NCBI GenBank assembly: GCA_030685235.1
Contig: MU839126.1
Span: forward strand, 122,031 to 186,030
Length of the DNA stretch: 64,000 bases
Source of the DNA: Copromyces sp. CBS 386.78
Taxonomy: Eukaryota; Ascomycota; Sordariomycetes; Sordariales; Sordariaceae
Direction of reading: 5' to 3'
The translations under genes and the position numbers were made by a program. Of the stretch, positions 1-64,000 are shown one piece after another. The number at the start of each line of letters is the position of its first letter. The stretch's first letter is position 1. Below the pieces are notes generated by a model. It was not told where the DNA came from. It saw only the letters and a list, made by a program, of their open reading frames with translations, and ran no database searches.

Positions 1-1775
1 CTAGTAAATTATATATATCCTTTATTATAGGCTTTTGTATTTTAATCGAAAGGTACCTCCTATTCTATAATAATTTACTATACGTTATTAGCCTAAAAAT
101 ATAAATTATACGTTACGACTAGGTAATTAGTAGGAGTTAGGACGTAAGGCTATTAGAATTAGTAAACGACGGCGCCTTCTTGCTTTTCTAATAGAATAAA
201 GGTTATAATAAATAATATAATATTTATTTTTAGGATATTAAAAGTTCGGAGCTTTTTATTAATATTAATTAGGCGACCATTGAAGTCCTTAGAAATTAAT
301 ATACTTTTATTAAATTTTCAAAAATATTAGGATAATATTTAGAAATAAATATAGTTTATTATACAACAATTAAGAATTTCTATATTTTAGAATAAAAGTG
401 CGGCGGGGTTAAAATTGGAGCCGGATATACTAATAATTAGCCTATTATTAACGTTATAGAAAATTTATTTATTAGCTTCGTATATTTCAATTACAGCTAA
501 TTAAGTACTATTACCGGCAATTTTATTATATTAATCTCTATTAGCAAATCCCGGAGTATTTTCGGCGTTAAAAACGTATAAGAATTCATATACCGAATTT
601 TTAAAAAAATTTTAGCCCCCGATTATAGACTTTTAGAAATTCTACCGGTAATTATAAAATTATATAAAGTAAATTATTATATAGAATTAATCATCAGCGT
701 TAAACTTAAATTATACATTATTTTAGGGCGCGTATTCGCTTTATTTATATTAAAGTACGCTACTATTCTTCTATTTAAATTAAGTAATTCGTAAATAAAT
801 AAATTATATTACAAATATAGTAACTTTAAAATAAATTTTATTTTTATTATCTAACGAATAAGTATTAATATTCATTAAATTGTCGTAGCGGATAGCGAGG
901 GTATAAGAGGGGAAATTAAGCGTAGTAGAAAAGTATTATAGGATATAACTATAATCCGGATAATTATATATATTAGGAATAATCTCCTTTTAATTCTTTT
1001 ATTTTAAGTTATCGACGCCGGGCTATTTATTTTTCCCGTAGTCCTATTTAATTTTAAAATACTTAAGTAGGCTAAAGATTAAAGTAATTATAGTATAGTT
1101 AGTAAATATTTAGAGTACGTCTAAATCCTATAGGGGAGAGGAACCCGCTTAGCCCCTATAGGAATTAAGCGGGAGATATATTTATATTCGTAATTAGAAT
1201 ACTAATATAAAGCCTTTGTATTAACGTAATTTAGGATACTAATTATATTAGTAAGTAGAGGGAAGATATTCTAATTTATTTATTAGCCGATAGTTTATCC
1301 GGGTAGCTTTATTTCAGTACCCTTCTTTAATTTATATAAATCGTACTAGTTTATTATTATAAATATTATTTTAATACGGGTAGTATAGTAAATCGTTCTA
1401 CCCTTTATTTACTATCCGGGCTTTTTAAACTCTAATATCGCCCTAACTACTTCTTTTATATTATATTTACTTATATAGAAGGGTAGACCGAACTTAGGGA
1501 GTAAATTGGCCGGGTTTTTAATTTAAATTTTAAATTATTTTTCGTCGGCGGCGGTTTTAATATCAGTAAACTTAAATTAATTTACCGGGGGGTGGTAAAG
1601 CTATTATAATATACTAATATCCGGCGTTTAGAAATACGTATTATTCTTAATTAAATTTAAGTTAAATACTAGCTAAGCTTTAGAAGCTTAATATAAAACT
1701 ATTTATAAAAATTAGAAGATTGTATAGAAGGGGTTATATAGTATATAAGGGGGGTATAAACTATTTTACCTTAGT

Positions 1776-2015
1776 AGGAAAGGATATAAATATTTTTAGA
1801 ATTTAAACCGCATTTAAATACAATAGGGGGCGGGAAGGGAACGAGAAAATATTATCGGAAAGGATATAAATATTTATAGAATCCGAACTACGCTTAAATA
1901 TAATAAGGGTAGGAAGGGAATAAGAAAATATTATTAGAAGGGATATAAATATTTATAGAATCCGAATTTACGTTTAAATATAATAAGGGCAGGAAGGGAA
2001 CGAGAAAATACTATT
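1776..2015. repeat. Three tandem copies of a ~79-bp unit inside the RIP block
   Basis: The string ggatataaa recurs at 1782, 1862 and 1941, each time followed by a closely similar ~79-bp unit containing aaatatt(t/a)(t/a)taga, a C/T-variable ttaaata segment, gg(g)aaggga and gagaaaata. Differences between copies are largely C/T and G/A, as expected if RIP acted on a pre-existing tandem repeat. No coding potential is seen. Confidence 0.75.
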
Positions 2016-4329
2016 AAATTCCTACGATAAAAGGCGGGGGGGAAATAAGAAAGTACAACCTAAATTATAAAAAGAAGGAAGAGGGAAGGATTTTAAAAGG
2101 GGGGGGGTTTTTATACCCGAATATATAAACTATTTACGGCTAAAAAGTTAGGGTAGAACCGGAAGTTTAGAGGAAATTTATAATAGGTTTTCGTATTTTT
2201 ATCTAATTTTATTTATCTTTTTCAACCCTTATAGGATTTAAACGAAGGAGTAGGAAACTTCGCCCGTTTATTTATTAAGGATTAAAGACCGCTTATATTT
2301 ATTTTTTCTATTTAATCAATATAGTACTAATTTTTACCCGTTTAGTTAGTAAGGCTATACTTATATATACAGTAGCGGGATAAACTACGCGCAAGTTTAG
2401 ACTTATAGCGCTAAAACCGTTACCCATAGACTTTTTTATTTATTCCGCCCTTACTAATTTCTTCTTTTCCTTACTTATATTATTACGAACTAATTTCTTT
2501 ATATTAATAATAAATACTTCTAATATAATAAGTATAAAGCGGCCGTATTCTATAATTAGTATATTATTGTACCCCCCTAATTACTTCTACAATTCGAATA
2601 CTAGAATAATTTTAATAAGATCTTAAATAGTTAAAATAAATATTTATTTCCCGAATTAATACGCAAATATATTTATAAGAATAGATATTATAAACGCCTC
2701 CTTCGGTAATTCGAATAGCCTAAATATATTAGGATAGAAGGTTTTAATTATATTTATTATAAAATAGTCTAATTCGGCTAGGGCGAAACTAACCTTCATT
2801 AATTTAATTGGGTATTAAACGGGTATTACAAATTTCTTCAATATAAGTAGTAAGAAATTTAGTAGAGGATAATATTTATTATAATATTATTATAGAAGTA
2901 TTATAATAGGACGAATACCGGTACGCTTAACGTCGAAGTTTTTTATATAAGTAAATAGACTTTTAAATTCGGGAAGTAATTTAAACTCTTATAGTAGCCT
3001 TATAGTATATAGCCTAAAGTAGTTTGCGTTAACGAATTTATATATTTCTTTATATTTATTAATATACTTTTTTCGATATAATTCTTCCATTGTAATCTAT
3101 ATACGAAGTTAGCGATTACTATTGCTAATACCTAATTCTTAAGGGATTGGACGGCCGAAGGTAGTTTTATTATTATTTAACGATTTACTTTATATATTTT
3201 CGTCCAACGTATTTTTTATATCTGATATATTTTTATTTAACGTATTTATATTAGGTAATAGAAGCAATTAGATCGGGTTATCGATTAAAGCGAAATTTAA
3301 TATAATATATTAGGTATTAACGGAAGGAAGGGCCAGGACTTTAAGGGTTTCTAACCCTAAATTATTAATATAGTTTATAGAAATATTATTAATATAAATA
3401 TTAATATTTATTATAGTAAATTTATTTAATTAACTTAAATAATTAAATTAATAATATAATATAAAGTAATACTTTGTACTATACGCGGTAGGATCCGTAC
3501 GGACGGCGCGTCCGAAATATTAAATTAAGTCTATAACGTTATTAGATTTAATTATATTATATTAAATTATATACTATACGCCCGGAATATTTATACTTAT
3601 ATTAAGTGAAATAGTAATAAGTATAATCCAATATATAGAATCTAGTCGTTTAAAGTCTTTATATATTTCCTTTTAATTTCGGGGATATATATCGGCATTG
3701 TATTTATAGATTACTTTTATTATATATAAAGGATTATAGTTAAATAATATAAAATAGTGTAAAAGGTATATTCGGGCGGAAAAAAGAAATAGTTTGGTAT
3801 TAATATAAATGATTATTTTTAGAATAAAATGGAAATTTGGTTTGGGGGCGTTAGGCGTTCGGGGGCTGAAGACGAATTTAAATTGCCCCTAATTATAGAA
3901 CCTATTTCGTAGGATTGGTTATAGTATTATAGTAATATTAGCGCAGTCGATAAAGGTACGAATAATAGTAAATTTGCTTAATTTACGACTTTTAAAGCGA
4001 AAACTATTATATTTATATAATATTGTACGTTATATATTAGTATAGTTGTATATCTAAATTAAAGAATATTAGATAGGATAATAGTTTTAATAGTATAAAT
4101 ATTTGTGAATTACTTTCGGAATTCGCGTTATTAGAATATAATATATAATTCGTTAATAATAATAAAAGTAATCTGTTAATTGAACGAAGCCTTACGTATA
4201 AATTTTATAAACTTTATATTAATAATTTATTCTAGACCGAGGAGGATATACGTATAGTTTTTAAATTTTAAATTTATTTAAAAGCGAGTATATTGTTAGG
4301 CGATTAATTAGAGTTCGTTTAAAACCGAT

Positions 4330-4355
4330 GGGGGGGGGATAACGATAACCCCCCC
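4330..4355. repeat. G9/C7 inverted repeat
   Basis: A run of nine G (4330-4338) is separated by a 10-nt AT-rich spacer from a run of seven C (4349-4355), so a G:C hairpin is possible. It stands out because the surrounding DNA is strongly AT-rich. Its origin is unknown; it may be a remnant of an element end. Confidence 0.5.
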
Positions 4356-5212
4356 TTATTAGTTTTAAAAAGAAGAGAAATTAGATTTTTATACTTTTAT
4401 AGTTAATTAATTAATTAAAATAGGCTAAGTACCTAGGTATTTTATGATAGTATTATATTATTCCTTATTAAGCCGATTAAACGGTATAATTTAGATAGTA
4501 ACTTTATTGGATAGAATAATAAATATAGTTTAGAAAATAATATTCTTACTATAATTAATTCGGGTAATAAAGATTATATCGCTTCGTTTATAAACGATAT
4601 AGTAAATATATTTAACTTGATTAAACTTTAGGCGATACTATTCCCAGTTTAATAGTAAACTTTAATTTAATATATATATAGCGACCGTATTAATAAAATT
4701 ATATTGAATTTATTTATTATTAGTAGAGGTTATATAATATAATATTTTGCTAATCTAATTTCGAAGGGTAATATTAAAAGGTTTGGACGTATTTAGCTTA
4801 TAAAAGTCGGTAATATAACGGATAAATACTATAAATTCGTCGGTATTATATTTTTAATTATTTATTATTTGTATTAAATTTCGTATTAATACGACGATAG
4901 GTTATTGAAATAGAATATATAATTTTAATTAGAGCCGTTTTGTATAAATTAAATATTATATTTACGGGGTTAGAAATTCCTATTATATAGCGGAAATATA
5001 AAAAAAAAGTATAGGAATATAAATTTATAATATGTATAATCTTTAGATATTTTATTTTATTGCGTTAGAAATTGTTATAGTTGTGTAAAATTAGAGTATT
5101 TGTCCGAAGTTAAATGGAAATTGAATATTTTTACGCAAATTTATTACTTTCGTTTAACTTTGGTATAAACGTAAACTAATATTATACTATTTAGACCCGC
5201 AGGTTTTAAGCT

Positions 5213-8200
5213 ACGCGCTATATGCTCTACTGTAGCGGCCGAAAAGCGGGGCGGATCCGTAGGGGAAAAAATGGGGGCTAACAATTTGGAGAGCGTCGTT
5301 GTTATAAGAGACTAGCGCCGAGACAGGAGGCGTGGGAGGGATGTCCAGGGGAAGTTGGGAATCGCGGGAAGCTGGGGCCTAAGGAACAGCTGGGCGATGC
5401 AGTCAGTGGGATGGCCGTCGACTGGCCAATCGAAAAGACGGATCTGGCAGCGGTGTGGGGTGCATCTCAGTGCATCTGTGGAAACGCCTGGTCTTCCACT
5501 TTCTTTTGAAGTCTTTTTCCCCGAGAGTTGATTTCACACTTGACATTTGGGTGTCTTCCAACTTCCTCTCAACGTCACGTCACAATAGCCAGAAGCAATC
5601 CGAGAAAAAGCCCGGGCATGTCTTGCGAGCCTCTGATCTGGATGTCGTCGATGAGTTTCCAATCCATGTGATCATTGTGATGTCCCCTAGGTCTTCAACT
5701 CGGCAGGCAAATTGACAACACCTCAAGGCAGTAGTCGCCCGCGGAAGTTGGCCGTGCTAGGTAACCTAGAGGTAGCGCATTTTAAGATTTCCCAGCGAGG
5801 CGCCCCGGTCGCTTTTGTCCCAGGCTTGGGTTAGAAACCGCGAACGTGTCGAACACTTTTTGAGGAATGGTATCAATCATGCTACCACTCATTGCCGGGT
5901 CAGGTACCGCCCGCCTCATTTTGTCAAAATGAGACGGGATTAGACGTGACAGATGTGACCACCCACTTGGTGGTGTATGTAGAGGGTGGCATCAGGTGTG
6001 AACGTGATGGCTGCCACAGTTGGTAAGGCGCGGCCGCCCTGTCGTAGGGAGTTACATCAACCCTTTCAAAGTTTGTTAGCGCGGTTCTTATGAGAGGGGT
6101 CTGCAAAACTGCACAAAAGAACGACGGGGTAACCACTTTGAAAACTGAAAACTCGAGAGAGTTTATAGAAACGGGAAAAATGCATCGGGTTGATACCAAC
6201 TTCTTGCATCAAAATTGGTGGAACATTGGAAGAGTACGTTGTGAAGCCCCACGCTAACGAACTTTCTACGGGTGATGTGTAGGACTAGCTGTTCCAGTGC
6301 CCCCACTGCTTCTACTTTTTACGACGCTCGCTTCTGTCTCTTTGGACCTTTTGAGGATGCATTGGCATTCCAGTCGCTGATTAATTTGCACCATCATCCT
6401 CGAGTAGTATTGAGTTCGGCATCAAGGTTAACTGCGACCTCAACTCACCATACCCGTGCCACGCCCCCACTTTTCTGGGTGGCACGGGTAGGTCTTTGAA
6501 GTTGCTTACCCTCGTAATCAACAGTACCACCCGCCCTCGGACTATGCGGCTGGACTGTTGCCGAGTGAGCGAGGAGACAATGACGTTCTGTCCTGCGTGC
6601 TCACGCGACCTGACTCCAGCCTTTTTTTCACTTTGCTTCTTACTAGTACACTTAATCTCAACGTCTTTCTACATGTCAACTTGAATTAGCCGCCCAGGTC
6701 CGTGCTCAACGATGATGTGACCGGTATTTAAATTTCTTGGTAACATTCACTTATGAGTGTAGCCCTTTCCTCTTCTTCTTTGGCTTATTCCCAACTGGCA
6801 CTTAATCTTGTACACCCATTTTGTACTCCGTAGCACTTCCTAGCACATGGCCGAAGCGAAACCCAACCAGCTGGTGGCTAGGAGTGAGTGGTTTCTTTAC
6901 CAAGTAAAGAAAGGGATGCAATGTATTCGGACCTGTGAGCAGTATATCTGCTTTACTAATCCAATGTTTTGGTACCACTTTGTCTGTTTCTCCGCTCGCA
7001 TGTCCACGTCTACGAGCTTAGTTGGGCTTGGATCGCGCCGCAAGAGAGGCCACAGGGCCTTTGTCGGAATTCGGAACTGGCCGTTGATGGGCATCATTGA
7101 TCATTCGGCCTTCCAACTCTTTGCCTTTCTGCCAATATAGAAGCACTGGAAGCACTGGAAGCACTGGAAGCACTCAGCCGCCAGATGAATCCCGGAGGGA
7201 ATTCTCCGTACGAACATTTACGATACTGTAGCGGGCACGGTCGGGAATTCGGGAGACACCGGGAGCATGTTCGTCTCCCATACCATCATTTTCATTCTTT
7301 GATGTTGGTTGTACCTGTGATGTCAGCCACAGGCCGATCCCGAGTTATCCAATATAGCACTGCTCACACTGAGAGAGTCTTTGATGACAAAGCCCACGGT
7401 GAAAACGGAGAGAAGCATCCGACTGCCTTTTCTGCCTTTCAAACAGCAACCACGACTGAGAAGACCGAATCTTTCAAGTTGTGACACTGCAGTGGGTTCA
7501 GGGGCAGTGAGGGGGTGCCAATGGAACCCGCCTTCTTTCAATTCTGGTTCTTACCTCTAGGCACCTAGCGCCTGTACATAAGGTACGTATGTACACCGTC
7601 TTCAGTGGGTGAGTGGATGGACGTCCGACGTTAGCAGGTGCAATGCTCAACTGCCAGCCAGCCAGCTTTCTGCCGACCGAAACTGAGCGGGTCGAAGGAT
7701 CCAGCCGTGCCAGCTTTAAAATGTTCCTAATGCAGGGTCCGCCAGAGAGCGGGATCGTCCATTCCATTCTTGAAAGGGTGACTGAATTTTCAGTGGCAAG
7801 CAAGACTTATATCATCAATGATTGGCCAACCGGGCGTCATGCCGAGGCTTGGCCATTCAGACGTGTCCGTTTCAATCTGTGTCCTACAAAAATATAGTAC
7901 AACTGTATACTCGTACATGTACCTTAAGAAACGGCATGTCCATACGTACCTTACCTAGAGCCAAGTACAGTACCAGTGCCGCTAACAATCAAAGCCCTAG
8001 ACCCCACACAGTTTTGCGCTAGTGCGCCATGAATTTCCCCCGTCACACTCGCTGCATCGACCGAGTGCCCGTGGGCGAAGCCCGTAATGAATTGTTGACA
8101 ATGAATCCATCTCTTAAATCCGGCCCTTCCCTCCCATGGAAGGCCTTCTTCCTTCAACACCACCACTCGTCTGAATGACATATGATGCGCTCAACTTGAC

Positions 8201-8817
8201 ACCCGCCCCGCAGGCATCATCACAGTAACAATAACGCTACCCTCAACATCGAAGCTGGTTTTCACACCGGAGTTATCCCGATCTCTGCATCACCCCATTT
8301 GCAGCACTCTTCGGCGTTCGCTCACGTGTCCCGCCTACGGCCCTCGACAAGACCTCCTTTACTCCTCGATCGGAGGCAACTTTAAGCGCCACCGAATCTC
8401 AAACTCCTCGTTAGCATACCCTCGCTGGAAAGCTTGACCAGCTCGAGCTTCCCAGGTACTTATCCAACCACGACGCATTCCACACAACCCCGGAACAATT
8501 TGGGCAATCAGCAAAAATGGGCAGCTCATAGTCCCCAGAAAGAAGTGCCCTGGGACGCTTTTGGTTCCACTGCTCGTCAACACAGAAACAAGCCCGTCCG
8601 TACCACTACCACCAACAGTAGTGCCATCACATCTTCTCCATTTCCCTCCTCCAACAGTCCACCAGACCGAAAACGTCCCGGTCAACCACGAGCCACCGTG
8701 CCGATCGATTCGAACCGCCAACCCATCTGCTACCCCCCTGCACTATTTCGTCGGTCAAACCAGCTTCCCCTGTCTCTCTTCGAGCATATCCTAGCCCTGG
8801 CCGGTTCTGGCCGTCTG
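5213..8817. other. 3.6-kb normal-composition interval with no recognisable gene
   Basis: Composition is like the genic parts of the window, but none of the short open frames (up to about 100 codons on either strand) resembles a protein I know, and no convincing spliced gene could be assembled. The right end (from about 8100) is the likely promoter and 5' leader of the phosphatase gene that follows. An open frame in phase with that gene runs from 8386 to its first ATG. The palindrome-like motif accttaag/ggtac occurs at 7581, 7918 and 7945. Confidence 0.5.
7140..7175. repeat. Four tandem copies of a 9-bp unit (gaagcactg)
   Basis: Four head-to-tail copies of gaagcactg, the last ending in c instead of g. 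It is a short minisatellite in unannotated DNA; no function is suggested. Confidence 0.85.
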
Positions 8818-10036
8818 ATGACCCACTCCGATTCCAGCGCCTCAACGCTTGTTTCGTCAACCAAGAGCGTCCTGCACCCGTCACTGCTACAATCGGAATC
8901 CATGACAGCCCTGGCTTCCATGGTAGGGGGCAACAAGGCCGTCACGAAGAGGAACACGAGAGCATTTGTTGGTGAGAAAACAGAGCAGGCCCTGCTTGGG
9001 CCTCAGTCAGAGAAAATGACAAAGGAAGATGAGAAGGCGGACGTGGAACCGCACAGAAAAGGCTCCATCGGCACATCGACAAGCCAAAGTAGCCGCTCAA
9101 GCCGCCAGACGAGCCTCGAGTGCTCACCCATGACTGCCGCGACCTCGTTGGATACGGATCTGTCAGATTTGAGCAAAGAGGAACACCTTAGCCTCCCCGA
9201 CGCACTTCGCGATGTTGAGCCTTCACATGCCGTTCAAGCGTACAGCCACAGTGCCAAAGCTCCCTTGCGGCCAAACCCTATTCTTCCACTCATTACCTCG
9301 GATGGGCGCCCCAAGAATTTCGGTGTCGTTGTCCCTGGAGTATACCGAAGTAGTTTTCCGCAGACGGAAGATTACCCGTTTATCGAGGGCCTCGGGTTGA
9401 AGACCATGGTGTAAGTTACCCGATTCGGAAACACTATTCCCCCCCCAAACGTACTGACGAGGGCTTTCCAGCACATTGGTCCAAAAGGATTTCCCCGAGG
9501 GCTATGATACTTTCCTCAGCAAGAATGGTATCAAGCATCACGTCTTCGATATGAAGGGCACCAAGAAAGAGGCAATTCCCATCACGACGATGAAGGCCAT
9601 CCTCCGGCTGGTGCTCAACACAGCCAATCACCCGCTAATGATTCACTGCAACCACGGAAAGGTAAATTATCCCTCGACGATATCTTGACTAAATGGAACG
9701 GTCAAGCTAACATTGGTTGTGCAGCATCGCACCGGCTGTGTGGTTGGAATTGTTCGCAAGACTCTTGGCTGGGACGTGAACAATATCCTCGACGAGTACC
9801 GGAGTTATGCCGAGCCTAAAGTTCGCGAGACAGATCTCAACTACATCCAGGGATTCGAAATGGCCCAAATCTCGAACCTTTTCTCCAAGGACAACACGAC
9901 GTTGGGGCGATTTGCGTCGCCCAAATTCGCCCACTCCACAGCCGTGGCCATCATTTTCTTGTTATTCTGGTATCATTTTTCCGGAATTTCGCTGCCAGCT
10001 TCGGAAGCAGTGGATCGCAAGCTGCTCACTCAGTAG
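8818..10036 (+). CDS. Siw14-type dual-specificity/inositol-pyrophosphate phosphatase with C-terminal membrane segment
   Basis: Three exons (8818-9410, 9472-9661, 9725-10036) give 364 residues. Both introns have GTA donors, CTGAC or CTAAC branch sites and AG acceptors. The phosphatase domain begins about residue 163 (GRPKNFGVV, PGVYRSSFP). The active-site loop HCNHGKHRTGC has Cys257 and spans the second intron, which fits the CX5R loop of the Siw14/Oca family. Yeast Siw14 removes a phosphate from inositol pyrophosphates; that activity is inferred here. The first 160 residues are Ser/Thr-rich and probably disordered. Residues about 332-350 (AIIFLLFWYHFSGISL) look like a single membrane anchor, unlike yeast Siw14. 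The start is the first in-frame ATG, but the frame is open back to 8386 without an ATG, so an upstream exon is possible. Confidence 0.85.
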
Positions 10037-10947
10037 CTTTTCGGCATCACGTTCGGATGCTCGTCGGTTCTTCTCGGTCATAATATCACACATTTTGGCC
10101 CCCACACAAATTCCACGGGCACGATAAACGCGCGGCGCAGCTCGTTACGCAGCTGGATCCGGCAGTGAGGTGTATCGAATCATAAAGGGGAAAACACTAC
10201 GGTATTTTTGGTTAAGTCGGAATTTAAGATCCAGCGGATATCCTGCGTCAGAGCGGGTGCAATGGCGTAGCGTTGCAAATGAGGGGTTTCCATACCGGAA
10301 ATCTGGAGGCTGGCAGACGATGTGATACACAGGTGGCTTCCCTTCTGGGGTTTTACATGGCCACGAACCCAAATTCGGAATTGGGATCACTTGCATGGAA
10401 GAGATTAGATAGGATGGAGAGTGGAGACTATCAAGTGCTGAGTGTCTCCTGGCGTTCGTACGGTTTCCCTGGTATTCATTAGGGCGGTTTCCTATGTTCA
10501 TATTATGATTATGGTCGTTGTCGTCGCAGCGTTGGGTCTGCACATAGTTACGCTATTCAAGCTTATAACTCCCAGAGGAGTGAGCAGGAAATTCAACACC
10601 CATTTGGGGCGTGTGCTGCTCAAAGCGAACATGTTCAGAGAGTGTGATTTTGTGCAAAAGCCGAATTTTCCTTGTTTGCCATTTCCCGCCCTTTTGACGC
10701 CGCCGAATGCTTGCTCTTTATGATACAGTATGATACAGACACATAACTCCTCCCACAGAAGACCCCCGAAACAACGAGCCCGTCTTGCCCCTCTTCTCCT
10801 AGCAACTTTTGGATATGCAACAAGTGCACTGGTCCACGAACTGTCCATCGTGGCCCTCCCGAACACACCCCTACATGCCAGGACGGCCTCGCTCAACCAC
10901 AGCAAACGCGCTCCCTTCGCAGCATCTCAACCGTCCCTGTTGATTCT
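10037..10947. other. Convergent 3' flanks, no gene seen
   Basis: The interval lies between the 3' ends of the phosphatase gene (+) and the Aim19-like gene (-). The short open frames on both strands do not resemble known proteins. It presumably holds both 3' UTRs. Confidence 0.5.
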
Positions 10948-11477
10948 TCATTCGCTATCGCTGTACATGCCCCACTTGTCCATCTCCTTCCTCTCCTGCT
11001 CCTCGGCCTTGCGATCACCCGTCACATAGGTGTAGGTGCCGGCAAGCACGTTGGCAGCGCTCAGGCCCATGGCTGTGGCCCGCACGGCGCCGCGAGCCGA
11101 GAACTTGTTCTTGAGCGCAGCGGGACGGCGGCGGGCGGCGAGGAGGAAGTAGATGCCGCTCCAGGCGGCCGTCATGCCGGCGCTGTCGATTTTGAAGCCG
11201 GCCACGCTGAGGTAGCTCGAGAACATGAGGAGAGGGGTGAAGAGCATGGGCAGGGCCTGGAAGGGACGCCAGTGCAGGGCGGTGATGAGGGTTGCTAAGC
11301 CCATGCCGGGGAGGGAGGAGGCTGGGTTTGTGTGTTAGTGTTTCGTTTTGTTTCATTGTGTGTAAGTGAACATGGAGGGGTGTAAGGCAGAGTGAGCGAG
11401 TGAATAGTGGAAGACTTACACCCCCAGGTCCTGGCCTTGTCAAGGGCGGATGTCTTGATTTCTTCTTCGGTTGACAT
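10948..11477 (-). CDS. Small multi-pass mitochondrial-type membrane protein, Aim19-like
   Basis: Two exons (11477-11420 and 11321-10948) separated by a 98-bp intron with a perfect GTAAGT donor give 143 residues. The N-terminus is acidic and hydrophilic (MSTEEEIKTSALDKART). Hydrophobic segments follow: LATLITALHW, PMLFTPLLMFSSYLSVAGF, TAAWSGIYFLLAARRR and AMGLSAANVLAGTYTYV. The order and motifs (FKIDSAGMTAAWSG, a basic RRRPAALKNKFSARG loop, then a charged tail) resemble what I remember of the fungal Aim19 family (altered inheritance of mitochondria 19), whose molecular role is unknown. The membrane topology is seen in the sequence; the family name is from memory and is the uncertain part. Confidence 0.65.
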
Positions 11478-12425
11478 GATGGGCGAGGATAATAGGATAT
11501 TTGTTGTTGATCTTTTCACTAATCTTCAACAACGTCTTTTTTTGTTTAACGATTTTTGAGCTATCTGCAGCTTCTGAATCGGCTCATGTCAGTTGAAGGA
11601 AGCTGTGACGACAACTGGTTGGATGACTAAGCAAACTGGATCCATCCTTGTTGCCCGTTCCCGTCCTGTCTCCAATTTCACGATTCCACCGTTCCCGGTT
11701 CCGGTCTGGTGCACGGGCCATGCGTGAATGAAATGGAAGGAAATGGAGGTGAGCGCGGAAGTTCCATGCTGTCCGGCTCCCTGACCGAGCCCGTCCGGGT
11801 TGTTGGTTTCAATGCGTGTCTTCTCGGCGCTATGCACGGATGTGTAGAGTATAAAACTCAAATATAAGCGTTGAATACTGAACGTACCTTATTGAATGGT
11901 TCCTTTATGTCCGTCAAATATTTGTAGCATCCCACTCTGACTGCAACTGATAAGGCTAGTACGTACACTTTTTGGACAAGGGCCACAACTCACGGGTTGG
12001 GGTCCCCTCGGCGCTGCAGCGGTTCCAGAAAAAAGCCACGCTTTCGACTCCCCTGTCCGCTCTCCTTGTCAAGGCATTTACACATTCGCGACCCGGACGG
12101 ACCTGAGCCCGGCATCAAACACCAGAACGCTTTAGAACTTCTTTCTCCCACTCGGATCTGTGATCCCGATAACAACCAAGTCTTTGTCGCCGACCTGTCG
12201 CCCGGCTTCTTCTTGTCCTGCTTCACAAACCACGACGTTGTCAGGGACACCGCCTTTGCCTCGTCGCGTCACTACATTTCTCAGTACTTCGCAACGAAAG
12301 ATCGGCCAACGAGACGATCCGACGTCTAGGGTTAGAAAATCACCTTCGACTTCATCTTCAAAGATAGTCACCGACCGTGCCTACTAGCGTCTTACGGACC
12401 AGGACCACAAGACAAAGGGCACATT
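11478..12425. other. Divergent promoter region between Aim19-like (-) and J-protein (+) genes
   Basis: The interval contains the 5' ends of two divergently transcribed genes. An open frame at 11997-12329 is Arg/Ser/Pro-rich with no recognisable domain and probably lies in the J-protein leader. A gtaccttatt motif occurs at 11884. No other feature is seen. Confidence 0.5.
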
Positions 12426-13574
12426 ATGCCCGCAGCCACAACCTCGGGGGCCGATGCCTCTAGCGGATCATCCGCCCACAATCGCCAGCACAACCAGGGC
12501 AACCAGGAGCGCAAATACACAGTCGAGCAAAAGGCTGCGGTCCTGCGAATCCGGAGATGCGAACCCACCGCCTTTTACGAGATCCTCGAGTTGTCCAAGA
12601 CATGTACCGACGCCGAGATCAAGAAGGCCTACCGCAAGCAGTCGCTGCTGACACATCCGGACAAGAACGGCCACGAGCATGCCGACGAGGCCTTCAAGAT
12701 GGTTGCGCGCGCCTTCAGCGTCCTGGGCGACAAGGAGAAGCGCGACAAGTATGACCGCTTCGGAACCGACCCGGACAGCCGGTTTGCCAGCGCGCAGCAG
12801 CAGCAGAATCCGTTTGCCGGGTTTGGGAATAGGGGAGCAGCAAGGGCGCATCAGGGAGGCATGTGGGGAGACGACGCAGATATTAGCCCCGAGGAAATGT
12901 TTGCGAGGTTCTTTGGCGGAGGAGGTTTCGGTGGAGGTCCGTTTGGAGCCGGTATGTGTCCCGCCTCTGAATCTACAGGATACGGGACTTCGGTTTACTG
13001 ACATTCTTTTCTCTTCATAGCTTTCGACGGGGGACCGCAGTTTGTCTTCAACTTTGGCGGCGGGCCCGGTATTCGGGTGCACCAATTCGGCGGAGGAAGG
13101 CCCAGGACTCGTCCTCGGCAGGCTGGACAGCAACAAGGAGGAGGCAACAGTATGTGGAGCACACTCATGAGCCTCTTGCCCATCATTGTCCTCTTCATCT
13201 TCCCCATGATCTCTTCGTTTTTCTCCGGAGCGACATCGGGGCCATCAACACCGGCCATGAGCTTTGAGGCCAAGTCCCCTTTCACAATGGCACGTAAAAT
13301 GCCCAACGTCAAGGTCAACTACTTTGTCAACCCGAACGATGTCAGGCAATATTCCGCCTCGAAGCTGTACAACTTGGACCAGAAGGCCGAGGTCATCTAT
13401 GTGCAAACGCTACAGAACCAGTGCGAGCGAGAGATGACGGAGAAGCGGCGGTTGATTGAGGAGGCTCAGGGGTGGTTCAGTGTGGACAAGGAGAAGTTGG
13501 CCAAGGCCGAGAGTTTCGAGACACCAACTTGTATCCGGATCAGGACCCTTTATCCCTCGGGATCGAAATTCTAA
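12426..13574 (+). CDS. ER-type J-domain chaperone with one membrane span (DNAJB12/14-like)
   Basis: Exons 12426-12951 and 13021-13574 (69-bp intron, GTATGT donor) give 359 residues. A J-domain occupies residues 49-113 with HPD at 77-79, so the protein should stimulate an Hsp70 ATPase. A Gly/Phe-rich linker follows (about 120-215). A strong hydrophobic segment at about 221-243 (LMSLLPIIVLFIFPMISSFF) is followed by a C-terminal domain ending in KAESFETPTC. This order, with an internal J-domain, one membrane span and a DUF1977-type C-terminal domain, is that of the DNAJB12/DNAJB14 family, which sits in the ER membrane with the J-domain facing the cytosol and serves ER-associated degradation. The start is an ATG preceded by a C-rich leader. 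The function is inferred from the family. Confidence 0.9.
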
Positions 13575-15143
13575 AAGGTGGGGCTGATGTCTGGGTTAGG
13601 GAGACAAGTGTCGTGATAGGGAGGTTGTTGCTGTGGGTTCAAGCGCTGGGTACTATAACGAACTGTAGGCATGGCATTCAGTTCCGCGGAAGACCTTTCT
13701 TGATTAGACTTACAGACAGAGCGGGAGTCGGGACGTGTACTTGATGCGTACTGGCTTGACGTCTAATGAGAAATGGTGTTTGTATAATCCTAATATATAT
13801 GTATATGCATAGAGCGCTGGGTAATCCTTCTCTGTGACGTTTCAACGCTTGGACCTACAGAGTATGAATGATGGGGTTGCTCAAGGCAATGTGACTTCAA
13901 CTTGTCTTGAGCTATCAAAATATCTCTTTTGCTAGGTCACGATTTGGTGACAGACGGAAATGATATGTTGACATTCCGATTTCCTGTCAAGTGGAATTGT
14001 TGGAATATCGGATGCCTGTTATGCATGGGCGCTCCCGTCATGTCCCTGGCCGCCCGGGCCTGGATCGCCTAGGCAGGAGATGACGAGGCCTGTGAAAGGA
14101 TCAGTGGTGAGGGGTAGCTGCTGCCCAGCCTGCCATGACCCATGGTTGGGAGGCCGTCAAAGTGGCCAACGACATTGAATTCGTAGATGCAGGCTGCTTT
14201 TACCTTGTCCTCATGCTCGGCCAAGCATTCCACCAGCCTCCAACTCTCCAGTCTTTGGTACCATGACGTTGCCAATGCCAATCTCCCCTTAAGACCACGA
14301 CGGATTCTTATCGCCATTTTATATCGTTTCATGTTGTTGGTGACAGCAGTCAGCCTCTCAGCCTACAAGTCAACCTTTTGCGGCCGAGCACCAAGGTCGC
14401 CAAGATAAAGAGTCCCACTACCTCACGACGGGAACCTTGAGGGGTCCAAGTCCGCAGCTGGAGCTTCGCACTGCCACACCTTTCCAGCTGCTGGGATTCC
14501 GTCCCGTCTCTTCCATTTCTCATCGACCATTTGAGCATTACAACCACCTCGCGCTAGAAAGAGTCAACTGCCATTGGGAAACTTACATCAAACAACACCA
14601 TACTGGCTTTATCGAGGAGGGCCATCTGTTCACCCCTTGCAACTCAACTCTTGCTCTTGTGTAAGTAACTTTGGACCCGAAGAAACATGCTGTCCTCCAA
14701 TCGCTTCTGCGCTGGATCCTAGTGAGCCATCCACTGACGACACCCATGCTAGGCCCCCGTCTCGTGCTAGAAACGCAGCGCTATCCCAGCGCTATCCCAG
14801 CAACATCCTCGAACCTCCAGACGTCGTGCGCCAATGACGCAGCTGTTCACTCAACTTCGAACCGCTCTCGACCTCGAACTTCACTACGAAAGGCTGCTTT
14901 GTGTCGATTGAACGATATTCCGCGGCCAGGACTGTTTGGACGATCGAATCTCTTTGGAAAGACGCCACGAAATCTATACTATACATAATCCGGAGGTCGT
15001 TGTCACGAACTCAACAGGGTCTTATTCGAGTCATTGCAGCTTAGACGCGCTTACTCGGCTTCCTCGGGCCTACATCCTCTCGGCGGTCGACACTTTCCCG
15101 ACGACTAGAGTTTCTTTTGCCATTGATCTGCGACTCTCGAGAT
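13575..15143. other. Intergenic 1.6 kb, promoter and leader of the MINDY gene
   Basis: No open frame here resembles a known protein. The right half is C/T-rich in the manner of fungal 5' leaders. A short direct duplication (cgctatccca) occurs near 14781-14802. Confidence 0.5.
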
Positions 15144-18100
15144 ATGGTCACCAGGAAACCTCTCCCAGCAAATGCTACCTTGGACCCGGCAGTACGACGA
15201 GAACCATCTTGGTCTTCCGCCATGAACTCGGAAGCAAACATGGCGTGGAACGACGAGCGTGAGGGCCAGCAACGCCAGGGAGCATCAGACGGACAAGCCG
15301 GTGATGTCCACGATCTCTGAGGCCCGGTCGGAGCTTCTCCAACTTATCAGGCATTGAGGACGATAATATTTGGGCCGACAACAACCCGGAAGGGAACAAG
15401 TCTGCTACTGGCGGAGAGCCAGGTGACATTGGCCGGGTGCCTACCGTTTTGAGGCCCGGCGGCAATGCTCAACCTTCAAAATCCGGTGCGACGGAAGCAG
15501 ACAAGGTAGGAGGCGATATCAACCGGGTACCAACCGTACTGCGACCAGGAGGTTCCCACGGACAACCAGAAACTAATCCGTTCAAGAAAAAGATGCCAGG
15601 AAGTACGCCAGCCAACGAAGGAGAAGGCACGATCCCGGCACAACCAGCATATTCACCACCCGTACCACCTGTACTGTTTCCGTCCTTCTCAAACTTGAGC
15701 ATATCCGAAGGTCCTGAACAGAGCAAGAACCCCTGGCAACCTTCACCGAATCACCAAGAAGACGGCCCTGCACAACCGTTGATTCCGGATTTGCAACAGA
15801 ACCACACCGGAGGAGACCCTTGGAAGTCTCCAACCTCATCTCAGCAGCTCACCCCTGGACCATCAATGAGCCCGCCAACATTGCTATTACTACCCTCTGA
15901 TGAGGACTCTGCAAAATGGGATGAACAGCGTTTACAAAAGGCTCCTGAGCTTTTGCCGCCGACTACAGGAGAGGAGACACTTGATGATTCGCACGCATGG
16001 GATGACTTGGGCGATTTATCCAGAGGGAGGGCGCCGGCAAAACCGCCTGCTACCACGGCAGACGACTGGAACTTGATCGATATTGACACGCGTCCTGGCC
16101 CTCCATCACGAAGGAGCACTTGGGAGGATTTTGGCGACGACGATGAGGGCTCTCCTAAGCCGGCCACGGAGAATAACATTCCGGCACCTGCCGCGCCTCC
16201 TACAATAGGAGCTGTCGTGCCTCCTACACCACCGCCTGCCGTGGCTTCTACTGCAACATCTACTGTGCCCCCTAATTCGATGCCTGTCGTCGAACAAGCC
16301 CCTCCACTCCCCGAGAGAAGAACAGGAGATAATGCACCCGAGTTACCACCTAGGTCTACTGAAGCGCAGGCCAGTTCATCTACGCAACCACTCCGCCAGG
16401 TTGACAGGTCCGAGACATACCAAATCAAGAGGATCAACTGGTATGACGCCACAGCGGAAGCCAACCCGAGGACATCGCCGATTCTGATTCAGAATGCGAA
16501 TGGACCATGTCCGCTTCTCGCGCTCGTCAACGCTCTCATCCTCTCTACACCGGCACATCAGGACAACACGGTCCTCGTGGAGACGCTTCGGTCGCGAGAG
16601 CAAGTCAGTCTCGGGCTGCTTATTGATGCTGTCTTTGACGAACTGATGTCTGAGCGACGACTGGGCGAAGATGCTGTTCTACCGGACATTACCGAACTCT
16701 ACAACTTTCTGCAGAGTCTTCATACCGGCATGAATGTTAACCCACGCTTTGTCCCGACTAAGCAGATGGAAGACGCCTTCAACCAGACATCACTTAGCAA
16801 TTTGCCTCCGACGGAGAGAGGTGGTCAGATTCCGGGAACTTTCGAGAGTACGAGAGAGATGAGGCTGTACTCTACCTTCTCCATACCCTTGATACATGGT
16901 TGGCTTCCGCCTAAGAATGATCCGGTTTATGGGGCATTCGAGAGGCAAGCGGCGTCGTATGATGACGCCCAGAGCCTTATGTTCCGCGAAGAGGAACTGG
17001 AAGCCAAGCTGAGCAGCCCCGATGAACAGGGCTTGACCGAAAATGAACAGCAAATGCTCCAGGACATATTTGCCATCAAAGATTTCTGGAAAACATCGGC
17101 CACACAACTTACAACATGGGGGCTTGGCGTCATTAGCAGTTCCATGAAGCCAGGAGCTGTGGCAATTCTCTTCCGGAACGACCATTTTACTACCTTGTAT
17201 AAGCACCCACAAACTGGGAAGCTCATGACACTTGTCACGGATGCAGGGTACGCCACCCATGACGAGATAGTATGGGAATCGCTGGTGGATGTGAATGGTG
17301 AACGAGCCGAGTTCTTCTCTGGTGACTTCCGCCCTGTCGGCGGTGCTTCACACGACCCTAGCAACAATTCTGCCGCATCGCACGGTAACTCGGGAGAGGG
17401 CAGTGGGTGGACGACGGTTCAGGGCCGTAGAGGACGGGACCAGAGGGGCAATGTGCAGGAAGATGCCCCAACATCCCCTTCGCATGAACAAGAGGACCAC
17501 GACCTTGCGCTAGCACTTCAATTGCAGGAAGAGGAGGAACAGCGTCACAGAGAAGAGCAAGAACGTAGACGCCGGGAACGAGAACTCTCGGAGCAGTTCA
17601 TCGAGCAGCAAGCACGCACCCCGAACGGACAGCAAATCCAGGGCCGCGGACAAGGCCATGCGCGCGGTGGTGGTCTTGGTGGGGGTGGTAGCTTACGAGG
17701 CGGCAGAGGCGGCAGTACCGCAAGTCTAGGGAGCCAAAGAGCGGCGGCCTTAGCATCACGCAGCTCCCTTTCGGTTGCTTCCACAGCTCCGTCCATGCGC
17801 CGAAGCACCAGCTCGATGAACGTCTCTGCGAACAATGGTGGAGGAGCTAGTCCGACAGCGAACAGAACCGGGGCAAGAACTTCGGGTCAGACCGTGAGAT
17901 CACTCATTCCTCCTCTTCCCGGTCAACAGCCACAGCCCTTCACAAATCGCGCAGCGGATGAAGCAGTAGAAGATGCTCCACCGAGCTATGATGTCGCTGC
18001 TACACAGGCACCGTATATTCCTCCAGAAGGGCATCCCAGCCATCCCTCAAGCAGCCCTACCGCGACTCGCGCCACTGTTGCTACCGGAGCAGGAGCCACA

Positions 18101-18340
18101 TCTCCTCGCACGGGAGCGGTAAGTCCTCCGCAAAGGTTGGGTTCGACCGCGGGCTCAATGGGATTGAGAAACCCGTCCCAGGCTCCTGGGTCTTCATCCA
18201 TTAGCCAGGCCGGTAGACCCCAGTCGGGTTTTCCTGGTAACCCGAACGCGGCGGCACCAAGGCCGATGAGGCAGGGAATTCCGGTTCCCGCGGCAGCAGT
18301 TCCTGGGACGCCGAGGGACGAAAAATGTGTTGTGATGTGA
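15144..18340 (+). CDS. MINDY-family K48-specific deubiquitinase with UIM and C-terminal CaaX box
   Basis: I model exon 1 as 15144-15258 (MVTRKPLPANATLDP...) and exon 2 as 15351-18340, giving 1034 residues. The 92-bp intron starts GTGAGG and ends CAG and restores the frame; it is inferred. The catalytic region is about residues 400-690: IQNANGPC with Gln419 and Cys425, and NDHFTTLYKH with His650, matching the MINDY cysteine protease (DUF544). The family trims long K48-linked ubiquitin chains from the distal end. A ubiquitin-interacting motif follows (DLALALQLQEEEE, about 756-770) in a charged coiled segment, then a low-complexity Ser/Pro/Gly tail. The protein ends CVVM, a farnesylation-type CaaX box, so membrane attachment is likely. 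The N-terminal half is Pro-rich and holds two copies of VPTVLRPGG (68-76 and 98-106). Confidence 0.88.
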
Positions 18341-19100
18341 TTGGTGGTTTATGTATTAACTTTGAGTCGATGCCATTCATTATTCTGGCCGCGTGGCGTG
18401 GTTTGGCGTTTAAGTTCAGGCGCAAGGGTGCAGTGTGTTGTTCGAGTGCCATGACGAAGAAACGAATGATACCAAAGAGGATTGGAGTTGAGGATTTGTT
18501 TCCTTGATGGTCAGAATGGGTTTTTCTCGACTTGCAGTATATCTCCAATGGTTAGATACTCCCTGGAAGAGAGTAGAGCGGTCTCAAATGTAGTCGTACT
18601 GGGTGGTATCAACAAAACTGATATTGTGCGGTGATTTTGTTGGAAGTCCGCAGCTATACATCACGGGTGAAACCAGTGGTAACATTTCAGGGCAGTATCT
18701 GGGCGGTGATAGGCGGGAATGTCGTTAGTGATCACTGTAACACGAGGTTAGATTGCCTCCCGTCTGTTGGGATGCTTGCGGAGTGCTTTCATTGACATCA
18801 TTGGTCATCCGAGCATCGGTGACGGTGATATTAAAGTGGCCCATGCCAACGAATATATACAACTCTTACGAACTATCCGTTGCATATTCTCACTTTCTTT
18901 CCCTCGGTTTGCACCTTCTCTCTGTTGTTTTTCCTTATGGTCATCGGGTCGGGTCATAACCATCTCTATTCAGTGGAACGAGAGGGTTCTGAGGAAAACA
19001 GATCACCCGTCCGCGGACCGATAACTTGGAAGTTGCCGTTCACCTTTGACTTGGCAACCTCACCAGATAAGTCGTCGGCCGAGCGCCAACAGAGAGGAAG
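18341..19100. other. Intergenic 760 bp: MINDY 3' UTR and next promoter
   Basis: No coding potential is recognised. The right third is pyrimidine-rich and leads into the ATG at 19101. Confidence 0.5.
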
Positions 19101-20066
19101 ATGACGACTACCGTAGGCCTAATCGACAATTGGTATCCTCCCACGAGGGAGAATTACGATCTCAGTCTTTCCCTGTGGAAATGGTTCCCCGTGGTATGTG
19201 TCACAGCTCTACCTTGAACGTTCTCCATCATCCCAACTGACACAGCTGATCAGGCCGCCTCCCTTCAATGGGCCACCTCCTGGTACGGAATGGGCAAGAC
19301 CTCGGTCACCAGCCGCCTCAACTTGCCCGGCCGGATTGGCTGGCTCACCATGGAGGCGCCTGGCTTCATGACCCTTCTCTACATGATGCGCACCCTTCCC
19401 GCCCAGCACGGCTTCACCCTTAGCGACCTGCCGTGGCAAAACAAGGTGCTCGCCGGCCTCTTCGTCATCCACTACTCCTACCGCGCCATTGCCTTCCCCT
19501 TCCTGCAACCCAGCATGGCGCCCATGCACATCGTCGTCTGGCTCTCCGCTCTTGGCTTCCAGATCATCAACGGAACCCTCATCGGCTCCTGGCTGGCCGC
19601 CTACGGTCCCACGAGCCACGCGGCATGGGCCAAGCAGCTATCCAGCTCGTTTCCCACGCTCCAGTTTACCTGCGGAATTGCGCTCTTCTACGTCGGCCTG
19701 ATGGCGAATTACTACCACGACGACGAGCTGCGGGAGATCCGACGCCGGGAGAACCGCAGGCAGGAGAGGTTGGCGAAGCAGAATGGGCAGAAGGGCCAGC
19801 CGGGCAAGACGGTGGAGAAGCACTACGAGATTCCCAAGGCGGGCCTGTTCAAGGTGATGCTTTACCCGCATTACTTTTGCGAGTGGATCGAGTGGCTTGG
19901 GTTCTACATGGCGGCTGGTTGGGGGTGTCTGCCGGCCAGGTGCTTCTTGCTAAATGAGGTCGCGGCCATGTTGCCTAGGGCCGTGAAGGGGAAGCAGTGG
20001 TATATGGAGAAGTTTGGGAGGGAGAAGATTGAGAAGAAGTGGGCGGTTATTCCGGGGGTTTGGTGA
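19101..20066 (+). CDS. Steroid 5-alpha-reductase family membrane protein
   Basis: Exons 19101-19193 and 19254-20066 (60-bp intron, GTATGT donor) give 301 residues. Several hydrophobic segments are visible (KVLAGLFVIHYSYRAIAFPF, HIVVWLSALGFQIINGTLI, LQFTCGIALFYVGLMANYY). A basic loop (about residues 185-215) is followed by the conserved C-terminal block HYEIPKAGLFKVMLYPHYF and CEWIEWLGFY, then a tail ending EKKWAVIPGVW. This is the layout of NADPH-dependent 3-oxo-5-alpha-steroid 4-dehydrogenases (SRD5A/DET2 class) of the ER membrane, which reduce a C=C double bond beside a carbonyl. The substrate in a fungus cannot be read from the sequence; sterol or polyprenol-type lipids are possible. The usual final phenylalanine-rich end is replaced by PGVW. 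Confidence 0.85.
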
Positions 20067-20681
20067 GCTCTTCGTCATCTCGTTTGGAGTTGGGCATGAG
20101 TAAGGTAGGTGGATTAGGTGATGGGCTGGGCGTAAACGTATGAGGAAGTTCGAAGAACGTGAACAGGTCGTAGCATTTGTTAAGGCTGCATTGCGAGGTT
20201 GAAGAGCCATGAAACTACCTGATCAGAGACTGATGGTAATGCAAATGGTCATATCCCGTGTGGCCGTCCGTGATATGAGATGTTAACCGTGATCATGAAG
20301 CTTGATCCCCCGCTCCCGTCGCCATTTGCAATCGCACCGTCCTCGCCCAATGCTGAACCGGTGGGGCCTTACAGTGCTGCTTACAGTGGCAATTCGGCAC
20401 TCAACCCGCCAACCAACACTGGAAATACCCTACAACTTTGGGCCAAACGGAGCCTCAATTCCACTTCCATCACTTCAAATGCACAATGATGGAAGTAAAC
20501 AAATCAGACGCGACAAAGCCAACGTAACGGGATGAACTCGTCACCCTTACTCTTGCAATCTTCTGGTCAGAAATTGAAGCTGTAAGGCTTCGATCATCCA
20601 TCAATTTCCGGTCTTGATGGAAATTGGCGCCACACAATTCCTGCGACCTGGCGGGGAAAAACACCAACGGCAAAAGTCGCG
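20067..20681. other. Intergenic 615 bp, no gene seen
   Basis: This holds the 3' UTR of the reductase gene and the promoter of the RecQ gene. The open frames are short and unlike known proteins. Confidence 0.5.
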
Positions 20682-22308
20682 ATGCCTCTCCTAAGGAGCG
20701 ACTCCTTCAAGGACATAGACTTCACTCTTCGTCGACAGTTCGGGAAGGAGAATTTCAGGTATGAACAGTTTGATACCGATTCTTTCATGATATTATCTAA
20801 CCGCTTTTTGCAGACCACATCAAAGAGATATCATCAAAGCTGCCCTCGACGGCCATGATGTCTTCGTCCAGGCTGCCACCTCGTTCGGCAAGAGTCTGTG
20901 TTTTCAGCTTCCAGCCGTTATAGACCGTGGGAGTATGTTGCTCATCTTCAACACAGCTTCCGGTTGAGATAATCCCGTCCTGACCTTTTCCGCCCAGTCA
21001 CTATCGTGATCTCTCCATTGCTCAGTCTGATGGTAGGTATCGATCCTCAGACAATGCGTCCACGCTACTTCCACTGACACTCTTCAGATGAACCAAGTCG
21101 AAACCCTCAAGGCATCAGATGTGGACGCTCGCACCTTAAACAGCAATACTACGATGCCGGAGCGGGACTACATCTACGCAGATCTCGCAACTGGGCATCC
21201 CCTTACGCGGCTTCTTTACGTGACCCCCGAGCTATGCTCCGGCGACCACTTCCGGCGAAAGTTGAAACTTGTCTATGAGCAACAAGAGCTAGCACGCATC
21301 GTGGTTGACGAAGCCCACTGCATCTCAGAATGGGGTCACGACTTCCGCAAGGACTTCAAGCGACTTTCCTGGTTCCGTGAGACCTTCCCCGATGTACCAG
21401 TCATGTGTCTCACCGCCACAGCCAACGATCAAGTCCGCCGCGATGTGCTCACCACACTCGGGCTGGACAAGACACCCGGAAAACTGAAGATCTTCAGCAT
21501 GACAGCCCACCGACCGAACCTGCACCTTGAAGTGCGTTTCACGAGCGACGAAGCCAACGATCGCTACGACGATTTCGTTACCTGGCTTAAGGGTGTGTAC
21601 GACCGCCGCGCGGCCGCGGATCGTAAAGCTGAGCTGGACGCCACCGGCGAGCGCGTTGAGAACGTCCCGGGGATCATCTACACAATCTCCCGCGACGAAG
21701 TCGAGTCGCTCGCGGCCGCGCTACGACACGACGGCATCGGCGCGCGGCCGTTCCACGCGAAGCTGCCGAACCAGACGAAGGAGGAGACGCTGGCCAAGTG
21801 GATCGCCAACGAGCCGGGGTACGATATCATCGTTGCCACGACGGCCTTCGGCATGGGCATCAACAAGGAGAACGTGCGGTTCGTCGTGCACTGGCGGCTG
21901 CCCAAGTCGTTTGAGGGGTACTACCAGGAGGCCGGGCGGGCGGGCCGTGACGGGAACGCGAGCTATTGCTTTCTTTATTACAGTCGCGAGGATAGGGACC
22001 GGGTGTGTAACTTGGTCATGAGGGAGCCGGTGTCGAAACACGCGGGAGCGGATGGGATCAATAATAAGCAGGCGAGGCAGGAGAGCCTCAGTAGGCTGGT
22101 GGCGTATTGTGAGGATACGAGTTCTTGTCGGCATGCGGCGATTTGTAGGTATTTTGGCGAGACCCAGGTGCCTGAGTGCGATTATGCGTGTGACTGGCAT
22201 AAGGATCCGCAGGGGCTGAAGAGACGGATGGCGAGGGGGCTGGCGAGTGAGGAATGGATTAGTACTCAGCGGGAAGAGGGGATGTATGATGAGTATTGGA
22301 GTGAGTAG
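20682..22308 (+). CDS. Compact RecQ-family DNA helicase
   Basis: Four exons (20682-20758, 20814-20932, 20998-21032, 21088-22308) give 483 residues. All splice sites are canonical and every junction falls inside a conserved helicase segment, which supports the model. RecQ motifs appear in order: motif 0 around Arg26/Gln29 (RPHQRDII), Walker A ATSFGKS (GKS 51-53), ISPLLSLM, DEAH at 151-154 followed by the aromatic-rich loop CISEWGHDFR, and motif VI QEAGRAGRDG (357-366). A Cys-rich zinc region follows with Cys418, 424, 430, 441 and 445. The protein then ends, with no winged-helix or HRDC domain visible. RecQ helicases unwind DNA 3'-5' in recombination and replication repair. It is far smaller than the Sgs1/QDE-3 class. 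The Walker A lacks the usual TGGGKS run and reads TSFGKS. Confidence 0.9.
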
Positions 22309-22565
22309 GGCTGAAGGGGGAGGCTTGGAGTTTAGTGAGGTAGCTGGTTGATCTCTTGGTTGAAGCAGTGTTTGAGGTCTGGATTAATATGATACCCATG
22401 TTTTTATTCATAGTCTGGCGCTGTAGCAATATGTCATCTTTGCAAGGTCGTAGTTACGATTTCGCGGGCAACGCAGTGAGAGAACGCAGTTTGTTACATT
22501 TTTGTGACAGGTATCTTGACAACACTTTATCGTACATACAGTAGCTCTGTCTCGAGCCCGCCGTT

Positions 22566-24053
22566 TTATAGACCTCCGCCCGTTGTTCTCTTCCTCTCCG
22601 GAATTCCCAGCTTGGGCTTCTCCGGTTCCACGTTATCCTCCATAATCCACGGCTTCCTCTTGATAGCTTCGTCCAACTGTAACCCCCACTCCATCCAGGC
22701 GAGTCCCTGAGTAACCGAGTCGCACAAGTCGTCCATCTTCTCGAGGTGTTCGCCCTTGGTAACGCGCTCCGTTCTCTCCATTCTCTTGCCCTGCAACGTG
22801 CCAACGCCGAGGGACTCGGGGAGTTCCTTTGGCTCCGGCATTGTTACAGCATCGTTCCTCAATTTCTGGTTGGTCAGATACATCAGACTGTGGATATTGC
22901 TAGGAACGGCCCTTACGAAATACTGGGCCATGCGCTGCATCTCCTTGTTTGCGAGACCGAGCTTTTCCTGGTTCTTGAACCACGAAGCCAAAAGCATCAT
23001 GCGGGCCTTCTTAACGTCCTTGATCTTGGCCTTGACTTGCTTGTCGTCAACGTTGATGGGCTCCTGGAACGGGTTGAGAAGCTCGTCATCCTGATCCTCC
23101 TTGGGTGAAATTTCGCGAGGCAACCTATTGAAGCTAGCCGGTTTCGGCTTTGGCGTGAATCTTTTGGACTGGTGAAGTTCGTGGACTTTGGGTATTTCAC
23201 TTTCGTACTTGTCTATAAGATAGTTGACCACGCGCTTGGGCGGCACGGCAACCACGACGCCCTTGAACTCGCCGCGAGCTTTCATGACCTCCAGAATGGC
23301 GTAGATCATGGACTCGAGCATGTTTACACGGACGGTCCACTCAAAGATGCCGGCCGAGTTGGCGGTGCGGAAGCGCTGACGCTCAATGAGAATGTGGGTG
23401 GGGGTTTGGGGCAGGATATGTTCCGTGATAAGGCGGTAGGCCATGTCGGCCATGGCGTTAGGGGCAAAGTTCTCCCCGATGGCGTCCGTATTCCTTCCGT
23501 CCATATTGTTCGTTTCAAGCCAGGGCAAAAGGTTGAGGTGGCGCCATTTGTGCAGGTCCGCCACACGTCTTGTAGTGTCCTGTATATGATAGGAACTCAT
23601 ATCATAATCCTGTTCCCACATCAGATTTGATCCGGGCTTTCGCACAAACTCGTCGTTCGTGGTTGATTCAAGCTGCTCGAAGAACGAGGCCGTGTCAAGC
23701 ACATTCCCTGCTCTGGGCCTCTTGAACCCAATTCCTTTGTCTCCAGTAAAAGGTTTCCCTTCGGTCATGGCCCTGCTGAACCCGATCCCTTCGTCTCCGG
23801 GCAAAGGATACTCTCGGGCCTTGGCGTTGCTGTCTTGCAAGACTGGAGTGAGAACACTGTAGGCAAAGTTTTTGAGACCCAGGTCGATGCTGATAATGCG
23901 AGAGTTAGGCTCCAAAGGTTTGTGCTCTCTAGCAGCGGTTCGAATACGGTTGTATAGTTGAATCTTTGGACCAGACTTTGGCAGACCACACCGGACCATG
24001 AGCTCCTGCAACTGAGCAAGTGACAGCTTGACCGCGGGATGCTTGGACAGCAT
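22566..24053 (-). CDS. cce1: Mitochondrial Holliday-junction resolvase Cce1/Ydc2
   Basis: A single exon of 495 residues starts at the first in-frame ATG; the frame stays open about 46 codons upstream without an ATG. A SAP-like DNA-binding motif is at residues 11-41 (LAQLQELMVRCGLPKSG). The RNase-H-fold core begins with ISIDLGLKNFAYSVL, where Asp57 is the first catalytic acid. ILIERQRFR follows, with Glu224 the second, then NMLESMIYAIL. This matches fungal Cce1/Ydc2, which cuts four-way junctions to resolve linked mitochondrial DNA. The protein is longer than its yeast counterparts because of insertions, including an internal duplication (GDEGIGF 86-92, GDKGIGF 104-110) and a Pro/acid-rich segment near residues 310-350. 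It is convergent with the RecQ gene, with a 257-bp gap. Confidence 0.9.
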   Translation of the reverse strand: MLSKHPAVKLSLAQLQELMVRCGLPKSGPKIQLYNRIRTAAREHKPLEPNSRIISIDLGLKNFAYSVLTPVLQDSNAKAREYPLPGDEGIGFSRAMTEGKPFTGDKGIGFKRPRAGNVLDTASFFEQLESTTNDEFVRKPGSNLMWEQDYDMSSYHIQDTTRRVADLHKWRHLNLLPWLETNNMDGRNTDAIGENFAPNAMADMAYRLITEHILPQTPTHILIERQRFRTANSAGIFEWTVRVNMLESMIYAILEVMKARGEFKGVVVAVPPKRVVNYLIDKYESEIPKVHELHQSKRFTPKPKPASFNRLPREISPKEDQDDELLNPFQEPINVDDKQVKAKIKDVKKARMMLLASWFKNQEKLGLANKEMQRMAQYFVRAVPSNIHSLMYLTNQKLRNDAVTMPEPKELPESLGVGTLQGKRMERTERVTKGEHLEKMDDLCDSVTQGLAWMEWGLQLDEAIKRKPWIMEDNVEPEKPKLGIPERKRTTGGGL

Positions 24054-27190
<3,137 letters not shown>

Positions 27191-27618
27191 AGAGAGTGCG
27201 GATGGGCGAAAAAGGGTGGTTCTTATTTGTTGTACCTGTTTAAACCGGATATACCTTTGCATGTTTGGGTGATGGTGTTTATTCGTAGCGTGGCAGCCTT
27301 ATTAGAAACAAAAAGTTGGAAATGATACCTGAACATAGAACACTTTCGAAATACCATTCTGAACATTGTCATGGGTTCTGAATTGCTGTTGGAATGTAGC
27401 CTTTTGGATGAGTGTAGGTTAAGGACGTGGGACCTTGAGACCGCCGAGATAGGCGAGGTAAACCTCAACGAAGGACGGGAGTGATAACCTACGCGATAAG
27501 CGCCATAGAGTTTGCTCCGATAAGGGAACCGGCTTTGACGTGCTACCTATGTACCTTAAAGTGTTCAAGCTCGAGAGCTTAGGCCAATTTCGGCTGAGGG
27601 TACTTGGCAGCTGGAGGA
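27191..27618. other. 3' flank of glutathione reductase up to the element boundary
   Basis: Composition is ordinary and there is no gene. A cctatgtaccttaa motif is at 27546. AT-richness rises sharply just after the inverted repeat that begins at 27619. Confidence 0.5.
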
Positions 27619-27640
27619 CCGTACTGCGAGGGAGGGGGTG
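27619..27640 (+). repeat. Left terminal inverted repeat of the 8.2-kb element
   Basis: This 22-bp sequence (ccgtactgcgag, then ggagggggtg) is matched in inverse orientation at 35781-35802 with one A/G difference. Confidence 0.75.
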
Positions 27641-28280
27641 TTACGAATTGTACTTGAACGAGTTGAAAATTTCAAATTGTTATTTAACAGTAAAATTCGT
27701 TGTGCTATTTCAAATTATAGACGTTAGTATATTAAAACGTTAGGGTGGGGTAAACGGTTAAATAACGATTCGTATTCCTAAACGTTTGAAAATCCCCGGA
27801 TATTTTGCGCGGCCAAATATCTAAGAAGTAACCCCGACATACATTTTATATAGGAAAGGTATATAGTCCGTATTTAAGCCCGAATTGCCCGCTAAAATAT
27901 ATAAATATTAGGAAGGAGCTTAAAGTTGCGCTTACCTTTTACCCCTATATTTCAATATCTTTAACAAAATTTTTACTAATATTATAACAGGATTATATAG
28001 CTGTATAAACCTAAATTTAATTCCATATAGTATAACTATTAGCATTAGTATTATCATTACTATCAATATCGTCGTCGTCGTTATAACCTCTATTACTATA
28101 ATAATATTAAATATTACCGCCCCGTTCTTCGTTATTCCTATTTTATTAATATACGTAATATCTCTCCCCGATAATAATACTATTATAATACAATTCCTCC
28201 AAGTATATATAATATTTATATATATATTTTACTATACTAATTATATAAAAAGAATATCGACCCTACTATCTTCTAAAGCA

Positions 28281-28482
28281 TATTATAGTAATAGCAATAG
28301 TAATAATAATAATAGTAGTAGTAATAGTAGCAATAGAATAAGGCCCCTACCGCCAATATAGGCCTAGCTAAGAAATCTATTAGTACCCCCCCTTCTAATT
28401 AAGCTAGAGGTAGTAAAGAAGAAGAAGAGGAAGAAAAAGAGGAAGAGGAAGAAGACGATAATAATAATAATAATAATAATAA
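28281..28482. repeat. Low-complexity trinucleotide and purine tracts
   Basis: Runs of tag/taa trinucleotides (28290-28335) are followed by a long gaagaagagg-type purine tract and an (aat)n run (28410-28480). In coding DNA the purine tract would read as Lys/Glu-rich, so it may be the remains of a charged protein segment; this is inference. Confidence 0.6.
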
Positions 28483-29760
28483 AACTTAAGTTATACGTAC
28501 CGCGTATATTAAACGCCTCGTTAAAAAGAAGAAGAGTAAGAAGATAATGGATAGCAATAAAAACGACGACGATAATAACGAAGCCGGAGTAAATAAAGGT
28601 ATAGAATAGGATAGCCATATAAAGAGGGAAGGACGCTAGAAGTACTTTCTATATAGAGAGTTAAAAAGTACCCGCTTTAACCTTTTTATTAACCGGATTT
28701 TCGGTAAGAAAATAGTAAATATAATTAAATATATTTATCTATATTAGTATTTGCTAACAATAAATATATAAAATTAAAATTCTACTATTTAGCTTAAGGT
28801 TCGCAAGTCCTTTATACGTATAAATAAGCGGTTTCAAAATAAAACTATTAATAAAGCCACTATAAATATATATTTACCTTTAAGGGATAATATATATTAA
28901 TAAATAAAAGGCCTAGACTAAATATTAGCTATCGGATATTAACCGGGCGTAAATTATAAACGTCGCTAAAATTAATAAGCCCAATATTATTAAAGCTATT
29001 AAGGATAGTTAGAATTTCAATAACTTTTAGCTAATCTACTATTATATAAAGGACTATTTAAACGCCGAAAATTCTACTATTTTAGGCAAATATTATTATA
29101 AGGGTAAATTAAGTTATTATTTATTATATAGATAGGTATATTAATATATAGTAGAAATGTGGCCTATATTAGTCTAGAGGGTTATCGAATACCTCCGTTT
29201 GTCTAAAGACCCTTAGAAGGAGGTTAGCGCTAAGAAAATACTCTTTATTAAATATAAGAAGATCCCTACGTATAAGAATTATAATAAAATTCGGCGCTAT
29301 TACTTCTTCGAAAAGACCCCTACTATTAGGGAGCTATAGATTAGAAAAGTAAAAATATATTATACTATAATAATAATATAATGTCCAATAACTAATAACT
29401 ATAATAGAGAACGAAGGCCGACGTCGAAACTATCTATACAAAAATAGATAATATTATAAACGCTCCGCCCGAAGACGATACCCCTACTCTAAGTAAGAAA
29501 AAGTAGAAGAAGGGTAAGAAAGCCGGTAGTAGTAAAAAGGGAGCGGAGAAGAGGAAGAAGACGGTCGATTTTCGTAATAATATTAATAAGATTTTTTTTT
29601 CGGATTAATAAAATATATTTTATTATTTTTCCTTTATTTTTTCTTTTTTTTATATATAATAATCTAATACCTATTTCCTTATTATATAGTATATAAATAT
29701 ATAAATTCCTTTCCCGTCGTTCTCTTTTGAAAAACAAGCTTTATTAAATTTATATATTAT

Positions 29761-30213
29761 TTAATTAAGAGAAACTCTACTCGCACGTTGATAAAACTCT
29801 ATTCGCACGTGGACCCACTTTTCATTTTTAACAATAACTCAGTCAAATATAGGTTGTATAAAGATAAAAGTAGTACCAAATTACTCGCTGATTTTTGTCG
29901 GATTTTTCATAGTAGGTACCATCCTTACAGCCTCAAGCGTTATCTAAATCCAACTTTCTTAGACTTTTCAACTTTTAATTTTCCTAATTATTTGTATATA
30001 ATAGCTTCTTTCTGTATGGTTTTCTTAGCCTACCAGTTACATACGTTCTTTAAAGAGGCAGTGTTAAATAGAGAAAAAAATAAGAAAAAATGTTATATAC
30101 TTTTTACCTCCTTATTATACTCTTTAGTACTCTAAAAAAGACATTGAAATGACCTTTTCTTCAACGTGCGAATAGAGTTTTATCAACGTGCGAGTAGAGT
30201 TGCTCTTAATTAA
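29761..30213. mobile_element. 453-bp MITE-like element with 50-bp inverted repeats, not RIP-mutated
   Basis: Positions 29761-29810 and 30164-30213 are inverted copies of the same 50-bp sequence with one mismatch. Each arm begins with the palindrome ttaattaa, which may be the target duplication or part of the repeat, and holds two tandem copies of aaactcta(c/t)tcgcacgt 22 bp apart. The 350-bp interior has many CpA and TpG steps, unlike the RIP-mutated DNA on both sides. The element therefore either arrived after RIP acted or is too short or too low-copy to be a RIP target. The only long frame (29788-30135) has no ATG at its start and no known domain, so I take the element as non-autonomous. 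It matches no named fungal MITE that I know. Confidence 0.7.
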
Positions 30214-32721
30214 TTGTAAGTAAAAAAAGGGTATAAGTTTTAATGTACTAATACTTTATAAATAGTAAATAGACGACGAAATAAATATATTTCGTATTAA
30301 TTACACTATACTTTATAAAATGAAATAAAAAAGGGAAAAATATCCGAATAAGCATTGTAATACGTACTAGAGTCTTTTAAAATATAATTATTTAATTTCA
30401 TTATAATAATTAGTATTTCGTATTTAGTTAATATAATAGCGTTTTAAAATAATATTAATAGCGTAGGTAGTAAAGTTTATAAAATCGTATTATAAATATA
30501 AAATCGTATTATAAATTTACCGTTTCGAAACTAATACCGGTTCGCCAAAATTTTATTAAGCGCCACTTACCTTCCTATCGCTAACCGCGCTTACGTATAA
30601 TAAAACTTCAATTCACTTTATATAACCTCTTCTTACCTTATAATAGCTTTACTTTGTAATAACCCCGAACTGCGCCTTATATTAATAAAGCGCATTAAAA
30701 TAGATTAATAGAAGAAGGGGCTAAAATGCTAGTCTACTTAAGTTAACGCATTTAGGTTATCGAATAAAGTACCCTGCGATCCTAAAGGTAAAGGTAAAAT
30801 TAAAGCTAAAACTAAAGGCGATAACGGCGACGGCGACGGTAGTTATATTAATTAGCTAAATTTCGTAACGGTATACTTAACGTTTATTCTATAGTGCTTA
30901 ACCTATATTAATTATCGATAAGATTTCGATAAAGCTAAGCTAGTTAAACTTATATAGTAAAAACAATAGAAAAATAACTTCGAGGATATTACTACTACTA
31001 TTGAGGAAGACCTTTTAAATACTGAAGAGCTATAGTATTTAGCCGACTACTAATTAATTAGCGAATAATACCCTATTGATAATAAAAATTTCGACGATAA
31101 TTTTAATAAGGATGTATTAATAAACTTCGATATTTATAAAGTAGTAATATTACCCGTAATTCTAAACCCTCGATAATATCTTCCTTTAAAATATATTTAT
31201 AGTACGGCTACGTATACTATAGCTTATATCCCCCCTCCCCCGCTATTTGGAAGCTCGTTTAGAAATTCTAAAAGGTAGTTATAGAATATCGTCGATGATA
31301 ATAAGTTATTACCCCGCTACCGCAACGATACGCCTCTTTCCGATTTTAAAATAGCTATAGGAATGTAGGCTTAATTAAATAGTATTTCCGAAGCAACGTA
31401 CTAAAATTTGCGGGAAATTTTATAAAAATTTACTACCGGTACATCCTCTAGGATCTAGAAGATTTATAACGAAATTACGACTCTACTTATTAGCATTTTA
31501 ACCTTTAAAAATAAAGTTAAAGAATAGATACTTATATTCGAAATACGTAAAGTACTTATCGCCTTCAACGCTAAAAAATTATCGAGTATTCGTCGTCGCT
31601 AAGCAGGCCTTTCTAATAAAGAATAAGTAGTATAAAACCTATTTTTCTTTAACGCCGTTATATATATCTACAATTTATTACGGAGCAATATATATAATAT
31701 TATATACTTTAATATAACGATACTTATCGACAATCCTTAAGAGCTATAATATTCTAAAGTATAGGCATTATTTATTAAATATATATTTAGCGATTTTCTT
31801 TAGTACTTAAATACTAATAATCTAGTATTCCTGTCCGATACCGTATTTTACTAATACTATAAAGAGGATTGCTTTACTTATAGTACCGGTACCGGCAATT
31901 AAAAATATATCGGCCGTATTACCGAAATGTAGAAGGACTATCGCGAAAATCCGTTGTTGGAAAAAGATAGTATTATCTTTAAAATTAAGCTACTATTCGG
32001 ATTCGCTAGAACCGTAGCCGGCGTTCGGCTATTATAAGGCAATACTAGTATATAAAGGATCCTAGAAAATAATAACATTATACCTAATAAGTACGTTATT
32101 ATTGAAGATAATATCGTATATATTATATCTTATTATATCGACTAAAAATATACCCAAATACACTACAATAAATTATTTAGTAGCTCTATATCGTTAAAGC
32201 GTAATAATAAACGTTGTAAATAATTAAAACGTTTTAAAGCCAATTATTTTATAAAATAGAAATATAATATAAAATTACGCCGTTTTTTCCTACTCGTTAA
32301 ATCCTACCCTATTTGGGGTAAATTCGAAATTAAAGAGTTCACTCGACTATCCCTCGTACGGATACTAATTCGAAACCCGATATTTAGGAATATTAGCGTT
32401 AACGTTCGTAGGGTACTATTAATACTTTTCGCTAATAGGTTTAATTTCTACTGTACTATAATAAAATTTATTATAGGAATATATATTTCTATTGCATTAT
32501 ATACCCGATAGGACTAGTTTAAATAAATAAATATTATACCTGTTATACTAGGCCCCTATAGATCGAATAATATTGAGGTTTAAAATTAAATCGGTAATAA
32601 TATCTGAAAATTCGAAGAGGGAAAAATCATCGATATCCCTAGAAATAACGGTAATCCTAATCGCAAAGCCTTTATATATAGCTTTATTTTCGTTATTATC
32701 GGTAATTTTCTATAGTAGTAA

Positions 32722-33520
32722 AACAATTCGGGTTTCCGGCGCCCAATAATTAAATAAGGCTATCGAATATATATTACAACGTTGGCTAATCGAAGTAACT
32801 TCAATTTCGATCTAACTAGCGGCGAGCATTAGCGATACTATTACGAAATTATTCAACAAAAGGAATATTTGTATACTTTTACCTACAAAATATATATTGA
32901 AAAGGAAGCGAATAAATTTGGTTTAGCTATTGAAGACCCGGCTTTAATAAAAATACTCCCGGTATTAAATATTATTAAAATACAGCCAATTAATTTAATA
33001 TATTCCGAATTCGGTAGTTTAATAAAAATATTATATTTATTTATTATCGACTAAGTTTTAACGCCTAAAAGTAATATTAAATATATTAAAATACTTTATT
33101 AATTTCTTTGCCTACCGGGATAGAATAATCTTCAATCGCCTTATTATATTTTATAATATATATTGCGAAAATATAAATAATAATCTACTATTATATTATT
33201 ATTTGTACGCTTATAATTAAGGTCCAATTAACAATTTATTAAAAAATATATTAATATTATACTATTCGAAATTTTCGCTAGCGAACTTCCTAATTTTAAT
33301 TTAGGCCGAAAAATAAATATAATTAATATTATCGTTAAAATATTAATCGAAAATCTAAAGGCGAATATTATCCTAACAACGGACAATATAGATCTAATAA
33401 ATTGAAAATTTAAAATTTTTAAGAAAAAGTTCAAAAAAGGCCGTTAGTATTTCCAAATATTCTATAATATTATATTTAAAATAGTAAAGGGGGGTCGAAA
33501 TCGTAGTAAGTCTATATCCG
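32722..33520 (+). pseudogene. RIP-inactivated coding relic, probably of the surrounding transposon
   Basis: One frame reads as protein-like sequence for about 265 codons. It is broken only by TAA, TAG or TGA codons where CAA, CAG, CGA or TGG would fit (for example 32755, 32830, 33052 and 33100), the stops that C-to-T and G-to-A changes produce. Readable pieces include SGFRRP, TSGEH, GLAIEDPAL, ILPVLNIIK, YSEFG and ASELPNFN. They remind me of a large family of fungal hypothetical proteins (a SEFGGLTK...LTP...FPFPPGW...QSPLHHL pattern) often found in repetitive DNA, but I cannot name its function. Upstream sequence from about 31200 may belong to the same gene. It is not functional. Confidence 0.55.
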
Positions 33521-35780
33521 TTAATAGTATTATAACTAAGGCTAATACCTAAAATATTATACTAACTATAGTTAGTAATTCGGGTATATTTAATTCTAGT
33601 CCAATAATTATAGGCGCTATTCTAATTATATAATCTGTAGAGGAAATTGAAAAAGCTAATTAAAAAATAGCCGACAATACCGAATTTCGTATAATTAAAT
33701 CTACTAAGTATAACCTTTAAATTTCAAAACCGAATATCCATATTAATTTTTACTACCCGAATATAATAAATAAATATATATTAATATCTATTATTATAGT
33801 TATAGGCTTTAAAATTAAGTATAAGTCAATATTATATTCCTATAAATAACTATCGAAATATACTAATAATATAGTTTTTTTCTCTAAGCTTTAGAAACGG
33901 GTAATATATTATACTAACTACTACGCGCCTAAAAAAGACCTCTTCCTATAGGAGGCATTCGTATAAACAATCTGGTTTATTTTACTCGGTATATATAACG
34001 ACTAAAAACCCGCTATTAATCGATAATTAAAAATATTATAATAAATAATACTGTCGTTATTCTCGTCGATTTTAGCCGGAACTAAAGAAATCCCTAATCC
34101 CTCTACCGCTACTACTATATATACTTTTCAAAATATAATATTATAAACGTCGGTACGGTTCAAATTATTAAATATACTATTCGGCGAGTATTAAAATATT
34201 AATTGTATCGGTAAATTAAAAGGGGAAATAGTTAACGAAGCTAAAATACTAATAAGAATAATACAAATAAATATAAGTTTTAAATAAATATTAATAAATA
34301 CGTATAAAAATAATTATTAAAAACAAATTATTATTATACTGCGCAATAATTAATAGTTAAAATAGTAAAAGAAAATTATATAGGATAATAAAAGGTAAAA
34401 GATTTTCCCGTATTCTAACCTATCCTTCTAAACTCCAAGCCTTTAATATATTAATACTATTACAAATTTTTAAAGTATTTAAAAGCGATAAACGCATTTA
34501 ATACTTTCTTACTATATTAGCGGTAATTATATACGAATATATATAAATAAGTAAATACTTTACCCCTTAGCCTATTAATAAATAATAAATACGTTCAAAG
34601 CCTAAATAACCCTAGTCTTTGCAAAATACTTTATATTAATAGCGCCCTCCGGACTTAATACCTAAATATTATAATTTAATTATAAAGCTAATATTAATTT
34701 AGAGTCTAATACCTACTTTACTAATACCGGAAAGCGAATTACTAAAGAGAGAGGAAACTTTATCGAATACTACGTTAGATAGGAAAATAATAGTATTAGT
34801 ATTACCTATACCCGTCTAAATTAAATTTTAATGTATAAGTCAATTTAAGGTATATATATAGTATCCTTTATACATACCCTTATCCTCCCCCGGGCTTTCG
34901 AATTCTCCCCGCCTCTCCTATAACGACCGAACGATATAACTATAATCCTATAACGTATATTTATAAAGTTCAAACTAATTTTACTAGCCTATATATTTAA
35001 TATTACTATTTTCCTCAAGTTCAAGCCACTATAAACTACTAATAAACACCTATATTATTCTAGGACTCGACTAATACCGCGTCTTCTTAATCGTATTACT
35101 AGTTATCGCCTTATATAACAGCTTTGTTAATTTACTAACGGGCCTCAACGTATATAATATAACCGAATATACTATTATAGGCCTTATATACATTATAACA
35201 ACGTTAATATATATAGTCCCGTTTAAAGAATCGATAAGTAGGGAATAGGAATATAATACAAACAGCAATTATTTATTATAGGTAGACTAGAAAATTAATT
35301 TTATATAAATTTACTAATTGCAAATATATTATATTATATTTAATATTTAACAATAGTTTTATATTTTAATTTAGCGACGTATATACGCGTTCTATCCCAT
35401 TAACCTAAGGTTCGGAGTTAAGGCGTATAGTATATAAGCGCGCAACGCCTAAGCGCGGGCGGGAGCAAAAGGGTAAAATAAAACGGGACTAAGAACTAAA
35501 TTGGTAATAGGAATTGAATCCTAACGTCTATAAAATTCAAACATTTTTACCTATAAATATCCAAATCCGGATTGTCGATAAGAATTTTATAGCCTATTCG
35601 TAGATAATTTATGGACAGTCTACCTAACCTAAACGTTTAGCTATCCCGGACGTTTGGCGGCCTTCTATCGTCCCTATATGTAAACGTTTGTAAATTTCCG
35701 ATTTGTACTTAAGCATTACGCGAATTTCAAAACGTCTCAAAAACCCAACTGTTATTTTACAGTCAATTGACAGTTCCCAG

Positions 35781-35802
35781 CACCCCCCCCCTCGCAGTAC
35801 GG
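35781..35802 (-). repeat. Right terminal inverted repeat of the 8.2-kb element
   Basis: This is the inverted copy of 27619-27640 (cacccccccc, then ctcgcagtacgg). The DNA just inside (35700-35780) keeps more CpA steps than the interior, so RIP was lighter at this end. Confidence 0.75.
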
Positions 35803-36241
35803 GAATGGGAGATGGCAAGAGGACCCATTTGCAGCGTGCAAGTACCGGTATGGCGAGCCTTTTCAACCTGATGCGCAAATGGTCATACCACCACAATAGA
35901 TGGCCTGCGACTGGCCAGGCCCGACACCCACCATGCGCAGCTGCCAGACCTGTGCGGCCAGCTGAGACAGCCGAGCTTATTCCCAATTCCGAACGTCAAG
36001 ATTCCGCACTAGCGTCACGGACCACCACGGGCAGCTCCTCCAGTTTCATCACCACACTCCAAGTGCTTTCCCACCCTCGACTCTCCCTGACACCAGCTTC
36101 TGACCGAGCAAGGAATCGCCAAATCTCCACTCAAGGTATGCCGTTCTCCTTGCGATACCACTCTGCAGCTCCCCTCAAGCTCTGCCCCTTTGAATTCATT
36201 CGGAAAGCTGACTGCGTGTGAATTGCTTTGCGAGAAAAAAG
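35803..36241. other. Promoter and leader of the COX8/COX7C gene
   Basis: Ordinary composition returns right after the inverted repeat. A 172-codon open frame at 35703-36221 crosses the element boundary, has no domain and is judged accidental. The insertion sits about 440 bp upstream of the COX8 start codon. Confidence 0.5.
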
Positions 36242-36567
36242 ATGTTCTCCCGTGTTGCCCTCCGCGCGGCTCCCCGCCAGCAGCCCTTCAGCCTCGTTGC
36301 TCGCCGCACCTTCCAGACCACCCGCGCCCAGCTCTCGTCGCCCTACCACTACCCCGAGGGTCCCCGCTCCAACCTTCCCTTCAACACTAAGACCCGCTTC
36401 TTCTGGTTCCGTTACCTCATGTACTGCGTCGTCGGCTTTGGTACTCCCTTTGGCATTGCCGGTGCGTGATATTATCCCTGTCCGAGAGAGCGAAAAGTAT
36501 ACGGTCCCACTGACGTAATCTGGTTCCAACCACAACAGTCTGGCAGACCTACCGCCCCCGCGCTTAA
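36242..36567 (+). CDS. cox8: Cytochrome c oxidase subunit COX8 (COX7C family)
   Basis: Exons 36242-36461 and 36539-36567 (77-bp intron, CTGAC branch) give 82 residues. The first ~30 residues (MFSRVALRAAPRQQPF..., then RRTFQTTRAQ) form a mitochondrial presequence. The mature part starts near SSPYHYPEGPRSNLPFN. Then come the conserved FFWFRYLMYCVVGFGTPFGI, with one membrane span, and the end AVWQTYRPRA. This is the small nuclear-encoded subunit of complex IV called Cox8 in yeast and COX7C in animals; it stabilises the complex in the inner mitochondrial membrane. The second exon codes only nine residues and would be missed by a simple ORF search. All expected parts are present. Confidence 0.93.
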
Positions 36568-38004
36568 ACGGCTTGCTACTAGCTGTTATGCGGGTGTGCC
36601 AATATGGTCGGGAAGTGTTGAGCGGGCCGATGAGCTTGATGCGTGCGTAATAAGGGGGAGGGGGAATATACCGAAAGGGGGGAAACGTAAAGAAACCGAC
36701 CGGCACGGATATAGACGCAGGTAGTCCGGACTGTCCGGGCGCTCTTCTGTATATGATACGACACGAATAGAAACCACCATCATCATCAACCCCGACGTTT
36801 TTCTCTTTTTTGGACCCTCCGAAAACCAATGGCTCTGGCAAACCTTTTGACTCCGATAAGGGGAAGATGGATGGTGGCAGTGGGTGCTGGGGCTCTTCTC
36901 GTTGAAGCTGTGATTACGGATGGAAAAAACGCTGGTTTGGATGAAGTCTGGCGCGGGACGACCTAGGAGTTATTGACTCCTTCGACCAAATGCTGCGAGG
37001 TAAGCAAGCTGCGTAGTCCACCATCACCTGATTGTGTCTCTATGCAGTGACGCTTTGGTAGGTCTGCTCAGATAGGCGTTTTCGGAAAAGCACTCCAGGT
37101 TGAAAAAGCGGTGCTTCTGACCTCGCTACTGCTCCGGTACAACTTTGAAGCTCACATACGCGACTTCGAGAAGAACGGCAATCGTGCGAGCTCAAGGATG
37201 TAGCTTCATGCTCAGGTTTTCAGGGTATCGCTGCCAGTAGCTTCCTGGTCAACTGCTCGTAGTCACGACACCCAAAGAAATGAAAACCTCCCCCACTCCA
37301 GTTATGCGCATGATATCTCGATCTTGGTAGCAGATGGGGGCGACGAGTTGGGCACCGGAGGACAAGACGGTAGCTATAGCAATCAAAGAGAACCAAAGTA
37401 AACAAAGCCCCTGGACCGGATGGTCCTCGGCACAGTCAACCTATGTTTCACAGGATACCGCCATCGTTACAGTAAGTTTGCAGATATGCAGCTATGCGCA
37501 CAAGCCAATCGGCCAGCTTCCGTTTTCCCGTGTAAATGCATTCCGTGTACTTTGCGCCAGAGCAAAGCGAAGGTACCCGCACCCTTTTAGAGCTCATCCC
37601 CTGTCTGTTAGTGCCAGGTACCTTACTCGTCAGGGTCCGCTTGGGTACCTGCGACGCCGCCGGTTCCCCCCAAAGATCACAACGTCAACCGCCATTCCAT
37701 TCCACCTGCCAGGAGCAGGAGCCGCCACAAAACACCAACACCAACACTAGACTACACTACCACCAACCATCACCACGGGACACCGAGTAGCCAAGAGACC
37801 AACATCCGCATCTTCTTAAAACTGGCGACGGGAACCACACTGAACACATTGCGCGACATGGTATGAGGTGAAGCGAACATGCAGACTTGCCGTCCAGGCA
37901 ATACGCTACACGGATCACGGAAGACGACGTCAAGGAGAAGCACAACATATCCAACAACCAACTTTCCACCATCACGCCGATAATACACATACTCACACAC
38001 CAAG
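36568..38004. other. Intergenic 1.4 kb upstream of sec6
   Basis: No protein-like frame is recognised; the 138-codon frame at 37334-37750 is Arg/Pro-rich without a domain. Motifs aggtaccttac (37616) and gggtacct (37642) are present. The last 250 bp are rich in CCA and CAC and form the sec6 leader. Confidence 0.5.
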
Positions 38005-40269
38005 ATGGATTTACCGCCCGTCAACCTCGCCGAGCTGCTCCGGCACCCCGATGATCTCGACAAGATCACCACCCTCAAGGCCGAGTTCATGCGGAAAAAG
38101 GCAGCCGTCGACTCCCAACTACGCAGCGGCTTGCGGGAGCAGCTCGAAACGACACAGGCCGGTATGAACGGCCTGTCCGAGGGGCAAAAGACGGTACAGC
38201 AGATCAAGGAGGAAATGATGAAAATCGACAAGATCTGTTCCGAGTCGCAAGACATGATCACCGACTTTGCGACCATCAACCTGGTGTCCCAAGCCCACCG
38301 CAACTTTGGCGCCGTCGAGACTATGCGCCACAACCTCGAAACTTTCAGCCAGCGCCTAGACACCATCGACAGGATGTTGAACGAGGACGACGAGGACCCC
38401 GAGAACATGCCCAACTTGCTGGCTATTCACTACGAGTTGACGCAGCTCCGTAATATCCGCGACGATGCTATCGAACAAATACAGAGAGGCGACGACCCGG
38501 GCCTGCAGTCTACATTGGAGGATTACTTTTCCCGGCTGGATAAGTACATCGAGTGGTTTGATGTAAATATCACTCTCGTGGCTATGAGTTTGATCAACCT
38601 GGTCATTGCGGACAACAACAGTTTGGTGGTGCGTTTTGCACTGATAATAGAGGCTGAGGAGAAGAGCGATCAGAGGGTTCTGGCGCTGCAGGAAGCATTG
38701 AAGGATCACAAGGAGATGGCCACGCGCTTCCAAAGCATAACCGACGGCGCCAAGACGGTCAGGGGCTACAAGGACAAGTTCTTGAAGGCTATCAAGACCT
38801 TTGCAGAGGATCAGTTCAAGGAGAGCAAGGAGAAGTTCTTGGGCGACCCGGATATGCTCGACAAGTCCCTAAAATGGTACTTCAACGACCTGAACGCCGT
38901 CAAGATTGGCATGGCACCACTTATGCCTAAGAAGTGGAAGATATTCAAGACATGGGCTACCATTTACCACGGCCTGATGCACGACTACCTTATTGCGCTA
39001 ATCGACGACCCGGAGACCAGCTCAGCACATACCCTAGCCATCATCAGCTGGCCTGAGGCATACTATCGCAAGATGACCAAGTTGGGCATGAAGCAGGACG
39101 AACTAACACCACATGTGATCGACAACCGCGAGGCAGAACTGGTGCGCGACTTCCGCGCCCTCATCATCAAGTTCCTCGACGAGTGGATCGACCGTATCTA
39201 CAAGCAAGAGTGCAAGGACTTTGCCGACCGCAACGTTGAGGGCGGAAACCTCGACCAGGACGAGTATGGATACTTCCGCACCAAGAACCTGGTCGATCTT
39301 TGGCGCATGCTTCGCGAGCAAGTCGATGCCGCGGGCAACTCGAAGCGCGCGGACGTCGTGGAAGGTGTCATCGACGCCATGTTCCAGCGCTTGCGCACCC
39401 GCCAGCAATCCTGCCAGAAGATGCTCGAGGACGAAGCGGCGCGGTACGAGTTGCAACCCCTACAAGGTCAACCGGAGCTGGATGGCTTCCAGCCGCTACA
39501 GGACTGGCTTGTAGCCACAGCCAACGACCAAATTGCCTGTATCGACGACAATGAGGACGAAGGCCGGATGGCGTACCTCTCCGACTTCCGGCGCAAGTTC
39601 AGCCCGCTCGTGTCGCCGCAGTACATGGACCGGGCCGAGACGGAGATCGCCGCTCTTCGCGACGGCTACGTCGACCTGAGCACGTGGTGCATGACCAAGT
39701 TCGCCCAACTGGTCTTCGCGGTCGACTTCCGCACCGTCATGCCGGACTTCTTCACGCCCCGGTGGTACACGACCAACGCCATGGCTTCCATGATCGCCAC
39801 CTTCGAGGAGTACGTGTCCGACTACAAGTTGGTGCTGCACCACTCGCTCGTCGACATCTTCATCGAGATCTTTGCCGAGGAGCTGCTGATCCGCTACCTG
39901 TCGTCGGTCCGCAACAAGGGCGCCAAGTTCCGCAGGCAGGATAACTTCCAGGACAAGATCTTTGACGACTTGTCCACCGCGTTCGACTTCTTCAACAACT
40001 TGCCCAACCCGGATGTGGGCAACGCCATCAAGGAGACGTGGCGCGTGTCGGAGCCGTTCTTGCAGCTGTTGACGGTCGATAAGGAGGCGGTTCCCGACGC
40101 GTTTGCCGAGTTCAAGAGCCAGTATTGGGACTTGCAGATTAGTTGGGTCGAGGCGGTGTTGAGGTCCAGAGATGACTTTGAGAGAAGCATGTTGAATGCG
40201 GTCAAGGCTAGGGCTGCCCAGATGGACGTTGTCAGAGGACCGGAGACCATCATGAGTAAGGTTAAATAA
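38005..40269 (+). CDS. sec6: Exocyst complex subunit Sec6
   Basis: One exon of 754 residues, close to the normal Sec6 length, with the start ATG after a CAAG context. The N-terminal region is a long helical coiled-coil (residues about 1-150: AELLRHPDDLDKITTLKAEF, KTVQQIKEEMMKIDKICSE, INLVSQAHRNF). Helical-bundle repeats follow to the end, as in the CATCHR/Sec6 fold (MIATFEEYVSDYKLVLHHSL, YLSSVRNKGAKFRR). Sec6 is a core part of the octameric exocyst, which tethers secretory vesicles to the plasma membrane at growing hyphal tips and septa and binds the t-SNARE Sec9. There are no frameshifts or missing parts. A possible poly(A) signal aataaa is at 40432. Confidence 0.95.
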   Translation: MDLPPVNLAELLRHPDDLDKITTLKAEFMRKKAAVDSQLRSGLREQLETTQAGMNGLSEGQKTVQQIKEEMMKIDKICSESQDMITDFATINLVSQAHRNFGAVETMRHNLETFSQRLDTIDRMLNEDDEDPENMPNLLAIHYELTQLRNIRDDAIEQIQRGDDPGLQSTLEDYFSRLDKYIEWFDVNITLVAMSLINLVIADNNSLVVRFALIIEAEEKSDQRVLALQEALKDHKEMATRFQSITDGAKTVRGYKDKFLKAIKTFAEDQFKESKEKFLGDPDMLDKSLKWYFNDLNAVKIGMAPLMPKKWKIFKTWATIYHGLMHDYLIALIDDPETSSAHTLAIISWPEAYYRKMTKLGMKQDELTPHVIDNREAELVRDFRALIIKFLDEWIDRIYKQECKDFADRNVEGGNLDQDEYGYFRTKNLVDLWRMLREQVDAAGNSKRADVVEGVIDAMFQRLRTRQQSCQKMLEDEAARYELQPLQGQPELDGFQPLQDWLVATANDQIACIDDNEDEGRMAYLSDFRRKFSPLVSPQYMDRAETEIAALRDGYVDLSTWCMTKFAQLVFAVDFRTVMPDFFTPRWYTTNAMASMIATFEEYVSDYKLVLHHSLVDIFIEIFAEELLIRYLSSVRNKGAKFRRQDNFQDKIFDDLSTAFDFFNNLPNPDVGNAIKETWRVSEPFLQLLTVDKEAVPDAFAEFKSQYWDLQISWVEAVLRSRDDFERSMLNAVKARAAQMDVVRGPETIMSKVK

Positions 40270-40927
40270 GGGTACTAGGCAGTGTTCCCGGTTGCAAGTA
40301 AATAAGTTTAATGATGGGAGGTTTCTTGAGGGCTGAGCTGAGGTGGGTAGGGAAGTTGGGAAGGGAGTTGGAAGTTCTATGCATACAATGATACCAGCTT
40401 CTGTAAGCTACGGCGAAGACATTTTGGGATGAATAAATAAGACAACTGAAGACCAGTCTAGTGCATAATGGTGGTTGTGTCCGTCACTTGAAATGCCGCC
40501 TCTAACATTGAGTCTAACTTCTATCATTCATACAACCACATAAAGGTTCTTCTTCAGAGTCCAAAATACGGCTCGCTAAGCTCGCCCTTCTTCTGGCTCA
40601 ACTAAACATGCAAAGCAAATGATGCAGATAGATACTACGCGACTGGTTCGCGTCTGAGGAGGTAAAAAAAATAGAAGCAATATACAAAGAACATTAACGT
40701 CCAACCACCACCACCACCGCCATCAAAAAATATGAAACAGCAGCAGCAGCAGCAACAACAACAACAACAACAACTCTGTATCTACAGTGTAGATAGTATG
40801 TAAAATATGTGCATAAGCATCATTAGCTCATGATAATAGTGCCCGTGACGTTCTGTGTCCCCGTCGTAGACCTCTTGTGTCGACTTGGTGTTTCTATGCT
40901 CTGTCGTGATATCCTTGTTGTACTGTA
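40270..40927. other. Convergent 3' flanks of sec6 and the PPR gene
   Basis: This is non-coding DNA with a possible polyadenylation signal (aataaa, 40432) for sec6 and a CAR-type microsatellite (40738-40773). No gene is seen. Confidence 0.55.
40738..40773. repeat. (CAG)5(CAA)7 microsatellite
   Basis: Twelve CAR triplets lie in the shared 3' flank, outside any coding sequence on this model. Confidence 0.9.
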
Positions 40928-43222
40928 TTACCATTTCTGCCTTCTCGAGCCATTGATCAGAAGGGAAGATAAGAAGTCCGCCATGAATAGCTCGTCCTTG
41001 TCGCTGAGCTCCCAGCGGGCCCTGAGTTGATTGTAGACTTCGACGACTCTGTCGGCGTCGGTGCACCGCATGAATGCGCGCAGGACCCAAATGACCAGCC
41101 AGGTCTTGATCTCGATGCCTGGCCGGTCGACACCCCATTCTTTCTTTGGTGGATAGTCCTCCTCTTCGTATTCGTAGGGTAGTTCGGCTTCGTCGTCGTA
41201 GATTTCAGGGTGGTGTTCTTCCTGGATATCCTCTTCCTGAACCTGAGCTGGCTCAGCTGACTCATGATTGTGGTCTTCTTGAGCATGATCATCTTTAAAT
41301 GATTCCTCCTCAGCTGGTGGAGGAGCCGAGTGATGGACAAGTGTCCTTCCAGCGTCGATGCCCTCTAGCAGGGCCGAAAAGATTGATTCTAACCGCTTCG
41401 CGCTCCATGCAGAAGTTGGGTAACCCCCATGACGGTCAAAAGCCCTGAACAAAACCTTGAAGATGGAGCCGTGAACTGGAATGTCGAACAGCTTCATCTC
41501 GTCGATGTACTTGGCCACGCGAGAGAGATCTCCGCAACCAACACCGTAATACTTAACCAGGATACTGTACGTCCGAAGGTTTGGATGCATCGGCACCATC
41601 TCTTGAAAGCTGTGTTGCAACTCGGGAGCTTTCTTTGCAACCCGAGCCATCATCTTCAGCGACTGTGTGATGGCGCGATCGCTGGCATAACTCCGAGCCG
41701 GGAACGGTACCTTGGACCACTTCGCGATAGAAGCCACCATGCGTGTATATATGCGCTCGACCGCTGCTTCCTCGCCCGATCGCAACAGTCCAGATATGAC
41801 GGCATTGAGGACAACCGTGTCGATCATCTCGCCTGCCTCTACCATCTCACGAAACGCGGCGCGCAGTCCACCCGTCTCCCTCTTAAGGCCAAAGAAATGG
41901 ATCAAGCTCACGTGGTGATAGCGGTTGAAATAGTGCCCGCGGCTGACCATTTCTTGGTAAATCATTTCGGCGAGGGTGAAGTTGCCGGCTTTGGAAGCCA
42001 CGTCAAAGAGAATGTTGAAGGTCACCTCGGTCGCCTTAATGCCAGCGTCGACTTCCATTTCGCGCCATAGTCTCATGGCAGACTGCGCCTGGGTTTCGGT
42101 GACAGTGCCAACATATCGACTTGCGAAAGAGATGGCGCAGTTCCACTCCCCTGCCGTCAAGGGCATGCTGCAGTTCCTCACATCCGCTATGACGGCGAAG
42201 TATCGCAGCATGGACTTGGAGTTTCTCCGCTGGGGCTGCCCTAGTGCTTTGAGGAGCTGATGTCGCAACCGACCATTGATGTAGGGCATGCGCGGTTCCG
42301 GCAGTTGTTGGTAGAGGTCGTAGATAGTGTCAAGGTCAACCTTGTGTGGCGTGCGCAGCCGCACGAGCACAGCAAATCTGAGATCGCTCAGTGTACGTTG
42401 GCCCTCCTCGTCCCATAGACCAACCACTTCGTCCGGGCCTGGATATTCGTAGTCATCTGCATTTTGTACGAAGGTGAACCGGGGCCTGTCAGCGGGCGCA
42501 TAGTTGTGCATGTAAGGGTCGCGAATGAACTTGAGGTGGTCTTCGACCGTTCCATCTAGACCATGATAGGGATCTACCAGTTCAAGCAGCTCTTCTTTGC
42601 TAAGGTGACCGGGCTTTACATTGTGGGACTCGGGCGGCTCTTGTGATTGTGGGTTTGCGCCCGAGGGGGGTTCGGTCGGAGGATCGTCTTGTAGCGCGGA
42701 TGGGGCCGAGAATACGGAGTCGGCGGCGGGCTTCTGATGGGCACTGGGTTCGGTGGCGGCTGCAGCAACGGGCTCGGGTTCGGGCTCAGGCTGAGGGACC
42801 GGGGCTGCCGCCGCCGCCGCCGTGTGGCTCTTCTTCTGGGGAGCGGAGACGGAATAGCGGAAGAAGTTGGAGTCGAGGGCTCGTCTGCTGGTCGTGCCGG
42901 ACAGACTGGTGGGAGTGGCTCGCAGGGATGAGGTGGTCAGTAGCGGGCAACCGGTGGAGCCTCGTATGGGTCTCCTCGCGGCCCCGTCGACAAGGCCACT
43001 TTGTGAGCGCCAGCCGCCATGGAAGCGCCGTCGTTGTTGTGCTGGGCCGAGGCCTGCTGTCGCAACCTGTCTTCTTCGTCCGCTGCCTTGGTCACCGAGC
43101 TGTGAAGTGGTGGTGGCAGCAATGGCGGTTGCGGAGGCGGCAATGGCAGACCAATTCCACGACGGACGATGCCAGAAGATGGTGCCGCATATCGACCCGT
43201 CAAATCGGCTGGAGACTTTCAT
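40928..43222 (-). CDS. Pentatricopeptide-repeat (PPR) protein, probably mitochondrial
   Basis: A single exon of 764 residues from the ATG at 43222; the frame is open a further 48 codons upstream but without an ATG. The first ~140 residues are Arg/Ser/Ala-rich with few acids, consistent with a mitochondrial presequence, followed by Ala/Pro/Glu low complexity (PQPEPEPEPVAAAA). From about residue 340 there are degenerate helical repeats of PPR type (EWNCAISFASRY, TFNILFDVASKAGNFTLAEMIYQEM, VVLNAVISGLLRSGEEAAVERIYTRM, RTYSILVKYYGVG), then an acidic stretch near residues 640-690. PPR proteins bind organellar RNA and act in its processing or translation. The RNA target cannot be predicted from this sequence. 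Confidence 0.82.
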   Translation of the reverse strand: MKVSSRFDGSICGTIFWHRPSWNWSAIAASATAIAATTTSQLGDQGSGRRRQVATAGLGPAQQRRRFHGGWRSQSGLVDGAARRPIRGSTGCPLLTTSSLRATPTSLSGTTSRRALDSNFFRYSVSAPQKKSHTAAAAAAPVPQPEPEPEPVAAAATEPSAHQKPAADSVFSAPSALQDDPPTEPPSGANPQSQEPPESHNVKPGHLSKEELLELVDPYHGLDGTVEDHLKFIRDPYMHNYAPADRPRFTFVQNADDYEYPGPDEVVGLWDEEGQRTLSDLRFAVLVRLRTPHKVDLDTIYDLYQQLPEPRMPYINGRLRHQLLKALGQPQRRNSKSMLRYFAVIADVRNCSMPLTAGEWNCAISFASRYVGTVTETQAQSAMRLWREMEVDAGIKATEVTFNILFDVASKAGNFTLAEMIYQEMVSRGHYFNRYHHVSLIHFFGLKRETGGLRAAFREMVEAGEMIDTVVLNAVISGLLRSGEEAAVERIYTRMVASIAKWSKVPFPARSYASDRAITQSLKMMARVAKKAPELQHSFQEMVPMHPNLRTYSILVKYYGVGCGDLSRVAKYIDEMKLFDIPVHGSIFKVLFRAFDRHGGYPTSAWSAKRLESIFSALLEGIDAGRTLVHHSAPPPAEEESFKDDHAQEDHNHESAEPAQVQEEDIQEEHHPEIYDDEAELPYEYEEEDYPPKKEWGVDRPGIEIKTWLVIWVLRAFMRCTDADRVVEVYNQLRARWELSDKDELFMADFLSSLLINGSRRQKW

Positions 43223-44167
43223 GAGCTGCCGTCGTCCAACATGATGGCCTGCCCATTCAGCCAACCCCTTCTTCCTTGCCTTTTCTGCACGAGTTCCGGC
43301 CGCAGTTTTCGATGGAGGAGAACTCTGACGAAATGCGATCACCGTGCCCGTCGGCGGTCGTCGCAAGCTGCTGGCTGTTGGGCACTCGATGCGGTCGCGG
43401 TTACTGGCGAATTGGATCGCAAACAGGTCGAATTGGTCAGGGCGTCAGGTCCGTCGAGGGCGGGGAAAAGTATGGGGAGAATGGGGAAGAACTCGAGTCA
43501 TGAAGTGAGGAAGGAAACTGGGGTGGGGTGGACGACGCGATAAATGAGAAAAAGTTGGGGTACATGGACAGTGAGAGGCACAGCTTCAGGTACCTTGCCG
43601 TGAGCGGCACCCCTGCCTCCAAGTGCAGTGGAAGAAAGAGGGGAACATAGTGGATCTCTCCGAGTCCAGTCTCCACCCGGGCTCCAGAGCTTCTGTTATC
43701 GATAAGCGCCTAGCCAGGTACCTTGGTCGCTCAATGGCGGGGAGGGGAACAATCTTTTTGCCGGGCACGTCCTCCCAAATTGCTCGCTCGCGGCAAGGCG
43801 GACAGCAGGTCGCGCGGGCTGCCGGCAACAAGCTCGTGTCTCCAAAGTCCAAATGGAAGGCACAGCCCCACTTTTCTGGACAAAGCCTAGCAAACAGCGA
43901 TAACGAATTAACGATAGGTTTGGCGGTTGAGGGATTCCAGCGCAGTGGTGTCCATATCATCATTACCTACCTTAACACAGGTATACACACCCCGTAACTT
44001 CGCAGCCTTGCCTTTTGCCTTGGGAGGGAAGCTGAGGGACGAAAAGACCGCCGAATCCGCCAATGGTCCTCTCTGATCTCAACTAACACCACCGCCGCCC
44101 TCGATTGTTTCCAGTAATTCCCTCCACAACCTTGACTCCCGAACGCCGCCAGCGACGACCGGACAAT
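43223..44167. other. Divergent promoter between PPR (-) and mS23 (+) genes
   Basis: Two mitochondrial-type genes share this 945-bp interval. The motif aggtacctt occurs at 43588 and 43716 and ttacctaccttaa at 43963. No coding frame is recognised. Confidence 0.55.
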
Positions 44168-44984
44168 ATGGGCAAGGGGCGCGTCTTCCAGGCCGCAAAG
44201 GTCTACCAGAGGGCTGCCGAGGCTGCTGCCACCAACGTGGTCGCTGGCCTGCCACCACGGAACCCACCATTGTGGCTCAAGGCCCTCGAGTCCATCCCCC
44301 CCGCCGAGATCAACACCAGGCCGTATCCCATCCAGCACTCTCCGCCGAACCCGCGAGTGCGCAAGCCACGCAACCTGTGGAGGCCCACCAAGATCGTCTA
44401 CCCCGAAGATGAGTTGCGCCGCGACTTCTACCGCGACCACCCTTGGGAGTTGGCCAGGCCTAGGATGATTATCGAGTTGGATGGCAAGGACGCCCGTTTC
44501 CTTAACTGGTCCCAGGGCCTCAGGCAACGCGGCATGCCTTTGTCCGGCGAGAGGTACGTTGTTGGAAGGGCGCATTGCGCATAGCGCAAAACAGGACAGG
44601 CGGATGGGCATGGAAATCGGATACTAACCCCTGTGCGCAAACTATAGTGTCGTTCAACGTCAGCTCTGGCTCATGGAGAACCAGGGCATGACCAAGCAGG
44701 AAGCCTACGACAAGGCGCGCCACGAGTTCTACAAGTTGAGGCAGCTGGAGCAGATGGAGCGCAGGATAGCCGTCGAGGAGGCCCGCATGGTTGGTGGCTA
44801 CTTTGGCAAGGACCTTCTGCGTGTCGGCATGGAGCTCGAGGACAAGAACTATGAAAACTGGAAGAAGTGGGCTACAGGCGAGATCGCCCGCCTGGATTCT
44901 GCCAGGACTTCCGCGTACTCCAACGTTGTCGACAACTCTGCGCTCGAGGGATCCGAGGAGGATGAGCTGCTCGCGCAGTCTTAA
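44168..44984 (+). CDS. rsm25: Mitochondrial small-subunit ribosomal protein mS23 (Rsm25)
   Basis: Exons 44168-44553 and 44648-44984 (94-bp intron with a consensus TACTAAC branch) give 240 residues. The N-terminal half carries the conserved block [28 protein letters not shown] and [15 protein letters not shown], then [17 protein letters not shown]. The C-terminal half is a charged coiled-coil ([22 protein letters not shown]). This matches fungal Rsm25/mS23 of the 37S mitoribosomal subunit. As in many mitoribosomal proteins the extreme N-terminus (MGKGRVFQ) itself must serve for import, since no cleavable presequence is obvious. Confidence 0.9.
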
Positions 44985-45165
44985 GGGACAAGAGTTGGAG
45001 TCAAAACGGGAGGGAGTGGTATACCGTGGTTGATACCCATCCGTGTCTGGGAAAAGAAGACGCCGGCCCACTCGTGTACAACTGTAAGAATACCACGTCT
45101 CTTCGCACATATATAGAGGGAAAGAGACTTTGTACAAGTACATGTGGTCCAGGAAGCCCTGCCGC

Positions 45166-46182
45166 CTATTTTCGTAGAAACCCGGCAGACACCGGCCCGA
45201 TATACTGACTGCCCTTGAATATCCTTGCCAGACTCTCGTGCTGCACTCCGACAACATCAGCAATACCTGTTTTCAAGAACAGCTTCCCCGTCAGACTCAT
45301 CGTCTTGGACCTGGCCCAGGTCTCGATGTACACCATCTTGGCCCTGTTCTCCGGCACGAGGTAGAATATCTTGAGCAAGTGGGCCACAAGACTAACAATA
45401 TAGCCGTTGGCAGGCCCATTTGTGACGATCAGATGCGGGTATTTGAAGTCCTTTGCATTTCCCTTTGTCGACCGCAAGTTAGGCATCCGTGTGAGAGCGT
45501 TGGCGGCATGCAAGGCGGATATGAGGCAGGTAAAAGGTGCCGTATAAAGCGGCTGATGGACCTTGCGAGCACGACGGATCAAAAAGATATCAGACGTGCC
45601 TGCTCGAGCATCTTCTCCGGGATAGGCGCCCTTGATAGTCGATTCCAGAAGCCGGGCCTTGGCGAGGGACGAAGTGTCTCCAGTGGAGATGATGTACCGC
45701 CGGTGCATGTTTGCCTGGCCACGAAATGACTGCTTGATGGTCTCCATCATCTCAGCAGTGTGCCCGCCAGAGCCGAGTATGTATGTGACGTAGACGGCAG
45801 GGAGAGAAGTAGTGTCGGGCACTTGCGCGTCCACGGCACTGGTCTGGGGCGCATTGCTGGCGACGAGCCAACTGCCACCTGATGGCCTTTGACGCCGCCC
45901 TATGACTTCAAAGTGCCGGTAGACTATGAAGGTAGCAAGCGCTACCCCGAGGGTGACGACGAAGGTGATGAGCCATAACCATGAGAGGCTGGAGAGGAGA
46001 AGCCCAGTTGCGGTAGAAGATGCAGTACCTCCAACAAATAAGGCTGCTGTCAAGTTGATGCCGCTCAAGCTCTCGATCTGTAACTGGGGGTAGGTCTCAG
46101 CTCTGATGTCGGGCTTTGGCTCTGGACTGTTGTGTAGTTCTTCCTTGCCCGCCAGGACGGACACTGAAGTACTAGGGGCCAT
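45166..46182 (-). CDS. alg14: Alg14, membrane anchor of the UDP-GlcNAc transferase
   Basis: A single exon of 338 residues starts at the only in-frame ATG upstream of the domain. A hydrophobic span at about 66-88 (LSWLWLITFVVTLGVALATFIVY) anchors it in the ER. The Alg14 domain begins about residue 129 (AVYVTYILGSGGHTAEMM, with GSGGHTAEM at 137-145). RRYIISTGDTSS, PHLIVTNGPANG, KMVYIETWARSKTMSLTGKL and a C-terminal ARIFKGSQYIGPVSAGF follow. Alg14 recruits Alg13 to the ER membrane, and together they add the second GlcNAc to dolichol-PP-GlcNAc in N-glycan synthesis. The N-terminal ~60 residues are longer than in yeast. It is convergent with mS23, with a 181-bp gap. Confidence 0.94.
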   Translation of the reverse strand: MAPSTSVSVLAGKEELHNSPEPKPDIRAETYPQLQIESLSGINLTAALFVGGTASSTATGLLLSSLSWLWLITFVVTLGVALATFIVYRHFEVIGRRQRPSGGSWLVASNAPQTSAVDAQVPDTTSLPAVYVTYILGSGGHTAEMMETIKQSFRGQANMHRRYIISTGDTSSLAKARLLESTIKGAYPGEDARAGTSDIFLIRRARKVHQPLYTAPFTCLISALHAANALTRMPNLRSTKGNAKDFKYPHLIVTNGPANGYIVSLVAHLLKIFYLVPENRAKMVYIETWARSKTMSLTGKLFLKTGIADVVGVQHESLARIFKGSQYIGPVSAGFLRK

Positions 46183-47203
46183 TTTGAAACCGACTGATAT
46201 GCCCCCAAGGTTTCTCTTATGGTCTATAGTAGTATTAGTGTTGAATTCCTTGAATGTTGAAGCCGGGTATATGATGTTGTCACCTCGTGGAATCTTCTGA
46301 ATGTGTTTCGTTTCGAGATTTCCTAAGTCATGCCTTCCCAAATAAAGGGGCTAGATAAACAACAACAAAAGAGGGGGCTTGATGTAACAAGGAGCAGCTG
46401 TCGTTTTTCCCCAGGCCACGTTCACAACCCAGTTGCCGTCTCAAAGTGAACTTGCTGGACTCGCCCATTTGATTGCCATGATTGGCACAATGTGTCTGGA
46501 GTTAAGCGTGGTGTATGATCGCCCAAGACCAAGAGCAAGATATATGACACTAAGATGAAACCCTTTGAATCGTATGTGGAAAGATGACAATAAAGGCGAC
46601 GGGAATGTCACTTTTTAGGTACGGGACGCGAAATGAAGCTTGGGCCAACGGAAACCCCTGAAAGAGAGAAAACACACCCCTGATGATCTGCCGAATGGCG
46701 GAATGACGACGGTGGCCCCACTGGTGCAACGGGAGATCCCACGACCGCCTACGGGACAGGCAGCTTGGCACTTGCCCCAGGGCCGCGGGTTGGGCGCATT
46801 TGGCGGCTCAGGCCGCTAAAAAGTTGATCGACCGCCTGGCAGAATGGACGGCCAGAAAGCGGGAAGCTTGATGTCAAGAGAGAGAGAGAGAGAGCTCCTT
46901 CTTCGCAAAGGTGAGTCGCATGTCGCTTCCAGTTCCATTTCATCTTGGAACCATTGACCGGTTGACAACCTGAACCTTTCACCACTTGGACGACCTCTGA
47001 TCGAACAATCACCTATAAAAGAAGGAACCACCCACGACAAAACTGAGTTCTTTGCTTCGGATACCTGCGATTATCGTCAGCGGTGGGGAACACATTTGAA
47101 GGAAGCTTTGCCAGTGTCGCAAAGAAGGGCATCGCGCCGCTTTCTGGAAACCGATCGCAACCAGCAATGGGCATCGCGTGAACGCGCGCAACCAGCCGAA
47201 GAG
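46183..47203. other. Divergent promoter between alg14 (-) and the Ima1-like gene (+)
   Basis: This is 1 kb of non-coding DNA with an (AG)9 tract at 46877-46894. No coding frame is recognised. Confidence 0.55.
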
Positions 47204-49456
47204 ATGCCCAGACTAAACCGGACTCGATACTTAACATGTTTCTATTGTGGCCGAAAGACCTCGACACCATGGGATAGCTCCATTCGCAACTTTGAGTGTC
47301 GAAACTGCGACGCGACGAACTACCTTGATGGCGTAGGTCTCCCTGTCGTCTTGTATCTATCCAGCGTACCTGACTGGCGCATATTGTACCTACTTACTAA
47401 CTTGTTCTCTTTATTCTGCTAGAACGGCGACATTACCGATCCTCCTGTAGCGACCGAGCACGAAGCAAGTCCTGCCATATTTGCCACGACGCGAGCTACC
47501 TCACCCACCGTCGGTTCTTCGAGCGCCAGCGTCTTTTGCAACAAGTGTCTGGCCAACCAGGACAAGCTCCGAGCTATCCTCGCCCAATATCTTCCGGACC
47601 CCGACGACGAAGAATACGAAGAGCGATGTAGGAACATATACAAGTTCCGACGATTACAAGAGCGCCTCTATCCCCAAATGTGCGCCGAATGTGAACCGCG
47701 CGTCCAGAAGAAACTAGGCGAAGCCGCTTACACGGCAAAAACCGATGTCTTACTCCGGATGATTGAGAGAAGCAACAAGCAGCGACAGCAAGTTACAGGA
47801 TGGAGTTGGCTGAACGTCTTCGATTCTCTGGGAAGGTGGCTACGGACTGCTAGCTTGGTGCTTCAGCTCCTTTGGCATCTCTCCATAATGCTCATGCTGT
47901 TCAAGGCGACCATCATAACGCGGTTGGGTGAAACGCCGAATCCATGGGCTCTGAGAGCTGTGAATAGTTGTTTTTGGGTTTTCAACGTTCTGCCGTCAAC
48001 CGACCGGTTGAGTGGTTGGAGTCTCACTACCGCGATCCTAAGCGTCTGGTGGAATCCACGGTATCCCCAGCTACACCGAGGCTTTACAAAACACATAACT
48101 GGGTTCAGAGCTTGGTACATGTACCAGGTCATTCTGGTCTTTATGCGATTCTGGGTTAGGAGGCTACCCATTTTAGCCGGCCCTGAGCAAGCAGACCTGA
48201 ATATGCCAGCAGCTGCGCATGTCTTTTGGGCCGGTTTTGCTCTTCTTGTAAGTCATCTTGACCCCTTCGCTCAAATCACGACTAACATATGTTGCTAGGT
48301 TCATTTCCTCGCCCCTCGCGCTATCCGTATCGACATGGCGCCCCTGTTTGGAAACACCTCTAAACCATCCGCACCACAAGGCAGATCTGTAACACAACCA
48401 TCTACACACCGGCCGACAACGGCAAATACGGCGGCAGCAGCGACGGGTCCGAGACGATCAGAAAGACTAAGGAAGCCTTCGGCACAGTTACTTGCCGCGC
48501 GACCTACATTCTCATCGTCACTGGCACCGGCCGCAGCTCCAGCGCCAGCGCCAGCGCCAGCGCCAGCGCCGGCTCCGGTTACGACACCAGATGAAAAGCC
48601 AGACGAAATCAAAGTCATGGTTGACTTGCTGGATGAGATCGTTAATGGCCCATCCAGCCCGGCCTCCCCAACACCCTCACTAGACCATTCGCCATTCTTC
48701 GTGCCACGGGTAGGAAGGTCTAATGTTCCGGCCACTCCTGGGTCTCCATTCTCACCAACACCAACACCACGCCGCTTTGGTACTGGCGTTGGCACTGGCA
48801 CTAGCGGTGCCCCTTCGTTCTCGTCTCTTGGTCCAGCTGCCAACACAAGGTCGGCAGCGGCTGCTTACACACAGGAAATGGATTGGACGCCTACTCAGTC
48901 ACAGTACCGCGCCTTCCAAACCGTCGGCCAGCGGCAAAACCAAGGTTTTAACGAAGCTCCTACCGACGAGAACAAGGGGCCCTTCTGGTACCGTGTACCA
49001 CCCGCGCCAACAGCGCCCGCTCAGAGGCTGAACAACTACCTTACCAAACAACCACGCATCATCTCTTCTCGCAACACAGCGCCTCGGCCAGGCACAGGGA
49101 TACCATCCTTTGGAAGTACTGCGCTCGTCAACACCCCGCAGAAACAGATTCTCGGGAGGACCAATGGTAACGATCATATGACCATGACTATGAGGAGAGA
49201 CGCTGGGGAGGATACGGGAATCGATCCTACCCCGGAACGGGTCGCTTTTGCGCCGCCCACATTCTTTGTACCTCCGCCGCAGAACGATCCCAGGAACTCG
49301 CTCTCCGAAATGCTAGGTCGTAGTTTTAGCCTGAGTCAAGAGGAGGAGGGGCAGCGGGAGGCGGAGAGGGAGGAGGCTGAGAAGAATAAGGGTTGGTTCG
49401 GTGGCGGGTTGCTTACGTTTAGGTCGACGACACCTGCGAAGAAAAAGGACCAGTGA
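47204..49456 (+). CDS. ima1: Ima1-like inner nuclear membrane protein
   Basis: Exons 47204-47332, 47423-48247 and 48299-49456 give 703 residues; both introns have good donors, and the second has ACTAAC. Four CxxC pairs are visible: Cys12/15, 32/35, 82/85 and 130/133, forming the zinc-binding Ima1 N-terminal domain. Several membrane segments follow (SLVLQLLWHLSIMLMLF, AWYMYQVILVFMRFWV, AAAHVFWAGFALLVHFLAP). The C-terminal ~340 residues are a Ser/Pro/Thr-rich tail with an (AP)n run encoded by gccagc hexamers near 48541-48572. It matches S. pombe Ima1 and animal Samp1/NET5 (TMEM201), which link the inner nuclear membrane to heterochromatin and the cytoskeleton. The function is inferred from the family. 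Confidence 0.85.
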
Positions 49457-50178
49457 AGTCGGGATTCGGTTTGAGGTTATTGAAAGGATAGTTGTTTAGC
49501 ATTGTCTGGTCAGGTCAGCATTTGGGTGTTGGGTTATTGTTAGGCAATGGATATTCTTTTGCATTTTAGGGAACATGGGAGTGTTTTGCATAACAATGGG
49601 CGTTTTGTACATGTGCATAGATATCAGCGTTGTGATGGTCTTTTATAAGATGGGAAGTACGGGCTGGATATAACTATATCCTGGCCTAATGGATACAAGA
49701 GATAAATACATTCAAGGTACCTCTCAAAGACAACGTTTTCTGTGTGAATAGGGAGTGGTTATGTGAAGTTCGATTGCGCTCCTAGTTTGTCATCTTGTAG
49801 GTTGGCCAATCGACCGCTCATAAACTGTATATGGATATTTTTTTTTTTTTTTTGGAAACATACACCCGAAGCAAAATATCGCTATAGTTCGCTTTGTTTC
49901 TCCAATCAACATCCCCCGTCCCCCAATTCATCCTGTCCTCAAGGAGAGTAAACTCCCATACCAAATATATACGAGCCCACAAAGCTGGGATTGAATCCCA
50001 ATCACTCGTACCTTTCCAAAGCCATCAAAGCCCAAACCGCGTCAACAACTTTGTAAACAGCCCAAGCCAAGACGGGAAGCAAAATCACAACCTGGCGGGA
50101 CTTCGGCACTCTAGCCCAGCGCGCCATCTCCATCAAAACCTTGCCAGTCCACCTCACCAACGGATCCCATTGATTTCC
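49457..50178. other. Convergent 3' flanks, 722 bp
   Basis: This contains a 16-T run at 49838-49853 and the motif aaggtacct at 49714. No gene is seen. A perfect short palindrome-like string (tgggattgaatccca, near 49986) superficially recalls a tRNA T-arm but does not form one. Confidence 0.5.
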
Positions 50179-51300
50179 CTACGCATCAGCCGAAAACGCC
50201 CTCAAGACGCCAATCCCAAACCCAAACACCACCCCAAACGCAATCGAAACCCGCCACCGCTTAGATAACATGCCCTCCTCCCTCAACACCCAAGCGATAG
50301 CCCCCAGCGGAAACACAAACCCAATAAACATGCCCTTGACGAGGGTATCTACCATCCCGTTGAACCCATCCGTTTCGGCACCCGCACCTATTGGTTCCGC
50401 GTCGTCATTACCAACGCCGCCGTCAAGACCGGGTCCGCCCACCCCGCCGTGGTTGGTATCTATCCACGCGTCCTCCATTGATCGTAGAGTATCCGGGGAG
50501 GGCATGGTGTCGGGAGTAAACCGGGAGGCTTGGATGGAAGTGAATTGCAGGCGGAGCTGGTTCACTTCTGCTGGAGTAAACCCGGCGGAGAGAAAGCGGT
50601 CGAAGCCGCGAGGGGTGTTGCGGTCTACCTCCCTGGCTTCCCGCGTCGAGGTCCGGGACCGGGTTCCTCCTCCTCCTGCCAAAGAGGATGAGGAGGGGGG
50701 TTGGAGGCCGGTGGTGCGGCTGATTTTCCCGCCAATGTTGGTACCAGGTGAATCGACGGATCCCACGGGGGGAGGTACAAAAGACGCGGCCGCCGCTTCC
50801 GTGGCTAATTCTTGGTCGGTGAGTTCGTCGGCTATACTACAGTTTACGTAGACCCTTTGCTGCTGCTGTTGTTGCTGTTGGCGATCAACGGCTTTTCCCT
50901 TGCCCTTGCCCTTGGTGTCGACGGCCATAGGCGGCGGGGGAGGCGGGCGGAGGACGGAGCTGACGATGGCGGTGTCTGGAAGGATTTTGCCGGCGTGGAT
51001 GAAGCGGAGACGGCTCCGGGCTGCTTTGGCGGTGGTTCCGTCATCTCTGCTGTCTTTGCTGGAGGATAGAGCTAGGAGGCGCTCGCGGATGCGGTGCTTA
51101 AGAGCGACGATGGTGGTGCGGTTGGGAGAGGGGATGTCGAGGTGCAGGTCGGGGAGGGAGGCGCTGAATCTGACTGTGAGGTGGAGGGATGGTGATAATG
51201 ATGGGTTGTTTGATGATGACGAGGTTGTCGTGTTGGTCGGGAGAAGCGGTGTTCTGGAGGTTTGGTTGGAGAAGGTGATATCCTCCCAGTCGTCGCTCAT
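50179..51300 (-). CDS. dsc3: Dsc3 subunit of the Golgi Dsc E3 ubiquitin ligase
   Basis: A single exon of 373 residues. Residues about 38-155 form a ubiquitin-like domain (LHLTVRFSASLPDLHLDI, LKHRIRERLLAL, RLRFIHAGKILPD, YVNCSIADELTDQE), interrupted by a Pro-rich/poly-Gln insertion with eight Q. A Ser/Gly-rich linker leads to the conserved segment RGFDRFLSAGFTPAEVNQLR, then two membrane spans near the C-terminus (MFIGFVFPLGAIAWVL and VSIAFGVVFGFGIGVL). This is the Dsc3 (DUF2407) layout. The Dsc complex in fission yeast and filamentous fungi cleaves SREBP-type factors under low oxygen and degrades misplaced Golgi membrane proteins. The lengths of the linkers are unusual but both halves are intact. 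Confidence 0.9.
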   Translation of the reverse strand: MSDDWEDITFSNQTSRTPLLPTNTTTSSSSNNPSLSPSLHLTVRFSASLPDLHLDIPSPNRTTIVALKHRIRERLLALSSSKDSRDDGTTAKAARSRLRFIHAGKILPDTAIVSSVLRPPPPPPMAVDTKGKGKGKAVDRQQQQQQQQRVYVNCSIADELTDQELATEAAAASFVPPPVGSVDSPGTNIGGKISRTTGLQPPSSSSLAGGGGTRSRTSTREAREVDRNTPRGFDRFLSAGFTPAEVNQLRLQFTSIQASRFTPDTMPSPDTLRSMEDAWIDTNHGGVGGPGLDGGVGNDDAEPIGAGAETDGFNGMVDTLVKGMFIGFVFPLGAIAWVLREEGMLSKRWRVSIAFGVVFGFGIGVLRAFSADA

Positions 51301-52152
51301 TGTGTTTGGACTGTGTACAGCCTCTTCAGGCTACCGATTTGGGGGTGTTTTGGCGATATAGTAGTGACCGTATGCAGTGGATTTCCGGATGCGATTATCG
51401 TTGTGAAAGCGGTCGTTGAGATGTTCGATGAAATGGAACGCAACCAAGAGAGGAGGTGACGATTAACAGACTACACTACACAGCACCTGCCCTGGCTTTG
51501 ACTAGGCCCGGTGTTCGAAAGTAACAAGGTACGGAGTGACGAGGATGAGAGCGGTAGTAGTGAAGCAACGAACTTGAAAAAAATAAGTATTAACTATTAC
51601 AAGTACTTAAAAGTTATGTGATAAAGTTGCCTATTTCTACGAGGCCATCAAGGTTCACGAGCTTTGTAAAGTGTGAGCTTCGAGAAAGAAGGGCCAAGCT
51701 CCCCCACTCTGACGCGTGAGTGGTCGCCACAACCCCAAGACAGCTATGTATCTATCGGGGTTACGTGATTACTTGAACTCCAGAACCCAACGACGCGCCT
51801 TGGCATCATCTTCAAGACCTCATCCACCAAAGATACAACATGATATTCTTTTCCATCAAGATTGACCCCTTCTTATCAACCTACTCATACAAGATGCTGC
51901 TCCAATTGAGATTTTCCATGTAACTGCCCAAACAAATGTCGCTGGTTGTCCCTTTGTTTGGCACAGTTGCCTCCTAAACCTCGATCGAGACCCTTTTCCT
52001 CTCAACCGGCCAATGCGTATATATCCTACAGTATTCCAACAATTCTTTTCCATAGCAGTGGTAATGTCCATCGGAAACCCCTCCAGCAACATTGTCTTGA
52101 TATCCGGATGAAAGCAATCGTATGTATTCAGCAGATCAGCATCGGCGAGTGC
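51301..52152. other. Intergenic 852 bp: dsc3 promoter and 3' flank of the GTPase gene
   Basis: No coding frame is recognised. A caaggtacgg motif lies near 51526. Confidence 0.5.
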
Positions 52153-54346
52153 CTACAAGTGACGGCTCCACGTACGGCCCGGAGTCGGACCATTCGGAAA
52201 CCCGCAAAGCGCATCAACCATGACCTTACCCGCATCCCTGACCGTCTCCTTGGCCTTCTCTCGACGCTTTCTATGGGCAATGCCTATCTCCTTCTTTCTC
52301 ATTTGGGCCAGGGTGAAGTTGACGATGCCCCGGAACGCATCATCGACGTTCTCGCCCGTCTTGGCTGAGCACTCGCCATAGCCGGCGACACGGGAATGGT
52401 ATGCTGCACTGCGGCCCATGTCGGCCATGACTGGCTCCTTGCGAGGCAGAAAGCTGAGTCCCAAGGGCGGGAAGGCTGGGCGGAGATCTTTCTTGAGGCC
52501 GAGAAGGAAGCGAGGACAGTCGATGAGGGAGCGGTCGAGTTTGGGTTTCCACTGGATGAGGAGGCATTGGGTTAGTGACCTAGGCGGCTTCGTTATGATA
52601 AGTGCGGTACAAGACATACCGTATCACAAATGGCGGGAAGATTCTTAACGTCCTCGATGCTGTAGCAGATGATGGCAGCTTGGAAGAAGTTGGAGGCCAG
52701 CTGGGTGGTCCGCTCATTAGCAATGTTGCCTGGGAAGTCCCAGAGCTCGATAGTGACGAGCTTTCCGTCGTCAGCAATGATGGAGAAACTGCGATAATCT
52801 GTAGTATGGGATGAGGGAGCACTTGGGATCTGCTGGTCAGTAATCGGCGAGTGCTGAGGAGAATCAATCGATTTCTTTTCCTGAGATTGGATTTTAGTAT
52901 GTCTTCCATTGCACATATCAATGGCAAGTGCCTACGTACCTCAGTAAAATCTCCAGAGACGAGGCGGCTATACATGTCATGTTAGCAACATCACCCATTC
53001 CCAGAAACACCCGAGAGTACTCACTTGACCAAAGCCGTTTTGCCCGCATTAGCATCACCAACCAGACAAATCTTGATCTTTCTCTCCGGCCCAGAAGAGC
53101 CTGAGGCAGAGCGCAGCTTCTCGGAACCAGGCATCCACGAGAAAGAGCTCAGTCGGCTGAACACCTCCCTAGTGCCGACAGACCCGGCAGGAGTACCTGC
53201 TCGCTTAGAAGCACGACTGCTTCTGATGCTTCTTAGGCTCATCTTCGACAAGCCACGCTTGAGAGTGTTGGTAAGCTTGCTGCGCTTGGTAGCAGGCCGC
53301 TCCAACGTGTCGGCATTTGAGTCCTGTCATCAGGCATTAGCGTCTACTTCTTCTACGTTACGGTGCTGAGCTAAAGATGGACGTACCACTTGACGCTTGA
53401 TGCTCTTACGCTTGGGAACACTAAGCATGGAGTCCTCCGCACCAGGCCAGATGGTCTTCGCATCCTCGTCTTTGACAATCTCGGTCTCGACCTGGTTCAG
53501 CTTGATCTCCCTCAGGACAGCAGGCTTGTGAGGGGTGGGCTTGCGAATGCGGCGATACTTGGGGGCGTCGTCTTGGTTCTCCTTGTCTGAGTCGTCGCCG
53601 TCTTCTATGTCCATCATGGCATAGCGAACGACAGTTTGTGCCAGCCCGGACTCGTCGGCCTGGGGCTCGGCCCCGCCCATTTCCGTGTCGTTTTGTTCAA
53701 GTCCGTGTTCCACAGGGTCCTCATAAATGATGAAGTCTTCGTTCTCAACACCAGCCAACCAGTCGTCCATCCTGTCTGTGGCTAAATATTCAACACCGCC
53801 TCTGTCGTCAACAAGTGCTACACCATACATGGGCACAGGGTCCTCAATCTGGTGGTCGATGTCGTGACAAGGTCTATAGGATCTTGTACACGAGGGTGTA
53901 TGCCTGTGGCTGTGTTCCTGGTGTTGGTGGTGGGTGTTCCTGTTATGGCGGGCTGATGACGATGCCTTAGTCCGAGTCCTTGGGTTCCGAATGTCGCGTA
54001 GAGCCCAGTCAGGGATGTCTGTTTCGAACTGGCGATTCGGATGATAGTCTCTATGGGGTCTGGAAGGGGCGCGACCAACCCTCGAGGACGTACGATGGAC
54101 GTCGGAGGTTGAAGGATGAGGGAAAGGATTATGTGATTGATAGCGCGCCGATTGATCACCGCACGAGTTGGTTGCTGGAGGGGAAGCAAGCTGTCCAGCA
54201 GGGCTAAGGCGAGGAGGGACCCGCAACTTGAAGCTATACGGGGTTGATCCATAACTCGGAGAGGGAGGTGGTCGCATTCCGTTGGCGGGAATGGGGTGAC
54301 CGCCTACCATAGGCAACGGTATGCTAGGAGATGGCGATTTCACCAT
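52153..54346 (-). CDS. Atypical Rho-like GTPase with a ~400-residue N-terminal extension and no CaaX box
   Basis: Five exons (54346-53387, 53323-53025, 52967-52940, 52880-52620, 52551-52153) give 648 residues. The ATG sits in a perfect GCCGCCACCATGG-type context. Residues 1-400 are disordered: Pro/Ser-rich, then acidic, then basic (KRSKLTNTLKRGLSKMSLRSIRSSRASKR is split here: KRSKLTNTLKRG and SKMSLRSIRSSRASKR). The G domain starts about 402. G1 is GDANAGKT (409-416), with the exon 2/3 junction giving LVNRLVSGDF. G3 is WDFPGN with Asp477 and Gly480, so the usual catalytic Gln is Asn. G4 is LKKD (535-538), as in some Rho proteins, and G5 is CSAK (577-580). The switch I segment is replaced by a longer Ser/Thr/Gln-rich stretch (430-457). 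The C-terminus ends TWSRHL, without a prenylation cysteine. A Rho-family origin is likely; normal GTP hydrolysis is doubtful. The exon 4 acceptor is the least certain junction. Confidence 0.8.
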
Positions 54347-55488
54347 GGTGGCGGCCGCGGGGGAAGAGCAAGAAGGGTTAGAAGCTGTATCAGAAGGTGA
54401 AACGTGCTGGAACAAGATGAATGGTCGAAGGAAAAAGAGGGGCGCAAACTGTTGTTGTCAGCCGTTGGGTTGTTTGCTGAGGTGATCAGGGACGCGAATG
54501 GAGATAATGGGCAAAGATGAGAAAGAGGCCCTTCTCGCGACAAATGGGCTGCAAGATGGCAAGCGCCCAACTACAGTCAGTTCTTATCCGAACAAAAAAG
54601 ACACAGCAAGCTGAGCAAACTGTTGGCTAGTGCAGAGGTCGGGCCGGCAAAAGTGGAATGGTTTCAAAGGTCCTTGGACGTGACAGATGGGATGGAAGGC
54701 GGAAGATATCTGGTTGCCCTAGGAGACGACATCAGGGGCAGGCAGACGACACACCTAGGCAGGAACACCACCGACACAACCTGATGATTGTTTCGGGTTC
54801 AGGTTACGGATGTCATTTCCGCCAGATAGGATCAGGACTATTGATGAGAAAGACAAGCGAACGGTAAAAACAAAGAGCACATGGGTCGTCGACTGTCGAT
54901 GGTCATGGTCAAACCCCACAGAAATTGTGTGCCCTTTTCAAATTTGATGAACGTTCAACCAAGACCAATGCTGGGGTCGCCGAATTCACATACACATTTC
55001 GTCGTTTCGACTTTTATGGTCATCTTTAACCCAACAGGTTCGTCAAGGTGAATTTAGACAGTAAGTAAGTGGCCGATTATCCCAACATATTTGTTATCAC
55101 CAACCTACACTTATTTCCTTCTAGGAGCCAAATCCTTTCTTCCAATTGATATGTTCTGCCGAAATTCAAACTGGACATTGCAAAACACAACAGTGAGCGC
55201 CGAAAGAGGGATGTTGTTGATATGCTGGGTACATGCAATAGTCGCATATGCAACTAGCGCAATGAACCCCCTGACCTTTATCAAGCCGCCACAGGCCCCA
55301 CTTCCCCGGATTGCGACATTCCGTGCTGCGGGCCCGATTACGGAGTCATACTCACAGGCGTAGTGTATCAAAGCCGTAATGGTGCAACAACCCGTGAGAA
55401 ACTAAAAAAAGGCTTACACATCCCAATACAATCACTAAACAGTGTACAGTATTATCTCTTCTGTTATAACCAACTTACCTTGTTCTTC
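54347..55488. other. Divergent promoter between the GTPase (-) and bna3 (+) genes
   Basis: This is 1.1 kb without a recognisable coding frame. Confidence 0.5.
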
Positions 55489-56957
55489 ATGAGCGGATTG
55501 CTGCTCCCAGTCCTCCGCCGGCCTTCATCGTTGATTTCCACTGGCACTGTCGTGAAATCACCTCAACAACTTGTTCAGTCACAGCGTCATCATCTTCATT
55601 CCTCATCCCGCCTAATGAGCGCAAAACTTCAACCCGCCGCCCGCGTGGCCGGCAACCGCCAGGATGTTTGGTGAGTGACCATGAGAAACAAGCCTCACTC
55701 ACACTGAGAAGGGCATGTCTTGGCTAACATGTGGAGTTCAGGACCATCGTCAACGAGGCCGCCGCCGCCTCTCCCAGACAGCCCATCGTCAACATGGGCC
55801 AGGGTTTCTTTGGCTACAACCCGCCCGAGTTCATCCTGAACGCCGCCAAGAAGGCTCTGGACAGAGTCGAATGCAACCAGTACTCCCCTACCCGCGGCCG
55901 TCCCAGGCTAAGGAAGGCCCTCTCCAAGGCGTACGCGCCTCACTGGGGCCGTGAGCTGGACCCGGAGACCGAGATCACTATCACCACGGGCGCCAACGAG
56001 GGCATGCTCAGCGCCTTCATGGCCTTCGTCGAGCCCGGCGACGAGGTCATCGTGTTCGAGCCCTTCTTCGACCAGTACATCAGCAACATTGAGATGCCCG
56101 GCGGCAAGATCGTGTACGTGCCCATGCACCCGCCCAAGGACGGCCACATCAAGACGCTGTCGGCGTCCGAGTGGACCATTGACTTTGACGAGCTCGAGCG
56201 CGCCGTCACCCCGCGCACCAAGATGCTCGTCATCAACACCCCGCACAACCCCGTCGGCAAGGTCTTCTCGCGCGCCGAGCTCGAGCGCATCGCCGACCTG
56301 TGCGTCAAGAACCAGATCATCATCCTGTCGGATGAGGTCTACGACCGCCTCTTCTACACCCCATTCACCCGCATGGCCACCTTGTCCCCCGAAGTAGAGA
56401 AGATCACCCTCACCGTCGGCTCGGCCGGCAAGAACTTCTACGCCACCGGCTGGCGCGTCGGCTGGCTCATGGGCCCCGCCGAGCTGATCCAGTACGTGGC
56501 CGCCGCGCACACGCGCATCTGCTACTCGTCCGTCTCGCCCCTCCAGGAAGCCTGCGCCATCGGCTTCGAGGAGGCCGACCAGCACGGCTTCTGGACGCAG
56601 TGCATCGAGGATATGCAGAACAAGATGAGCCGGTTCAACGCCATCTGGGACGAGCTCGGCCTGCCGTACTCGATCCCCGAGGGTGGCTACTTTGTCATGG
56701 CCAACCTCAACAAGGTGGAGATTCCCGAGGGGTACCCGTTCCCGCCGCATGTGGCGGAGCGCCCGAGGGATTTCAAGCTGGCGTGGTTCTTGATTCAGGA
56801 GCTGGGCGTGGCGGCGATCCCGCCTAGTGAGTTTTATACGGATGTGAATGCGCATATTGTGGAGGACTGGCTAAGGTTTGCCGTGTGCAAGCCCGATGAG
56901 GTGCTGGAGGATGCGAAGGAGAGGTTGAGGGGGTTGAAGAAGTTTATTAAGCAGTAA
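55489..56957 (+). CDS. bna3: Kynurenine aminotransferase Bna3 (cysteine-S-conjugate beta-lyase family)
   Basis: Exons 55489-55670 and 55742-56957 (71-bp intron) give 465 residues. The first 42 residues (MSGLLLPVLRRPSSLIS...) look like a mitochondrial presequence. A second in-frame ATG at 55615 (MSAKLQPAAR) begins the conserved enzyme, so two products are possible. The fold-type I PLP enzyme motifs are complete: NMGQGFFGYNPPEF, NQYSPTRGRPRLRKAL, TTGANEGM, NTPHNPVGK, LSDEVYDRLFY and GSAGKNFYATGWRVGW, with the PLP lysine Lys291 (Lys249 from the second ATG). The enzyme converts kynurenine plus 2-oxoglutarate to kynurenic acid and glutamate. There is strong C-ending codon bias, suggesting high expression. 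Confidence 0.94.
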
Positions 56958-57307
56958 AATGCTGCTCATAGATCTTGCGAGTGTGATTTCAAAAGAGGGG
57001 TTTGGAAAGACAGTACCTTTCTCGCTACAGTGACCCTGACTGATATAATGACACTTGGACATTCCAAGCGAGCATTACCTTCTCCTTTTCTTCGTCAAAC
57101 GCACGATAGAAATCTTACCGACAGACAAAGTTTGAAGGACAAGAGATAGCATGTTTGATATCAACCGTTGACTTGCGTAAGTAAAAATCCGTAACAAGCT
57201 ATTCGATGTCCAAAACCCCGTCCTGTTTCCCCGTCCTGAAGTACGTATGTATACATGTCCGATAAGACCACAGCCAAAAGAATACCTCCAAGTTGATAAG
57301 TAAAACC
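56958..57307. other. Convergent 3' flanks of bna3 and xdh
   Basis: 350 bp of non-coding DNA between two converging stop codons; nothing else is seen. Confidence 0.6.
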
Positions 57308-60300
57308 TCAAATAGCAATAAAGAAGCTCTGCTCCCCCTCCTTCGGCAACACCCTCGCCCTCTCAACAATCGGATCCACACAAGCCAACCTGATCCTCTC
57401 CGGCGTCGCCGGGCTCTCCAGCCTCAATAACCCATCATCCTTTCCACCCTCGGCCCCAACCTTGGCCTTGACACCATACTGCGCTCTCGCGGCCTTGAGC
57501 GCATCGCGAATGGCAAAGAACACCGCGCTGCCCATGAACAGCGGCGGCTCACCCACACCTCTACTCCTCTGAATCGTCCTCAGCTCCTTCCACTCCACTC
57601 CCTTGAGCAAGCTCACATTCCACTGCTGCGGAATGTCGCGGAAGCCAGGGATCTTGTAGGTGCCCGGTCCGCGGGTGAACAAGTTACCCGCCATCGGCCC
57701 GTTGCGCATCCACAGCGACTCCTCCATGGTGAACAGTCCCAACCCCTGGACAAATGCGCCCTGGATCTGGCCGTAGTCAATAGCCGGGTTGATACTCTGC
57801 CCCACGTCCATCTTGATGTCAGCGCGCAGACAGGTCCAGGTGCCCGTGAGCGTATCGATCTCCACCTCGGCGACCGCGACGCCCTGCGTGAAGTAGAAGA
57901 ACATCTTGCCCTTGTTCTCGCCCCAGGTGTAGCCGATCTCGGGCGTCTTATAGAAGCCTTGGGCGGACAGGTTGACGCGGTCAAAGTAGGCGGCGTGGGC
58001 GATGTCCTTCATGGTGGCGTCGGGGCCGAGCTTCTCGCGGTAGGGGGCGAGGCGCTCGTTGAGCTGCTGGCAGGCGTTGTAGATGGCGTAGCCGTTGAGA
58101 TCGGAAGAGGCCGAGGCGGCGGTGGCGGAGGCGTTGGCGACCGTGTTGGTGGCCGTTTCGGAGATGAAGACGTTCTCGAGGGGAACGTTGAGGGCCTGGG
58201 CGGCGATCTGGGTCATCTTGGTGTGTAGACCTTGACCCATTTCGGTACCGCCGTGGGCGACGAGCACGGAGCCATCGTGGTAGATATGGACGAGGGCACC
58301 GGCTTGGTTGAACCAGAGGGCAGTGAAGGAGATGCCGAACTTGGTGGGGATGATGGCGAGACCGCGCTTCCGCCACTTGTGCTCGGCGTTGTACTTGGCG
58401 ATGGCCTCGCGGCGGGACTCATACTCGGCCTCTTTCATGATTTGTTCCCACATGAGAGGAACGTGCCAGTCGTTGATTTCTTGGTTAAAGTGGGTACGCT
58501 CGCCGGGCTTGTAGAGGTTGATCTCACGGAATCGCTCGACAGGCATGCCGAGACGGTCGGCGACTTCGTTCATGTACGACTCCGCGATGAACATGCCCTG
58601 AGGGCCGCCGAAACCACGGAAGGCAGTGTTGGACATGGTGTTGGTCTTGCAAATGCGGCCGGTGACATGCATGTTGGGAATGTGGTAGCAGTTGTCCGAG
58701 TGCGTCATGGCACGCTCGCAGACGGCGGCACTCAAGTCCCAACACCAACCACCGTTGTTGAAGATATCAACCTCGAGGGCCTGGATCTTGCCATCCTTGT
58801 TGACACCCATCTTCCACCGACCCAAGAAGGGGTGGCGCTGTCCGGAGGTGACCATATCTTCTTCACGGGTCAACATGCAGCGGACGGGACGGCCGGTTTT
58901 TTGTGCAGCAAGGGCAATGATGCTGCTGAGTTGCACCGATCTCGTCTCCTTTCCACCGAAACCACCTCCCAACCGCTTGACCTTGACCACAATTTTGTTT
59001 GCGGCAACGTCCAAGACGCGGGCGGCATATGCTTGGGCTTCGTTGGGGTTCTGTGTACTGGAGATAATCTCCATCTCGCCGTCTTCGTGCTTGGGAATCG
59101 CCAACGTGGCGTTGGTCTCCAGGTAGAAATGCTCCTGACCACCCATTCTGGCTACGCCAGAGAAGACATAGTCAGAGTTCTCGAAGCCCTCCTTTGTGTC
59201 ACCCTTCTTAATCTCCCTGAAGAAGTCAAAGAAGCTCTCCTTCTCGATAGCCTCCTCGATGGTGTAAATGGCAGGCAACTCCTCATATCTCACCTTGACA
59301 GCTCTGGCACCCTCGGCAGCACGGGCAGCCGATGTAGCAACAATAAGGCCAATAGGCTGACCAGCTGTGTAAATAGTGTCTTCGGCGAAGAAGACTTCTT
59401 GGTAGTGAGGGGCGCCCCAGTGATTGGCCGCGGCATTGGGCATGTCATTCTTGTCGATGTAGTCAACAACTCCTGGAATATCCAACGCAGCTGAAGCGTC
59501 CACCGACAACAGCTTGGCATGCGCCTTTGTGGAGAGGACCAAGCAACCGTACAGTTCATTCTTCAATGGTGGGATATCGTCGGTGTATTGAGCCTCTCCC
59601 GTGACCTGCTTCAGCGCTGCAAGATGAGGGTTCGATTTGCCAACAGTTTCTTGCAGGTAAGAAGAAGCCGCCTCCTTATCTTCCTGACCAGTAGAAATTT
59701 GTCTCTCCAGCTCGGGCACGGCCTCTTCATCGGCGTTGCTTCCCAGAATAAGCATGAACTCGTGGTAGAATCGGTAGAAGAGACCGATGGCCAGCGACTT
59801 TCTGTATGTGGCCATGCCACCTGGTACGCTGAATGACAGGTTGAAATCCCGCTCCAGCGCGTTCATGACGCCTTCCAGTGTCTCTTGCTCGGCGAACTTT
59901 TTGCCCAGGAGATATGAATTTGCGGTCTTGGCAGCGACGGTTGCGGGCGCCATGCCGCCGTAGACAAGGTTGCATTGGTCGACAATGCCGTCCTCGTTGA
60001 GACGAACTCTGAAGGCAGAGGTAACGATAGCAATATCGTCATCTTTCCTCTTGGCCTGCTTGTAAGCCCGGAATAGCTCATTGTTCTCCAGAGTTAGCGG
60101 GACACGGATGGCTGCCAAAACGGCATCCTGGGGAAGTGCCGTACGGCGATAACCAGTGAAGAACTGGGCCATAGGGATCTTGGTCTCGACAATTCCGTCG
60201 TCACCGAGGGACTTGGCCACCAAAACGGCATCAGCAGCTAGCAGTACTGGGTTCAAATCAGAAATGGGCGAAGCAGTCACCAAGTTTCCTGCTGGTGTAC

Positions 60301-61499
60301 CCACGTTCCTGATCTGCCTGCCAGCAAAGTACTTGAGCTGCTTGTACATGGCGTTGAAGATCTGCCCCCTCTTCTCTCCGTAGTGCCTGATGGCTTCCTG
60401 GCAGACATTCTCCAGATCGGTAAGGGTGATGTTGCCGCCCACCTCGATGTGGTTTTCCTTGAAGGAATACTGTCGTAGCTCGGGAATATCGCCGACAAAG
60501 ACAGAGATGGGATATTGGAAAGCCTTGAACTTGATCTCGATCTGTGTTTCCGTGCTCCCACCGATGATCTTGGCATTTGGATACACCTTCTTGATCTCAA
60601 GTAACTGCTCAAGCTTGGTAGGACGGAACCAACGTTTTCGCTTGTTTCCAAACGAAAGCGGCCTAAACTCCTGCTTCTTGAGTGCTGGAGGGAAGATGAG
60701 CTCGGTCTCGGGGTTATACTCGATGAATCCTGGAGGCGTAAAGCGCTTGATGGGCTGGTCGTCTCCGTTCTTGTTTGCTCCTCCGCAGCCACCACCACCT
60801 CCCTCCATGCAGCAGCCGTTGCCTCCGTTTGCCTTGCTGTTACCGCAAGCCGCAGGAGCTTTCTTGGTGAAAGTGTGAGCAGCGTCTAGAATAGGGCGGT
60901 ATCCGGTACACCTGCAGAGATTTCCATCGAAAGCCTCTTCGATGTCGTGTTCCGAGGGGCTGTCATTGTTGCGCAGGAGAGCGTACAAGCTCATGACGAT
61001 ACCGGGCGTACAGAAACCGCACTGGGAGCCATTGCCTTTGGCCACCCGTTCCTGGGCGGGATGCGGCTTCTTGACGTTCCCGATACCCTCGACAGTGATG
61101 ACATGCTTGCCGTCGACAGATACTAATGGTGCTAGACAGGCATTTACACTGGCATGGTAAATCTTGTTTGTTGTTGGGTTGAACTGGGAGACAACAACAG
61201 TGCATGCTCCACAACCGCCTTCTCCACAGCCGCTGTCAGGGGAATCTTGTCAGCTATCGAACGGCCTTGAAGGTATCCGGATGAAGTCGTGGGTGAACAT
61301 ACAGCTTGGTGCCCGTCAACCCAATACCACGAAGATATTCCAACAGGGTGATTTCCGGATCGATGTCGTCCAAGACCACCCGGGTGCCGTTGAGGTAGAA
61401 ACGAAGAGTGTCGTCGAATGTTGTTGTTAGAGATCCGGGCAGTGATCCCAGGTCTGGAGAGGCGAAGCCCGACTCCACGGGGACAGCGCTCGGAGCCAT
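57308..61499 (-). CDS. xdh: Xanthine dehydrogenase (purine hydroxylase I)
   Basis: Exon 1 (61499-61303) and exon 2 (61232-57308) flank a 70-bp intron that falls just before the first iron-sulphur motif; the protein has 1373 residues. The first 2Fe-2S cluster is GCGEGGCGAC (Cys68, 73, 76). The second is CGFC/CRC (Cys137, 140, 172, 174). A Gly/Cys-rich insertion (CCMEGGGGGCGG) lies between it and the FAD domain, which shows IIGGSTETQIEIKFK and RNVGTPAGNLVTASPISDLNP. The molybdopterin domain has GGGFGGKETR, AFRGFGGPQG and GVGEPPLFMGSAVFFAIRDA with catalytic Glu1294. The enzyme oxidises hypoxanthine to xanthine and urate with NAD in purine catabolism. In fungi it is usually under nitrogen control; GATA-type sites lie upstream. 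It is intact. Confidence 0.96.
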
Positions 61500-62882
61500 G
61501 ATCTGTTTGATGACTCTCTTCAGTCCTGACTCTGTACCACACGACAAGACGGGGAGGAGAGCAAGACAACGGGGCTGTTTGATGTTTATCCAGAAATGAG
61601 AAAAGAGAATAGAAAGCAGAAGGCAAATCCTCACAAATAGGAAGAAGGGTCCGGAAGAAGAAAAAGCAAGCCCAACAATGGAGGGTCGGATCGGGGGAGA
61701 TCAATCAGTTGGCCAGATGTTACTCGTTGTATCAGTGCGTTCCATCATTTGTTCCATTTATTATTGATAACCAAGTGTCAAGAACAGGATGGGAGCTCGT
61801 AGGAGTGCCGAGGGAAGCAACAGGGCCCAAGTCTAGTTGAAGCCTAGCAAGGTTGACAGCAGCAGGAGCAGGTGGCAACCCACTCTGGGACTGGGTGAGC
61901 TTTTTGGTGTGCTTGGTTCGCCGGCGCCCGATCAGGTAGTGTACAACCTCACGGAGGGCGGTTCCACGATACACTTTGTACATGCCTACCTATCGAAAAA
62001 GACGGAGCAAATCAGAACAATTGCTAGTGGGGGGTCTTCGGCCGGTTCCGCCACCGTCCCCTATCACTCCAAGTCCGCTGCATGCCGTGGACCCGTTGGC
62101 CCTTCTCCAGCTTCCCTTTCGGAGCAGATCGGTTCTTATCGGCCTTTCCCATTGGCCTCCGACCCTAACCCTTTGGCTTGGCTTCCCCTCATTCCATTCC
62201 CCTTGTCGCCGTCCCTACTTTACGACTTGAACTCCCCAACAAAAAGGAACATTATCAGAGACACTTCACTTCACCTTCGGCATTCTTATTTGTTCTCGTC
62301 AAGCTCCTTGCGCAGGATGAGAATGCCATGTCATTCTTGAGCTTGTACAATGACCAGAGACGATCAACATACTGCCCTCCCTCCCTCCAAACATACCCTT
62401 TCCTGGGCGTCCCTTGCGAATAGGGTCATGACCATGATCTGCCGTCGCTTTGACGCATGGAAGACATGGGACCCCTCGAGCCCCTCCTTATCCGCATCGG
62501 CGGCTATGCAATGACAAGGACCACTCCCTATAAAGACTGGTACTCACCACGTCGCCCATTCACAAATCTCATTCGAGCTATTATATCTCTTGCTGGTAAG
62601 AAAGCTCGCCGGGTATTTTGACCCGGTTGAACAAAACTCATGCAGTATAGACGGGAGGGATATTGCCGCTCATTATCATGCTGCGTGTTAAAATGGAAAC
62701 GTGGTTGCTCGTCGTCGAGAAGGAAAACTTTAGGCAAAGTTCATCTAAACATTCTTCGCTGACTACTATATGTAGTTGATGATTCCCAAACACTCGTCAA
62801 TAAACTGATCTTCACTCTTATTGAAGCTATTCGCATTTTGATCAATAAAATCACCTTGAAAAACTGACCTTGAACCTCCAAA
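61500..62882. other. Divergent 1.4-kb region between xdh (-) and the aldehyde dehydrogenase fragment (+)
   Basis: There are no protein-like frames with recognisable domains. It contains several HGATAR sites (listed separately) and runs of cct/tcc typical of fungal promoters. Confidence 0.5.
61765..62257. promoter_or_regulatory. HGATAR (NIT2/AreA-type GATA factor) sites upstream of xdh
   Basis: TGATAA is at 61765-61770, CGATAA (as TTATCG) at 62136-62141 and TGATAA (as TTATCA) at 62252-62257. They lie 266-758 bp upstream of the xdh start codon. NIT2 in Neurospora binds clustered GATA elements to turn on catabolic nitrogen genes, including purine catabolism. Single sites of this kind occur by chance; the case rests on their number and position. 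Confidence 0.4.
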
Positions 62883-63362
62883 ATGGAAGACATCAAATTC
62901 TACAACGTAATCAACGACACCCTCCGCTCCTCCCCGACTACCCACACCGTCACCGACCCACGAACCGAATCCCGCCTCTGGCCGGTTCCCATCGCTTCTG
63001 GCCAAGACTTCGAAGACGCCGTCACCGCCGCCCAAACCGCCTTCGAAACCTGGAAGCTCACCTCCCTCTCCGAGCGCCAAACCCTCCTCACAAAACTCGC
63101 CTCCAACCTCCGAGACCAGCTCCCGCTCCTCTCGCAAATTCTCGCCCGCGAATCCGGCAAGTCCCTCCTCCTCTCCGAGCTCGATGTCCGCGGCGCCATC
63201 GCCCAATGTCTGCACTACGCCCAACCCTCCAACGTTTTATCCGACCACGTCCAATTTGAAGATGAAACAGTCAAAATCATCGCCATGCATGTGCCGCTGG
63301 GGACAGTAGTCGCCATCTGCCCCTGGAACTTAGGTCTAGTACGTGGTATGGGACCTCAATAA
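62883..63362 (+). pseudogene. Truncated NAD(P)-dependent aldehyde dehydrogenase, N-terminal part only
   Basis: A 159-codon frame from an ATG reads as the N-terminus of an aldehyde dehydrogenase: AVTAAQTAFETWKLTSLSERQTLLTKL is represented by AVTAAQTAFETWK and LSERQTLLTKLASNL, then ESGKSLLLSE and VPLGTVVAICPWN (PWN 147-149). Full enzymes have ~470 residues and continue PWNFPL; here the reading changes to LGLVRGMGPQ and stops. The NAD-binding and catalytic Cys/Glu regions are absent from the following DNA, which is occupied by an oppositely oriented gene. A donor-like GTACGT at 63340 exists, but any further exon would have to lie beyond the window. It is most likely a gene broken by rearrangement. 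The N-terminal part itself has no frameshift, so the break may be recent. Confidence 0.7.
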
Positions 63363-63426
63363 ACTTGAATACCAGAACATTCTACTTCTCTGGTTCCTTG
63401 ATGATGACAACGCCGGTAGTCTTCGA

Positions 63427-64000
63427 TCATCTCTCCCTATTCCTCCCGTCATCCTCAAAACTTAACCTCATGAACTTGTCCTGCAACATCCTCTCAAAGC
63501 CTCCATCAGGACAATAATGTGCCAGATTTAACGCCGTAGATCCCCACTGCTTTGCTCGGTCTCGCTCATAAGCACCGTACAGGTCTATAGCGTGATTGAA
63601 TGCCGTAGCTGCCATCCATTCTAGTTCCTCTTCTGGCCAGCCGGCATCGCTCTGGTAATGTAGATAATGGTTAGCTACGACAAGTTGATCCGCAACACAG
63701 TAGTGATGAAGAGCATCGAAATGAAACTAACCTCATGCAACTCTCTCGCCTTGCCACAAGCTTCCTGGAGCAGCTTCATAGCCAGAGTATCATCCAGCGG
63801 AAGCGTCGCCTGGAACAGACACCTTGTATACTTGGCCAGCTTGACAGCATCGAAGCTTTCCAGGTCCCAGATTTCGTTGACGATCTTTCGCATGGTTGAG
63901 TAAAGCACTTCACAAGGGCAGTGTGTCAGAAACCTCAAACCAACCGATTGCATAGGAAAAAGCATGACAAAGAACAAACCTTGCCCCGGCACCTGTGCCC
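63427..64000 (-). CDS. Spo22/Zip4-type meiotic protein, C-terminal end (continues past the window)
   Basis: The last exon (63651-63427) and the previous one (ending at 63732) are joined by an 80-bp intron with a GTTAGT donor and GCTAAC branch. A further intron is likely between about 63900 and 63980. Recognised segments are MRKIVNEIWDLESFDAVKLA, KYTRCLFQATLP, LLQEACGKARELHE, WMAATAFNHAIDLYGAYERD and AKQWGSTALNLAHYC. These are TPR-like helices typical of the C-terminus of Spo22/Zip4, the scaffold that couples crossover formation to synaptonemal complex assembly in meiosis. It ends FEDDGRNRER. The 5' part is outside the window. Its 3' end is only 64 bp from the stop of the aldehyde dehydrogenase fragment. 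Confidence 0.78.

What the first reader, a model, noticed from the sequence alone, without database searches (positions are those of the whole stretch)
27619..35802. An 8.2-kb RIP-destroyed block is framed by a 22-bp inverted repeat
The sequences at 27619-27640 and 35781-35802 are inverted copies with one mismatch, and they coincide with both edges of the AT-rich block. This suggests one large DNA transposon with TIRs starting near TACTGCGAGGG, inserted 430 bp downstream of glutathione reductase and about 440 bp upstream of COX8. I know no described family with these ends. The interior coding relic also fits no transposase I can name, so a new element class is possible.
Basis: partly seen in the sequence, partly recalled or inferred. 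Interest (0 to 1): 0.75.

Follow-up and report, generated by a model that had tools for sequence, protein, structure and literature searches.

The report
Mutated fungal transposon with RAG1-like transposase
This 8.2-kb stretch of a fungal genome is a dead jumping gene, wrecked by the fungus's own mutation defence, whose cutting enzyme is built like RAG1 (the enzyme that rearranges vertebrate antibody genes) and seems to carry an extra chromatin-reading module.

Summary
The 22-bp inverted repeat at 27619-27640 / 35781-35802 marks the exact ends of one DNA transposon. Two more long copies and six short (0.9-1.2 kb) elements in the same genome share the ends 5'-CCGTACTG..CAGTACGG-3'. All 9 insertions have a 2-bp target duplication of varying sequence.

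Verdict: a probably undescribed variant of a known kind; interest moderate to high because of the BAH-like insert.

The parts
27617..27618 (.). left copy of the 2-bp target site duplication (GA)
   Evidence: 9 of 9 insertions show such a duplication
27619..27640 (+). left terminal inverted repeat, 5'-CCGTACTGCGAGGGAGGGGGTG
   Evidence: same end in long copies L008 and L010
27720..27787 (+). left subterminal repeats (AAACGT / AACGTY type)
   Evidence: AAACGT 66 times in 18 element ends of 400 bp, against a mean of 10.6 (max 19) in 50 shuffles; motifs chosen after looking at the ends
28701..29390 (+). ORF1 relic, unknown; strand and frame uncertain
   Evidence: read-through matches only the three long copies among the 5 candidates scored; no PDB hit; no Pfam hit above cut-off; frame comparison did not single out a strand
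29761..30213 (.). younger nested element of 453 bp with 53-nt inverted repeats (MITE-like), not part of the transposon
   Evidence: long copy L008 has no match to it there; 40 near-full-length matches in the genome, the window's own included, with only 40 of 147 candidates scored
30988..34845 (+). transposase relic, main part (one frame, many stops; true start upstream of this)
   Evidence: tblastn of P0001-P0005: 30988-34326 strong, 34675-34845 weak (E 0.004); BLASTP 32% over 1208 columns to P0001
31339..34053 (+). RAG1-like core of the transposase relic (model residues 134-1038), with the BAH-like insert inside
31708..32319 (+). BAH-like domain inserted ahead of the RNase H domain (model residues 257-460)
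32434..32436 (+). codon at the first catalytic Asp position, reads Asn here
32704..32706 (+). codon at the second catalytic Asp position, reads Asn here
33811..33813 (+). codon at the catalytic Glu position, reads Lys here
35057..35287 (+). last part of the transposase relic in another frame, probably a last exon after an intron
   Evidence: tblastn of P0002, P0003 and P0005 (E 3e-05, 0.001, 0.004) and weakly P0001 (E 1.5); not P0004
35523..35771 (-). right subterminal repeats (AAACGT / AACGTY, GTYAAWTGAC)
35781..35802 (-). right terminal inverted repeat, ...CAGTACGG-3'
35803..35804 (.). right copy of the 2-bp target site duplication (GA)

Best explanation
27619-35802 is a dead copy of a cut-and-paste DNA transposon, probably with two genes. 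Its main gene encoded a transposase of about 1,280 aa (judged by relatives) with the RAG1/Transib fold, a Plavaka-like member of the CMCT clade, with an extra BAH-like domain inserted ahead of the RNase H catalytic domain. Shown: the ends, the 2-bp target duplication, repeats just inside both ends, three long copies (one read across two contigs), short elements sharing the ends, the predicted fold, the conserved D-D-E, C(2)C and H(3)H pattern in relatives, and RIP-type mutation of the long copies. Inferred: the transposase bound the ends and subterminal repeats, cut out the element by RAG1-like chemistry and joined it to target strands two bases apart with little sequence preference; the short elements moved in trans; the BAH-like domain contacted nucleosomes and biased where it inserted. 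RIP then destroyed the long copies once they were repeated.
Confidence: 0.9

Rival explanations
1. The element founds a new superfamily of DNA transposons.
For: No described family with these ends seen in the paper searches; no Pfam hit above a cut-off for the relic, none at all for P0001 at E<=10.
Against: Whole-core RAG1/Transib fold; the CMCT motif set in relatives; PF18759 matches in 8 of 49 relatives.
Confidence: 0.04
2. It is an ordinary Plavaka element whose ascomycete form, ends and extra domain are already catalogued, for instance in Repbase, which is not held here.
For: 2-bp duplication as in PlavakaA; PF18759 matches in 8 of 49 relatives, one above the cut-off in the tables seen.
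Against: Ends CCG..CGG, not TGT..ACA (PlavakaA) or CATCA..TGATG (PlavakaB); where the Pfam match was shown with its positions (P0017, P0010, P0024, P0033, P0034) it is confined to about 115-130 residues after the second Asp.
Confidence: 0.25
3. The inserted domain is not a BAH domain but an unrelated beta-barrel particular to these transposases.
Confidence: 0.3
4. The inverted repeat is a chance match and the AT-rich block is just a patch of RIP-mutated DNA.
For: 1 of 100 shuffles has such a pair.
Against: Nine paired elements with the same ends and 2-bp duplications.
Confidence: 0.005

Closest known systems
Plavaka DNA transposons (Pfam PF18759; Kojima 2025, PMC12730594: abstract, passages and sections 16, 20, 22 and 34 read)
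   Same: CMCT-type transposase; 2-bp duplication as in PlavakaA; PF18759 matches in 8 of 49 relatives.
   Different: Ends CCGTACTG..CAGTACGG instead of TGT..ACA or CATCA..TGATG; the Pfam matches shown cover only a stretch after the second Asp; no match in the relic or P0001 itself. The Plavaka families described in section 20 of that paper come from Agaricomycotina. Whether classical Plavaka has the BAH-like insert was not tested.
RAG1, BbRAGL (ProtoRAG) and Transib
   Same: Fold over the whole catalytic core; C(2)C and H(3)H between second Asp and Glu. The spacings second Asp to first Cys (19) and second His to Glu (20) in P0010 equal those of RAG1 as I recall its numbering.
   Different: BAH-like domain inserted ahead of the RNase H domain; 2-bp rather than 5-bp duplication (Transib/RAG value recalled); about 10% identity.
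CACTA/EnSpm, including animal TRC elements such as SmTRC1 (PMC1636069, abstract and passages read)
   Same: Probable two-gene layout and subterminal repeats (CACTA traits recalled); 2-bp duplication and CC-rich ends as in animal TRC elements, whose ends begin CCC.
   Different: No CAC..GTG ends, no 3-bp duplication as in the fungal EnSpm of PMC12730594, no Transposase_21 hit.

Membership tests
[quoted passage not shown]
   Alignment A1, A2: P0010 D425, D511, C530, C533, H833, H837, E857; degraded in the three long copies
[quoted passage not shown]
   predicted models
[quoted passage not shown]
   2 bp in 9 of 9
[quoted passage not shown]
   5'-CCG..CGG-3' in 9 of 9; the source says most cases, so not excluding
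Plavaka (PF18759) | match to the Pfam model over its cut-off | tested here: inconclusive
   no hit for the relic or P0001; 8 of 49 relatives at E<=0.1; P0017 29.3 bits against cut-off 26.3; P0010, P0024, P0033, P0034 below it, no hit in P0006, P0013, P0016, P0020
Plavaka (PF18759) | termini TGT..ACA (PlavakaA) or CATCA..TGATG (PlavakaB) | tested here: not met
Plavaka (PF18759) | 2-bp (A) or 2-3-bp (B) duplication | tested here: met
CACTA/EnSpm (fungal) | CAC..GTG termini with 3-bp duplication | tested here: not met
CACTA/EnSpm (fungal) | Transposase_21 Pfam domain | tested here: not met
   no Pfam family for P0001 at E<=10; not among the families hit by 49 relatives at E<=0.1
KDZ (Zisupton) | 8-bp target duplication | tested here: not met
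   2 bp in 9 of 9
BAH domain (for the inserted domain) | BAH fold | tested here: met
BAH domain (for the inserted domain) | sequence-profile similarity to BAH (Pfam PF01426 or host BAH domains) | tested here: inconclusive
   no PF01426 hit; hhalign with only four host BAH sequences, probability 0.4%, reached by 4 of 40 shuffles
BAH domain (for the inserted domain) | binding to histones or nucleosomes | not testable with these tools
   needs an experiment

The most novel reading that the evidence does not exclude
A lineage of RAG1-fold transposons, widespread in Ascomycota but so far undescribed, carries a chromatin-reading BAH domain built into the transposase itself, ahead of the catalytic domain. 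It could let the element choose or avoid chromatin states when it cuts or inserts, much as chromodomains guide some retrotransposon integrases (recalled), in genomes that silence and mutate repeats.
Probability: 0.4. Interest if true: 0.8.

Novelty: new variant of a known kind. Interest (0 to 1): 0.6.

Why it matters
RAG1's relatives among transposons tell how V(D)J recombination arose; here is a fungal branch with the same predicted catalytic core, with uninterrupted reading frames in several sequenced non-model fungi and so open to experiment. If the BAH-like domain is real, it would be the first transposase with a built-in BAH histone reader among the papers I could search, and a direct way to ask whether cut-and-paste elements sense chromatin. 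In practice, the end sequence, 2-bp duplication and short derivatives let annotators recognise a family whose long copies RIP has made nearly unreadable.

Tried and rejected
Chance repeat: rejected by nine paired elements. Target-specific insertion into a palindromic CCGTACGG site with a fixed TA or GTAC duplication: these fixed letters also match in 9 of 9 at inner boundaries, but that reading does not explain the varying dinucleotide outside, which also matches in 9 of 9. KDZ: 8-bp duplication not met. EnSpm: ends and 3-bp duplication not met.

Papers: listings (Plavaka, CACTA/EnSpm in ascomycetes, BAH with transposase; most lists were cut at 12-15 of many). All 22 papers holding both 'BAH domain' and 'transposase' were listed; none reads by title as describing a BAH-bearing transposase; one, on fungal elements, was checked by passages and its BAH domains are those of DNA methyltransferases (PMC4352252), the other 21 were not opened. 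Opened besides: PMC12730594 (abstract, passages, sections 16, 20, 22, 34; no 'BAH' in its main text) and PMC1636069 (abstract and passages).

Full report
THE OBSERVATION. Dinucleotide indices show RIP inside and not in the 28 kb to its right. A 22-bp pair of this quality at 2 kb or more appears in 1 of 100 shuffles of the region, so the repeat alone would be suggestive only.

WHY IT IS AN ELEMENT. The host genome (unnamed, 49.8 Mb, 273 contigs) contains further copies. C56 holds a full-length copy of 7,747 bp, 75% identical to the window copy (window copy compared without its nested 453-bp element), with transitions three times as common as transversions. C264 and C216 each hold part of a copy and end shortly after a piece resembling the nested element's end (75-77% over 57-73 bp) at the same internal position (window 28866-28876); I read them as two halves of a third copy. 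Searching the end 21-mer with up to 3 mismatches gave 18 places and none for the reversed control. They pair into the three long copies, five short elements of 1,066-1,194 bp, and a sixth of 898 bp whose right end was outside the mismatch limit; one place (C83) was not followed. Every one of the nine insertions has a 2-bp direct duplication directly outside 5'-CCGTACTG..CAGTACGG-3': GA, TA, AC, GA, AA, GT, GG, CA, AA. A scan of boundaries and lengths found 9 of 9 at this boundary with length 2; the other 9-of-9 cells are fixed letters within the repeat. At 1 in 16 each, nine matches by chance are out of question. The five similar short elements are 80-85% identical to each other; the sixth is only 45-47% like them. 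The five resemble the long copies near the ends and in a few short stretches; the sixth gave one 60-bp match inside. One of them (L052) shows little RIP.

ANATOMY. Inside both ends lie short repeats (AAACGT, AACGTY, GTYAAWTGAC), enriched over shuffles and over the interior. I chose the motifs after seeing the ends, and GTYAAWTGAC is missing from 6 of 18 ends. Such subterminal sites are, from memory, typical of CACTA elements. ORF1 lies near the left end; its read-through matches only the three long copies and nothing in PDB, and its strand is not certain. A younger 453-bp inverted-repeat element sits at 29761-30213. The C56 copy has no match to it there, and the search gave 40 near-full-length matches, the window's own included, from 40 of 147 candidates scored, the next best 99% identical. 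From about 30,640 runs one long broken frame; its last part continues in another frame at 35,057-35,287, presumably after an intron.

THE TRANSPOSASE. Read through, the frame found one protein at first (P0001, Parahypoxylon; 32% identity over 1,208 columns). P0001 in turn found 12 (including itself), and a profile found 53 at E<=1e-5 among 7,991 scored. Named hosts include Xylaria, Jackrogersella, Poronia, Trichoderma, Aspergillus, Thermomyces, Morchella and Coccidioides (Ascomycota by my own knowledge); many others have no name. Those with a source name are called hypothetical or uncharacterized protein; 1 of the 53 bears a precomputed Pfam domain (Plavaka). Scanned here, 8 of 49 relatives match Plavaka at E<=0.1; the five matches shown lie after the second Asp. 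In the host genome all 29 matching stretches hold stop codons (33 of 37 candidates scored).

HOW IT WORKS. Most likely the transposase bound the ends and subterminal repeats, excised the element in the RAG1/Transib manner and inserted it with a 2-bp stagger, without an evident target sequence. Short elements keeping the ends were moved in trans, by this or a close relative; their ends differ at one base (CTGGGAGG against CTGCGAGG). A BAH-like domain next to the catalytic core would fit contact with nucleosomes at excision or insertion. These steps are inferred. Of the 18 element-flanking stretches of 100 bp, GC runs from 0.33 to 0.61, which says nothing firm about targeting.

KNOWN OR NEW. The kind is known: a DDE transposon of the CMCT clade, nearest Plavaka. 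It differs from the described Plavaka types in its ends, and from EnSpm in ends and duplication length. Animal TRC elements of the CACTA group also have 2-bp duplications and CC-rich ends (PMC1636069, passages). In the listings I saw no paper on these ends or on a BAH domain in a transposase. All 22 papers holding both 'BAH domain' and 'transposase' were listed and none reads so by title; one was checked by passages. Repbase is not held, and most subscription papers are missing. I therefore call it a new variant of a known kind and reject 'new class'.

Noticed in passing
window 29761-30213: 453-bp element with 53-nt inverted repeats nested in the transposon; 40 near-full-length matches (its own included) from 40 of 147 candidates scored, the next best 99% identical, so probably recently active; contigs C264 and C216 end in sequence resembling its ends.
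   Followed up: partly
L048-L053 (C8, C64, C69, C99, C129, C159): Six short elements of 898-1194 bp with the same ends and 2-bp duplications; L052 shows little RIP and may be young.
   Followed up: yes
L016-L039 except L024 and L028 (C82, C57, C59, C183, C13, C75, C164, C43 and others): More distant, RIP-broken relatives of the transposase in the same genome; no clear paired ends found for eight of them.
   Followed up: partly
window 28701-29390: ORF1 of the element: shared only by the three long copies, unidentified, strand uncertain.
   Followed up: partly
window 1-5000: Another AT-rich block (GC 0.21-0.31), probably a further RIP-mutated element.
   Followed up: no
L044, about 629-1500 and 8390-8907: Long inverted repeats up to 89 nt around a relative of the transposase on C164, perhaps another large element.
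   Followed up: no
L056/L057 (C3:534349-535011): Host gene that looks like a DIM-2-type DNA methyltransferase (by eye, recalled) with two BAH matches below Pfam's cut-off.
   Followed up: no
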